Notes under the pieces: model-generated
Databases searched by the model: none
The model's input: the letters and a program-made list of their open reading frames with translations, nothing else
Told to the model about the DNA's origin: nothing
Source: Alphaproteobacteria bacterium
Lineage (GTDB): Bacteria > Pseudomonadota > Alphaproteobacteria > Micropepsales > Micropepsaceae
Direction of reading: 5' to 3'
Assembly: GCA_003158585.1 (NCBI GenBank)
Contig: PMKE01000094.1
Coordinates: forward strand, 21,536-64,798
Length of the DNA: 43,263 bases
Made by a program: the position numbers and the translations under genes
Shown here: one piece after another, positions 1 to 43,263 of the stretch
Position numbering within the stretch: the first letter of the stretch is position 1
Layout: each line of letters opens with the position of its first letter

Positions 1-272
1 CCGGAGGTCGAGCGGAAGTTCACGCCCAACTCGCGGGCCACGATCTGGGCCAGGGTGGTCTTGCCCAGTCCCGGCGGGCCGGAGAACAGCACGTGGTCCA
101 ACGCCTCGCCGCGCGCCTTGGCCGCCGCGATGAAGACGGATATGTTTTCGCAGGCCTGCTTCTGGCCGACAAATTCGGAAAGCCGCTTGGGGCGCAGCGA
201 GGCTTCCAAGGTGTCGTCTTCGCCGCGCTCGGGGGCGACAAAACGGTCGGTCGGCTTTGCGGTTATTGGCAT
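1..272 (-). CDS. ruvB: Holliday junction branch migration ATPase RuvB, N-terminal part (cut by window edge)
   Basis: This is the ATPase motor of the RuvAB branch-migration complex, which works on Holliday junctions in the cytoplasm. The visible ~90 residues start [11 protein letters not shown] and include the typical RuvB stretch [14 protein letters not shown] and the Walker A region [15 protein letters not shown] near residues 65-79. The remainder, including Walker B and the C-terminal winged helix, lies beyond base 1. The start codon at 272 directly follows the ruvA stop (TAG then ATG, no gap), which supports this start and translational coupling in a ruvC-ruvA-ruvB operon. Family assignment is secure; only completeness of the missing part is unknown. 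Confidence 0.97.
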
Positions 273-869
273 CTATCGTCCCATAGAACGCAAAGCTTCG
301 CGGATCAACGCGTCGAGGGCGGAACCTTCTCCCAGATCGCGTACCGCGCGCGCGATGGATTCGGCCGCCACACCCTGAGAATAACCGAGCTTGACCAGCG
401 CCGCGACGGCATCGGCTTCCGGCCCACGGAGCGCGATCGCGGCTTCGCCGGGATGGCCGCGCAGCATCATAGAGGGCGCCTTGTCCTTCAGCTCGGTGAC
501 AATGCGTGTGGCGAGCTTGGGGCCGACACCCTGGGCGCGACCGATCATGCCCTTGTCGCCCAAGGCGATAGCGCGTTCGAGGTCGCGCGGGCTGAGGGTC
601 GAGAGCACGTTCAGGGCGACGCGCGCGCCGACGTTCTGCACGGTCTGGAGCAGGCGGAACCACTCGCGTTCCTCGGCGGTAAAGAAGCCGTAAAGGCGGA
701 TGGTTTCGTCGGTGAGGCGCGTTTCGATCATCAGAGAGATCTGCGCCCCCGCAACCAGCCTGGAAAGCGTGGAGGACGGGCAATGCACCAAGTAGCCGAC
801 GCCCGCGACGTCGATCAGGGCGTGATCTTCGCCGACAAAATCCACGGTTCCGGTCAGTTTGCCGATCAT
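273..869 (-). CDS. ruvA: Holliday junction branch migration protein RuvA
   Basis: RuvA binds four-way junctions as a tetramer and loads RuvB. The 198-residue product has the usual length. It starts MIGKLTG with the N-terminal OB fold (about 1-64), followed by the helix-hairpin-helix region containing FFTAEEREWFRLLQTVQNVGARVALNVLS and GVGPKLATRIVTELKDK. The C-terminal RuvB-contacting domain (about 140-198) begins after an acidic linker and reads ALVKLGYSQGVA. The start overlaps the end of ruvC by 4 bases and the stop abuts the ruvB start, so all three are probably co-translated. Confidence 0.97.
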   Translation of the reverse strand: MIGKLTGTVDFVGEDHALIDVAGVGYLVHCPSSTLSRLVAGAQISLMIETRLTDETIRLYGFFTAEEREWFRLLQTVQNVGARVALNVLSTLSPRDLERAIALGDKGMIGRAQGVGPKLATRIVTELKDKAPSMMLRGHPGEAAIALRGPEADAVAALVKLGYSQGVAAESIARAVRDLGEGSALDALIREALRSMGR

Positions 870-1372
870 GCGAGAGCCGCCAGGATGCGCGCCCGCGTTC
901 CCGCCAGATGGGCGTGGGCTATTGCCGCAGCGAGCGCGTCGGCGGCGTCGGACGCCTCCACTCCGCAGGCAGGGAGCAGGCGCTTGACCATTGCCATAAC
1001 CTGCTCCTTGCCGGCATGGCCGACGCCGACCACAGACTTCTTGATGTGGTTGGGCGCGTATTCGGCGATGTCGAGTCCGGCTTGCGCCGCGGCGAGGAGC
1101 GCGACGGCGCGGGCGTGGCCGAGCTTAAGCGCCGCCGAGGGATCCTTGTGTACGAAGGCCTGCTCCACCGCGATGGCGCCGGGGTGCAACTCGTCGATGA
1201 TCCGCGCCACTTCGCCGTGCAGCTTCATCAGGCGCAAGCCGAGGCTGTCGCCCGCGCGAGTGACGATGACGCCGTGTGCGACATGGGAGAGCTTGGTGCC
1301 CTCGACGTCGATCACACCCCAACCCATACGGCCGAGGCCCGGATCGAGGCCAAGGATGCGGACGACGGTCAT
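866..1372 (-). CDS. ruvC: Crossover junction endodeoxyribonuclease RuvC
   Basis: RuvC is the resolvase that nicks Holliday junctions symmetrically. The 168-residue product opens with ILGLDPGLGRMGWGVID, carrying the first catalytic aspartate (DPG). It has the acidic residue of AVEQAFVHKDPSAALKLGHARA (about 68-89), and the C-terminal SDAADALAAAIAHAHL segment with the last two acidic ligands. It is about 5 residues longer at the N-terminus than many relatives (MTVVRIL rather than MRIL), so a slightly later start is possible. It overlaps ruvA by 4 bases and lies 52 bases downstream of yebC, consistent with one operon. Confidence 0.96.
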   Translation of the reverse strand: MTVVRILGLDPGLGRMGWGVIDVEGTKLSHVAHGVIVTRAGDSLGLRLMKLHGEVARIIDELHPGAIAVEQAFVHKDPSAALKLGHARAVALLAAAQAGLDIAEYAPNHIKKSVVGVGHAGKEQVMAMVKRLLPACGVEASDAADALAAAIAHAHLAGTRARILAALA

Positions 1373-1424
1373 ACCATCTCCCGAGAATCGCAGCAGGAGT
1401 GTAGCGCAACTTAGGTCCGCGCCG

Positions 1425-2171
1425 TTACTCGCCTAGCTTCGCGAGAAGCGCCTCGGACAGCTCATAATTGCCCGTGACACGCTGGACGTCGTCGTGGTCG
1501 TCGAGGGTATCGATCAGCTTGATCAACGTCTCGCCCACATCGTCTTTCACGGGAATGGTGTTCTGCGGCCGGAAGAAGATGCCCGAGGAGACCGGCGGGC
1601 CGAGCTTGGCCTCCAGCGCATCGCGGACGCCCGCGAAATCCTCCGGGGTGGTCAGGAACTCGTGCCCTTCTTCATCGGAGATGCATTCCTCCGCTCCGAC
1701 TTCGAGCGCCGTTTCGAGCATGGCGTCTTCGCTGCCCTTGTCCGCGGGATAGGCGATGACGCCGACCCGGTCGAACATGAAGGACACAGAGTTCGTCTCG
1801 CCCATCGCTCCGCCGAATTTCGAGAAGGCGGCGCGCACGTCCGCCACGGTGCGGGTGCGGTTGTCGGTCAGGCATTCCACGATGAGGGCGATACCGCCCG
1901 GGCCGTAGCCTTCGTAGCGTACCTCGTCGTAGTTCTCGGCATCGCCGCCCTGCCCCTTCTTGATGGCGCGCTCGATGTTGTCCTTCGGCATCGACTGGCT
2001 GCGCGCCGCAATGACGGCGGCCCGCAGGCGCGCGTTATGGTCCGGGTCAGGCAAGCCCATCTTGGATGCAACGATGATTTCGCGGGCAAGCTTGGAGAAG
2101 AGCTTGGAGCGCTCCTTGTTCGCCTTGCCTTTGCGGAACATGACGTTCTTGGCGTGGGAGTGGCCGGCCAT
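1425..2171 (-). CDS. yebC: YebC/TACO1-family protein (probable transcription/translation regulator)
   Basis: The 248-residue product has the standard YebC length and its invariant N-terminus [20 protein letters not shown]. Further conserved blocks are the N-terminal domain segment [16 protein letters not shown], the central [23 protein letters not shown], and the C-terminal [14 protein letters not shown]. Family members are described as DNA-binding regulators and more recently as factors easing ribosome stalling; which role applies here cannot be read from sequence. The open frame continues upstream to 2678, but the MAGHSHAKN start at 2171 is conserved and has a purine-rich AGAAGAAG ahead of it, so the upstream part is not counted as coding. 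yebC next to ruvCAB is a common arrangement. Confidence 0.95.
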
Positions 2172-2425
2172 CGGAAAACTTCTTCTATGAGGGGTTTGGC
2201 GGGCGCTGAGATAGCCGGGTAGCATGGAGGTTTTCAAGCCTCGCACTGGCGGCGCCGGAGCATCTATGCCTGGAGGCCCAGCCGGCCCGATGCACAAGGC
2301 ATAGATAATTATTTTCCAACCTCTGCCTCCCCCCTCGGAGGAGGGAAGGTAAGCCGGCATGAAGACCCAAACATCAGATGGGTATCGAATCGGCCGTGAC
2401 AAGGTCCCAGCGATTCGCAGCCCGC
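2172..2425. other. Intergenic region upstream of yebC with a small G/C-rich hairpin
   Basis: This 254-base stretch separates yebC from the OpgC-type gene. It holds an AT-rich patch near 2300-2320 and a short palindrome of the form CCTCC...GGAGG near 2328-2345. The palindrome resembles the ends of the larger intergenic repeat upstream of thiE. I see no convincing gene; the open frames across it are continuations or shadows of the neighbours. Confidence 0.4.
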
Positions 2426-3604
2426 TCAGAGCCGCCGGTCGAAGCGTTGGCGTTCGACGACAGGCACCGGTACCTCCCGACTTGCCGGCAGAGAAAGCAG
2501 GCGTCCGCCGTTGCGGGCCCACTGAAGATAGGCGGCGAAGACAAACTGAAGGCCGACCCCAATAACGCACAACGCCGTCTGCAGCCATGCGTTCTGCCCG
2601 TCCAGGAACGACGCCAGGAGAGTAAGGCTTGAGAGCAGCGCACCGAAGCAGAAGACCTGCAATGAGGATTGCCCGCACCAGACGACAAGCAGCGTAGGCC
2701 AGTAACGCAGCAAGGCCCCGCGGGGCGGCAGTAATCGGCCGACGACCAAAGCAAGCGCCAACAAACTGACGATACGCAGGGGCTGGAGCGAACTCTTATC
2801 GAGCGGCAGATCGGCCGTACGGAGCAAGGGGATGGCGGGGTTTATCCCATACAGAACGATGCTCAACTGGAGGACGGCGATTATTCCCGTCAGGGCTGCG
2901 GCGGCCCAGAACAGCAGCCGGGAATCGAGGAACGCCATCTGCCCCTTCAACCTCGGATGGCCGAATACGGCGCCGAGCACGAAAAGGAACTGCCAGGCGA
3001 AGGGATTGAAGAACCAGTGTTCGCCGATGGTGATCGTCAGATTGAGGCTGAAAACCTGCACTGACAGCCAGAGCGCGAAGGAAGGCACGAGCACATACCA
3101 CACGTTCCGAGCCAATCCGGCGAGCGCCAGCGGGAAGAACGCCAGCAACAGAACATAGGACGGCAGAATATCCAGATAAGCGGGCTGGAAACGCAGGATC
3201 AGCGCCTGTCCCACCATCTCCAAGGGATATTCGAAGAACTGGGAGATGCGGAAGGGCGCAATCAGGTTCCAGTCGGCGTTCAACAACAAGAAGACGCTGA
3301 CCTCGATCAGGATCAACGCAAGCAGCAGGAGCTGGGCGGCGTAGACGACCAAGGCACGCCGCAGCACCCTGCGGGCTGCCGCGAAGAAGCCTTGCTGCAT
3401 CATGAGGCGTCCGTAGACGAGCGCCGCAACGAAGCCGGAGATGAAGAAGAACACCTCGGCCGCGTCGGCAAAGGCATAGGCGTGCAGCGTGTACGGTTCG
3501 AAGATGTTCTTCGGCACGTGATCGATGAAGATGATCAGTAGCGCGAGACCGCGCAGAAAATCGATGCGCTCGTCGCGCCTTGACGTGACGGCCCTTGCGA
3601 TCAT
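2426..3604 (-). CDS. OpgC-type polytopic membrane acyltransferase
   Basis: The product is a ~392-residue integral membrane protein of the OpgC/acyltransferase-3-like type. In proteobacteria such proteins add succinyl or similar groups to periplasmic glucans; the actual substrate here is unknown. It starts near [19 protein letters not shown], with the characteristic R-x-D-F-L-R-G-hydrophobic first helix followed by [14 protein letters not shown]. About ten hydrophobic segments follow. The phrase [16 protein letters not shown] (about 65-80) and [18 protein letters not shown] (about 210-227) are typical of OpgC. An in-frame start exists at 3724, but the extra sequence is low-complexity and Arg/Pro-rich, so 3604 is preferred. 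It has no operon partner. Confidence 0.82.
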
Positions 3605-3869
3605 CCCGGTGCGGATGCTGTTGAAAAAGCTACTCGACAAACAAAGATCTCCGGAAGCGGACCGCCGCGGCGGCGGTCGTCCGTGCGGCGGGCGCACTCT
3701 CGGGTAATCGGCAGAAGAAAACAAAGTGAATCTTTTGCCGCGCCGGTGCCAGATGTCGCGTGGCTGGCCGCGAAAATACGTATTACCGAGGCTCTATCTG
3801 CCTCTATCGCCCACAAAAAACATCTTAAGTGAGGTGAGCCTGGGTCATTGCGGCAAAATCTTGGCGTCG

Positions 3870-3891
3870 AAAAAAAACGAACTCGCGTTCG
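3870..3891 (-). terminator. Probable rho-independent terminator of the GPH-GH94 operon
   Basis: Reading on the minus strand just after the GH94 stop, a short hairpin CGAAC-GCGA-GTTCG is followed by eight T residues. The stem is only five base pairs but the T-run is perfect and the position, 5 bases after the stop codon, is right for the end of the two-gene sugar operon. Confidence 0.5.
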
Positions 3892-3895
3892 GTGT

Positions 3896-6289
3896 TCACC
3901 CCATTTCCACGACGACCTGATTCTCTGCGGCCAGCTTGTCGGCGGGGATAAGGTTGCCCGGAAGCGGCGAGCCATTCAGGACGAGCTTCTTCACACCCTT
4001 CTGGACGCCCGCGGGATTGCGCACTTCCACATGTACCTTCCTGCCGCGGAAGAGGCGCGTCGCCTTAAAGCCCTTCCACGAGGCGGGTATGCAGGGATCG
4101 ATCCTGAGGCCGCCGTAATCTGGCCGGATGCCGAGGATGTATTGCGTAGCAGCGTAATACGACCAAGCGGCCGATCCGGAGAGCCACGGCACGCGCGAGG
4201 CGCCAGAGCGCGGGCTCGCCGTCGAATGCGTGAACTGGCAATAGACATAAGGCTCGATCTCGCGGATTTCGGCGCGCTCGTTCCAGGCGGCCGGCATCGT
4301 GGCGCGGAAATATCGCCAGGCGAGGTCGCCGTGACCCAGCATAGTTTCGGCAATTACCGCCCAGCCTTGGATGTGGGTGAAGATGGAGCCGTTCTCTTTC
4401 ATGCCTGGATTAAAGAGGACCGCGCGCATGACCTGCATGTCGGTCTCGACGAAGGGCGGTGCGCAAATCATCAGCCCGTTCTCGGTGGCGAGCCTCTCCT
4501 GCATCGCCTGCATGGCGGAGGCCGCGCGCCCCGCGTCGGCATGCCCGCTCAGCACGGCCCAGGATTGGGGGCTGAGGAAAATGCTGCCTTCTTTGTTCTC
4601 GCGAGAGCCGAATTTGGTGCCGTCGCCGCCATAGGCGCGCAGATACCAATCGCCGTCCCAGGCGTATTCGCGCAGGGCACGATCGAGACCTTCAAGGCGT
4701 TCTTCCGTCCAGGCCTCTTCGTCGCCGATGCCGAGGAGGCGACAAACTTCGATATAAACCGCCAGCGCATAGCGGAGCTGGAATCCCACAAACACCGTCT
4801 CACCCTTCTCGCCGAGACGGATGCAATCGTTCCAGTCGGCTGAGAGGCCGCACGGCAACCCGTGTATGCCGACGCGCTTCAGATTGAACGCGATGGCCCG
4901 CTTCAAATGACCGAGCACCGTGTCCTCGCCCTTATCCGCATAGGGCAGCACCTTGTGGAAGAAGGCGACATCGCCCGTTTCCTTGACGTAGGCGGGGACG
5001 GCGTTGAACAGCCACATGCAGTCGTCGGAGCGGTATTCCATCTCCCTCGGCGCCTGCTCGTGACCCGGGTGGTGGGCGAACTGCTTGACCACCGGCATGG
5101 CCCCACCCGTGGAAACCTGACCCGTGATCATCAACTCGAGACGTTTCACGGCCTCGGCGGGAATGGCGTGCAGCACGCCCAGCATGTCCTGCACGGTGTC
5201 GCGATAGCCGAGCCCGTCGCGTTCGCCCGCATAGATGAGGCTCGCCGCGCGCGACCAGGCATAGGTGACGAGGCAGTTGAACGGCCCCCACATCGCCAGC
5301 ATGGAGTTGAAGGCGGGATCGGGCGTTTCGGCTTCGAACCCGGCCATGCGCCCGTGCCAATAGGCCTTGAGGCGCTTCAGTTCGTCGTCGACCTTTGCGG
5401 GGTTCTTGAATTCGGCGGCGGCGCTGCGGCCTTCCTCGCGCGCCCGACCCACGCCCATCAGGACGAGGAATTCCTTCGTCTCGCCGGGCTTGAGTTCGAT
5501 ATGGGTTTCGAGCACGCCGCAACCGTTGTCGCCCACCGCCAGCGAATTGGTGCAGCGACCGCGCTCTAAGACGGCGGGTTTCGCATAACTCCCGTAAGGC
5601 CCCAGGAACGCGGTGCGGTCGGTGTCGTAGCCCGCGACCTCGGCGCCGACGAGGGCTAGGAAGCTGTGGCGGCCCTGATCGGGTTCCTCGAAGTTCTCCG
5701 GCTTCAAGGGAATGTGGACATTGGTGCCGTGGTCGATGATGCCGTCTTCGACGGACATCCGCACGATGAACTGCGAGTACTGGAGATTGACGAGGTCGTT
5801 GTAGGCGCTCCAATTGCCGGCATATTCGACATAGGTGAAGGCGGCGAGCCGGCGCGGCTTCCTGCCCGTGTTGGTGAGCTTGACGCGCCAGCATTCGAAA
5901 TCGCGGCCGAGGGGGACAAAGTAAGTCGTCTCAGAGCGGATGCTGGAATATTCCGAAGCGATGACGGTATAGGCGCTGCCGTGCCGGCATTCCGACTTGA
6001 ATTGGTCGAGCGGCTTGCCCACGGGTTGCCAGGAGGCAGACCAGTAATCGCCGCTTTCTTCGTCGCGAAGATAGATATATCGGCCCGGCTGATCGAGCGG
6101 CACGGCGTTGAAGCGCAGACGCGTGAAGCGGCCTTGCGCCGCGGATTTGTAGAAGCTGTAGCCGCCGGCATTGTTGGTGATGATGGCGCCGTATTCGGTG
6201 GAGCCGAGATAATTGCTCCACGAGCGGGGCGTATCCGGCCTTGTGATGACGTATTCCTTGTTGGCGTCGTCGAAATAACCGAATTGCAT
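3896..6289 (-). CDS. GH94 family disaccharide phosphorylase (cellobiose phosphorylase-like)
   Basis: The 797-residue product belongs to GH94 (formerly glycosyltransferase family 36). These cytoplasmic enzymes cleave beta-linked disaccharides with phosphate to give a sugar-1-phosphate and a free sugar. Visible signatures are the N-terminal beta-sandwich start MQFGYFDDANKEYVITRPDTP, the helical-barrel motif GLGYRDTVQDMLGV, the catalytic aspartate block GLSADWNDC, and the C-terminal YILGIRPDYGGLRIDPCIP. The length matches cellobiose and chitobiose phosphorylases. The partner is a GPH symporter one base upstream, indicating import then phosphorolysis, which saves one ATP per disaccharide. Cellobiose is the most likely substrate but laminaribiose or other beta-linked disaccharides are not excluded. 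Confidence 0.93.
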   Translation of the reverse strand: MQFGYFDDANKEYVITRPDTPRSWSNYLGSTEYGAIITNNAGGYSFYKSAAQGRFTRLRFNAVPLDQPGRYIYLRDEESGDYWSASWQPVGKPLDQFKSECRHGSAYTVIASEYSSIRSETTYFVPLGRDFECWRVKLTNTGRKPRRLAAFTYVEYAGNWSAYNDLVNLQYSQFIVRMSVEDGIIDHGTNVHIPLKPENFEEPDQGRHSFLALVGAEVAGYDTDRTAFLGPYGSYAKPAVLERGRCTNSLAVGDNGCGVLETHIELKPGETKEFLVLMGVGRAREEGRSAAAEFKNPAKVDDELKRLKAYWHGRMAGFEAETPDPAFNSMLAMWGPFNCLVTYAWSRAASLIYAGERDGLGYRDTVQDMLGVLHAIPAEAVKRLELMITGQVSTGGAMPVVKQFAHHPGHEQAPREMEYRSDDCMWLFNAVPAYVKETGDVAFFHKVLPYADKGEDTVLGHLKRAIAFNLKRVGIHGLPCGLSADWNDCIRLGEKGETVFVGFQLRYALAVYIEVCRLLGIGDEEAWTEERLEGLDRALREYAWDGDWYLRAYGGDGTKFGSRENKEGSIFLSPQSWAVLSGHADAGRAASAMQAMQERLATENGLMICAPPFVETDMQVMRAVLFNPGMKENGSIFTHIQGWAVIAETMLGHGDLAWRYFRATMPAAWNERAEIREIEPYVYCQFTHSTASPRSGASRVPWLSGSAAWSYYAATQYILGIRPDYGGLRIDPCIPASWKGFKATRLFRGRKVHVEVRNPAGVQKGVKKLVLNGSPLPGNLIPADKLAAENQVVVEMG

Positions 6290-6290
6290 T

Positions 6291-7688
6291 TTATGCTTCT
6301 CGTTGCGCGCGCATCTCTGCCAGTTCTGCGGAGATCTTCGGCATCTTGGATTCGAGCCGGTAGAAGGACATCCCCGTCGCGCAGATCAAGACGACAATGG
6401 CCGGAGCTACCGCCATCAGAATCCGGATGCCTTCCTGCGATTGCAGGGTCTGCACGACGTTCGCCCGGTAGCCGGTGTATTCGAGCAATGTAGCCGCCAG
6501 CCAGCCTCCGATCACCCAGCCGAACTTGTTCGACATCCCCGAGGCGGAGAAGATCAGCCCGGTCGCGCGACGGCCCGTCTTCCACTCGGAATAGTCGGCG
6601 GCGTCCGCGAACATCGCCCAGAGCAGCGCCGCGGTGGGGCCGGTCAGGACCGAATAGAGGATGTGATAGACGTAGAGAAGCCCAAGCTGGCCGGGCTTGA
6701 CCCAGTAGGAGGCGAAGAGGGCCGCTGCAGTGAGCACCATGCAACCGATGAACGCGTTCTTCCGCCCGGTGTACGGCGTCACGTACTGGATCAGGAAGAT
6801 GCCTAAGATCGAGAAGACGATGCCGACCACGATGAACAGTCCTGCTCCCACCGCGCCGCCGAGCTGCACGGTGGTGCCGGCGATGGTCAGGACTTCATCG
6901 CCCATGTAGTACTTGAAGTAGTAGGTGATCGCGGCGCCGCGAATAGCGACGAAGCACACGATGGCAATGCCAATGAGGCACAACACCAGCCAGTGGTAGT
7001 TCTTCACGAGATCGGTGAGGTCGCGCACGGTCGAGGTCTTCTGCGTCACCATCGGCTGGACGCGCTCCTTGGTCAGCGCGAAGCAGGCCAGGAACATCAC
7101 CACCGCCACCGCGCCGTAAAGACCGAGTGTCGCCTGATAGCCGACGGCCTCGTTGCCCTGGCCGAACTTGGCGACGAGCCTCATGGTGAAGAACGCCACG
7201 GCGAGTCCGCCCAGCTGTGCGAAGGTGAACCGCCACGAGGACGCGCTGGTGCGCTCCTGCGGGTCCGCCGAAATCACGCCCATCAGCGCGCCATAGGGGA
7301 TGTTGATGCCCGAGTAGACGACCATCATCAGCGACAGCGTCACATAGGCGTAGATCAGCTTTCCGGTCGGATCGAAGTGAGGCGTGGTGAAGGTGAGCAC
7401 GCTCATGATGCCGAACGGCACCGCCATCCAGAGCAGATAGGGCCGGAACTTGCCCCAGCGCGTCTTGGTGCGGTCCGCGACCATGCCGACGATGATGTCG
7501 AAGAACATGTCCCAGATTCGGGTGATCAGGAGCATCAGCGCCAGCGTGCCGGCCGCGAGCCCGTAGACATCGGTGTAGAAAATGAGCTGGTAGTAGATAA
7601 ACGTCATCCAGATCAGATTGGAGGCGCCGTCGCCGAGCCCGTATCCGAGCTTTTCGAAAAGCGAGAGCTTATGCGTTTGCTGCGCCAT
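6291..7688 (-). CDS. GPH-family sugar:cation symporter (MelB-like MFS transporter)
   Basis: This 465-residue inner-membrane transporter has about 12 hydrophobic segments and belongs to the glycoside-pentoside-hexuronide:cation symporter family. The N-terminus reads KLGYGLGDGASNLIW. Asp60 and Asp64 in ITRIWDMFFD match the spacing of the cation-binding aspartates in MelB (WDxxxD). They are followed by the family loop ADRTKTRWGKFRPYLLW and later by INIPYGALMGVIS. It is the first gene of a two-gene operon; its stop is separated by a single base from the GH94 start. The likely job is import of the disaccharide that the phosphorylase uses. A G-rich ribosome-binding site (GGGGGGA) precedes the ATG. 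Confidence 0.93.
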   Translation of the reverse strand: MAQQTHKLSLFEKLGYGLGDGASNLIWMTFIYYQLIFYTDVYGLAAGTLALMLLITRIWDMFFDIIVGMVADRTKTRWGKFRPYLLWMAVPFGIMSVLTFTTPHFDPTGKLIYAYVTLSLMMVVYSGINIPYGALMGVISADPQERTSASSWRFTFAQLGGLAVAFFTMRLVAKFGQGNEAVGYQATLGLYGAVAVVMFLACFALTKERVQPMVTQKTSTVRDLTDLVKNYHWLVLCLIGIAIVCFVAIRGAAITYYFKYYMGDEVLTIAGTTVQLGGAVGAGLFIVVGIVFSILGIFLIQYVTPYTGRKNAFIGCMVLTAAALFASYWVKPGQLGLLYVYHILYSVLTGPTAALLWAMFADAADYSEWKTGRRATGLIFSASGMSNKFGWVIGGWLAATLLEYTGYRANVVQTLQSQEGIRILMAVAPAIVVLICATGMSFYRLESKMPKISAELAEMRAQREA

Positions 7689-7803
7689 GACGGTCCCCCC
7701 GGAAGTTCAATAGACAACGCTTACCGAGCACAGACTAGCACGAGACGCGGCGGCGGCTACACCTCCCCGAGTCGCAGCCGGTGCCATGGCCGGAAACCCC
7801 ACG

Positions 7804-7899
7804 CTATTCGTCGCTGAACCGCTCGAAATCGGGCAGCAGGGCGATGATGCCGAGCAGCGCCGCGATGATTCCGAATGCTATCCAAGGGAGCGGGATCAT
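7804..7899 (-). CDS. Possible 31-residue single-pass membrane microprotein
   Basis: A short frame on the minus strand encodes 31 residues beginning MIPLPWIAFG. It has one strong hydrophobic stretch (IAFGIIAALLGIIALL, about 7-22) and an acidic C-terminus ending FERFSDE. The composition is exactly that of a small transmembrane protein, and it fills a gap with no other gene. There is no strong ribosome-binding site and no recognisable family, so chance is a real alternative. Confidence 0.35.
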   Translation of the reverse strand: MIPLPWIAFGIIAALLGIIALLPDFERFSDE

Positions 7900-8110
7900 G
7901 CGCACAGCATCTCGGGTTCGGAGACAAAAGGAAACGGGGGCGCGGCGAAATTCGGGTAAATATCTTGCTCGTGACGCAACGGGGCACAGCGTTTCCGCGC
8001 CGCGCCGAATAATTCACCACTGCCTGTTTGCTGAGCGCACATCAGGTCAGCGCTTCCGCCATTGTGCGCATCTGAATCTGGATGATGCACGGGCAGCAAG
8101 CGCAACGGTG

Positions 8111-8872
8111 CTAATCGAAGCGATAGGAATCCATCCTGAGCGATCCGAAGGTCGCGCTGGAGTGCAACCGTGTGACCGTGCCGCCGCCCGCACTATAGGC
8201 GACGAACAAAGGTACGAGATGCTCTTCGGTAGGATGAGCCCGTGCGGCTTCGGGTGCTCGGGTGCGGTAATTCACGAGGTCGTCTTCGCGCCGCTCCATC
8301 AGGGCGCCGTGCATCCACGACGCGAATGCGCGCGACCAGTCGGGTTCCGGGCCGCCGTTCCAATCGATGGCACGCAGATTATGCACAAAACCGCCGCTGC
8401 CAAGGATCAGCACATCCTCGCGCAACGGCGCCAAGGCGCGGCCTAGCGCGATATGGTGACCGGCTCCGAGCCTACTCTGCACCGAAAGCTGAACCACAGG
8501 AATATCGGCCGCGGGATAGGCCAGCATCAGCGGCACCCAGGCGCCGTGATCGAGCCCGCGCCTGCGATCGAGTCCTGCATCGAACCCCGCGCCGCTCAGA
8601 AGCAGGGCCGTCCGTTCGGCAAGCGCCGGTGTGCCCGGCGCTTCATAGCGAAGCTCGTAAAGTGGTTTCGGAAAGCCATAGAAATCATGGATGGTTTCGT
8701 TCCGTGCGACGGCGTTCAGGGCTGGTGTTTCGGTATCCCAGTGGGCCGAGACAGCAAGGATGGCCGAGGGCTTTTCAAACGCACCGCCAAGGCCGCGCAG
8801 AAAGTCACGTGCCGGGCAATCGTCGAACGGCAGCGTGGGGGAGCCGTGGGAAACGAACAAAGCTGGCAGCAT
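8111..8872 (-). CDS. Class III extradiol ring-cleavage dioxygenase family protein (YgiD/DODA-like)
   Basis: The 253-residue product belongs to the LigB-like extradiol dioxygenase family that includes E. coli YgiD (4,5-DOPA dioxygenase). Metal-binding positions are visible: His9 in LFVSHGSPTL, His in AVSAHWDTE (about 44), and the LDHGAWVPLM motif (about 107-116). Near the C-terminus is the catalytic-type histidine pair of HPTEEHLVPLF. The fold is complete and of normal length. The physiological substrate is unknown for most members; a catechol-type phenol is implied. It is a single gene, with divergent space of about 290 bases before the PEP-CTERM gene. Confidence 0.88.
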   Translation of the reverse strand: MLPALFVSHGSPTLPFDDCPARDFLRGLGGAFEKPSAILAVSAHWDTETPALNAVARNETIHDFYGFPKPLYELRYEAPGTPALAERTALLLSGAGFDAGLDRRRGLDHGAWVPLMLAYPAADIPVVQLSVQSRLGAGHHIALGRALAPLREDVLILGSGGFVHNLRAIDWNGGPEPDWSRAFASWMHGALMERREDDLVNYRTRAPEAARAHPTEEHLVPLFVAYSAGGGTVTRLHSSATFGSLRMDSYRFD

Positions 8873-9106
8873 GGCGGCGACCTCTTGTTCAACTCAAATG
8901 GGATGCTGCGAGCCGAACTGCAAAACGTGTCATCGCGCCGTCCTCCAGATGTTTCCGTTACCATATGTCTCGCGATGCAAGCGCACGCCATCTGCTGCGC
9001 ACTCGCGTCAGCACAAGGGCGCGCAACTGTCGCCAGAATTTACAGTTTTCAAAGTCGACACCATCGTCATTTTCCTAACTAATTGGAATCCGTCAACTTT
9101 CCTGTT

Positions 9107-9121
9107 TGGCACGTACTTTGC
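9107..9121 (+). promoter_or_regulatory. Sigma-54 (RpoN) promoter of the PEP-CTERM gene
   Basis: The sequence TGGCACGTACTTTGC fits the sigma-54 -24/-12 consensus (TGGCACG, four bases, TTGC) with no mismatch and correct GG-to-GC spacing. A transcription start about 12 bases downstream would give a leader of roughly 28 bases. That leader carries AGGGG 8-12 bases before the ATG at 9161. PEP-CTERM genes in other proteobacteria are known to be controlled through RpoN and the PrsK/PrsR system, so the context reinforces the call. No enhancer site could be recognised by eye. Confidence 0.82.
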
Positions 9122-9160
9122 GAAATACGCATCGCAACATAATTCCTAGGGGCTATAGAA

Positions 9161-9985
9161 ATGTCCATTAAAGTTTCCATTTGGCTGCGTAGGGCAGTGA
9201 TCGCGGCAGCGGCCGCGTTCGCTATGCAGGCGGTACCTGCGAGTGCCGGCACGATCATTCTCGAGGGCAGCGATGCCATCGGGTTCCACTGCGCGTTCGG
9301 CGATGCCGGTGCCTGTACGTATCGCGACGAGGCCTGGACGGCCATCGGCGGTGCTGATTCGCGGCCGATCGCCGTGTTCGGCAATACGGTGAACGGCAGC
9401 GCGGTTGGCTCCGGCACGCATGCCGTCGTGGATTTTGCCAACGTCGCAGCAGCGGGAAGCCTGAGCAACTACGTTGCACTGTACTTCCTGGCCGGGAGTG
9501 GCTGCTGCACGGAAGACGACTCGCTCATCATCGGCAATGAAGCGGCCGTCTCGGCGTATCTGACGGCAGGCGGCACTGTCATGATCGAAAACTACATCGG
9601 CGGTCCGGCGTGGGACTTCGCGGTCGGCACAGGCGGCACGGGTAATGCCCATGTGGCAGGCGTCGGCGGCGGCCTGGGCGGCGGAAGCTGCGATGATGGC
9701 GAAGCGGTCACGGCAGATGGCATGTCCAACGGTTTCGTCCAACCGCCAGTGCTCAGCTGCTGGGAACACCAGGGTTACGAAAAGAGCTTCTATGCTGCGC
9801 TTGGCTTCACGCATAGCTTCTTCGATGCAGCTCCGTCGATGGGCGGTGCGGCAGGCTTCTCGGGTCTGCTTTCCAGCGGCGTGACAGTTTCGCACGATAC
9901 GCCGGAACCGCTGACCCTAACGCTGTTTGGCGCCGGACTTGCGGGCCTCGCGGGCCTTCGCCGCCGCCGGAAGAAGGCTGCGTAA
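9161..9985 (+). CDS. PEP-CTERM sorting domain protein (exported, surface/matrix)
   Basis: The 274-residue protein has a Sec signal peptide (about 1-29, positively charged SIWLRR, hydrophobic core, ending PASAG). The body is Gly/Ala/Asp-rich with several cysteines (CCTEDD, SCDDGE, SCWEH). It ends with a classical PEP-CTERM tail: TPEPLTLTLFGAGLAGLAGL followed by RRRRKKAA. PEP-CTERM proteins are processed by an exosortase at the inner membrane and usually end up in the extracellular matrix. No exosortase gene is in the window. It is a single transcription unit, with the sigma-54 promoter upstream and a strong terminator 20 bases after the stop. The body matches no enzyme family I recognise. Confidence 0.88.
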   Translation: MSIKVSIWLRRAVIAAAAAFAMQAVPASAGTIILEGSDAIGFHCAFGDAGACTYRDEAWTAIGGADSRPIAVFGNTVNGSAVGSGTHAVVDFANVAAAGSLSNYVALYFLAGSGCCTEDDSLIIGNEAAVSAYLTAGGTVMIENYIGGPAWDFAVGTGGTGNAHVAGVGGGLGGGSCDDGEAVTADGMSNGFVQPPVLSCWEHQGYEKSFYAALGFTHSFFDAAPSMGGAAGFSGLLSSGVTVSHDTPEPLTLTLFGAGLAGLAGLRRRRKKAA

Positions 9986-10004
9986 GAACTTTATTCCCAA
10001 CTGG

Positions 10005-10035
10005 AAAACGGCGGCCCTTGTGCCGCCGTTTTTTT
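10005..10035 (+). terminator. Strong rho-independent terminator, likely bidirectional
   Basis: A 7-base-pair GC stem (CGGCGGC / GCCGCCG, loop of six) is flanked by AAAA and TTTTTTT. It ends the PEP-CTERM transcript. Because of the flanking A-run, it can equally end the convergent PD40 gene on the minus strand, whose stop is at 10053. Confidence 0.88.
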
Positions 10036-10052
10036 GCGTGCCGCAGGCGCGT

Positions 10053-10907
10053 TTAGTCGAGCAGTTTGTAACTCACGAAAGCGAACTGCCGCCCGTCCGG
10101 GGACCACGAGGGAACGTTGAGCGTCCCCTGTCCGCCGATCAGCCGCGCGATCACTCGCGGCGCGCCACCGATGGTCGGCACGACGCGCAACGTCACCTGC
10201 TTGTTCGGCGGATGATCGCCCACGGCCACGTCGGTGCCGAAGGAGATAAAGACGATCCAGCGCCCGTCGGGCGAGGGATGGGGAAACCAGTCGCGCGTCT
10301 CGTCCTCGAAGGTGAGCTGCTCGGGATCGTCGCCGTCGGACCGCATGCGCCAGAGCTTCATGTTCCCGCTGCGCATCGAGTTGAAATAGATATAGCGTCC
10401 GTCAGGCGAGTAATCGGGGCCGTCGTCGAGGCATTGCGTTTCCGTCAGCCGTCGCTCAGGTCCGCCATCCACCGGACAGGTGTAGATGTTGAGAATGCGG
10501 CTGCCGCCGCGCGCCGCGACATAAGCGAGCGTCTTTCCGTCCGGCGACCAGCCGTGCCAGTAGGACGGTCCCTCCGGTGTGACGAGAAGCGGGGCGCCGC
10601 CCTCGGTGCGCAATAGCGAGATGCGCGATTGGCCGTCGGGATTCGACTTGTCGCTGAGGGCGATCGTGCTGCCGTCGGGGGACAGGCCGTGGTCGTTGTT
10701 GAGCCCCACGAGCGGGCCCGTGTCGATCTTCTCGGGCGCGCCGCCGCCAACAGGAAGGCGATAGAGCAGCCCTGAGCTGTTGAAGAGGAAATGGGAGCCG
10801 TCGCGCGACCAGTTCGGCGCCTCGATGCGGCCCTCGGTGCGGTAGACGGCATGGCGCACGCCCGATGCAAAATCCATGACTTCGAGCGTGCTTTCGATCC
10901 TGCCCAA
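10053..10907 (-). CDS. PD40/TolB-like beta-propeller protein
   Basis: The ~284-residue protein is built of repeated beta-propeller blades of the TolB/WD40-like PD40 type. Repeated motifs are WSRDGSHFLF, LSPDGSTIAL, WSPDGKTLAY, YSPDGRYIYF, PSPDGRWIVF and WSPDGRQFAF, roughly every 40-45 residues. No signal peptide is visible, so a cytoplasmic location is likely, unlike TolB itself. The start is set at a TTG (10907) because AGGGAG lies six bases upstream and the protein then begins GRIESTLEVMD; an earlier TTG at 10943 would add 12 low-quality residues. Function is unknown; such proteins are usually binding platforms or peptidase-like relatives. It is convergent with the PEP-CTERM gene. Confidence 0.8.
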   Translation of the reverse strand: MGRIESTLEVMDFASGVRHAVYRTEGRIEAPNWSRDGSHFLFNSSGLLYRLPVGGGAPEKIDTGPLVGLNNDHGLSPDGSTIALSDKSNPDGQSRISLLRTEGGAPLLVTPEGPSYWHGWSPDGKTLAYVAARGGSRILNIYTCPVDGGPERRLTETQCLDDGPDYSPDGRYIYFNSMRSGNMKLWRMRSDGDDPEQLTFEDETRDWFPHPSPDGRWIVFISFGTDVAVGDHPPNKQVTLRVVPTIGGAPRVIARLIGGQGTLNVPSWSPDGRQFAFVSYKLLD

Positions 10908-11236
10908 CGGCGTCTCCCTGCGTTCGGCACTTCGACTCGCCAAGCTCGCTTACAAGCCTGTACGGCGTCAACACATGCGAAGCGCGCACAACCGTTGCGC
11001 GTTTTGGCTGGACGCGTTTGACGTATTCGCGGATGACGACGCCGTTCCGGATTTGCCTCACATGGTAGATCACGACGACGGGGGGTAAGCTGTCGCAGGC
11101 CAAGTCAACGACCGGGATATTCCGATAGGATGTCACGGCAGATATTCGAATTAAGTATTGTGTCCCCGTAAATATAACACCGGGCATTCACTCAGCAGTG
11201 AACAATGATTTCACACTCCACGCTCGCGGGTACTGA
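10908..11236. other. Intergenic region with REP-like remnants upstream of the PD40 gene
   Basis: No gene is convincing here. One open frame on the minus strand runs through it into the PD40 gene in another frame, but it is probably a shadow. On the minus strand near 11150-11178 the stretch ATTTACGGGGACACAATACT resembles sequences often seen with REP-associated (RAYT) transposases; no transposase gene is present. The stretch AGTGAACAATG (11197-11207) is the left arm of an inverted repeat around the GH53 gene. Confidence 0.35.
11197..11207 (+). repeat. Left arm of an 11-base inverted repeat flanking the GH53 gene
   Basis: AGTGAACAATG here is exactly the reverse complement of CATTGTTCACT at 12507-12517. 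The pair encloses the GH53 gene at a distance of about 1.3 kb. An 11-base match across this distance could be chance, but it coincides with REP-like sequence on both sides. Confidence 0.4.
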
Positions 11237-12319
11237 CTACAGAGGATCCATGGCCGCGGTGAACTGGCCCTGCATGTTCAACGCCCCCATCCGGTAGTCC
11301 TGCCAATTGGGATAAGCGTTGGGTTCCCAGTAGAAAACACCGAGACCATTGGCGCCAAGTGCCTTGGTCCGCGCCACTATGTCGGCAATCATCGCCTTTG
11401 CAGTCGCTGCGTCGTCCCAGGGAAAACCGATCTCGACTACCATGACCGGTTTGCCGTAGCGGAAGACCATATCGGTCATGGTCGCACCGATCTGGCCGTT
11501 GCGCGAGGCCCAGTCGGTGGCGCCTAAGTTCGGATAACTCGGGTAATGGGAGAGACCGATGACATCGACCTTGCCGCCGGCTGCGATGAAGTTGTCGAAG
11601 AACCAGCGGCAACCGGCGTCGTCACCGCTGTTGGCCACATGGATGATTACTAGGGCATTAGGATAGACGGCTTTGGCCGCGGCGTAGCCTTGGTTGGTCA
11701 GGGCGGCAATGACGTCGAAATGCGGCGTCTGGGCGTCGGGCCACATCAGCCCCGCGTTGATCTCGTTGCCGACCTCAACCCAGCTAACCTCGATCCCGGC
11801 GCCTTTAAGGGCGGTGAGGACGTTGAAAGTATGCTGATAAACATCATTCTTGAGCTCCGCCATATTGTGGGAAGCCCAGGCGGCGGGTTTGATCTGGTGG
11901 CTCGGATCGGCCCAGGTGTCTGAATAGTGGAAGTCGATCATAATCCTCTGACCAAGTGCCGCGACTCGCCGCGCCTTAGCCAGGACATCGGGAATTGTGT
12001 TGTAACGCCCGGCCGGATTGACCCAAACCCTGAGCCGGATCGCATTGACGCCGAGATTGGAAAGCAGAACAAAAGGATCGGTTTTAACTCCAGCGGCGTT
12101 GTAGAAAGCGGCACCCTTCGCTTCCTGTTCAGTCACCCAACTAATGTCTGCACCTGAGGCGAACGGCGTCCTTCCGTCAGATCCGGAACTAACCAAGCTC
12201 GTGCCTGCGCTGGCGCCGGGTACTAGGCCACCGCATGCGCCAAGGACCACAGCGAGAAGCGCCGCGGCCAAGACACAGGCTATTGCACCCAAGTGGCCAC
12301 GATCAAACCGCGCTTTCAT
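11237..12319 (-). CDS. GH53 arabinogalactan endo-beta-1,4-galactanase, lipoprotein
   Basis: The ~360-residue product is an exported family 53 glycoside hydrolase that cuts beta-1,4-galactan side chains of pectin. A lipoprotein signal ends in lipobox LGAC (Cys29). The TIM-barrel domain (about 52-360) shows VNAIRLRVWVNP, IMIDFHYSDTWADPSHQ, the acid/base Glu186 in WVEVGNEIN, LSHYP, and the nucleophile Glu296 in VVEIGFPW. Start at 12319 is chosen because GGCGAGGTG lies just upstream; an in-frame codon at 12361 would spoil the signal peptide. Family assignment is firm. The gene stands alone, flanked by an 11-base inverted repeat and REP-like sequence, which hints at acquisition as a unit. Confidence 0.93.
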   Translation of the reverse strand: MKARFDRGHLGAIACVLAAALLAVVLGACGGLVPGASAGTSLVSSGSDGRTPFASGADISWVTEQEAKGAAFYNAAGVKTDPFVLLSNLGVNAIRLRVWVNPAGRYNTIPDVLAKARRVAALGQRIMIDFHYSDTWADPSHQIKPAAWASHNMAELKNDVYQHTFNVLTALKGAGIEVSWVEVGNEINAGLMWPDAQTPHFDVIAALTNQGYAAAKAVYPNALVIIHVANSGDDAGCRWFFDNFIAAGGKVDVIGLSHYPSYPNLGATDWASRNGQIGATMTDMVFRYGKPVMVVEIGFPWDDAATAKAMIADIVARTKALGANGLGVFYWEPNAYPNWQDYRMGALNMQGQFTAAMDPL

Positions 12320-12506
12320 TTTGCACCTCGCCTGATTTCTTCCTACGCCCCAGAGTTCCAAACGTTTAGTCCTGGTATTTAGTAGAATGGATTGAGTCTG
12401 AAACGGTCCGGGCCCTTTGTCCAGACTTTGCAGATGTTGACCTGATTGCGTGTTTCGGTAACTCCCGGACAGTTGTGAGGACCGGTATTCTGGGGCGCCA
12501 TTCTGG

Positions 12507-12517
12507 CATTGTTCACT
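12507..12517 (-). repeat. Right arm of the inverted repeat flanking the GH53 gene
   Basis: CATTGTTCACT is a perfect reverse complement of 11197-11207. See the left arm for context. Confidence 0.4.
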
Positions 12518-12590
12518 CTCAGTAAGTATCCCCCAGCAAAGCCGGGGGCTTTAGGAAGAGAGCCGCTTAAAGCGGCTGGGAGAAGAAATC

Positions 12591-12636
12591 GGGGTCGGAG
12601 TGAATTTGCATGCCGCAAGACCAGCTCCGACCCCGC
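12591..12636. repeat. REP-like palindrome
   Basis: Ten-base arms GGGGTCGGAG and CTCCGACCCC are perfectly complementary and enclose a 26-base loop. Such arms are typical of repetitive extragenic palindromes associated with RAYT transposases in proteobacteria; no such transposase gene is visible in the window. Confidence 0.5.
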
Positions 12637-12695
12637 ATCAGATGGGCTAATCGTTCAATCGCTTTGTTTCAGACTACGGTTCAAGGTGCGCGAAA

Positions 12696-13154
12696 TCACC
12701 GCCCATAATTGACGCCATCTATGGCGTCTTTGGTCTGATCTATAGCTGCATTGATATGCCTGATGGCGCCCCGCCGGTATGGACCGGCCGCAGAATTGTC
12801 TTCGGGGCGGTTCACGTTGCTAAGCGCTTCCCCGAGTAATTCAAGCGCCTTTTGCAGCCGGTCTTTTTGCGTGGGCGGAGCGTCCGCCGGCGGATGGATG
12901 TCGAGGTTCTTGTCGTCTATGCTCGCGGCATGTTTGATGTCGCCGATCGCGGCATTGATATCCATTACCGCGCCGTCTGCTGCCACACTGGCGGGCGCAT
13001 TGGTGGCACGATGGTTGATCATCCAACGCGCGGTCTTCAGTTCGGTCAGGGCGTGAAGATAGCCTGGGTGTCGTCCGGGCGTCATGGCATAGGCCGTTCC
13101 ACACAGCGTGAACACGGTAACGACCGCCGCAAGGCACATACAGCTTTTATTCAA
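12696..13154 (-). CDS. Small exported helical protein of unknown function
   Basis: The ~152-residue protein has a Sec signal peptide (about 1-23, NKSCMCLAAVVTVFTLCGTAYA). The mature part is mostly helical: HPGYLHALTELKTARWMINHR, then INAAIGDIKHAASIDDKNLDIHPP, then LQKALELLGEALSNVNRPEDN and IRHINAAIDQTKDAID. I recall a widespread group of small exported proteins with the same layout (HPxYLHALxxLxxAR..., AIxEIKxAAxDDGK, ALELLxxA, RAIxHIDxA); none has a known role to me. The start is a TTG at 13154, chosen because an ideal AAGGAGG lies five bases upstream; this rules out the much longer upstream frame. Confidence 0.78.
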   Translation of the reverse strand: MNKSCMCLAAVVTVFTLCGTAYAMTPGRHPGYLHALTELKTARWMINHRATNAPASVAADGAVMDINAAIGDIKHAASIDDKNLDIHPPADAPPTQKDRLQKALELLGEALSNVNRPEDNSAAGPYRRGAIRHINAAIDQTKDAIDGVNYGR

Positions 13155-13705
13155 TGTAACCTCCTTCAAAGCACTATTGTCGGACCCCAAGCAGCGGATA
13201 GTTGTCACTAGAAAAAAGAAACGACAATGCGGTTCAATAACGTCCTTGCTCTTACTTGTCATTTGCACCCAAACCACACGCAGATGGATCGGGCCATGCA
13301 AAGACGCGGCATTTAGACTCCCGCGCAGTTGATGGCTTACAATACTTTAGGTTGTTGGCCCGCGAAGCAGCATGAACGCTTGTCCGGATTGGAACCAGTT
13401 TGCGCCCGGTCGGCTTATTGAAGGAAAGTCCACTTATGGCCGCGCATCTACGCCATTCCGGTCAGGGCCCATAGGTCCGGTGTCGGTCCCATTCTTGCCG
13501 TTGCATTTCAATTGGGAGGATTGCGGCGACAGGGGCCGACTTACGGAACGTGAGGCGAATAGTGCTCCCGCCACAGAATTCCGTCCGGCTTTCTCACAAA
13601 GATGCCGGACAAATATTTTTACGAGAGCGAGCTTGTTTCACCTGGATAACCCGCACTCACGGGCCAGGACAAACAAAGTCTGTGTTTGCCGATTGAGTCC
13701 GAACC
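13155..13705. other. 551-base stretch without a supported gene
   Basis: I see no gene with a plausible start and family in this stretch. A 118-codon plus-strand frame at 13372-13728 has random-looking composition and runs into the next gene antisense, so it is not called. The part next to 13154 presumably carries the promoter of the small exported gene on the minus strand, but no clear -35/-10 pair stands out. Confidence 0.5.
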
Positions 13706-13909
13706 CTAGTTCGAGATGTACCGGATGATGACTTTCTGTGCGGTCTCCAGAAATGAAAGGAGATCGGCGGGCGCCTCAGCGGACATAGCGGCGGCTCCGG
13801 CCGTCTTGCCTTTTGCCATCTGCTGACCGGCCGCACCGCCGAACTGACCGGCGGCCACCAGACAGGCGGCCACAACCGCTCCTGTCGTTATCGCGTGTAT
13901 CCTGCTCAT
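13706..13909 (-). CDS. Small exported protein of unknown function (67 residues)
   Basis: The product has an N-terminal hydrophobic signal-like segment (SRIHAITTGAVVAACLVAAGQFGG, about 2-25). After it come a short Ala/Lys-rich linker and an amphipathic C-terminal helix (APADLLSFLETAQKVIIRYISN). The start is supported by GAGGAGGGG seven bases upstream; longer in-frame starts lack this. No family is recognised. It is transcribed away from feoA, with the Fur-like site about 190 bases from its start, and might share that control region. Confidence 0.55.
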   Translation of the reverse strand: MSRIHAITTGAVVAACLVAAGQFGGAAGQQMAKGKTAGAAAMSAEAPADLLSFLETAQKVIIRYISN

Positions 13910-14094
13910 GGACCCCTCCTCGGGCGGGAAACAGCCATAAAACACCCGATAATTGCGGCATTTTCTGGATCGTGCCGTTCAACAACGCGTGTTCGCCGGG
14001 GGAAGGTCGGATGCGGCGGCAATCACACAGAACAAGGCAATAACCGGTTGCGGCAAGTTGGAAGGTTGACTCATTGGTCATGTTCCTGATAGAT

Positions 14095-14113
14095 GATAAT
14101 GAGAATGGATCGC
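14095..14113 (+). promoter_or_regulatory. Fur-box-like site upstream of feoAB
   Basis: GATAATGAGAATGGATCGC matches the 19-base Fur consensus (GATAATGATAATCATTATC) at 13 of 19 positions, with 11 of the first 12 identical. It lies 23-41 bases upstream of the feoA start. A -35-like TTGACT at 14066-14071 precedes it. In alphaproteobacteria Fur/Mur or Irr may be the actual reader, so only metal control as such is inferred. Confidence 0.55.
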
Positions 14114-14135
14114 AACTAAATGGACCCCCGTTATA

Positions 14136-14414
14136 ATGCTTCCTGACAACCCCTTTACTCAGAAGCGCTCGCCGCTCGGCAGCGAAAAGATCGGCTATCG
14201 CGGCAACATCAATGCGATCGTCAGCCGTGACGGCAGCAATGCGCTTTCGCCCGATGAACTTGAGCGGCGTCTGATCGAACTCGGCTTCATCGAAGGGGCG
14301 ACGGTGGAGATTCTCCACGAAGGTATTATCGGCGGCGATCCGATTGCGGTGCGCGTCGATAACGCGACGGTTGCGCTCCGCCGCCGCGAAGCGATGGCGA
14401 TCCTCGTCGATTAA
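14136..14414 (+). CDS. feoA: Ferrous iron transport protein FeoA
   Basis: FeoA is a small cytosolic SH3-like protein needed for FeoB-mediated ferrous iron uptake. The 92-residue product has the diagnostic core LIELGFIEGATVEILHEG...GDPIAVRVDNATVALRRREAMAILV (about 46-91). An N-terminal extension of roughly 20 residues compared with short FeoA proteins is unexplained; a later start is possible but no better ATG is in frame. It lies 11 bases before feoB and behind a Fur-like site, giving a feoAB operon without feoC. Confidence 0.92.
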   Translation: MLPDNPFTQKRSPLGSEKIGYRGNINAIVSRDGSNALSPDELERRLIELGFIEGATVEILHEGIIGGDPIAVRVDNATVALRRREAMAILVD

Positions 14415-14425
14415 AGGGCGTTCCC

Positions 14426-16306
14426 ATGAGTGTGATGACCGACGCTGGCACCTGCCACTGCGCCCTGGTCGGCACGCCGAACAGCGGCAAGACCGCCCTC
14501 TTCAACGCCCTCACCGGCAGCCGCCAGAAGGTGGCGAATTATCCGGGTGTCACCGTCGAGCGCAAAGCCGGCGTTGTGCATACGCCGTCGGGGCTATGCA
14601 TCAGGGTCATCGACCTGCCGGGAACCTATTCGCTGCGCGCCCGTAGCCCCGACGAAGTCATCACCCGCGACGTGGTGCTAGGCAAGCTGGCGAGCGAAAC
14701 CCCGCCCGATCTTCTGGTCTGCGTCGCCGATTCCACTAATCTCAGGCTGGCCATCAGGCTGGTGCTGGAGCTAAAGCAAGTCGGGCGGCCGCTGATGCTG
14801 GTGCTCAACATGTACGACATCGCGAAGAAGCGCGGTGTCGAGATCGACACGGAAGCGCTTTCCAAAAGACTCGGCATTCCCGTAGTTACGGCCGTAGCGG
14901 TGCGCAAAAACGGCATCGATGCGGTGCTGCGCGAGCTGGACGGGCTGGCCCTGAGACAGTACGCCGGTGACGCGGCCACCTGGCAGCCGCCGAGCACGGC
15001 GGAGCTTCGCAGCGGCCAGCATGAAGCCGACGCCATCATCCGCGCCACGGTGAGGATGCCTGCGGGGTCCGACACGCTTACCGCCCGGCTCGACGCGGTG
15101 CTGCTGCATCCGGTTGCGGGGCTCGCCATCCTCTTCGCGATCCTGTTCGTGATGTTCCAGGCGGTATTCACCTGGGCCGCGCCGCTGATGAATTTGATCT
15201 CGTCCGGCTTCAACGCCTTGGCCGGGTTGGTCGCCGCCGCGGTTCCGGCCGGCATGTTGCAGAGCTTCCTGGTGGACGGGGTGATCTCCGGCGTGGGCAG
15301 CGTGATCGTGTTCCTGCCGCAGATCCTGATCCTCTTCCTGTTCATCCTCTTGCTCGAGGACCTCGGCTACATGGCGCGGGCGGCGTTCCTGATGGACCGC
15401 ATCATGGGCGGCGCGGGCCTGCACGGGCGCGCTTTCATTCCGCTGCTTTCCAGCTTCGCCTGCGCCATTCCGGGCATCATGTCGACGCGCGTGATCGACA
15501 GCCACAGAGACCGGCTGGTTACCATCCTGGTGGCGCCGCTGATGACCTGCTCGGCGCGCATCCCGGTCTACACCCTGATCATCTCGGCCTTCATTCCCGC
15601 AACCACGGTGTGGGGCGCGTTCAGCCTGCAGGGACTGGTGATGTTCGGCCTTTACGCGGCAGGGATTGTCGCCGCGCTCGGCGTCTCCGCCGCGGCCAAG
15701 TTCATTTTCTGGCGCGACCAGCCGAGCCCGCCCTTCATGATGGAGCTGCCGGACTACAAGCTGCCGCGGCCCAAGAGCGTGGCGATCGGCCTCTTCATGC
15801 GCGCCAAGGCCTTCCTGGTGCGCGCCGGGACCACGATCTTTTCCATGATGGTGCTGATCTGGTTCCTGGCCACTTTCCCGCGCCCGCCCGCCGGCGCCGC
15901 GGGACACGCCATCGACTACAGCCTCGCCGCGTGGCTCGGACGGCTGATCCATCCGCTGCTGGAGCCCCTGGGATTCAACTGGCAGATCAGTGTGGCGCTG
16001 ATCCCCGGCATGGCGGCGCGCGAAGTCGCCGTGGCGGCGCTGGGCACTGTCTATTCGATCTCGGGCGGCAAGGCTTCTGCCACGCAGATCGGCCACATGC
16101 TGGCGGGACAGTGGAGCCTCGGCACGGCGCTCTCCCTGCTCGTCTGGTACATCTTCGCGCCGCAATGCGCCTCGACGCTGGCAGTCATCCGGCGCGAGAC
16201 CGGAAGCTGGAAGTGGATGGCTGTCACCTTCGGCTACATGCTGGCGCTGGCCTACATCGCGTCATTCGCCACCTATCACATCGCTGCGGCGCTCGGTGTG
16301 GGCTGA
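14426..16306 (+). CDS. feoB: Ferrous iron transporter FeoB (short form)
   Basis: FeoB is the GTPase-linked inner-membrane ferrous iron transporter. The 626-residue product carries the N-terminal G domain: G1 GTPNSGKT (16-23), G2 NYPGVTVE (about 38-45), G3 DLPGTYSL (63-70), and G4 NMYD (128-131). A helical domain follows, then the membrane part from about residue 215 with Gate motifs such as LIPLLSSFACAIPGIMSTR and LIPGMAAREVAVAALGTVYS. At 626 residues it is shorter than E. coli FeoB (773), as in many alphaproteobacteria, but no key block is missing. The start at 14426 (MSVMTD) or 14438 cannot be separated. Confidence 0.96.
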   Translation: MSVMTDAGTCHCALVGTPNSGKTALFNALTGSRQKVANYPGVTVERKAGVVHTPSGLCIRVIDLPGTYSLRARSPDEVITRDVVLGKLASETPPDLLVCVADSTNLRLAIRLVLELKQVGRPLMLVLNMYDIAKKRGVEIDTEALSKRLGIPVVTAVAVRKNGIDAVLRELDGLALRQYAGDAATWQPPSTAELRSGQHEADAIIRATVRMPAGSDTLTARLDAVLLHPVAGLAILFAILFVMFQAVFTWAAPLMNLISSGFNALAGLVAAAVPAGMLQSFLVDGVISGVGSVIVFLPQILILFLFILLLEDLGYMARAAFLMDRIMGGAGLHGRAFIPLLSSFACAIPGIMSTRVIDSHRDRLVTILVAPLMTCSARIPVYTLIISAFIPATTVWGAFSLQGLVMFGLYAAGIVAALGVSAAAKFIFWRDQPSPPFMMELPDYKLPRPKSVAIGLFMRAKAFLVRAGTTIFSMMVLIWFLATFPRPPAGAAGHAIDYSLAAWLGRLIHPLLEPLGFNWQISVALIPGMAAREVAVAALGTVYSISGGKASATQIGHMLAGQWSLGTALSLLVWYIFAPQCASTLAVIRRETGSWKWMAVTFGYMLALAYIASFATYHIAAALGVG

Positions 16307-16385
16307 AAACGAGGCACGCTCCGTCTAGCTTACACCGCGGCAAGTGGTGCAAAGTGGCGACTCGGATTCGCAGGGGGAGGAACGC

Positions 16386-16856
16386 GTGACTGGCAAGACG
16401 ACTGGGGTGGTAATGGGCAGTCTCATGGCGGCGGTGGCGGCGCAGGCGGGCCAAGCCGATCACTACACGACGAACAATCTCATCAGCGAACTGGATAAGC
16501 TCAAGGCCCAGGCGGCCGCGACGGGCGGAACCAGCGAAACGCTGCAGCGCTATGCCACCCATTACACGATGCTCGCCTATCGCACCAAGGACGGCTCCGC
16601 GGAAATCCACCAGCAGTTCGCCGACATGTTCTACATCGTGCGGGGCAGGGCGACGCTCGTCACAGGCGGCACGCTGGCAGGCGCCAAAGAAGAAAGCCCC
16701 GGCGAACTGCGAGGCACAAGTGTGGAAGGCGGCGTACGAACCACGCTGGGGCCGGGCGATATCGTCAACATTCCGGCCGGCACACCGCACCAGATGCTGC
16801 TCGCCCCCGGAGACGAAATTTTCTTTTTCGTGACCAAGGTCAAAGAGCACGACTAG
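16386..16856 (+). CDS. Exported cupin-domain protein
   Basis: The ~156-residue product has a signal peptide (about 1-24, ending AAQAGQA) and a single cupin barrel. Cupin motif 1 is degenerate (YRTKDGSAEIHQQFADMFYIVRGRATLVTGG, about 65-95). Motif 2 (PGDIVNIPAGTPHQMLLAPGDEIFFFV) retains the His and the PAGxPH turn. The start is a GTG at 16386, supported by GGGGGAGG five bases upstream. Function is unknown; small periplasmic cupins are often sugar or metal binding, but no substrate can be inferred. It follows feoB by 79 bases on the same strand. Confidence 0.78.
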   Translation: MTGKTTGVVMGSLMAAVAAQAGQADHYTTNNLISELDKLKAQAAATGGTSETLQRYATHYTMLAYRTKDGSAEIHQQFADMFYIVRGRATLVTGGTLAGAKEESPGELRGTSVEGGVRTTLGPGDIVNIPAGTPHQMLLAPGDEIFFFVTKVKEHD

Positions 16857-17005
16857 GAAGCGTTCGTAGCGCGGCGTTCTTAACCTTCCAAATCAAGCGC
16901 TTGAGCGGCGGCTTGGCGCTTTGCGCCCGACCCGCAGAATTGCCGCATTGAGTGCCTATATAATTGGGGCACTCTTCGAAGGCGTTTTCGGGAGAAGGGG
17001 GGCCG

Positions 17006-17797
17006 ATGCGCAAGTTCTGGAAAGGGATTCGCTGGGGCGCGTTCTTCCTTGCGCTCGTGGTCGATATCGTCCTGTTCTACACCGCCAAGCCGTTCAGCGC
17101 GAACAGCTTCATCGCGACGGGGCTGGCGTCCCTCATCATGTTCCTTTTCTTCGTGCGGCTCGCCAATCTGTTTCGCGGCGGTTCGCGAATCCGCGGCATA
17201 CTGGAAGAGAACGAGGTCAAGGTGCACGAAACCTGCGTGCACTGGGTCCGCCTCCTCGGCAACATCCGCGCAGACAAGACCGCCTATCGCTGGATCGGCA
17301 TTCCTCTGCTGATTGCTGTGGCGGTGACGTTCACCGAAGCGGCGTGGCTGGTGTGGCTCGCGGCCTTCAAGCTGGGCGCCGATGCGCCCTGGTTCATGGC
17401 GGTGGGGGCGCCGTTCCGGTTGTTGCCCAACAACGGGGTGCTGGTTGGCTTTTACATCCCGCTGATCTTCTCCATCCCCTTCGCCATCTCGCATGTGGCG
17501 GACTGGAGCACGCACCGCTACGTCATCACGCCGCTGCGCATCATCATCCATCACGGCATCTTCGACTACCACATGCACGGTATCCTGCTTTCGCGCGTCG
17601 TCGATGCGCAGCAGGACTACACGTTCTGGCAGCAGATGCTGAACTACGGCGACGTCGTGTTCCGCGAGACCTCCGGCGAGGCTGAGACGCTGGAATGCGT
17701 CTGGGGGCCTAAGAAATTCGCCAAGCTCGCCGTGCGCTACAGCCACGCCTTGGAAGGCGCCACCCCGCGGGGCGTAGAGGATATCGAGGGCGGCTGA
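17006..17797 (+). CDS. Membrane protein with C-terminal bacterial PH-like domain
   Basis: The ~263-residue product has two pairs of hydrophobic segments (about 8-55 and 88-165) and a C-terminal soluble region. That region resembles the bPH2 fold: HRYVITPLRIIIHHGIFDYHMHGILLSRVVDAQQDYTFWQQMLNYGDVVFRETSGE. This pattern (short first strand, ILLSRVVDAQ, then a GDV/V-F strand) is common in YdbT/YdbS-like membrane proteins. The role is not known. Start at 17006 is preferred over 16964 because GGAGAAGGGGGG lies directly upstream. It stands alone on the plus strand. Confidence 0.7.
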   Translation: MRKFWKGIRWGAFFLALVVDIVLFYTAKPFSANSFIATGLASLIMFLFFVRLANLFRGGSRIRGILEENEVKVHETCVHWVRLLGNIRADKTAYRWIGIPLLIAVAVTFTEAAWLVWLAAFKLGADAPWFMAVGAPFRLLPNNGVLVGFYIPLIFSIPFAISHVADWSTHRYVITPLRIIIHHGIFDYHMHGILLSRVVDAQQDYTFWQQMLNYGDVVFRETSGEAETLECVWGPKKFAKLAVRYSHALEGATPRGVEDIEGG

Positions 17798-17948
17798 AGT
17801 GCTGATAATTTGTCAGTTCTGACGCCGTCCGGGGGTTTCCCGGCTGCCTTGTTCGGCCGCGCAGCGCGCCGGTAACACAGCATCTCCAGCACCTTACATG
17901 GTCCCCTGGTCAAAATTGCCGCACACGTCACCTTCAGCTTGACTTACA

Positions 17949-17963
17949 TTGGAATCATTCTAA
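17949..17963 (+). promoter_or_regulatory. Irr-type iron control element upstream of ahpC
   Basis: TTGGAATCATTCTAA matches the rhizobial/alphaproteobacterial Irr box core (TTAGAATNRTTCTAA) at all but one position. It overlaps the promoter region: TATAAT is at 17965-17970, with TTGACT at 17939-17944 or TTACAT at 17944-17949 as -35 candidates of imperfect spacing. The site is 35 bases from the ahpC start. It suggests control by the heme-responsive regulator Irr. Confidence 0.68.
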
Positions 17964-17997
17964 TTATAATACTGCAACCACCGAGGAGAACCAAACC

Positions 17998-18540
17998 GTG
18001 CTGAGTGTTGGCGACAAGTTTCCCGAATTTGCAGTGAAGGGCGTTGTATCGACCGATCCGAAGACTGCCTTTGCCGATTTCACCCAGAATTCCGACGCAG
18101 GCAAGTGGAAGGTCGTCTTCTTCTGGCCCAAGGACTTCACCTTCGTCTGCCCGACCGAGATCGCAGGTTTCGGCAAACTCACCGGCGACTTCAAGGACCG
18201 CGATACGGTGATCTACGGCGTGTCGACGGACAGCGAATTCGTGCACCTGGCCTGGCGCCAGAACCATGCCGACCTCAAGCACCTGCCGTTCCCGATGCTT
18301 TCGGACATCACGCGCGGGCTTTCCACGGCGCTGGGAGTGCTCGACGCCGCGGCCGGCGTCGCCAAGCGCGCCACCTTCGTGGTCGATCCCGAGGGCATCA
18401 TCCGCTTCGTCTACGTCACCGACATGAGCGTCGGCCGCAATCCGCAGGAAGTCCTGCGCGTGCTCGACGCCCTGCAGACCGACGAGTTGTGTCCATGCAA
18501 TTGGCAGAAGGGCGAGGAAGTTTTGAAGCCCGCCGCGTAA
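17998..18540 (+). CDS. ahpC: Alkyl hydroperoxide reductase AhpC-type peroxiredoxin
   Basis: This thiol peroxidase reduces H2O2 and organic peroxides in the cytoplasm. The 180-residue product matches the mycobacterial AhpC subtype. Peroxidatic Cys51 lies in FFWPKDFTFVCPTE, and the C-terminal resolving region DELCPCNWQKGE has Cys165 and Cys167, the same three-cysteine layout that is recycled by AhpD. The GTG start follows GAGGAG by a normal spacing. The ahpD gene lies 191 bases downstream, making a two-gene peroxide-defence unit; an Irr-like box sits in the promoter, tying it to iron or heme status. Confidence 0.94.
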   Translation: MLSVGDKFPEFAVKGVVSTDPKTAFADFTQNSDAGKWKVVFFWPKDFTFVCPTEIAGFGKLTGDFKDRDTVIYGVSTDSEFVHLAWRQNHADLKHLPFPMLSDITRGLSTALGVLDAAAGVAKRATFVVDPEGIIRFVYVTDMSVGRNPQEVLRVLDALQTDELCPCNWQKGEEVLKPAA

Positions 18541-18599
18541 CTGCCATGACGACCCATGCCGATGTATCCCCCCTCCCGTCGGCCGGGGTCATAGTGCGA

Positions 18600-18636
18600 G
18601 ACCCCGCCGGCCCTCCCCCTCCCTGCCGGCGGGGTC
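18600..18636 (+). terminator. Stem-loop between ahpC and ahpD (partial terminator or stabiliser)
   Basis: A perfect 12-base-pair stem (GACCCCGCCGGC / GCCGGCGGGGTC, loop of 13) is followed by TTCCTTTTCC. The T-tract is broken by C residues, so it may act as a weak terminator that lowers ahpD relative to ahpC, or as an mRNA-stabilising structure. Confidence 0.55.
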
Positions 18637-18647
18637 TTCCTTTTCCG

Positions 18648-18716
18648 CCTCATGCTTCGACAGGCTCAGCATGAGGGTCGATCAAATACCTTCACCCTGA
18701 GCCCGTCGAAGCGTGA
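18648..18716. repeat. Extragenic palindromic repeat between ahpC and ahpD
   Basis: Two inverted copies of a repeat core (CTTCGACAGGCTCA at 18655-18668 and TGAGCCCGTCGAAG at 18698-18711, 13 of 14 matching) face each other. The first copy also carries 8-base arms CCTCATGC/GCATGAGG. The core sequence is a familiar dispersed repeat of proteobacterial genomes. Confidence 0.65.
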
Positions 18717-18731
18717 CCATACGAGGACCCA

Positions 18732-19289
18732 ATGTCGATCGAAGCCCTGAAGGAACGCCTGCCCGAATACGCCAAGGATCTGAAGCTCAATCTCTCGACG
18801 CTGGCGGCTGAGCCCTCGCTCAACGAGCAGCAGCGGGCGGGCACCTTCATCGCCTGCGCGCTGGCTTCGCGCAACGAAGCAACAACCAAGGCGCTCTGCG
18901 CCGAGTTCGCCCCCAAGCTCTCGCCCGAGGCGCTGACGGCAGTGCGCGCCGCCGCGGCCATCATGGGCATGAACAACATCTATTACCGCTTCGCGCATCT
19001 GGCGAGCGCGCCGGACTACAAGACCATGCCGGCCAAGCTGCGCATGAACGTCATCGGCAAGCCCGGCGTCGACAAGGCCGATTTCGAGCTGTGGTGCCTG
19101 GCGGTGTCGGCCATCAACGGTTGCGGCGCCTGCATCGACAGCCACGAGAAAGTGCTGCGAAGCGCCGGAATGACAGCCGAACAGGTGCAGGCCGCCGTGC
19201 GCATCGCCGCTGTCGTGCATGCCGTAGCAGCAACGCTCGACGGCGAAGCCCATTCGGCGGAGTTTGCGGCGGTAACCCTGACGGCTTAA
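18732..19289 (+). CDS. ahpD: Alkyl hydroperoxide reductase AhpD (CxxC peroxidase/reductase)
   Basis: AhpD passes electrons to AhpC and has weak peroxidase activity itself. The 185-residue product has the AhpD catalytic motif [12 protein letters not shown], with Cys131, Cys134 and His138, and the supporting Glu119 in [11 protein letters not shown], matching the mycobacterial enzyme residue by residue in spacing. The N-terminal half is the duplicated helical half lacking the CxxC. The pairing with an AhpC carrying the C-P-C tail supports a shared reduction system. Confidence 0.95.
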
Positions 19290-19371
19290 TCCTGCTCCGC
19301 GCTTTCATGTCTCCTTTGCCCGGCTTGTGAACGGGTGGACAGTGTTGCGGTCATCCCGCAGGAGATATGTG

Positions 19372-19617
19372 ATGCGCATCCTTTTTTCAGCGGCACTTGT
19401 TACGGTGCTCGCACTCGCCTGGGGACCGGCGCTCGCGCAGGACGGCGGCGCCATGGGACAGCTCGAAGACGCCACCAGCGGCAACCAGACGCTGACCCAG
19501 ACCTACGGCGACAACAGCCCCAGCGAGACTTGCCCCGACGCTTGCCCGGACGGGGGCGATACCGACATTCCCGAACCAAGCCCGCCGGAGCCTGTCGAAG
19601 ACGACAACGGCGGCTGA
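19372..19617 (+). CDS. Small acidic exported protein of unknown function (81 residues)
   Basis: The product has a clear Sec signal peptide (about 1-23, MRILFSAALVTVLALAWGPALAQ). A short mature part follows, rich in Gly, Asp, Thr and Pro with two cysteines in SETCPDACPDGG and an acidic proline tail (EPSPPEPVEDDNGG). AGGAG lies nine bases before the ATG, which decides the start over the longer frame from 19327. No family is recognised; it follows ahpD on the same strand by 82 bases and could be cotranscribed. Confidence 0.6.
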   Translation: MRILFSAALVTVLALAWGPALAQDGGAMGQLEDATSGNQTLTQTYGDNSPSETCPDACPDGGDTDIPEPSPPEPVEDDNGG

Positions 19618-19644
19618 GAGTAACGCCTTAAGATCAGGATAATT

Positions 19645-20457
19645 TCAGAGCGTAGGCAGCGCCTGCTGCAACCGGCCGCCGATGCGCACGGGTTCGATGC
19701 GCACGGCGAGGCCTTTGGCGTCGGTGACGACGAAGGCCGCGCACAGCGTCGCCGGGCCCATCGCGGGCGTGAAGCGGCTGCCGTGCATTTTCTTGAGGAA
19801 GCGCTGCACCGGCTCGTACTTCTCCATGCCGATCACCGAATCGTAATCGCAGCAGGCACCCGCGTCGGTGAGATAGGCGGTTCCGTTCGGCAGCACCTGC
19901 GCGTCGGCGGTCGGGATGTGCGAATGCGTGCCGACGACGAGGCTGGCGCGGCCGTCGCAGAAATGGCCCATCGCCATCTTCTCGGAGGTCGCCTCCGCGT
20001 GCATGTCGATGACGACGGCATCTGCGCCCTCGCCCAGCGGACAGGCGGAAAGTTCCGCCTCCGCCGCCGCGAAGGGATCGTCGATCGCATCCATGAAGAC
20101 GCGCCCCATGAGATTGACAACGAGCACGCGCGCGCCCGCGCGGGTCTCGTAGAGGCCCACGCCTTTGCCCGGCACGCCCATGGGATAATTGCGGGGCCTG
20201 AGGATGCGGTCCTCCTCGTCGATGAAGGAGAGGATTTCCTTCTGGTCGGCCCAGTGGTTGCCGGTGGTGATGCAGTCGATGCCGGTGGCGAAGAGATCGT
20301 CGGCCAAGGGGCGCGTGAGGCCGAAGCCGCCCGCTGCGTTCTCGCCGTTGGCGATCACGAAATCGAGCTTCAACTGTTCCCTGAGGCGGGGCAATTCGGC
20401 CGCGACGACGTCGCGTCCGGGCCGTCCTACGATGTCGCCGACGAAGAGGATATGCAT
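19645..20457 (-). CDS. YmdB-family metallophosphoesterase
   Basis: The 270-residue product belongs to the YmdB/TIGR00282-like calcineurin-type phosphoesterases, which in Bacillus hydrolyse 2',3'-cyclic nucleotides. Metal-binding motifs are visible: FVGDIVGRPGRD near the N-terminus, NGENAAGG, TTGNHWAD, the central DMHAEATSEK, and GTHSHIPTAD. The length is standard. The start at 20457 (MHILFVGD) is conserved in the family; the open frame runs far upstream to 20964 but that part is antisense to the methyltransferase-like gene. In alphaproteobacteria it is commonly a single gene of unknown cellular role. Confidence 0.93.
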   Translation of the reverse strand: MHILFVGDIVGRPGRDVVAAELPRLREQLKLDFVIANGENAAGGFGLTRPLADDLFATGIDCITTGNHWADQKEILSFIDEEDRILRPRNYPMGVPGKGVGLYETRAGARVLVVNLMGRVFMDAIDDPFAAAEAELSACPLGEGADAVVIDMHAEATSEKMAMGHFCDGRASLVVGTHSHIPTADAQVLPNGTAYLTDAGACCDYDSVIGMEKYEPVQRFLKKMHGSRFTPAMGPATLCAAFVVTDAKGLAVRIEPVRIGGRLQQALPTL

Positions 20458-20581
20458 GGGCTTCTCATACCATATTGGGCCGCGCTGGCCAGCGGTGGCT
20501 GCGGACGGCGACCCAGCGTGACATAGCGGCAGATTGCTTTCCGTCCGCCCGCGCCCGATAGACGCCGCCCGGAGCCCGGCC

Positions 20582-21250
20582 ATGATTTCGAGAGCAATCC
20601 TGCGCGTTATCGTCGTAATCGGCGTCATGGGTGCGCTGCTGTTCTTTTTGGCAGGCACGAGAGACTGGTTCGGCGCCAAGCTGTTCCTGGCGGCGATGGG
20701 CGGCGGCGGTCTTGCTATGGACTTGTATCTGATCCGGACCGACCCGGACCTGTATCGCGAACGCACAAGCCGGCAGGACAAGCCGCGCTCCGAACGCATC
20801 CTTCTGCCGCTGCTGAACCTTGTCTTCTTTCTCTGGCTGGCGGCGATGGCGTTGGACGTGCGCTGGCACGGCACGGCGCAGATGCCGCAATGGCTCAACC
20901 TTGCGGGCGGTGCGGTCATTCTGGCCGGGTTCCTGGCAAATCTGCGCGTCTTCCGCGAGAACACTTTCGCCGCCGCGATCGTCAGGGTGCAGAAGGAGCG
21001 CGGTCACAAAGTCGTCACCACCGGACCTTATGCGCTGGTGCGCCATCCCCTCTACGGCATCGGATGTCTCGTCTATCTGGCCGTGCCGTTCGTGCTGGGG
21101 TCCTGGTGGGGACTGGCGGGCGTTCCGGTGCAGGTCTTCCTGATGGCCGCCAGAGCGCTCGCCGAGGAACGCATATTGAAGGTGCAGCTCGAGGGCTATG
21201 AGGACTACATGGCGAAGGTGCGCTACCGCTTCGTACCGTTCGTCTGGTAA
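20582..21250 (+). CDS. Isoprenylcysteine carboxyl methyltransferase-like membrane protein
   Basis: The ~222-residue product has about five hydrophobic segments. Its C-terminal signature is shared with isoprenylcysteine methyltransferase and phospholipid methyltransferase families: VVTTGPYALVRHPLYGIG (about 142-159) and AEERILKVQLEGYEDYMAKVRYRFVPFVW at the end. These residues bind S-adenosylmethionine and the lipid substrate. Bacterial members have mostly unknown substrates. Start at 20582 (MISRAIL) follows GGAG and avoids a charged, non-hydrophobic N-terminal extension from 20534. Confidence 0.83.
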   Translation: MISRAILRVIVVIGVMGALLFFLAGTRDWFGAKLFLAAMGGGGLAMDLYLIRTDPDLYRERTSRQDKPRSERILLPLLNLVFFLWLAAMALDVRWHGTAQMPQWLNLAGGAVILAGFLANLRVFRENTFAAAIVRVQKERGHKVVTTGPYALVRHPLYGIGCLVYLAVPFVLGSWWGLAGVPVQVFLMAARALAEERILKVQLEGYEDYMAKVRYRFVPFVW

Positions 21251-21278
21251 CAAGAACCGTCACGCGGATCGCTAGGCC

Positions 21279-21839
21279 ATGCAGGTAATCGTCTTCGACT
21301 TCTTCGGCGTCATCTGTTCAGAGATCGCGCCCTTCGTGCTGCCCAAATACATGTCGAAGGAAGACGCCGTCGCCTACAAAGCCACTATCGTGGGCGATGC
21401 GGACGTGGGACGCATCACGCAGGACGAGATGTTCGCCAAACTGTCGAAGCTGGCGCATGCCCCGCCGAAGCAGCTCGAAGAGGACTTCTGGTCCTTCGTG
21501 CGGATCGACGCCGAGATTGTGAAACTGATCGAGGAGTTGCGTGCCAAATACCGCGTGGCGATGCTGACCAACGCCATCGTGCCCTTCTTCCGCCAAGTGA
21601 CGGCGAAACACGATCTGGAGAGGTTGTTCGAGACGATCCTGGTGTCGTCCGAGGAAGGGCTCGCCAAGCCCGATCCCGCTTTCTACACGCTGCTTACCGA
21701 GCGCATGGCGGTGCGGCCCGAAGACTGCCTTTTCATCGACGATAACGCAGTCAACCTCGACGGCGCGCGCGCCGCAGGAATGAAGACACTGCTGTTCGAA
21801 GGCGTGGAAAAACTCAGACGCGACCTGGCCGCTCTATAA
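21279..21839 (+). CDS. HAD superfamily (subfamily IA-like) hydrolase
   Basis: The 186-residue protein has all the HAD motifs in order. Motif I is VIVFDFFGVI (nucleophile Asp7), motif II is AMLTNAI, the motif III lysine is in EGLAKPDPAFY, and motif IV is CLFIDDNAVNLDGA. It resembles YihX-type phosphatases. The second acidic residue of the DxD motif is replaced by Phe9; many YihX relatives have Gly here, so activity on phosphate esters is likely reduced or altered. It is a single gene 28 bases after the methyltransferase-like gene, possibly cotranscribed. Confidence 0.85.
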   Translation: MQVIVFDFFGVICSEIAPFVLPKYMSKEDAVAYKATIVGDADVGRITQDEMFAKLSKLAHAPPKQLEEDFWSFVRIDAEIVKLIEELRAKYRVAMLTNAIVPFFRQVTAKHDLERLFETILVSSEEGLAKPDPAFYTLLTERMAVRPEDCLFIDDNAVNLDGARAAGMKTLLFEGVEKLRRDLAAL

Positions 21840-21867
21840 GGCCGAAATTTCGCTCGCCGAAAGCAAG

Positions 21868-22031
21868 TGGACAGGACCGCCGTCGCCGTTGGATGTCGAT
21901 CCTCACGGGCCTGCAAGTGCAGGTGGGCGCCATATATCCGAGGCCACGGCCCCGGTCAGGGACAGCTCCCGGTGAGTACCATTAAGGCCCCTGGGCATCA
22001 CGCTCCTGACGCGCGGGGCAGTACCTGTCCA
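21868..22031 (-). ncRNA. ssrS: 6S RNA (ssrS) candidate downstream of zapA
   Basis: The minus strand between zapA and 21868 has the layout expected for 6S RNA: about 164 bases, with a perfect 8-base closing stem (TGGACAGG at the 5' end, CCTGTCCA at the 3' end). Inner complementary arms include GGGGCC/GGCCCG, leaving an unpaired central region. The genomic position, directly downstream of zapA on the same strand, is the conserved 6S location in proteobacteria. 6S RNA sequesters sigma-70 RNA polymerase in stationary phase. Sequence conservation could not be tested, so this rests on position and structure. Confidence 0.65.
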
Positions 22032-22040
22032 AGGACCAAT

Positions 22041-22400
22041 CTAGGCAGCCTTGAGCTTTGCAGCAATGCCCTCGATACGTTTAACCGCATTTTCCAGTGC
22101 GTTTGCAGCGATACCCTCGGATTTCTCGACCCGGTTGCCGAGTTCTTCGCGCGCCGCCTTCTCCTCGGCGAGCTCTTGCTTGAGCGTCTCCAGCTGCGTC
22201 TTGGCGACGTGGTGCTCGTCGGCGATCAGCAGCGCCGCCATCAGGATCAGGCGCTGGTCGCCCACCTGGCCCACCGAGCTAAGCAGCTCGCGCACCTTGG
22301 CATCCACATCGCCCGCGAGCGACTTCAGGTGTTCTTCTTCCCCTTCGTCGCAGGCAATCGTGTAGGCGCGGCCGTTCACCATGACATTGACGAGGGGCAT
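22041..22400 (-). CDS. zapA: Cell division protein ZapA
   Basis: ZapA binds and bundles FtsZ at the division ring. The 119-residue protein starts PLVNVMVNGRAYTIACDEGEEEHLKSLA, the diagnostic N-terminal globular domain. The conserved DQRLILMAALLIADE (about 48-62) and a C-terminal coiled coil (about 65-118) follow. It lies 26 bases downstream of the DUF4164-like gene, a pairing typical of alphaproteobacteria, and is followed by a 6S RNA candidate. Confidence 0.93.
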   Translation of the reverse strand: MPLVNVMVNGRAYTIACDEGEEEHLKSLAGDVDAKVRELLSSVGQVGDQRLILMAALLIADEHHVAKTQLETLKQELAEEKAAREELGNRVEKSEGIAANALENAVKRIEGIAAKLKAA

Positions 22401-22426
22401 GTGGTTCTCCGTCTCAGGCGAATTCG

Positions 22427-22720
22427 CTATCTTCCCAGCGCGGCGCGGATCTCAGCGATGGCGCCGTCGAGCCGGCCTTCGACCTCCTCGGTCAGGCCCG
22501 AGAGCGAACGCGCTTCCTCTTCCAGCTCGGCGACGCGCGCAATTAGATGCTCGCGCTCACCCTTCAATCCTGCGACCGCCTTCGAATCGGGCACCTTCGA
22601 GAGCGTCGCCTGTTCCAACGCTTCCAGGGCTTTGGCGAGGCGCTCCGCCGCCACTTCCAGTCTGCTCAAAGACGCCTCCTCTTCCAACGCAGGCAAGGCC
22701 TTAGAAAGGACCTTAGACAC
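22427..22720 (-). CDS. DUF4164-like coiled-coil protein, zapA partner
   Basis: The 97-residue product is almost entirely predicted coiled coil, with heptad-like Leu/Ala spacing and stretches such as RLEVAAERLAKALEALEQATL and LIARVAELEEEARSLSGLTEEVEGRLDGAIAEI. Small coiled-coil proteins of the DUF4164 type sit directly upstream of zapA in alphaproteobacteria and may help division-ring assembly (a ZapB-like role is only an idea). The start is a GTG. It is divergent from tkt. Confidence 0.75.
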   Translation of the reverse strand: MSKVLSKALPALEEEASLSRLEVAAERLAKALEALEQATLSKVPDSKAVAGLKGEREHLIARVAELEEEARSLSGLTEEVEGRLDGAIAEIRAALGR

Positions 22721-22828
22721 GCGCAGGAATTGCGGTCAACGCGTTGCCGCGCAGGTTCCTGTGGGAAGAGCTTGACGCCTCAGGCAAAGGCTCGTTTAAG
22801 GCGCGCATCAAGCGTGAAGGGTAGCTAG

Positions 22829-24832
22829 ATGAACAGCAGTAATTCCCCCGGCCAGGGGCCGACCGCCAGCCAGCTCGCCAACGCCATCCGGGCCTTGTCT
22901 ATGGACGGCGTCCAGGCCGCCAATTCCGGCCATCCCGGCATGCCGCTCGGCATGGCCGACGTGGCGACGGTGCTATTCTCTAAATTCCTCAAATTCGATG
23001 CCGGAGATCCGGGCTGGCCGGACCGCGACCGTTTCGTGCTGTCCAACGGACACGGCTCGATGCTGCTGTATTCGCTGCTCTTTCTCACGGGCTACCCCGG
23101 CATCACCCTCGACAATTTGAGGAGGTTCCGCAAACTGGACAGCCCCTGCGCCGGTCACCCCGAGCACGGAGCCATCCCCGGCATCGAGACGACCACCGGC
23201 CCGCTCGGCCAGGGCATCGCCAACGCCGTCGGCATGGCGCTGGCGGAGCGCATCCTGAACGCGCGATTCGGCGACGGGCTGGTCGACCACAAGACCTATG
23301 TCTTCGTGGGCGACGGCTGCCTGATGGAAGGCATCTCGCACGAGGCGATCGGGCTTGCCGGGCATCTCAAGCTGAACAAGCTGATCGTGCTCTACGACGA
23401 CAACAGCATCACTATCGACGGCGCACGGTCGCTGTCGGACACCTCGGACGCACTGAAGCGTTTCGAGGCCGCCGAATGGGCGACGCGGCGCGTCGACGGC
23501 ATGAAGCAGGACGAAGTCGCTGCGGCCCTCGAATGGGCGCAGAAGAGCGACAAGCCCGTGCTGATCGCCTGCCGCACCATCATCGGCTTCGGTGCACCCA
23601 CGCGGGCAGGCACTTCCAAGGCGCACGGCGAACCTTTGGGCGCCGAGGAAATCGCCGGTGCGCGCAAGGCCCTCAACTGGCCCTATGAGCCGTTCGTTGT
23701 TCCCGAGGACATCCTGGCCGCATGGCGCGCGCTGGGCGCACGCGGACGCGCCGCCCGCGACGCTTGGCAGAAGCGCAAGGACGGCGCTGCGCCCGACCTC
23801 AAGGCGGCCTTCGACGACCTCCAGAAGGGCGACGTTCCGCCCGCGCTCGACAAGGCGATCAACGAACTCAAGAAGAAGATCAGCGCCGAGAAGCCCTCCG
23901 TCGCCACGCGCAAGGCTTCGGAAATGGCGTTGGAAATCGTGAACGCAATATGGACCGCCACCATCGGGGGCTCGGCGGATCTCACGCCTTCGAACAATAC
24001 GCGGACCAAGGACCTCAAGGATATCGTGCCGGGCGATTTCTCGGGACGCTATATGCGCTACGGCATCCGAGAGCACGGCATGGCCGCCGCGATGAACGGC
24101 ATGGCGCTGCACGGGGGCATCGTGCCCTACGGCGGCACCTTCATGGTATTCGCCGACTATTGCCGGCCGTCGATCCGGCTGGCGGCCCTGATGGGCATCC
24201 GTGTCATTTTTGTGATGACCCACGATTCCATCGGCCTGGGCGAGGACGGCCCCACCCATCAGCCGGTCGAACAGCTGGCCGCCCTGCGCGCCATCCCGGG
24301 CCTTCGGGTCTATCGTCCGGCTGACGCGGTCGAGACGGCCGAGTGCTGGGCGCTGGCACTGGCGGACAAGAAGCACCCCAGCCTCATTGCACTATCGCGC
24401 CAGAACCTGCCGACCGTACGGTCCACACACACCGACGAAAACCTCACCGCCAAGGGCGCCTATGAAGTGGCGGGCGCCAGCGGCGCGAAAGTAACCTTGC
24501 TGGCAACCGGCTCGGAAATCGAGATCGCCTTTAAGGCGCGCGAGCTTCTCGCCGCCGAAAACATTGCGGCGCGTGTGGTCTCGATGCCGTGCTGGGAATT
24601 ATTCGAGCAACAAAGCGAAACATACCGTGAGAGCGTGTTGGGTCCGAACACCGTCAGGATCGCGATCGAAGCGGCGGTAGGCATGGGTTGGGACCGTTAT
24701 ATCGGCCAAAAAGGCGCTTTTGTGGGCATGCACGGCTTCGGCGCCAGCGGCCCTTACAAGGAAGTTTATGCACACTTCGGCATCACCGCCGAAGGCGCCG
24801 TGGAAGCGGCAAAAAGGGCATTGAAAGGCTGA
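22829..24832 (+). CDS. tkt: Transketolase
   Basis: Transketolase moves two-carbon units between sugar phosphates in the pentose phosphate and Calvin pathways using thiamine diphosphate and a divalent cation. The 667-residue product has standard length. Its early signature is ALSMDGVQAANSGHPGMPLGMADV. The thiamine-diphosphate motif is FVGDGCLMEGISHEA...LYDDNSITIDG, the pyrimidine domain region is YMRYGIREHGMAAAMNGMALHGG, and the C-terminus is complete. It heads a co-oriented carbon cluster (tkt, gap, pgk, aldolases) with 53 bases to gap. Confidence 0.97.
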   Translation: MNSSNSPGQGPTASQLANAIRALSMDGVQAANSGHPGMPLGMADVATVLFSKFLKFDAGDPGWPDRDRFVLSNGHGSMLLYSLLFLTGYPGITLDNLRRFRKLDSPCAGHPEHGAIPGIETTTGPLGQGIANAVGMALAERILNARFGDGLVDHKTYVFVGDGCLMEGISHEAIGLAGHLKLNKLIVLYDDNSITIDGARSLSDTSDALKRFEAAEWATRRVDGMKQDEVAAALEWAQKSDKPVLIACRTIIGFGAPTRAGTSKAHGEPLGAEEIAGARKALNWPYEPFVVPEDILAAWRALGARGRAARDAWQKRKDGAAPDLKAAFDDLQKGDVPPALDKAINELKKKISAEKPSVATRKASEMALEIVNAIWTATIGGSADLTPSNNTRTKDLKDIVPGDFSGRYMRYGIREHGMAAAMNGMALHGGIVPYGGTFMVFADYCRPSIRLAALMGIRVIFVMTHDSIGLGEDGPTHQPVEQLAALRAIPGLRVYRPADAVETAECWALALADKKHPSLIALSRQNLPTVRSTHTDENLTAKGAYEVAGASGAKVTLLATGSEIEIAFKARELLAAENIAARVVSMPCWELFEQQSETYRESVLGPNTVRIAIEAAVGMGWDRYIGQKGAFVGMHGFGASGPYKEVYAHFGITAEGAVEAAKRALKG

Positions 24833-24885
24833 TCCGTCGGTACTAAGTGAGCCTCGACAACTGAAGGATTCGAAGGAGATAAGTC

Positions 24886-25893
24886 ATGGCAATTCGTGTT
24901 GCTATCAACGGTTTCGGCCGTATCGGCCGGCTGGTGCTGCGTTCGATCGTGGAAGCCGGACGCCGCGACGTGGAAGTCGTCGCCGTCAACGATCTGGGCC
25001 CGGTTCCCACCAATGCGCATCTGTTGCGTTACGATTCCGTACACGGACGTTTTCCGGCGGACGTAACGGTTGATGGCGACACGATGATCGTGGCCGGCCA
25101 GAAGATCAAAGTCACCGCCATCAAGGAGCCGACCGAGCTTCCCTACAAGGACCTCGGCGTCGACATCGCGATGGAATGCACCGGCAGATTCTCGGCGCGC
25201 GACAAGGCGGCGCTGCTGCTCCAGGCGGGTGCCAAGCGCGTGCTGGTCTCGGCCCCATCGGACGGCGCGGACCTGACGGTGGTCTACGGCGTCAACCACG
25301 ACAAGCTGACCAAGGAACACCTCGTCGTCTCCAACGCCTCTTGCACGACCAACGGTCTCGTCCCGGTCGTCAAGGTGCTGAACGATTTGTTCGGCATCGA
25401 GAAGGGCATCATGACGACGATCCACTCCTATACCAACGACCAACCGACGCTCGACCAGCTCCACAAGGACCTCTATCGCGCCCGCGCCGCGGCGCTTTCG
25501 ATGATCCCGACCACCACCGGCGCCGCCAAGGCCGTCGGCCTGGTGCTGCCGGAACTGAAGGGCAAGCTCGACGGCATCTCGGTGCGCGTGCCGACGCCGA
25601 ACGTCTCGCTCATCGACCTCAAGGTCGTCACCAAGAAGCCCACCTCGAAGGACGAGATCAACGCCGCCATGAAGGCTGCGGCCGCCGGCCCGCTCAAGGG
25701 TATCCTCGACATCGTCACGGAGCCGCTGGTCTCGCACGACTTCAACCACATGCCGGCCTCGTCCTACTTCATGCCGGACCAGACCAAGGTGATGGACGGC
25801 AATCTGATCGGCGTGTACGCGTGGTACGACAACGAGTGGGGCTTCTCCAACCGCATGGTCGACACGGCCGTCGCTATGAGCAAGTTCATCTGA
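24886..25893 (+). CDS. gap: Glyceraldehyde-3-phosphate dehydrogenase, type I
   Basis: The 335-residue enzyme interconverts glyceraldehyde-3-phosphate and 1,3-bisphosphoglycerate. The Rossmann motif is [13 protein letters not shown]. Asp36 in VNDLGP favours NAD over NADP. Catalytic Cys153 lies in [12 protein letters not shown], followed by [11 protein letters not shown] with the catalytic His. A very good ribosome-binding site (AGGAGAT) precedes the ATG. The gene lies between tkt and pgk; a strong terminator follows, so pgk may be transcribed partly on its own. Confidence 0.97.
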
Positions 25894-25900
25894 TCTAAGC

Positions 25901-25930
25901 GAGGGGCGCTGCGGCGCCCCTCACTCTTTT
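25901..25930 (+). terminator. Rho-independent terminator between gap and pgk
   Basis: A perfect 9-base-pair stem (GAGGGGCGC / GCGCCCCTC) with a TGCG loop lies 8 bases after the gap stop and is followed by ACTCTTTT. It should at least attenuate read-through into pgk. Confidence 0.75.
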
Positions 25931-25991
25931 AGCGTATCCGTAGTGTAGCGATCTCCGAGAGCGGGGAGCGCACGAACATAGGACAAGCCCA

Positions 25992-27197
25992 ATGACCACT
26001 TTCCGCACCCTCGACGATCTTCAAGTCGCAGGTAAGCGCGTGTTGGTGCGCGCCGACCTCAACGTGCCGATGAAGGACGGAATCGTCACGGACAGCTCGC
26101 GCATCGACCGGCAGGCCCCGACCATCCGCGAACTCGCGGACAAGGGCGCGCGCGTCATCGTCTGCTCCCACTTCGACCGCCCGAAGGGCAAGGTCGTTCC
26201 TTCCATGTCACTGAGGCCCATCGCCGGCCCGCTCGCCAAGGCGGTCGGCCGTCCGGTGGCCTTCGCCGAGGATTGCGTCGGACCGGTGGCCGAGGCGGCC
26301 GCCGCCAAGCTGAAGGACGGCGAGGTGCTGCTCTTGGAAAACACCCGCTTCCATGCCGGCGAAGAGAAGAACGATCCCGAACTCGCCAAGCAGTTGGCGA
26401 AGCTGGCCGACATCTACGTCAACGACGCCTTCTCAAGTGCCCACCGCGCGCATGCTTCGACCGAAGGGGTGGCGCATCTCTTGCCCTGCGCGGCCGGACG
26501 CTCGATGGAAGCCGAGTTGAAGCATCTCACCAAGGCCTTGAACGATCCCGAGCGCCCGCTGATGGCGGTGATCGGCGGCGCCAAGGTCTCCACCAAGATC
26601 GCGCTGCTCGAAAACCTGGTGAAACGCGTCGAGACGCTGGTGATCGGCGGGGCGATGGCCAACACCTTCCTCGCCGCCGAGGGCGTCAAGGTCGGCAAAT
26701 CGCTTTACGAAGCCGACCACCTCGAGACGGCGCGCCGCGTCATCGCGCTGTCGACCGAAAGCGGCGCGGCGATCTTGTTGCCGACCGACGTCGTGGTCGC
26801 CAAGGAGTTCAAGGCGGGCGCCGCCACGCGCACGATCCCCGTGGATCAGGTTGCTTCCGACGAGATGATCCTCGACATCGGCCCGGCCAGTGTGGAAGCC
26901 TTCGCCAAGCGTCTCACCACCACCAAGACCGTGGTGTGGAACGGCCCGCTCGGCGCCTTCGAGACCCCTCCCTTCGAGAAGGGAACCGTCGCAGCCGCCA
27001 AGCTGGTCGCCGAGCGCACCAAGGCGGGCAAGCTGCTCTCGGTGGCGGGCGGCGGCGACACCGTCTCGGCCCTTAATATGGCGGGTGTGGCGGGTGATTT
27101 CTCTTATGTCTCGACGGCGGGCGGCGCCTTCCTCGAATGGATGGAGGGCCTGGAGCTGCCGGGCGTCGAGGCGCTGATGGTCAAGGAGACCAAATAG
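25992..27197 (+). CDS. pgk: Phosphoglycerate kinase
   Basis: The 401-residue monomeric kinase makes ATP from 1,3-bisphosphoglycerate. Conserved blocks: [16 protein letters not shown] and SHFDRPKG at the N-terminal substrate domain, [21 protein letters not shown], and [14 protein letters not shown]. Then come the nucleotide domain [35 protein letters not shown] and the phosphate-binding loop GGGDTVSAL. Length and ends are standard. The gene is followed by a 119-base palindromic repeat before the class I aldolase. Confidence 0.97.
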
Positions 27198-27225
27198 GTT
27201 TCGGTGTCCTTATTGAGATAACACA

Positions 27226-27344
27226 CTGTCATCCCGGCCGCGCGATGCGCTAGCATTGCGTGAGCCGGGAACCACCCGGTAACCGGCTCGGTGGGTCCCG
27301 GGTTTCGCATTCTTCGAACGAAGAATGCTCGCCCGGGATGACAG
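27226..27344. repeat. Intergenic repeat element with perfect 12-base inverted ends (copy 1)
   Basis: The 119-base element starts CTGTCATCCCGG and ends CCGGGATGACAG, a perfect inverted pair. Inside is another palindrome around GCATTCTTCGAACGAAGAATGC. A second element with the same ends lies at 30228-30350. It fills the gap between pgk and the class I aldolase gene and has no coding content. Confidence 0.8.
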
Positions 27345-27382
27345 AATTATTTGTCGGGCTAACTCGAACTGGACGTGATGCC

Positions 27383-28300
27383 ATGACCGACGCCGTACAG
27401 GAAATCCTGAGCTGGTATGAGAGCGACAATCCGGGCGTGAAGACCAATCTGGCCCGCATGCTCTATCACGGCCGCCTGGGTGGAACGGGCAAGCTGGTCA
27501 TCCTGCCGGTCGACCAGGGCTTCGAGCACGGACCCGACCGCTGCTTCGTGCCGAATCCGCCGGCCTACGATCCGCGCTGGCACTTCCAGCTGGCAATCGA
27601 GGCGGGGCTGTCGGCCTTCGCCTCGCCGCTCGGCATGCTGGAATCGGGGGCGGCGACCTATGCCGGACAGATTCCCCTGATCCTCAAGGTCAACAGCGCC
27701 AACCTGCTCTATCCCAAGGAGGGACCCAAGACGCAGGCGGTGACTTCGACGGTGCGCGACGCGCTGCGACTCGGCTGCACGGCGGTGGGGCTCACCATCT
27801 ATCCCGGCTCGCTCAAATCCTACGAAATGTTCGAGACGGCGCGCGAGTTCGTGGCCGCGGCCAAGGACGTGGGCCTGCCGACGGTGATCTGGTCCTATCC
27901 GCGCGGCGAGGATCTCACCACGGAGGCGGAAACCGCCGTCGACATCTGCACCTATGCGACGCAGCTGGCGGCGCTGCTCGGCGCCCACATCATCAAGGTC
28001 AAGCTGCCGACGCGCCACGTCGAAGCCAGGGACGTGAGCGAGCTTTACAAGAAAGGCAATGTGCCCATCGAGACCTTGCCCGACCGCATCAAGCTGGTGA
28101 TGAAGGCCGCCTTCGACGGACGGCGCATGGTGGTGTTCTCGGGCGGCAGCAAGAAGAACGACGCCGAAATTTTTGAGGAAGCCCGCGCCATCAAGGCGGG
28201 CGGCGGCACCGGCTCGATCATCGGCCGCAACTCCTTCCAGCGCGAGAAGAGCGAGGCACTCGAGCTGCTGGGCAAGCTCATCGAGGTGTATAAGGAATAG
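27383..28300 (+). CDS. fbaB: Class I fructose-bisphosphate aldolase (DhnA/FbaB type)
   Basis: This Schiff-base aldolase splits or forms fructose-1,6-bisphosphate. The 305-residue product has the FbaB-type signature VILPVDQGFEHGPDRCF. The presumed catalytic lysine region is HIIKVKLPT, and the C-terminal phosphate loop reads VVFSGGSKKND and AGGGTGSIIGRN. The chosen ATG (27383) lies in the same frame as an upstream start at 27260, but that part overlaps the palindromic repeat and is not protein-like. A class II aldolase sits 847 bases downstream, so the organism has both types together. Confidence 0.93.
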   Translation: MTDAVQEILSWYESDNPGVKTNLARMLYHGRLGGTGKLVILPVDQGFEHGPDRCFVPNPPAYDPRWHFQLAIEAGLSAFASPLGMLESGAATYAGQIPLILKVNSANLLYPKEGPKTQAVTSTVRDALRLGCTAVGLTIYPGSLKSYEMFETAREFVAAAKDVGLPTVIWSYPRGEDLTTEAETAVDICTYATQLAALLGAHIIKVKLPTRHVEARDVSELYKKGNVPIETLPDRIKLVMKAAFDGRRMVVFSGGSKKNDAEIFEEARAIKAGGGTGSIIGRNSFQREKSEALELLGKLIEVYKE

Positions 28301-28309
28301 AATTGCCTA

Positions 28310-28423
28310 CCCCTTGTGGGGTGGCCGAAAAATGCGAAGCGTTTTTCGGGTGGGGGGCGGTGCACGATGCAAATGCAAGCCCCCCACCCGACGCGCTTCG
28401 CGCGTCGACCTCCCCACAAGGGG
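28310..28423. repeat. Cruciform-forming repeat upstream of thiE
   Basis: Perfect 12-base outer arms (CCCCTTGTGGGG / CCCCACAAGGGG) and 11-base inner arms (GGGTGGGGGGC at 28348-28358, GCCCCCCACCC at 28379-28389) enclose two sub-hairpins (GAAAAATGCGAAGCGTTTTTC and CGACGCGCTTCGCGCGTCG without its ends). It lies wholly in the 142-base gap between the aldolase and thiE and could act as transcription terminator, mRNA stabiliser or simply a dispersed repeat. Confidence 0.7.
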
Positions 28424-28442
28424 GAGGTAAAATCGAGCCGCC

Positions 28443-29063
28443 ATGACCGAACGCTGTCGCCTTTATCTCATCACGCCGCCGAAGATCGAGCTTGCCGTTT
28501 TTGCGGAGACGTTGAACCGCACGCTGGGCGCGGGCGATGTCGCGTCGTTGCAGTTGCGGCTGAAGGATGTGCCGGACGAGGAAATCGAAAAGACAGTCGA
28601 GGTGCTGATGCCCGTGGCCCAAAACGCGGACGTCGCCTTCATCCTCAACGACCGGCCGGATCTCGCGGGGCGCTTCGGCTGCGACGGGGTGCATATCGGC
28701 CAGGAGGACGGTACCTATGCGGCGGCACGCGCGGCGGTGGGGCCGGAGCGCATCGTCGGGGTCACCTGCCACGCCTCGCGTCATCTGGCGGTGGAAGCGG
28801 CCGATGCAGGTGCCGATTACGTCGCCTTCGGGGCCTTCTTCCCCACACGGACGAAAGAACCCAAAGTGTACTGCGATCTCGATACCCTGAAATGGTGGGC
28901 GGAGCTGATGGTGGTGCCGTGCGTCGCCATCGGCGGGATCACGGTGGAGAACGCGAAGCCCCTTGTCGAAGCGGGCGCCGATTTTCTGGCGGTTTCGAGC
29001 GGCGTGTGGGACCATCCCGATGGTCCGGCGGCTGCCGTCAAGGCTTTCAACGCATTGTTCTAA
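28443..29063 (+). CDS. thiE: Thiamine phosphate synthase
   Basis: ThiE joins the hydroxymethylpyrimidine and thiazole halves of thiamine. The 206-residue TIM barrel has LYLITPP at the start, SLQLRLKD, the pyrophosphate-site block [38 protein letters not shown], and the end loop [35 protein letters not shown] replaces the more usual QLR(E/D)K, common in alphaproteobacteria. No TPP riboswitch was recognised upstream; instead there is a cruciform repeat. Its placement within the transketolase/aldolase cluster is sensible because transketolase needs thiamine diphosphate. Confidence 0.9.
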
Positions 29064-29146
29064 TTCGATATTTTTGACGCATCCGGGCGGCGTTGTGTTG
29101 CCCGGGGGCGGCCTTTATGTAGGCCGCGCCATCTCATGAGGACGAC

Positions 29147-30223
29147 ATGACAACGCATCTCAAACCTGGCGTCGTGACCGGCAAGGAATACCGGCAGTTG
29201 ATCGCGGCCTGCAAAGAAGGCGGCTATGCGCTTCCGGCGGTGAACGTCGTCGGCACCAACGTCCTCAATGCGGTGATGGAATGCGCGGCGAAAGCCAAGT
29301 CGGACGTCATCATCCAGATGTCGAACGGCGGCGCCCGCTTCTTCGCGGGCGAAGGCCTGCCCGACCAGCACAAGGCGCGGGTGCTGGGCGCCACATCCGT
29401 GGCGCAGCACGTGCATCTCCTGGCGGAAGCCTACGGCATCTGCGCCGTGCTCCACACCGACCACGCCAATCGCAAGCTGGTGCCGTGGGTGGACGGGCTG
29501 ATCGACCAGAGCGAAATGTATTTCGAAAAGACCGGCAAGCCGCTGTTCTCCTCCCACATGCTCGACCTCTCGGCCGAACCGCTGGAGGACAACCTCAAAG
29601 AATGCGCGCGCGTCTTGAAGCGCCTGACGCCGCTCGGCATGAGCCTCGAAATCGAGCTGGGCGTCACCGGCGGCGAAGAGGACGGCATCGGCCACGAGCT
29701 TTCGGAAGGCGACGTCGGCAATCCCAAGCTCTACACCCAGCCGGAAGACGTGCTGCGGGCCTATGAGGTGCTGAGCCCGCTCGGCCACTTCACCGTGGCG
29801 GCTTCGTTCGGCAACGTGCATGGCGTCTATGCCCCCGGCAACGTCAAGCTGCGCCCGATCATCCTGAAGAACTCGCAGGACCTCGTCGCCAAGACGCACG
29901 ATCTGAACGCCAGGCCGCTCGACCTCGTGTTCCACGGCGGCTCGGGTACGCCCAACAATCTCATCCGGGAAGCGGTGGGCTACGGCGTGTTCAAGATGAA
30001 CATCGACACCGACCTGCAGTTCGCGCTGGCACACGCGGTCGCGGCGCAAGTGGACAAGAATCCGCGCGCCTTCAAATATCAGGTCGATCCCGACAACCAG
30101 AAGCCGTACAAGTCCATCTACGATCCGCGCAAATGGCTGCGCGCGGGCGAACTTGGGGTCGCGGAGCGCCTCGAAGAGGCGATGCGGGACCTGGGTTCGG
30201 TGGGCAAGACGCTGGCCCAATAA
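29147..30223 (+). CDS. fbaA: Class II fructose-bisphosphate aldolase (FbaA type)
   Basis: The 358-residue zinc-dependent aldolase is of the class IIA (E. coli FbaA) subtype. The zinc-binding block is VLHTDHANRKLVPWVD. Other conserved segments are LFSSHMLDLSAEPLEDN, EIELGVTGGEEDGIGH, the zinc His in ASFGNVHGVYAPGN, LVFHGGSGTPNN, and GVFKMNIDTDLQFA. GAGGA precedes the ATG. It catalyses the same reaction as the class I enzyme two genes upstream by a different mechanism, so either gluconeogenic/glycolytic division of labour or condition-specific use is likely. Confidence 0.96.
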   Translation: MTTHLKPGVVTGKEYRQLIAACKEGGYALPAVNVVGTNVLNAVMECAAKAKSDVIIQMSNGGARFFAGEGLPDQHKARVLGATSVAQHVHLLAEAYGICAVLHTDHANRKLVPWVDGLIDQSEMYFEKTGKPLFSSHMLDLSAEPLEDNLKECARVLKRLTPLGMSLEIELGVTGGEEDGIGHELSEGDVGNPKLYTQPEDVLRAYEVLSPLGHFTVAASFGNVHGVYAPGNVKLRPIILKNSQDLVAKTHDLNARPLDLVFHGGSGTPNNLIREAVGYGVFKMNIDTDLQFALAHAVAAQVDKNPRAFKYQVDPDNQKPYKSIYDPRKWLRAGELGVAERLEEAMRDLGSVGKTLAQ

Positions 30224-30227
30224 ATCC

Positions 30228-30350
30228 TGTCATCCCGGTCAAGCGGTGCGAAGCACCGCGTAGAACCGGGACCCACCTTCCAGACGGCGCGAGTTTCATA
30301 GTGGGTCTCGGGTCTCCCCCGGACGATGTCCGGGGTCGCCCGGGATGACA
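30228..30350. repeat. Intergenic repeat element with perfect 11-base inverted ends (copy 2)
   Basis: This 123-base element begins TGTCATCCCGG and ends CCGGGATGACA, the same termini as the element at 27226-27344. The interior contains further palindromes (AAGCGGTGCGAAGCACCGCG and CCCCCGGACGATGTCCGGGG). It lies between the class II aldolase gene and efp. Confidence 0.8.
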
Positions 30351-30423
30351 TTTTGCTTCGTGGCTGATAGAACCCGCGCGCGCATTTTCAGACCAAGTAT
30401 TTCCGCGCCGGAGCGCCATTTAC

Positions 30424-30993
30424 ATGTCCAAGATCGCAGGAAACGAAATCCGCCCGGGCACGCTAATCGAGCACAATGGCGGGCTGTGGATCGCGGTGAA
30501 GACCCAGGCCGTCAAACCAGGCAAGGGCGGCGCCTATAACCAGGTCGAGCTCAAGAACATCGTCACGGGCACCAAGCTGAACGAACGCTTCCGCTCCGAT
30601 GCGGCGGTGGACGAAATCTATCTCGAAAAGAAAGATTACCAGTTCCTCTACGCCACGGGCGACATGCTCACCTTCATGGACATCCAGACTTACGAGCAGA
30701 TCGAGTTGCAGCGAGACTTCATCGGCGACCGCGCGCTGTTCCTCCAGGACGGCATGAAGGTCATGGTGCAGAGCTACGAAGGCAGACCCCTCAGCGTGCA
30801 GATGCCCGTCCACGTGACGCTGACGGTGACTGAAGCCGACCCCGTGCTGAGAGGCGGCACGGCGGCGCCCTCCTACAAGAACGCGGTGCTGGAGAACGGA
30901 CTGAAAATACTGGTGCCGCCGTTCATCGACGCGGGCGCCAAGATCGTGGTTTCCACCGAGGACGGTTCGTATGTGAAGCGGGCTGAAGCCTGA
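30424..30993 (+). CDS. efp: Translation elongation factor P
   Basis: EF-P rescues ribosomes stalled at consecutive prolines. The 189-residue product has the three-domain layout. The modification loop [10 protein letters not shown] has Lys34 at the position that EpmA modifies in many proteobacteria. Later come [15 protein letters not shown] (domain II) and the C-terminal [38 protein letters not shown]. The stop overlaps the suhB start by one base (TGATG). No epmA/epmB is in the window, so modification cannot be confirmed from here. Confidence 0.96.
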
Positions 30994-31811
30994 TGCCCTA
31001 CCTTTCCCCCGCTCTGAACGTCATGGTGATGGCCGCGCGGAAAGCCGGTCGGCCGCTGATCCGCGACTTCGGCGAACTGGAGAACCTTCAGATTTCCCTC
31101 AAGGGGCCGGCGGATTTCGTTTCCAGCGCCGACGAGCGGACCGAGCGCATCCTGATCGAAGAGCTTTCGCGCGCCCGCCCCGGCTACGGCTTCTTCGCCG
31201 AGGAAACCGGAGTGCGGGAAGGTCCCGACAAGTCGCACCGCTTCATCATCGATCCCATCGACGGCACCACGAACTTCCTGCACGGCGTTCCCATCTTCGC
31301 CATGTCCATCGCCCTCGAACGCGAGGGCCAGCTCGTCTCCGCCGTGGTCTACAATCCGGTGACGGACGAGATGTACGTGGCCGAGAAGGGCTCCGGTGCC
31401 TATCTCAACGACAAGCGGCTCAGAGTGGCGGCGCGCAAATCGCTGGCCGAGTCCCTCATCGCCACAGGCATTCCGTTCATGGGGCGCGGGGACCAGGCGC
31501 AGCACGACCGCTCGCTGGCCGAAGTCCGCGCGGTGATCGCCAGGACCACGGGCATCCGGCGCTGCGGCTCGGCCGCGCTGGATCTGGCCTCTGTCGCGGC
31601 GGGGCGGTTCGACGGTTTCTGGGAGCGGGGCCTCAACCCGTGGGACATCGCCGCAGGTGTTCTCCTGGTCCGCGAGGCCGGCGGCGTCGTCACCGATGCG
31701 GACGGCGGTCCGTCGCCGCTGGAAAAAGGCGAAATCCTCGCCGCCAACGAACCCCTGCATCCGCAGATTCTGAAACTTCTGAAAGAAGCCGCCCCGGCCC
31801 GTACGGGTTGA
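30993..31811 (+). CDS. suhB: Inositol-1-monophosphatase family protein (SuhB-like)
   Basis: The 272-residue enzyme belongs to the inositol monophosphatase/SuhB family, magnesium- and lithium-sensitive phosphatases; in E. coli SuhB also acts in rRNA antitermination. Metal-site motifs: GYGFFAEETG (about 65-74), DPIDGTTNFLHG (about 89-100), and WDIAAGVLLVREAGG (about 217-231). The ATG overlaps the efp stop by one base, implying coupled translation; efp-suhB pairing is frequent in alphaproteobacteria. Confidence 0.92.
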   Translation: MPYLSPALNVMVMAARKAGRPLIRDFGELENLQISLKGPADFVSSADERTERILIEELSRARPGYGFFAEETGVREGPDKSHRFIIDPIDGTTNFLHGVPIFAMSIALEREGQLVSAVVYNPVTDEMYVAEKGSGAYLNDKRLRVAARKSLAESLIATGIPFMGRGDQAQHDRSLAEVRAVIARTTGIRRCGSAALDLASVAAGRFDGFWERGLNPWDIAAGVLLVREAGGVVTDADGGPSPLEKGEILAANEPLHPQILKLLKEAAPARTG

Positions 31812-31831
31812 GGGCAGAAGGCGGGGCGTCT

Positions 31832-32707
31832 ATGTTTCGCAGGCAGTCCGGCCCGTTTGATTCGATGCGATCTGTCTTGGCTCTCACGACGCTTGTGGCG
31901 ATCGCCGCGCTCTCTTCGGCGGCGGCGCAGAGCTATGAGAGCGTCACCGTCAATCCGGGCGGCACCAGGGTGCTGATCGATCCGGGCACCGGCCAGACGC
32001 GCGTCGTGCCGCCGCTTCTCATGCCGGGCGAAGGGCAGGAGACGATCAGGCTGCGTCCGCCGGGACATCATCGCAGGGCGCGGACGGCAGCGCGTCCGGC
32101 TGCACCTGCAAGCGTTGCCTCCGTTCCGAGCGTGCCGCGCACCGCAACGGCTGCCCCTGTGCAACGGGCGGCGCCATCGAGCGGCTTGGCGGACTTGACC
32201 GATCTGGCGACGCAGGCGCCCACGCCCCCGCCCACACCGCCGCCCCCGCGCAGGCCGCCGCCGCAAGTACAGCCGCCGCGCCATGCCGCCGTTGTCGAAA
32301 CGCCGCCGCCACCAGCCAAGCCGGTCGTGCAGACGCGTACTGCCAGCATCGAGACGCCGCGGCCGGTCCGGTCGCGCGCAGAAGGCGGCAAGGCGCGCGG
32401 CGTCATCACTTTCGCCGCGAACGCCAGCGATCCCTCCACGACGGCGGTCGCCACCGTGCGGTCGCTCGCGAGCGAGCTGAACAACGCGTTGACGAACAGC
32501 GGGACCCGCGTGGAGATCAAGGCCTATGCGGGCGAACGGGGCGAGAAATCCTCGGATACGCGGCGCATGTCGCTCAAGCGCGCCCTCGTCATTCGCCAGC
32601 TTCTGATCGACGACGGCGTGCCCGCCGAACGCATCGACGTGTTCGCCCTGGGCGGCGTCGAAGACGACGGCCCGACCGACCGCGTGGACATCTTCCTCAA
32701 AAGCTAG
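31832..32707 (+). CDS. Exported proline-rich protein with OmpA-like C-terminal domain
   Basis: The ~291-residue protein has a signal peptide (about 12-33, ending SSAAAQ). Next are a short N-terminal segment (VNPGGTRVLIDPGTGQTRVVPP) and a long Ala/Pro/Arg-rich spacer (about 75-195, with runs of PP and PTPP). The C-terminal domain of about 100 residues resembles OmpA/MotB peptidoglycan-binding folds: VRSLASELNNALTNSGTRVEIKAYAG...MSLKRALVIRQLLIDDGVPAERIDVFALG. The spacer could span the periplasm to peptidoglycan. The true start could also be Met at 31865. It follows suhB by 20 bases, likely in the same operon. Confidence 0.75.
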   Translation: MFRRQSGPFDSMRSVLALTTLVAIAALSSAAAQSYESVTVNPGGTRVLIDPGTGQTRVVPPLLMPGEGQETIRLRPPGHHRRARTAARPAAPASVASVPSVPRTATAAPVQRAAPSSGLADLTDLATQAPTPPPTPPPPRRPPPQVQPPRHAAVVETPPPPAKPVVQTRTASIETPRPVRSRAEGGKARGVITFAANASDPSTTAVATVRSLASELNNALTNSGTRVEIKAYAGERGEKSSDTRRMSLKRALVIRQLLIDDGVPAERIDVFALGGVEDDGPTDRVDIFLKS

Positions 32708-32776
32708 GGCCGGTTGCCCAGTTGCGGCAGGCCAACTAGACTTCCCTCAGCGTTGACGCCGAGGGGGACCCTTACC

Positions 32777-33313
32777 GTGACATCTCGAATTGCAGTGGGC
32801 GCGATGGCGCTGGCGATCTTCGGCGTGCTGCCGGCCGAAGCAAAATCCACCATGGAAACCGCCGGGACGGTGGTCGCCATCACCCTGCCTGCCATTGCCG
32901 GCGGCCTTACCCTGGCAAAGCGCGATTGGACGGGAACCGCCCAGTTCTTCGTCACCACGGCGCTGACCGTGGGCACGGCCTATGGGCTGAAGCATCTCTT
33001 ACGCGAACAGCGGCCCGATCATTCCGATTTCCATTCGTTTCCCTCCGACACCAGCGCGCTGGCCTTCGCGCCCGCCCAGTTCCTCTGGCAGCGCTACGGT
33101 TGGCAATACGGCCTGCCGGCCTACGGCGCCGCCGCTTTCGTGGGATGGTCGCGGGTCGATGCCAAGAGACATCACTGGTGGGACGTCGCGGCTAGCGCAG
33201 GGATTTCCCTGGCATTCAACGAGCTCATCACGACGCGCTATCACCCGCGGTTCGAACCCTATGTCACAGCCGACGCCGACGGCGTGTATGCGGGCCTGAC
33301 CTACCACTTGTGA
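32777..33313 (+). CDS. PAP2-superfamily phosphatase-like membrane/exported protein
   Basis: The ~178-residue protein begins with a signal peptide or anchor (about 1-23) and has the PAP2 lipid phosphatase layout. Motif 1 is KHLLREQRP (K-x6-RP), motif 2 SFPSDTSALAF, and motif 3 SRVDAKRHHWWD (SR-x5-H-x3-D). Motif 2 deviates: the usual PSGH is PSDT, so the assisting histidine is missing although the motif 3 catalytic His is present. Substrate unknown; lipid phosphates or undecaprenyl pyrophosphate are typical. The start is a GTG behind GAGGGGG. Its stop touches the stop of the convergent MFS gene. Confidence 0.82.
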   Translation: MTSRIAVGAMALAIFGVLPAEAKSTMETAGTVVAITLPAIAGGLTLAKRDWTGTAQFFVTTALTVGTAYGLKHLLREQRPDHSDFHSFPSDTSALAFAPAQFLWQRYGWQYGLPAYGAAAFVGWSRVDAKRHHWWDVAASAGISLAFNELITTRYHPRFEPYVTADADGVYAGLTYHL

Positions 33314-34546
33314 TCAACCCGCGCGCACGTCGTCGAGGCGGTCCACCGTGCGAAGCGGCGGAAACAGCTTCATCCAGATCGCCACCACGCCGAGCGTGCC
33401 CAATCCGCCGATGACGACCGCCGGGATCGTCCCGAATAGGGCCGCGGTGATGCCGGATTCGAACTCGCCAAGTTCGTTCGAGGCGCCGATGAACAGCATG
33501 TTCACCGCGCCGACGCGCCCGCGCATGGCATCGGGCGTCGAATAGCTGACCAGCGCATGGCGCACGAAGACGCTGATCATGTCGGAGGCCCCGAGCACGA
33601 ACAGCGCGATCAGCGACAGGTTGAAGTTCCGCGACAATCCGAAGACGATGGTGGCGATACCGAACACTACCACCGCCGCAAACATCTTGACTCCGATAGC
33701 GCGCTCCAGCGGCCATCGCGCGAGTCCCAACGCCACCATCGCGGCTCCCGCTGCGGGCGCGCTGCGCAACAAGCCGAGGCCGATCGGTCCCACATGCAGG
33801 ATGTCGCGTGCGAAAATCGGCAGCAGCGCGGTGGCGCCGCCGAGCAGCACGGCAAAGAGATCGAGGGAAATCGCGCCGAACATCACGGGACGCTGCCGCA
33901 CGAAGCGCACGCCTTCGACGACGCGCGCCAGCCGATCCGTTTCCCCATCGTGCTTGTGCTCGTAGCGCCGGCCTCCGACGACGGCGATGAGCAAGGCGGC
34001 AGCGGCAAATCCCGCTACGCAGACGCCGTAGGTCGCATTCGCTCCGAAGGCATAGAGAAAGCCGCCGAGCGCGGGTCCTGCGATCACCGCCACCATGAAG
34101 GTCGAGGAATTGAGCGCGATGGCGCGCGCGAGTTTCTCCGGCGGCACCAGGAACGCGACCAGAGATTGGCTGGAGGGCGAGGCAAAGCCCCGCGCCACGC
34201 CGAACAGAACCATCACCGCGTAGAAGGCAGTGGCGTTCTTGACCTCGGCGATATTGAGCAGAAGGAACAGCGCGCCGCAGAGCCCCTGCATGACGAGGGC
34301 GGCGCTCAGCACGCGCCGCTGATCGAAGCGGTCCGCCATCTCGCCGGCCGGCAAGGTGAAGAGGAACATCGGCACGAACTGGCAGAGGCCCACCAATCCG
34401 AGGGCCAAAGGCGTGCGCTCCATGTCGTAGATTTGCCAACCGATGGCGACGGACTGCACCAGCATGGCACTCGTCGAAAGAAACCGCCCGACCTGGAAGA
34501 ACGCGAAATCCCGCTTGCGGTACACCGTTGTATCGGCGCCGCTCAT
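33314..34546 (-). CDS. MFS transporter (EntS/MFS_3-like exporter)
   Basis: The ~410-residue inner-membrane protein has about 12 hydrophobic segments. Its MFS signatures include FTLPAGEMADRFDQRRVL (between helices 2 and 3), GVARGFASPSSQSLVAFLVPPEKLARAIALNSS, and in the second half TPDAMRGRVGAVNMLFIGASNELGEFESG. This pattern is typical of the EntS-like group of drug/siderophore exporters; the substrate is not known. The start at 34546 overlaps the GNAT stop by 4 bases (ATGA), which fixes the start over the longer frame from 34591. It is coupled to the acetyltransferase gene. Confidence 0.88.
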   Translation of the reverse strand: MSGADTTVYRKRDFAFFQVGRFLSTSAMLVQSVAIGWQIYDMERTPLALGLVGLCQFVPMFLFTLPAGEMADRFDQRRVLSAALVMQGLCGALFLLLNIAEVKNATAFYAVMVLFGVARGFASPSSQSLVAFLVPPEKLARAIALNSSTFMVAVIAGPALGGFLYAFGANATYGVCVAGFAAAALLIAVVGGRRYEHKHDGETDRLARVVEGVRFVRQRPVMFGAISLDLFAVLLGGATALLPIFARDILHVGPIGLGLLRSAPAAGAAMVALGLARWPLERAIGVKMFAAVVVFGIATIVFGLSRNFNLSLIALFVLGASDMISVFVRHALVSYSTPDAMRGRVGAVNMLFIGASNELGEFESGITAALFGTIPAVVIGGLGTLGVVAIWMKLFPPLRTVDRLDDVRAG

Positions 34547-35076
34547 TCCCGGCGTTGCCAATCCGCGCGTGCGATACTCCAGATGTCGCACACATAGTTC
34601 CTGCCGCCGATCACGATGTTATGGCGCGGACCTTTGGTCTCGCCCAGCCTGCGCGCCACAGCCTGAGAGGCCTTGTTCTCGGGATCTATGCAGGAGATCA
34701 GCCTGTCCACCGGCTGGGTGAGGAAGGCGTAGCGCATGGCGGCAGCGGCAGCTTCCGTCGCGTAGCCGTGGCCCCAATAGGGCTTGCCGAGCGTCCAGCC
34801 GATTTCGAGGCCCGGCCAGCCCTCGGGATTGATCATGCCTACGCGGCCCATGAAGGCGCCGTCCGACTTGCGTTCCACAGCCCAGGTACCGTAGCCGCGC
34901 AGCACCCAATGGCCGACGGCGGTGGCCATCATCCGCCAGGCATCCTGGCGCACCATCGGCTCGCCGTGCAGGTAGCGCACCACGTCTGGATCGGCCATGA
35001 ACGCGGCGAAGGCGTCGAAATCCTCGTTGCGGAGTTCGCGAAGCACAAGCCGTTCGGTTTCAAGACGGGGGATCAT
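34543..35076 (-). CDS. GNAT family N-acetyltransferase (RimJ/RimL-like)
   Basis: The 177-residue product is a GNAT acyltransferase of the RimJ/RimL type. It starts IPRLETERLVLRELRNEDFDAFAAF. Motif A has the acetyl-CoA pyrophosphate loop LGKPYWGHGYATEAAAAAMRYAF (about 96-118), followed by ISCIDPENKASQAVARRLGE. Substrate cannot be read from sequence. It overlaps the MFS transporter start by 4 bases, so the two are translated together; an acetylation-plus-export role is conceivable but is inference. Confidence 0.88.
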   Translation of the reverse strand: MIPRLETERLVLRELRNEDFDAFAAFMADPDVVRYLHGEPMVRQDAWRMMATAVGHWVLRGYGTWAVERKSDGAFMGRVGMINPEGWPGLEIGWTLGKPYWGHGYATEAAAAAMRYAFLTQPVDRLISCIDPENKASQAVARRLGETKGPRHNIVIGGRNYVCDIWSIARADWQRRE

Positions 35077-35131
35077 GCGTGCTGGTTAGCGCAAAGTGGC
35101 GAGCGCAACAAGCCGCCCGGACTCCTTAGCG

Positions 35132-35548
35132 TTATTGCAGGTGAATCGTGATTTCGTTGACGCCGTCTACGACGACGAATTTCGTGCGGTCAAAGCCGGG
35201 AGCGGAGAGGAACGGGCGCGCATCGCGCGAGAAGCCGAAGCGTTCGAGCGGCAGACCCAGGAAATTCTGGTCGAACTTGCCGTTGCGGTTGGCGTCCTGG
35301 AACGCCTTCACGCCATAGATGCCCGGCTTGATGTCCGTCAGCGTGACGGTCGTTTCGGGTGCTACGGCGGGCACGTTGGCGCTGGCAAGCGGGGCGTCCG
35401 AATCCTTCGACCACGACGCTTCGTCATAGAGCGACAGACTCAAAGTGCCGCCCTTGGCGCCGATGTTCTCGACCTTGACCGTCAACGTGGCAGCCTCGGC
35501 CGCAAACGGCACGAGGGCAATCAGCAGAGGGACAAACCGTCGAAACAC
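35132..35548 (-). CDS. DUF2141 exported protein
   Basis: The 138-residue protein has a signal peptide (about 1-19, FVPLLIALVPFAAEA). A DUF2141-type beta-rich domain follows: TLTVKVENIGAKGGTLSLSLYDEASW, then TLTDIKPGIYGVKAFQDANRNGKFDQNFLGLPLERFGFSRDA. The motif AFQDANRNGKFD with its acidic residues resembles a calcium-binding loop. Function is unknown. The start is a GTG behind CCGGAG. It lies 18 bases downstream of mdh on the same strand, so it is probably cotranscribed with it. Confidence 0.85.
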   Translation of the reverse strand: MFRRFVPLLIALVPFAAEAATLTVKVENIGAKGGTLSLSLYDEASWSKDSDAPLASANVPAVAPETTVTLTDIKPGIYGVKAFQDANRNGKFDQNFLGLPLERFGFSRDARPFLSAPGFDRTKFVVVDGVNEITIHLQ

Positions 35549-35566
35549 ACATTACTCCGGGGAAAG

Positions 35567-36553
<987 letters not shown>

Positions 36554-36598
36554 CTATTAACGTGCGCGAGGTGCCGGGGCAAGCGGAAGAGAGAACAC

Positions 36599-36643
36599 AA
36601 AAAAAATACGGCCGGACGGATGCCGAGGGCACCCGACCGACCG
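36599..36643 (-). terminator. Rho-independent terminator of the HU-like gene
   Basis: On the minus strand, 25 bases after the HU-like stop, a near-perfect 16-base-pair stem (5' half CGGTCGGTCGGGTGCC, 3' half GGCATCCGTCCGGCCG; one T-T mismatch and two G-T pairs) with a three-base loop is followed by TATTTTTTTT. It is among the strongest terminators in the window and isolates HU from mdh. Confidence 0.9.
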
Positions 36644-36668
36644 ATATTTTCTATCACCGAAGCGGCGA

Positions 36669-37004
36669 TCAGATCGACTGCTTCAATTCCTTCGCGGCGC
36701 GGAAGGCAACTTTCTTCGACGCCTTGATCTTGATCGCTTCGCCGGTGGCCGGGTTGCGGCCCATACGCGCCGCGCGCTTCCTGACCTGCAGGATGCCAAG
36801 CCCATTGAGGCGCACGCGGACGCCCTTCTTGAGGTGCTTGGTGATCGCGCTGATTGCGTCGTCCAAGTACGCCAACGACGCCTTGTTCGACATATCGTGC
36901 TTAGGTGCCAACTGCGCGGCCAACTGGCGCGTAGAGACCGTCTCGACTTTGGGCTTCGCGGCGGCGACGGGTGCGGCGCCGGGAACGACTGCGGCTTTTG
37001 CCAT
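36669..37004 (-). CDS. HU-family DNA-binding protein with N-terminal extension
   Basis: The 111-residue product is a nucleoid protein of the HU/IHF family. The HU domain (about 24-111) contains STRQLAAQLAPKHDMSNKASLAYLDDAISAITKHLKKGVRVRLNGLGILQVRKRAARMGRNPATGEAIKI in broken form, with the DNA-binding arm signature GRNPATGE. Unlike ordinary 90-residue HU, it starts with about 20 Ala/Pro/Val/Lys residues. Such tails in other HU-like proteins modulate DNA compaction. A good SD (GAGGAA) precedes the ATG; a strong terminator follows. Confidence 0.88.
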   Translation of the reverse strand: MAKAAVVPGAAPVAAAKPKVETVSTRQLAAQLAPKHDMSNKASLAYLDDAISAITKHLKKGVRVRLNGLGILQVRKRAARMGRNPATGEAIKIKASKKVAFRAAKELKQSI

Positions 37005-37595
37005 TGGAATTTTCCTCTGCGAATCAAAAGAGACCTTATTCTAAAGCATTTTCTGCAAACACAAGACGGGAGATGTGCAAAAAACTGCGGAAAAATGGGC
37101 TATTTCGGGGGATGAAGCGGGTTTGCGCCGTGCGGCGCGTTGAATCACGCCCTTCCGCAGACGGGGGCGTCCTCTTCGGAAGCCCATATTTTCGGTATTT
37201 GACGAACCTCGGCGGCACTTCAAGCAAAGCCTCTCTCCCGATCTACGCCGTCATTGGCGGGCGACGACTTCACCCGTGGCGACAGCCTAGGCCGTCTGAC
37301 GCGCAGACGAAGCCCTGCGTAAGGCGGCGATGCCGGGGCACATGGAAGTAGTCGCCGCGCTTTTCTCAATCATCCTTTTCCCGAAGAGCGGGTAAACACG
37401 TTCTGCACTTTATTATCATTATATGCTATACACCCTTATTGCCGCATTATTCAGATTACTTTGGGGTTTGCTTGCGGCAACCCTGCGCGCTTTGTACCCT
37501 AGTTTATTCGTGTTCGAGTTCGGCGACGGATTCGAGTTCCGCGTTTGTTTGGGGCGCATGCGGAAAACAGTCGCCGCCGCCGCGCGGGGCTTGAT
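37005..37595. other. 591-base divergent control region between HU-like gene and CXXX-peptide operon
   Basis: No gene is supported. On the HU side (minus strand) a candidate promoter has TAGAAT at 37038-37043 with TTGTGT or CTTGTG at about 37059-37065. The central part contains long-range palindromes such as CTGCGGAA (37084-37091) / TTCCGCAG (37151-37158). From 37400 to 37460 the sequence becomes markedly AT-rich, with a Fur-like ATTATCATTAT and -10-like TATGCTATAC, presumably the operon promoter. An 8-base stem follows in the leader (37439-37446 with 37473-37480). Confidence 0.5.
37405..37432 (+). promoter_or_regulatory. AT-rich promoter with Fur-box-like core ahead of the CXXX-peptide operon
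   Basis: ATTATCATTAT at 37412-37422 fits the central part of the Fur consensus; read on the other strand it is ATAATGATAAT, 11 consecutive consensus bases. The best 19-base alignment on the plus strand is 12 of 19. TATGCT (37422-37427) and TATACA (37427-37432) are -10 candidates overlapping it. This would leave a leader of about 165 bases before the first gene. Regulator identity is inference. Confidence 0.42.
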
Positions 37596-38615
37596 GTGAT
37601 TGCGTCCGGTAAACACGCACTGGTGATCCTGGACAAGGGTTCGGTCCCGTTCTGCTACTACGAGAACCCGCATTTCCATTCCCGCGCAGAACCGCAATGG
37701 ATGCCCGCCGCCCTGCTGACGCGCATCGTCGGATATGCGCGCAAGAAGCAAATCGCCCTTACCTTCCTTTTGGGAAAGACGCGGCCGCCGGCGCAACTCG
37801 AACGGCTGATCGCCTCCCACGCCAAGATCGTTCCGCCCCCGCTCCACGAGGTCTATCCCGACGCGGTGTTGGTGCTAGACGCGGAAGAGCGTTCCTCCTT
37901 TGCCGCCTTGAGCAGGTCTCTCGACCGGAACGTCATCCTGCGCGTCTCCAGCCCCAAGGGATGCAGCGACCTCGTTGAATCCCTCATCGGCAAATTCAGG
38001 CGCCTCAGCCTGCATCTGGTGGGCCAGGAGTATTTTGGGGCGGCGGAACTTGCCGCCTACGAACGCGAGTTGAGCAAGATCTCCAAAAAGCTGGCCGAGC
38101 AGTTCCGCGACGGCGAGACGCTCGAGTTCAACGTCCTGACCGACCGGATGATGCTGACTGTGATGCGCAACTGCGGCGCGGGCATCGATCACCTGACGAT
38201 TGCGCCCAACGGAAAAAGTTACATCTGTCCGGGGTTCTATTACGATAACGAGGAAGACTTCGTCGGCGTGTTCGACGACAAGACGGGGATTGCCGCCGGG
38301 CCGGTGCGCGGCACCGAGCTTTCGCGCGCGCCGCTCTGCTCGCGCTGCGATGCTTTCCACTGCAAGCGCTGCATCTATCTGAACCGGAAGACGACCCTGG
38401 AACTGAACGTTCCCTCCGAGCAGCAATGCGCGGTCTCGCACGTCGAACGGAAAGCCTCGCGGCAGCTGTTGACCGGCCTCGGTTCTCTCGAGCCCTTCCG
38501 CAGGATGCCGCGCATCCCGGAATTGAATTATCGCGATCCGCTCGAATGCATCGACGCCCCGCCGCGCGATGCCGGGCAGCGCGCTACCGATCCGTCCACC
38601 GATCCGATGCTGTGA
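37596..38615 (+). CDS. CXXX-repeat peptide maturase-like protein (SPASM-type cysteines, no radical SAM core)
   Basis: The ~339-residue product resembles proteins annotated as CXXX repeat peptide maturase. Its N-terminus HALVILDKGSVPFCYYENP fits that family's typical start (xxLDxxSVxFCxYxN). The N-terminal ~190 residues have no CxxxCxxC radical SAM motif. The C-terminal part has a SPASM-like cysteine pattern: Cys193, then Gly206 and Cys211 (CX12GX4C), Cys248-x2-Cys251-x4-Cys256-x2-Cys259, and Cys278. So it probably binds Fe-S clusters and helps the true radical SAM enzyme encoded downstream. The start is uncertain: GTG at 37596 is used, a TTG at 37545 adds 17 Arg-rich residues. It heads the operon, 8 bases before the next gene. 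Confidence 0.78.
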   Translation: MIASGKHALVILDKGSVPFCYYENPHFHSRAEPQWMPAALLTRIVGYARKKQIALTFLLGKTRPPAQLERLIASHAKIVPPPLHEVYPDAVLVLDAEERSSFAALSRSLDRNVILRVSSPKGCSDLVESLIGKFRRLSLHLVGQEYFGAAELAAYERELSKISKKLAEQFRDGETLEFNVLTDRMMLTVMRNCGAGIDHLTIAPNGKSYICPGFYYDNEEDFVGVFDDKTGIAAGPVRGTELSRAPLCSRCDAFHCKRCIYLNRKTTLELNVPSEQQCAVSHVERKASRQLLTGLGSLEPFRRMPRIPELNYRDPLECIDAPPRDAGQRATDPSTDPML

Positions 38616-38623
38616 GGCCCCGC

Positions 38624-38980
38624 ATGCCGAAAAAGGTCAAAGCGAAGAAAATCCCGGCCAAAAGCGCCCCGATGGAGCCGAGCGCCGTCGTCGTCGGCAA
38701 GGTGAGCCTCAAGGAGCGCGACGAGATCCAGGCTCTGTTCGAGCGCCGCAACGGCCTCCTCGAACTTGTCCAATCCCTGTCGCAGAACGGCAGCGGCATG
38801 CTGGACAACGCCGCCTTCTACGAAAAAGTGGTTGCCGACCTCGGCAAGACGACCACCCGCTTCAAGAAGTGGTGGGACGAAAAAGCCAAGGCATACGGCT
38901 GGCAAGGCAGGCCCGGCTGGCAATGGTCGATCGACTTCGACAGCTGCCAGATCAGCCTGAACAAACCCAATAAGTCCTGA
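38624..38980 (+). CDS. CXXX-repeat peptide modification system accessory protein
   Basis: The 118-residue product has a Lys/Pro-rich N-terminus (about 1-20). A compact domain follows: VGKVSLKERDEIQALFERRNGLLELVQSL, a middle FYEKVVADLGKTTTRFKKWWDEKAKAYGW, and an end WSIDFDSCQISLN. This matches my recollection of the small accessory protein that goes with CXXX-repeat peptide maturases (ERDEIQxLFERxNxLxEL... FxKWWDEKxxxYxW). Its role is unknown; a leader-binding or scaffold function is a guess. It sits 8 bases after the maturase-like gene and 17 bases before the first precursor gene. Confidence 0.75.
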   Translation: MPKKVKAKKIPAKSAPMEPSAVVVGKVSLKERDEIQALFERRNGLLELVQSLSQNGSGMLDNAAFYEKVVADLGKTTTRFKKWWDEKAKAYGWQGRPGWQWSIDFDSCQISLNKPNKS

Positions 38981-38997
38981 CGAAAAGGAATACCGAC

Positions 38998-39255
38998 ATG
39001 TCGAAGAAAACGGAATCCGGCAGCAAGATGGACCGCCGCGGCTTCCTGAAATCGGGAGCGAAGGTCATTCCTGCACTGGCCGTGCTTGGGATCGGTCTCA
39101 CTGCCGTGTCCACGCCGGCGCGTGCCGACTGCTTCGGCTCCTGCAATGCCTCGTGCGCCGACAACTGCGTCGAGAGTTGCAAGGGCGACTGCATGGGCGA
39201 CTGCAAGGGTACCTGCGGCGGTTGCGACAACACCTGCACGAGCGACAGCAAGTAA
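38998..39255 (+). CDS. CXXX-repeat precursor peptide 1 (Tat-like leader, 10 Cys)
   Basis: The 85-residue precursor has a leader of 43 residues (MDRRGFLKSGAKVIPALAVL, then ...TPARA) with a twin-arginine motif and an A-x-A type cleavage site before Asp44. The core begins at Cys45 and repeats Cys every four residues (45, 49, 53, 57, 61, 65, 69, 73). It then breaks register with a CGGC (73-76) and ends at Cys80. Spacer residues are Gly, Asp, Ser, Asn and Lys. It is the shortest of three tandem precursors and the only one with a register break. AAGGAA precedes the ATG. Confidence 0.85.
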   Translation: MSKKTESGSKMDRRGFLKSGAKVIPALAVLGIGLTAVSTPARADCFGSCNASCADNCVESCKGDCMGDCKGTCGGCDNTCTSDSK

Positions 39256-39297
39256 ATCACGCGCTTCCGAGGCGCCGACCTGGGTGAGGAATTTGCC

Positions 39298-39657
39298 ATG
39301 ACGCGGAAACTCGACCGGCGCGGCTTTCTCAAGAGCGGAAGCAAGGTCATCCCTGCCATTGCATTTCTCGGGCTGGGCCTGGGGGTGCCGCTGCCGGCGC
39401 GCGCCGATTGCGATTCCGGATGCCAAGGCAGTTGCTCCGGAGGTTGTGACGGAAGCTGTACCGGCGGGTGTCAGGACAGCTGCGAAGCACAATGCGCCGA
39501 CAACTGCTCGGGCTCGTGCAAAGCGGCCTGCGCGACAGATTGCGAGTCGAGCTGCACCGCCGCGTGCGCGGCCGACTGCGTAACCAGCTGTCAGGGCGAA
39601 TGCAGAGGGACGTGTGAGACAAGCTGCCAAGGCAGTCTCACCGCACCATCCAATTAA
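39298..39657 (+). CDS. CXXX-repeat precursor peptide 2 (Tat-like leader, 19 Cys)
   Basis: The 119-residue precursor has a 36-residue leader (DRRGFLKSGSKVIPAIAF... PLPARA). Nineteen cysteines follow in perfect CXXX spacing from Cys38 to Cys110, and a short tail QGSLTAPSN. The intervening triplets are Gly/Ser/Asp/Ala/Thr-rich. The leader is almost the same as in the neighbours (DRRxFLKSGxKVxP), so all three are probably recognised by the same enzymes. Modification would occur in the cytoplasm before Tat export, as expected for oxygen-sensitive radical SAM chemistry. Confidence 0.87.
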   Translation: MTRKLDRRGFLKSGSKVIPAIAFLGLGLGVPLPARADCDSGCQGSCSGGCDGSCTGGCQDSCEAQCADNCSGSCKAACATDCESSCTAACAADCVTSCQGECRGTCETSCQGSLTAPSN

Positions 39658-39746
39658 GCCTGATGCCGATGATGGGAATTGACGAAACGAAAGGTGAGTG
39701 ATCCGCGTACGATTTTCTGCAGAACGGGAAAAATCGAGGGCACGAC

Positions 39747-40139
39747 ATGAAAAAACAGTCCAAAACCGGCAAGAACCTGGACAGGCGGTTGTTTCTCAAA
39801 TCCGGCGGCAAGGTGCTTCCCACCTTCGCTGTCATCGGGCTCGGGCTCACCGTTCCGCTGATCGCGCGCGCCGACTGCGAAGGCAGTTGCGAGGGCGATT
39901 GCTCGGGAAGTTGCGAGGGAAGCTGCTCGGGCAACTGCACCGCCAACTGCGCCAACGACTGCTCCGGCGGCTGCGAGAACGGCTGCATGGAAAGCTGCAC
40001 CGCCAATTGCATGAACGAATGCGAAGGCGCCTGCTCCGGCTCCTGCAAGGACGACTGCCTGAACGAATGCCTGCACACTTGTATCGGTAGCTGCAGTTTC
40101 TATTGCACGGCCGCCTGTCAGAGCAGTAGCCAAGGCTGA
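39747..40139 (+). CDS. CXXX-repeat precursor peptide 3 (Tat-like leader, 21 Cys)
   Basis: The 130-residue precursor carries a 42-residue leader (LDRRLFLKSGGKVLPTFAVI... PLIARA). Twenty-one cysteines follow at exact four-residue spacing from Cys44 to Cys124, ending CQSSSQG. Compared with peptide 2 the triplets are richer in Asn, Glu and Met, including a hydrophobic stretch CLHTCIGSCSFYC near the end. The open frame starts cleanly behind GAGGG. It is the last precursor before the radical SAM gene, 77 bases upstream of it. Confidence 0.87.
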   Translation: MKKQSKTGKNLDRRLFLKSGGKVLPTFAVIGLGLTVPLIARADCEGSCEGDCSGSCEGSCSGNCTANCANDCSGGCENGCMESCTANCMNECEGACSGSCKDDCLNECLHTCIGSCSFYCTAACQSSSQG

Positions 40140-40216
40140 AAAAGCGCCACGGCCGCGAGATCGGCGGGATCAAGTTTGTTACGCTCCCGAAGTCACGGGA
40201 ACACCGCGAGGATAAG

Positions 40217-41392
40217 ATGGTGGAGCTTCGGGAGCCGAGACGGGAAGAGCGCCCAAAATCCTGGCAGGAAGGACGCGCCAAGACGGTGACGTTCATCGTC
40301 ACCGAGGATTGCCAGCTTCGCTGCAAGTACTGCTACCTGGCGGGCAAGAACAAGACCAGCAAGATGAACTTCGAGATCGCGCGGGCGACCATCGACCATC
40401 TTCTGCGCAATCGCGAGCAATTCAACGAAGGTTCGGTGATCTGGGATTTCATCGGCGGCGAGCCGTTCCTGGAAATCGACCTGATCGACCGCATTTCGGA
40501 CTATGCGAAGCTGCGGATGTACGAAACGGACCATCCCTGGTTCAACAACTACCGCTTCAGCTTCTCCACCAACGGCCTGCTCTACGGCAAGGACAAGGTC
40601 CAGCGCTACATCGCCAAGAACCGCAGCCACATCTCGATCGGCCTCAGCATCGACGGAACGAAGCGCAAGCACGATTCTCAGCGCATCTTTCCCAACGGCC
40701 GGGGCTCCTACGACGCGGTGGCCAAGAACATCCCGCTATGGCTGGCGCAATTCCCCGCCGCCTCGACCAAGGCGACGATCTCCCACGACGACATCCCCTT
40801 CATCAAGGAAAGCGTGGCGCACCTATTCTCGCTGGGCATCAGGGTCGTCAACATGAACGTCGTCAACGAGGACGTCTGGCAGGACGGCGACGACAAGCTG
40901 TTCGAGAAGCAGCTCATGGAGCTGGCCGACACCATCATCGACAACGACCTGACACGCGAACACACCTGCTCGCTGTTTTCGAGATTCATCGGCAAACCGC
41001 TCAGCCCTGAGGACGACCGCAACTGGTGCGGCGCCGGCAAGATGCTGGCAGTGGACAGCGACGGCATTTTTTATCCCTGTGTGCGTTTCGCGCCCTACTC
41101 GCTGACGCACCAGCTCGGCAGGGCCATCGGCAACTGCTACGACGGCATCGACCGCAACAAGCTGCGCCCGTTCCTGGCGATGACAAGGCGCTCGCAGTCG
41201 AGCGAAGAGTGCCTCGGCTGCGAGGTCGCCAGCGGCTGCTCGTGGTGCAGCGGCTGCAATTACGATGTGTCGAAAAGCGCGACGATCTACGAACGCGCCA
41301 CGTTCCTCTGTAAAATGCACAAGGCGCGCGTCAGAGCGAACCGGTATTTCTGGAAAAAGCTGGACAAGCAGACGCGCGCCGCGCCGCGTTGA
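40217..41392 (+). CDS. Radical SAM/SPASM peptide maturase, CXXX-repeat target type
   Basis: The 391-residue enzyme carries the radical SAM motif CQLRCKYC (Cys32, Cys36, Cys39; CX3CX2C) after TFIVTE, and the SAM-binding GGEP (80-83). The SPASM region has Cys271-x11-Gly-x4-Cys288, then Cys332-x2-Cys335-x5-Cys341-x2-Cys344-x2-Cys347, and Cys365, enough for two auxiliary Fe-S clusters. Such SPASM enzymes make thioether or C-C crosslinks in ribosomal peptides; the precise reaction on the CXXX repeats is unknown. GAGGATAAG precedes the ATG. It is the last gene of the peptide operon, before a Tat-type GH43. Confidence 0.92.
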   Translation: MVELREPRREERPKSWQEGRAKTVTFIVTEDCQLRCKYCYLAGKNKTSKMNFEIARATIDHLLRNREQFNEGSVIWDFIGGEPFLEIDLIDRISDYAKLRMYETDHPWFNNYRFSFSTNGLLYGKDKVQRYIAKNRSHISIGLSIDGTKRKHDSQRIFPNGRGSYDAVAKNIPLWLAQFPAASTKATISHDDIPFIKESVAHLFSLGIRVVNMNVVNEDVWQDGDDKLFEKQLMELADTIIDNDLTREHTCSLFSRFIGKPLSPEDDRNWCGAGKMLAVDSDGIFYPCVRFAPYSLTHQLGRAIGNCYDGIDRNKLRPFLAMTRRSQSSEECLGCEVASGCSWCSGCNYDVSKSATIYERATFLCKMHKARVRANRYFWKKLDKQTRAAPR

Positions 41393-41454
41393 ACGGAGCG
41401 TAGCGCGCGAGTCCGTAAATCGTTGCGAGTGCAAACCGGCCGGGGAGCCGTCAA

Positions 41455-43083
41455 ATGCCGATGTTCAATCGTCGCCAAACCCTGGGGTCCTTCCTGACCG
41501 GCGCTGCCGCGCTCGCTGCGCCGGGAGCACACGCCAAACCGCGGGGTACTGCGGCGGCCATATCCGCCTCCGGTTTGGAATGGGCCGCGATGAAATGGGC
41601 GCGCGGCATCGAAGGTCAGCGAAAGGCCGACCTCGGCAACGGCACGTTCCTCAATCCCATCCTGAGCGGCGACCACGCCGATCCCAGCATCCTGAAGGAA
41701 GGCAACGACTATTACCTGACCTTCTCGACCTTCGATGCCTATCCCGGGCTCGCGATCTGGCATTCGCGCGATCTGGTGAACTGGCAGCCGGTCGGTTCCG
41801 CGCTGAAAAAGCCGATCGGTTCGGTATGGGCGCCGGATTTGTGCAGGCACGAAGGGCGATACTACATCTACATCCCGACGCGCGGTGCGCAGCGCAACAC
41901 CATCTGGGTCATCACCGCAGAGAACATTCACGGACCCTGGAGCGATCCGGTCGATCTCGATCTGCCGCGCCACATCGATCCCAATCATGTCGTCGGCGAA
42001 GACGGCAGGCGCTATCTAGCACTGAGCGGCGGCGACCTCGTCGCCTTGACGCCGGACGGCATGGCGACCGCGGGCGCCGTGGAGCACATCTACGATCCGT
42101 GGCGTTATCCCGAGGATTGGGTGGTCGAGTCCTTCTCGCCCGAGGGACCGAAGATCTTTCGGCATGGAGAGTATTATTACATGCTGACGGCCGTCGGCGG
42201 CACGGCAGGACCTCCGACCGGCCACATGGTTGTCGCAGCGCGGGCGCGTTCGTTGCACGGCCCGTGGGAGAATTCACCGAACAATCCCCTGGTGCGGACC
42301 ACATCGGCGGCAGAGAAGTGGTGGTCGCGCGGCCACGCCTCGGCAGTGGAAGGGCCTGACGGAAGCTGGTGGCTGATCTATCACGGCTACGAAAACGGCT
42401 TCTGGACGCTGGGCCGCCAGACGCTTCTGGCGCCCATGAGCTGGACGAAGGACGGCTGGATCAGGGCCGGAGGCGGCGATCTCTCGCATCCGCTGCGTAA
42501 GCCGGTGGGCGGCAGCGCCGTGCCGCACGGCATGGCTTTGTCGGACGATTTCAGGGCCGACCGCTTCGGCAGCCTGTGGAGCTTTTACGATCCTGCCACG
42601 AACGAAATGGAGCGCGTGCGCCATGATGCGGGCTCGCTCGTTCTCAAAGGCAAGGGAACCCAGCCCTTCGACAGTTCGCCCATGAGTTTCCGCGCAGGAG
42701 ATCTTGCTTACGAAGTCGAGACCGGGATCGAGATTTCCGGCGGAGCGCAGGCGGGGCTGCTGCTGTTCTACAGCCGCAGACTCTATTGCGGGCTCGGCTT
42801 CGCAGCCGACAAGTTCGTGATGCACCGTTACGGCCTGGAGCGCGTTCTGGCAAAGTCCGAAGGGATCGCAAGCCGTTTGTTCCTGCGCCTGCGCAACGAC
42901 CGCAACATCGTCACCATCCATTACAGTCCCGACCGGACGCATTGGACGAAGTTCGGCGTGCAGATGGAAGTCTCAGGCTACCATCACAACACGGCAGGCG
43001 ACTTCCTCTCGCTGCGACCTGCCGTCTATGCGGCCGGACCCGGAGAGGCCCGGTTCCTGGGAGTGCAATACAGGGCGTTGTGA
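41455..43083 (+). CDS. Tat-exported GH43 glycoside hydrolase (beta-xylosidase/arabinanase type)
   Basis: The 542-residue protein has a Tat-like signal (FNRRQTLGSFLTGAAALAA, cleavage near AHA at 27). The five-bladed GH43 propeller (about 60-350) has catalytic Asp76 in DHADPSI, Asp175 in HIDPN (pKa-tuning) and the acid Glu230 in SFSPEGPKIF, plus WAPDLC. From about 360 a beta-sandwich domain of the xylosidase C-terminal type follows (ALSDDFRADRFGSLWSFYDP...GLLLFYS...LFLRLRNDRNIVTIHYSPDRTHWTKFG). It attacks xylan or arabinan side chains in the periplasm or outside. It is 62 bases after the radical SAM gene, possibly but not certainly in its operon. Confidence 0.9.
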   Translation: MPMFNRRQTLGSFLTGAAALAAPGAHAKPRGTAAAISASGLEWAAMKWARGIEGQRKADLGNGTFLNPILSGDHADPSILKEGNDYYLTFSTFDAYPGLAIWHSRDLVNWQPVGSALKKPIGSVWAPDLCRHEGRYYIYIPTRGAQRNTIWVITAENIHGPWSDPVDLDLPRHIDPNHVVGEDGRRYLALSGGDLVALTPDGMATAGAVEHIYDPWRYPEDWVVESFSPEGPKIFRHGEYYYMLTAVGGTAGPPTGHMVVAARARSLHGPWENSPNNPLVRTTSAAEKWWSRGHASAVEGPDGSWWLIYHGYENGFWTLGRQTLLAPMSWTKDGWIRAGGGDLSHPLRKPVGGSAVPHGMALSDDFRADRFGSLWSFYDPATNEMERVRHDAGSLVLKGKGTQPFDSSPMSFRAGDLAYEVETGIEISGGAQAGLLLFYSRRLYCGLGFAADKFVMHRYGLERVLAKSEGIASRLFLRLRNDRNIVTIHYSPDRTHWTKFGVQMEVSGYHHNTAGDFLSLRPAVYAAGPGEARFLGVQYRAL

Positions 43084-43093
43084 GTGCGGGCGG

Positions 43094-43263
43094 TTACGCC
43101 TCGGTGTTGCCGGTATCGGCGCTGTCCTTGCGCTCGGCGATACGGGCCGACTTGCCGCGGCGGCCGCGCAGATAATAGAGCTTGGCGCGACGTGCACGGC
43201 CCTTGCGGACCACGATCACGGAATCGACCAGCGGCGAATAGATCGGGAAGACGCGCTCGACGC
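43094..43263 (-). CDS. rplS: 50S ribosomal protein L19, C-terminal part (cut by window edge)
   Basis: The visible ~56 residues are the C-terminal half of bL19: [44 protein letters not shown], followed by an acidic tail [11 protein letters not shown]. The N-terminal half lies beyond the end of the window. L19 sits at the 30S-50S interface. It converges with the GH43 gene, leaving only 10 bases between the stops. Confidence 0.95.

Follow-up and report, generated by a model that had tools for sequence, protein, structure and literature searches.

The question raised by this locus is what a set of six genes, coding for an active radical SAM/SPASM enzyme, a SPASM-only protein, an accessory protein and three precursors with cysteine at every fourth residue, does for its host and where its products go. 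The locus was found in the window, by which we mean the whole analysed stretch of 43,263 nucleotides, and its features are listed in Table 1. All six genes lie on one strand, with intergenic gaps of 8, 17, 42, 89 and 77 nt in order, in agreement with the original prediction of a co-oriented set with short gaps. The first gene has a GTG start codon, with a possible alternative TTG start at 37545. A scan for sigma-70 promoters gave no candidate, and the frequency of terminator-like sites did not exceed that in shuffled sequences.

Table 1. Features of the CXXX-repeat locus (positions in the window)
Feature	Position	Strand	Assignment and remarks
SPASM-only protein, pseudo-radical-SAM partner (MAT)	37596-38615	+	TIGR04119 'CXXX repeat peptide maturase'
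Accessory protein	38624-38980	+	TIGR04116; predicted helical hairpin and small sheet
Precursor 1	38998-39255	+	TIGR04117; DRRGFLK twin-arginine signal, ARA|DC, CXXX core
Precursor 2	39298-39657	+	TIGR04117; DRRGFLK twin-arginine signal, ARA|DC, 76-residue CXXX run
Precursor 3	39747-40139	+	TIGR04117; DRRLFLK twin-arginine signal, ARA|DC, 84-residue CXXX run
Active radical SAM/SPASM enzyme	40217-41392	+	TIGR04115; CX3CX2C, GGEP, seven SPASM Cys

Families were assigned using NCBIfam profiles with curated cut-offs (the CXXX-repeat set, TIGR04114-TIGR04119). The enzyme scored 596 bits (cut-off 350), MAT 212 bits (cut-off 150), the accessory protein 83.8 bits (cut-off 50) and the three precursors 52.2, 55.9 and 58.3 bits (cut-off 50) against the models given in Table 1, and two of the precursors also exceeded the cut-off of TIGR04114. 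Since all six proteins exceed their cut-offs, the locus adds a new member to the computationally defined CXXX kind, as had been proposed from the sequence; the enzyme and MAT, on whose match to these models that proposal had been made to depend, both matched. We conclude that the locus is a genuine, intact member of the CXXX-repeat peptide modification system. A search of the accessible literature with the names TIGR04114-TIGR04119 and the term 'CXXX repeat' returned no product or role for CXXX systems.

The distribution of the system was assessed using a scan of GTDB genomes for the enzyme, which yielded 188 confirmed relatives. The loci of 80 of these, drawn from Alphaproteobacteria, Bacteroidota, Acidobacteria, Fibrobacteres and other groups, were fetched and scanned. 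With the window and a partial second copy of it, 82 sequences were covered in all. The enzyme was accompanied by MAT in 81 of them, by the accessory protein in 77 and by CXXX ORFs in 79. The enzyme itself is unusually conserved, the aligned members from outside the Alphaproteobacteria being 57-64% identical to the window protein. The gene order is MAT-accessory-precursors-enzyme in the window and precursor-enzyme-MAT-accessory-tatA-tatC in Bacteroidota.

Only 3 of 96 genomes in the window's own order passed the enzyme cut-off. The cassette is flanked by an HU gene and rplS both in the window and in the syntenic locus L002, and in a sister genome (L120) the HU gene and rplS lie approximately 270 bp apart. 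The low count in the order and the arrangement in the sister genome indicate that the system is patchy and is gained or lost as a unit at the HU/rplS site. A GH43 gene at 41455-43083 was considered as a further member and rejected, since L002 has no GH43 gene and rplS there directly follows the enzyme.

The three precursors were said to have cysteine at every fourth residue, and the CXXX pattern indeed continues without interruption for 32, 76 and 84 residues in precursors 1, 2 and 3, respectively; runs of this length in three proteins show that the periodicity is not due to chance. Each of the three carries DRRxFLK, followed by a hydrophobic stretch and a predicted cleavage site at ARA|DC. 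Across the family, RRxF[FLMI] was present in 113 of 121 repeat ORFs. Most of the eight ORFs without it were truncated at a contig end or spurious; one of the eight (from locus L040) had a variant leader. The family logo also revealed leader features beyond the Tat consensus, with K at +9 and L-P at +12/+13. About 40% of the precursors (46) carry a lipobox-like signal, with acidic residues just after the site in 34 of the 46, which may resemble the surface-export signal of Bacteroidota.

The earlier call of a radical SAM/SPASM enzyme was substantiated by its profile score and by its cluster motifs. CX3CX2C occupies residues 32-39 and GGEP residues 80-83, and these motifs, like its seven SPASM cysteines, are invariant in all 33 aligned sequences. 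When the family ORFs were pooled, the distance from one Cys to the next was exactly 4 in 2347 of about 2700 steps; the positions X1-X3 of the repeat vary freely and cysteine is its only conserved residue, with X2 mostly Gly (38-41%) and X3 mostly Ser, Gly or Thr. No acceptor residue type was conserved in the repeat of the family ORFs. PapB forms bonds from Cys to Asp/Glu in a CX3D register (PMC9413430). Such bonds cannot be the general rule here, because only 22% of the repeat units across the family contain Asp or Glu (in the window, 25 of 46), and PapB chemistry cannot be transferred whole since the repeat conserves no acceptor. The alpha carbon of a small residue or a Ser/Thr side chain could be the acceptor, and so could the next cysteine, which occupies the exact place of the PapB Asp. 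By analogy with its relatives, the most likely products of the enzyme would be thioether bonds with the repeat cysteines.

MAT had been described as a SPASM-cysteine protein. This holds for its cysteines, seven of which are invariant in all 37 aligned MAT sequences, the window protein also having Cys20; a working radical SAM enzyme, however, is very unlikely. At the SAM-cluster position, the active enzymes have C-x3-C-x-Y-C (33/33) and the MAT family has [S/A]-x3-C-x-Y-[E/D/N], in which only the middle cluster cysteine is kept. GGEP is absent, and CX3CX2C was found at this position in 0 of about 80 MAT sequences. The NCBIfam name 'maturase' is therefore misleading if taken to mean catalysis, and judging from the decayed motif, SAM cleavage of the normal kind by this protein is very unlikely.

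The TIGR04119 model spans only the C-terminal 200 residues of MAT, and the window protein scored 16.4 bits against the generic SPASM model TIGR04085, under the cut-off of 27. An AlphaFold (AF2) model of the whole protein (pLDDT 88) matched CteB best (PDB 5WGG, 5WHY), with Z 21.1 over 281 residues and the full barrel included, followed by TigE, ChlB and anSME; a Foldseek comparison of the model with radical SAM/SPASM enzymes gave E 9e-9. In a profile comparison MAT came out as paralogous to the active enzyme (95.7%, E 8.9e-9). MAT is thus predicted to have a radical-SAM/SPASM fold in which the catalytic centre has been lost and the SPASM cysteines retained. The two proteins also travel together. 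Among 201 Prevotella-family genomes, TIGR04119 was found in 23 of 24 enzyme carriers and in 0 of 177 non-carriers, and in a Thermoguttaceae genome (L032) both are fused in a single protein of 740 residues with each domain above its cut-off.

One possible role for such a partner is suggested by PapB, in which every thioether formed leaves an electron behind in an auxiliary cluster, and intermolecular electron transfer, probably through the second auxiliary cluster, is needed to rearm the SAM cluster (PMC10470005). MAT, lacking the SAM cluster and keeping both SPASM cluster sites, has the make-up expected of a dedicated shuttle. An electron relay would be a reading by analogy with PapB, and a scaffold would fit these facts too. 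The accessory protein provided fewer clues. Its predicted model (pLDDT 86) consists of a strand, two long helices and two strands, and a structure search gave no match above Z 7.2; PqqD-like winged-helix folds were not among the matches listed, to which we give no weight either way.

The products had been proposed to be exported, and this is strongly supported by the Tat signals of the precursors and by tatA-tatC within related loci. Among the 80 fetched loci TatC was found in 43 and TatA in 44, in Bacteroidota as the continuation of the operon beyond the accessory gene, and their identity was confirmed on examples using TIGR00945, TIGR01411 and Pfam. In the Prevotella-family genomes, at least two TatC proteins were encoded in 17 of the 24 carriers versus 9 of the 177 non-carriers (Fisher p 3.9e-13). 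Most of the locus-linked TatC proteins form branches separate from the second TatC of their own genomes, with a few interleaved with general ones. In the host of the window the only TatC is an ordinary one encoded on another contig, and no tat genes were linked to the locus there. The thought that the twin arginine is a mere leader because Bacteroidota lack Tat was dropped, since TatC was present in 44 of 46 hosts. Maturation in the cytoplasm followed by Tat export of the precursors is the best reading of these gene and signal patterns, which strongly support the export step.

Profile searches of the host genome bear on the earlier description of the locus as complete. The six-gene set is intact, but the genome encodes another four precursors outside the locus, each as a lone gene (contigs C39, C9, C29 and C125). 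These four were assigned from their sequences, with a signal and core of the same kind as in the window precursors; two were outright above the model cut-off, one exceeded it with its neighbours counted and one was just below. Seven scattered substrates thus appear to be served by one maturase set, which is unlike a compact antibiotic cluster. The fetched loci contained no recurring transporter (including ABC exporters), protease (including leader peptidases) or immunity gene beyond tatA/tatC. This lack, together with the lipobox-like signals in approximately 40% of precursors, points to envelope proteins rather than a secreted antibiotic as the CXXX products.

Our analyses indicate that the locus probably encodes a system that modifies in trans, and exports, envelope proteins with cysteine at every fourth residue. 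In such a system, the active enzyme would act on the precursors, most likely forming thioethers at the repeat cysteines as PapB, CteB and QhpD do. MAT would pair with it and most likely carry electrons out and back over the many turnovers that each precursor needs, or alternatively hold the long repetitive substrate, and the TIGR04116 protein may aid substrate delivery. The modified precursor would then leave via Tat using its twin-arginine signal, to be cut at ARA|DC in the host of the window or, in many Bacteroidota, to be turned into a lipoprotein by lipidation. We would propose only tentatively that the dead paralogue is an obligate electron shuttle and that the dispersed, crosslinked products are exported folded by Tat, via a dedicated second TatAC in Bacteroidota, and end up as (lipo)proteins of the envelope or surface.

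Other readings were weighed against this one. In the main rival to the electron relay, MAT could be a scaffold that replaces the usual RiPP recognition element, holding the substrate and threading the repeat through the active enzyme. The whole barrel, to which peptides bind in RiPP maturases, is preserved in MAT, the locus yielded no recognised leader-binding protein, and the fusion with the enzyme would suit such a role, yet a mere scaffold would need the invariant cluster-binding cysteines only for its structure, and we consider this role somewhat unlikely. The product itself could be an envelope scaffold of cysteines that binds metal or Fe-S clusters and is modified lightly or not at all, with the enzyme performing some other reaction. 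Tat typically exports cofactor-loaded proteins, and a repeat in which cysteine alone is conserved, with no conserved acceptor type, would be consistent with metal binding; the nearest characterised relatives of the enzyme, however, are thioether-forming maturases (the PapB, SCIFF and QhpD models), which makes this reading unlikely.

Antimicrobials are frequent products of radical SAM RiPP enzymes, and a classical RiPP cluster for a secreted antimicrobial or signalling peptide might come to mind. Such a cluster is highly improbable given that Tat genes recur in place of an ABC exporter, leader peptidase or immunity gene, and that the precursors are scattered over the genome and often lipobox-like. 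The twin arginine could finally serve only as a leader for enzyme recognition, with export by Sec, and the leader residues conserved beyond the Tat consensus would agree with this. Against it stand tatA-tatC within the Bacteroidota loci, the co-occurrence of extra TatC with the system, and the signal-peptidase or lipobox sites that come after the hydrophobic stretch of the leader; we give this reading hardly any credence, and the leader may serve both roles.

What goes beyond the naming of the families is that export is probably by Tat, that the SPASM partner is degenerate and that many envelope proteins would be matured in trans. Given export by Tat, the product would be expected in the envelope rather than in the culture fluid. 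The degenerate partner offers a natural test of the PapB-type need for intermolecular electron transfer. Because the substrates are unlinked, genome mining based on clusters would miss most of the products (four of seven here).

The locus shares its gene set with the CXXX-repeat system of NCBIfam and differs from the Bacteroidota members in gene order; nothing excludes its membership. The closest characterised family of the enzyme is PapB, of the freyrasin-type ranthipeptides (NF047865, E 1e-58); against this model the enzyme scored 199 bits, under the cut-off of 340. The cysteine spacing matches the CX3D register of PapB (PMC9413430), but the i+4 position in the window is held by Cys rather than Asp/Glu, and the CXXX system adds a SPASM-only partner and probable Tat export. 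Against the SCIFF maturase model TIGR03974 the enzyme scored 119 bits, again under the cut-off (425). CteB, the thioether maturase of SCIFF, is an active radical SAM enzyme, whereas its structural counterpart MAT lacks the SAM-cluster cysteines and GGEP. The enzyme also matched the profile of QhpD, the maturase of quinohemoprotein amine dehydrogenase (E 2.6e-35), and there too a SPASM enzyme acts on an exported structural protein, not on a secreted antibiotic. QhpD is served by an ABC-type exporter and modifies one fixed subunit, in contrast to the CXXX system with its probable Tat export and many repeat substrates.

The two genes that flank the CXXX cassette in the window, an HU-like gene and rplS, are separated by approximately 270 bp in the sister genome (locus L120), and this interval is apparently an empty site for the cassette. 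The GH43 gene, which starts 62 nt past the radical SAM/SPASM enzyme gene and encodes a protein with a twin-arginine-like N terminus, was considered as a member of the system and rejected, since it is missing from the syntenic locus L002. Another GH43 copy is found on contig G000:C83. L002 also contains an extra ABC-transporter-like ORF (2165-4012).

Features in the window and at other loci (L126 to L129, other host contigs)
Feature	Locus	Coordinates	Remark
HU-like gene	Window	36669-37004	Cassette flank
GH43 family protein	Window	41455-43083	Pfam Glyco_hydro_43
rplS	Window	43094-43263	Other cassette flank
Repeated CXXX-system parts	L026	8173-11754	
CXXX precursor	L060	5562-6986	Long non-repeat C-terminal region
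CXXX precursor	L068	5708-6976	Long non-repeat C-terminal region
Unlinked CXXX precursor	L126	3366-3662	
Unlinked CXXX precursor	L127	3187-3471	
Unlinked CXXX precursor	L128	3116-3757	
Unlinked CXXX precursor	L129	3219-3458	

All four unlinked host precursors carry a twin-arginine signal, and no further CXXX-system gene was found among their neighbors. Elsewhere, the C-terminal regions of the L060 and L068 precursors contain YVDLGLSVKWA and gave no match in a Pfam search; each may represent a surface domain joined to the CXXX repeat. In locus L026, the SPASM-only protein is represented a second time by a partial fragment (10132-10473), the accessory gene is also present twice, and additional large precursors precede tatC; partial duplication or decay of the system may explain this arrangement.

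In the Prevotella-family sample, nine genomes encode at least two TatC proteins without the TIGR04115 enzyme, where the second TatC may work for a different system or be the trace of a CXXX locus since lost.

Across phyla, precursor leaders conserve Lys and Leu-Pro at +9 to +13 from the first Arg. These residues, which are not part of the Tat consensus, may be the enzyme-recognition portion of a dual-role leader.

Follow-up and report, generated by a model that had tools for sequence, protein, structure and literature searches.

We find that the operon described here belongs to the CXXX-repeat RiPP type and that, at a probability of about 0.7, its peptides would first be modified in the cytosol and then pass through the Tat pathway into the periplasm, a reading drawn from sequence comparison. 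It lies in a window (the whole stretch of DNA analysed, 43,263 nucleotides) that covers positions 21,536 to 64,798 of the forward strand of contig PMKE01000094.1 in assembly GCA_003158585.1, from a member of the Micropepsaceae (Alphaproteobacteria). The operon itself occupies 37545-41392 and, by NCBIfam profiles, consists of one TIGR04119, one TIGR04116, three TIGR04117 and one TIGR04115 gene:

37545-38615 (start codon approximate), + strand: TIGR04119, 'CXXX repeat peptide maturase', 212 bits against a cut-off of 150
38624-38980, + strand: TIGR04116, 'CXXX repeat peptide modification system protein', a small alpha/beta helper, 84 bits against 50
38998-39255, + strand: precursor 1, 85 aa, TIGR04117 at 52 bits against 50; leader 38998-39129 with the RR codons at 39034-39039, core 39130-39252 with 10 Cys
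39298-39657, + strand: precursor 2, 119 aa, TIGR04117 at 56 bits against 50; leader 39298-39408, core 39409-39654 with 19 Cys
39747-40139, + strand: precursor 3, 130 aa, TIGR04117 at 58 bits against 50; leader 39747-39875, core 39876-40136 with 21 Cys
40217-41392, + strand: TIGR04115, radical SAM/SPASM maturase of the CXXX-repeat target family, 596 bits against 350

All four components, TIGR04117 included, pass their curated NCBIfam cut-offs, and precursors 2 and 3 also exceed the cut-off of 20 for TIGR04114. The operon is a member of the CXXX-repeat radical SAM system catalogued in NCBIfam (TIGR04114/04115/04116/04117/04119), with the same gene content, in one operon and above the cut-offs. 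The founding members of TIGR04117 are, by the model name, those of Syntrophobacter. In a literature search we found no paper that names or describes the CXXX-repeat TIGR families, nor any characterised product, and we know of no product structure for the family. To the catalogued system we add the assignment to Tat, a relative with linked tatAC, the contrast with ABC-exporter and phage relatives, and the cluster-less radical-SAM fold of TIGR04119; a Tat export route for the system appears to be undescribed. About 60 bases past the maturase, on the same strand, begins a gene for a GH43 glycosidase (41455-43083) with a Tat-like leader of its own (NRRQTLGSFL), which we counted as a neighbour outside the system.

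The precursors are as the initial annotation had described them. Three tandem reading frames within 38998-40139 share the leader (M/L)DRRxFLKSGxKVxPxxAxxGxGL, the residues ARAD stand immediately before the first cysteine in all three, and our recount agrees with the totals of 10, 19 and 21 cysteines. That annotation had missed the neighbouring TIGR04119, TIGR04116 and TIGR04115 genes of the operon, as well as the four unlinked precursors located in other parts of the genome. The leaders of precursors 1, 2 and 3 read MDRRGFLKSGAKVIPALAVLGIGL, LDRRGFLKSGSKVIPAIAFLGLGL and LDRRLFLKSGGKVLPTFAVIGLGL. Cysteine makes up about 25% of the cores. We count 8, 18 and 20 CX3C steps, where shuffles of the same composition give 2.0, 4.0 and 4.6; as the observed number was equalled in 0 of 10,000 shuffles, this spacing is not due to chance. 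The residue preceding each cysteine is variable (S, T, G, D or N). Repeats at the DNA level are weak in the precursor genes, so that conservation lies in the amino-acid pattern.

The enzyme with the recognisable cluster site is TIGR04115, which has a single CX3CX2C motif at residues 32-39 together with a SPASM-type cysteine set, and whose nearest relative by sequence among solved structures is CteB (5wgg, E 4e-37). The CX3CX2C motif is absent from TIGR04119, which retains the SPASM-type cysteines. Its AlphaFold model, which has a pLDDT of 68, with higher confidence for the barrel and poor confidence for the SPASM part, aligns with CteB 5wgg at Z 15.0 over 250 residues with 3.5 A rmsd, and in profile searches its C-terminal part aligns with that of the maturase; in Bacillota the two proteins are fused. 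Given the CteB-like fold of the model and the C-terminal alignment, TIGR04119 is best interpreted as a radical-SAM paralogue without the cluster. TIGR04116 is modelled as strand-helix-helix-strand-strand (pLDDT 86.5).

The proposal that the leaders are Tat-like is well supported. We aligned 18 precursors from four alphaproteobacterial genomes (G000, G457, G417 and L055), and the anatomy of a Tat substrate is complete in them, with a twin arginine, an uncharged and moderately hydrophobic h-region of at least 15 residues in all 18 leaders, and a cleavage site of the A-x-A type, the leader ending in a signal-peptidase-like A/V/S-x-A in 18/18. Both arginines are invariant (18/18), although each is spelled with four different codons; in pairwise comparison the two codons have a pN of 0.03 and 0.00 and a pS of 0.61 and 0.45, as compared with a pN of 0.27 and a pS of 0.64 over the entire leader. 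The host genome carries tatA-tatB-tatC in a row (tatC named by profile, tatA and tatB by eye from the ORF sequences), each of the four genomes that have such leaders encodes TatC, and a related operon, taken up below, includes tatA and tatC. The expectation that RRxFLK leaders would recur in other genomes held within the alphaproteobacterial set, where the twin arginine is present in every precursor, and failed for the Bacillota and phage relatives, which are without it. The evidence from profiles is uneven: in a genome-wide scan with TIGR01409 (Tat-signal) the top match is an orphan CXXX precursor and the fourth another orphan precursor, while none of the three window leaders attains E 1 in the same scan, and precursor 1 scores 12.6 bits with Pfam TAT_signal, where the cut-off is 22.7. 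Taken together, these sequences make Tat export of the precursors likely.

The weak scores of the three window leaders on generic Tat profiles could also be explained if the twin arginine were kept for the maturase and not for Tat, the peptides leaving by Sec or not at all, and Sec signals are indeed what bufferins use (PMC12452194). We consider this explanation very improbable, as the RRxFLK-type motif occurs at the right distance from the h-region and with an A-x-A type site in 18/18 leaders, as the twin arginine is missing from the ABC-exporter and phage relatives, and as TatC is found in all hosts of this leader and tatA and tatC are linked to the system in MT837480.1.

Among the sequences compared, the strongest single piece of support for Tat is this tatA-tatC linkage in MT837480.1 (L221), which is one unverified scaffold from human faeces, labelled phage. 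Its genes, which all point the same way and are even in GC, follow one another in the order precursor-TIGR04115-TIGR04119-TIGR04116-tatA-tatC, either overlapping or separated by short gaps. The precursor has 174 aa, a leader reading QSRREFFKNAAKSVLPILG with the motif SRREFFK, and 32 cysteines, one of them within the leader; the TIGR04115 protein scores 630 bits. Since its TatC is closest to those of Bacteroides (39%) and Parabacteroides (37%), the source is probably a Bacteroidota bacterium, and the scaffold would thus probably be a bacterial fragment mislabelled as phage. The tatAC loci of the Bacteroides and Parabacteroides relatives are housekeeping copies with no CXXX operon linked to them, and a scan of viral contigs with the MT837480.1 rSAM gave no match. 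In the rSAM tree all five Tat-leader systems form one group (support 91/82).

More distant relatives carry the same kind of array behind other N-termini. Maturases about 50% identical to that of the window are found in Anaerococcus, a Clostridiaceae MAG and Tissierella. The arrays of these Bacillota have the same spacing and follow an unrelated YxSKI-type leader, and the locus also contains a gene for an ABC exporter. We did not find TatC in Tissierella, whose precursor leader is without RR; the Clostridiaceae MAG has a non-Tat precursor leader and yet encodes TatC. On the Anaerococcus prevotii plasmid NC_013164.1 (L046, 4632-9203) a class III lanthipeptide cluster lies right beside the CXXX system. 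The phage relatives of TIGR04115 (phrog_1802, 200 bits against the window rSAM) resemble the window in combining an rSAM gene, a TIGR04116-like neighbour and a Cys-array protein, and a TIGR04116-like gene stands beside most rSAM relatives. Unlike those of the window, the phage arrays sit in large, partly irregular proteins of 190-765 aa that have no signal peptide and share no leader; CX3C accounts for 96% of the Cys-Cys steps in Tat-type arrays, as against 76%, plus 21% CX2C, in the phage proteins. Judged from these comparisons, the twin arginine is not general to the whole CXXX system, and the leader would be what sets the destination.

The viral sequences offered further observations. In one viral contig (L135, IMGVR_UViG_3300031885_000025) a 765-aa protein with 160 cysteines and 146 CX3C steps is encoded at 2303-4597, directly upstream of TIGR04116 and a TIGR04115-like rSAM gene, and is possibly a phage structural protein containing a cross-linked rod. 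The Cys-array proteins of many viral contigs (L136-L193) and of L058 and L059 share a domain of about 100 aa (LKxRVKxExxRRxYxGSVxxYGGxxYDF...) with no Pfam match, and the Cys arrays of the large viral proteins match phrog_6085, an entry with no assigned function. The phages of L169-L175, L177, L178 and L180 probably read TAG as an amino acid, because TAG occurs in frame 2 to 7 times in their TIGR04115-like rSAM genes, from which TAA and TGA are absent.

The initial annotation had gone one step further and proposed that the twin-arginine leader doubles as the recognition leader for the enzymes. Three positions besides the arginines bear on this, namely P+12, A+15 and G+18 (counted from the first Arg), which are conserved in 18/18 precursors with a pN of zero and saturated synonymous sites. 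In the other Tat-like leaders of the same genome the three residues occur in 0/12, 3/12 and 1/12. Their zero pN and their scarcity in other Tat-like leaders point to a constraint besides Tat, and the shared ancestry of paralogues is the weaker explanation because synonymous change is saturated. Together with K+9 the three residues are spaced three apart and could lie on one face of a helix. The extra invariant Pro, Ala and Gly make the leader a plausible candidate for a maturase docking site, and we conjecture that the maturase complex could dock on a face made by P+12, A+15 and G+18, which would give the leader two uses. We hold this double use, for export and for docking, tentatively and at somewhat less than even odds.

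A finding named beforehand as one that would speak against double use, homologues whose conserved leader lacks twin arginines, was obtained by half: homologous maturases do stand beside unrelated leaders or none, and the Tat clade nonetheless keeps P/A/G. We rejected the idea that the leader is what the maturases recognise throughout the system, as the Bacillota and phage relatives have no such leader. As TIGR04116-like genes accompany most relatives, a recognition element common to them would more likely be TIGR04116 or the repeat itself. An N-terminal RRE would not fit into TIGR04115, whose CX3CX2C starts at residue 32, and when the PDB was searched with the TIGR04116 model for an RRE fold, nothing matched at E<=0.001, the best entry being 2js5 with E 0.7.

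That the same maturase family, together with TIGR04116, is found beside Bacillota YxSKI leaders and 190-765 aa phage proteins agrees well with a signal used for export only, in which case the maturase would recognise the Cys repeat, directly or via TIGR04116, and P/A/G would reflect ancestry or fine tuning. Such an arrangement has parallels in MNIO enzymes of the DybH/ChrH type, which recognise a minimal C-terminal motif and leave the N-terminus free as a signal peptide (PMC12636315), and in PapB, which tolerates great changes of the core (PMC9413430). The zero pN at P+12, A+15 and G+18 and the rarity of these residues in the genome's other Tat-like leaders are what it accounts for least well, and we give it only a little short of an even chance.

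For the reading that we favor, namely modification in the cytosol followed by Tat export, we suggest the following course. TIGR04115, TIGR04119 and TIGR04116 would together modify the CX3C arrays in the cytosol, before export, most likely by intramolecular thioether links that would turn each array into a rigid rod. The Tat pathway moves cargo that is already folded; the Tat signal would export the finished peptide, and signal peptidase I would cleave after A-x-A. With Tat export and cleavage by signal peptidase I, neither a dedicated exporter nor a leader protease would be needed. Because Tat carries folded cargo, a Tat signal would prevent premature export, and the avoidance of premature export, raised as a problem for bufferins (PMC12452194), would be solved by design. 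We point out that the operon, one of whose precursors has just 10 Cys, is of a size suited to work in E. coli and would give a first handle on the function of the family.

As one enzyme family stands beside both a 10-Cys peptide and a 160-Cys protein, we suspect a structural, cross-linked rod whose destination is decided by the N-terminal part. The array is probably a structural module whose address would switch between lineages, from a Tat leader to an ABC leader or a phage protein. A bolder and rather unlikely extension is that Tat acts as a proofreading gate through which only the fully cross-linked rod is exported, with a dual-use leader, with some gut Bacteroidota carrying tatAC in the operon, and with gut phages reusing the array chemistry for rods in structural proteins.

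The system is rare among the genomes sampled. It was found in 3 of 96 genomes of its own order and in 1 of 398 sampled from the phylum; of the congeners, 2 of the 68 listed have it (G417 and G457). The Rhodospirillales MAG L055 also has it, with an rSAM identity of 73%, and no other genome of the order of that MAG scored above cut-off. In its own assembly the operon's family is more widely represented, with seven TIGR04117-type precursors, six of them above cut-off and four unlinked to the operon. The operon maturase is the only TIGR04115 member above cut-off in this genome, so the four unlinked precursors, if they are matured at all, would need the operon enzyme in trans. Their neighbours are genes for glutamate synthase, LpxC, Nramp, a mannosyltransferase-like protein and class II RNR; the adjoining of an orphan precursor and an Nramp metal transporter gene (L052, 4921-5253 and 6098-7501) is a single case. 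A metal role deduced from gene neighbourhood found no support, as these neighbours share no theme.

This bears on the role at the envelope, structural or metal-handling, which had been suggested for the peptides and which our results do not establish. The neighbourhoods have no metal theme, and the cysteines, if they become thioethers, would be poor metal ligands. In its most explicit form the suggestion would make the products exported metal-binding peptides, similar to metallothioneins or bufferins, with free or partly modified thiols, which fold around metal in the cytosol and for that reason use Tat. The high cysteine content of the cores, the Nramp neighbour of one orphan and the example of bufferins, which are exported copper-chelating Cys peptides (PMC12452194), all lend it some appeal. 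We nevertheless regard it as improbable, since the remaining orphan precursors neighbour housekeeping genes, since kinship of the maturase with thioether-forming SPASM enzymes predicts loss of thiols, and since the operon has no MNIO or metal-related gene.

Signal peptides are rare in bacterial RiPPs, and bufferins are the only ones for which experiments have demonstrated that Sec is used in the natural host (PMC12452194). A leader with two uses had been called unusual for ribosomal natural products; the rarity of export signals in RiPP precursors bears this out, and the precedents tell against it, as there is preliminary evidence that the bufferin signal peptide, a Sec signal, is part of the recognition sequence (PMC12452194), and a DybA-type RiPP uses a lipoprotein signal (PMC12636315). 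Our literature search found no Tat-exported RiPP. Bufferins, other MNIO RiPPs and DybA are like the system described here in having a Cys precursor, cytosolic modification, an ordinary signal peptide as leader and a general export pathway. The window system differs from bufferins and DybA in its radical SAM enzyme in place of an MNIO, in Tat in place of Sec or a lipoprotein signal, and in its regular CX3C arrays; no MNIO (DUF692), the enzyme encoded with a bufferin precursor, is among the operon proteins. It also stands apart from PapA-type ranthipeptides, as position i+4 holds a cysteine and not an aspartate, the residue before each cysteine varies, TIGR04115 lacks space for the N-terminal RRE, and the PapB model scores 199 bits on the window maturase, under its cut-off of 340. 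PapB/PapA and CteB/SCIFF are nevertheless the relatives of the maturase, being thioether-forming SPASM systems, and the four-residue step of the arrays is that of the CX3D of PapA (PMC9413430).
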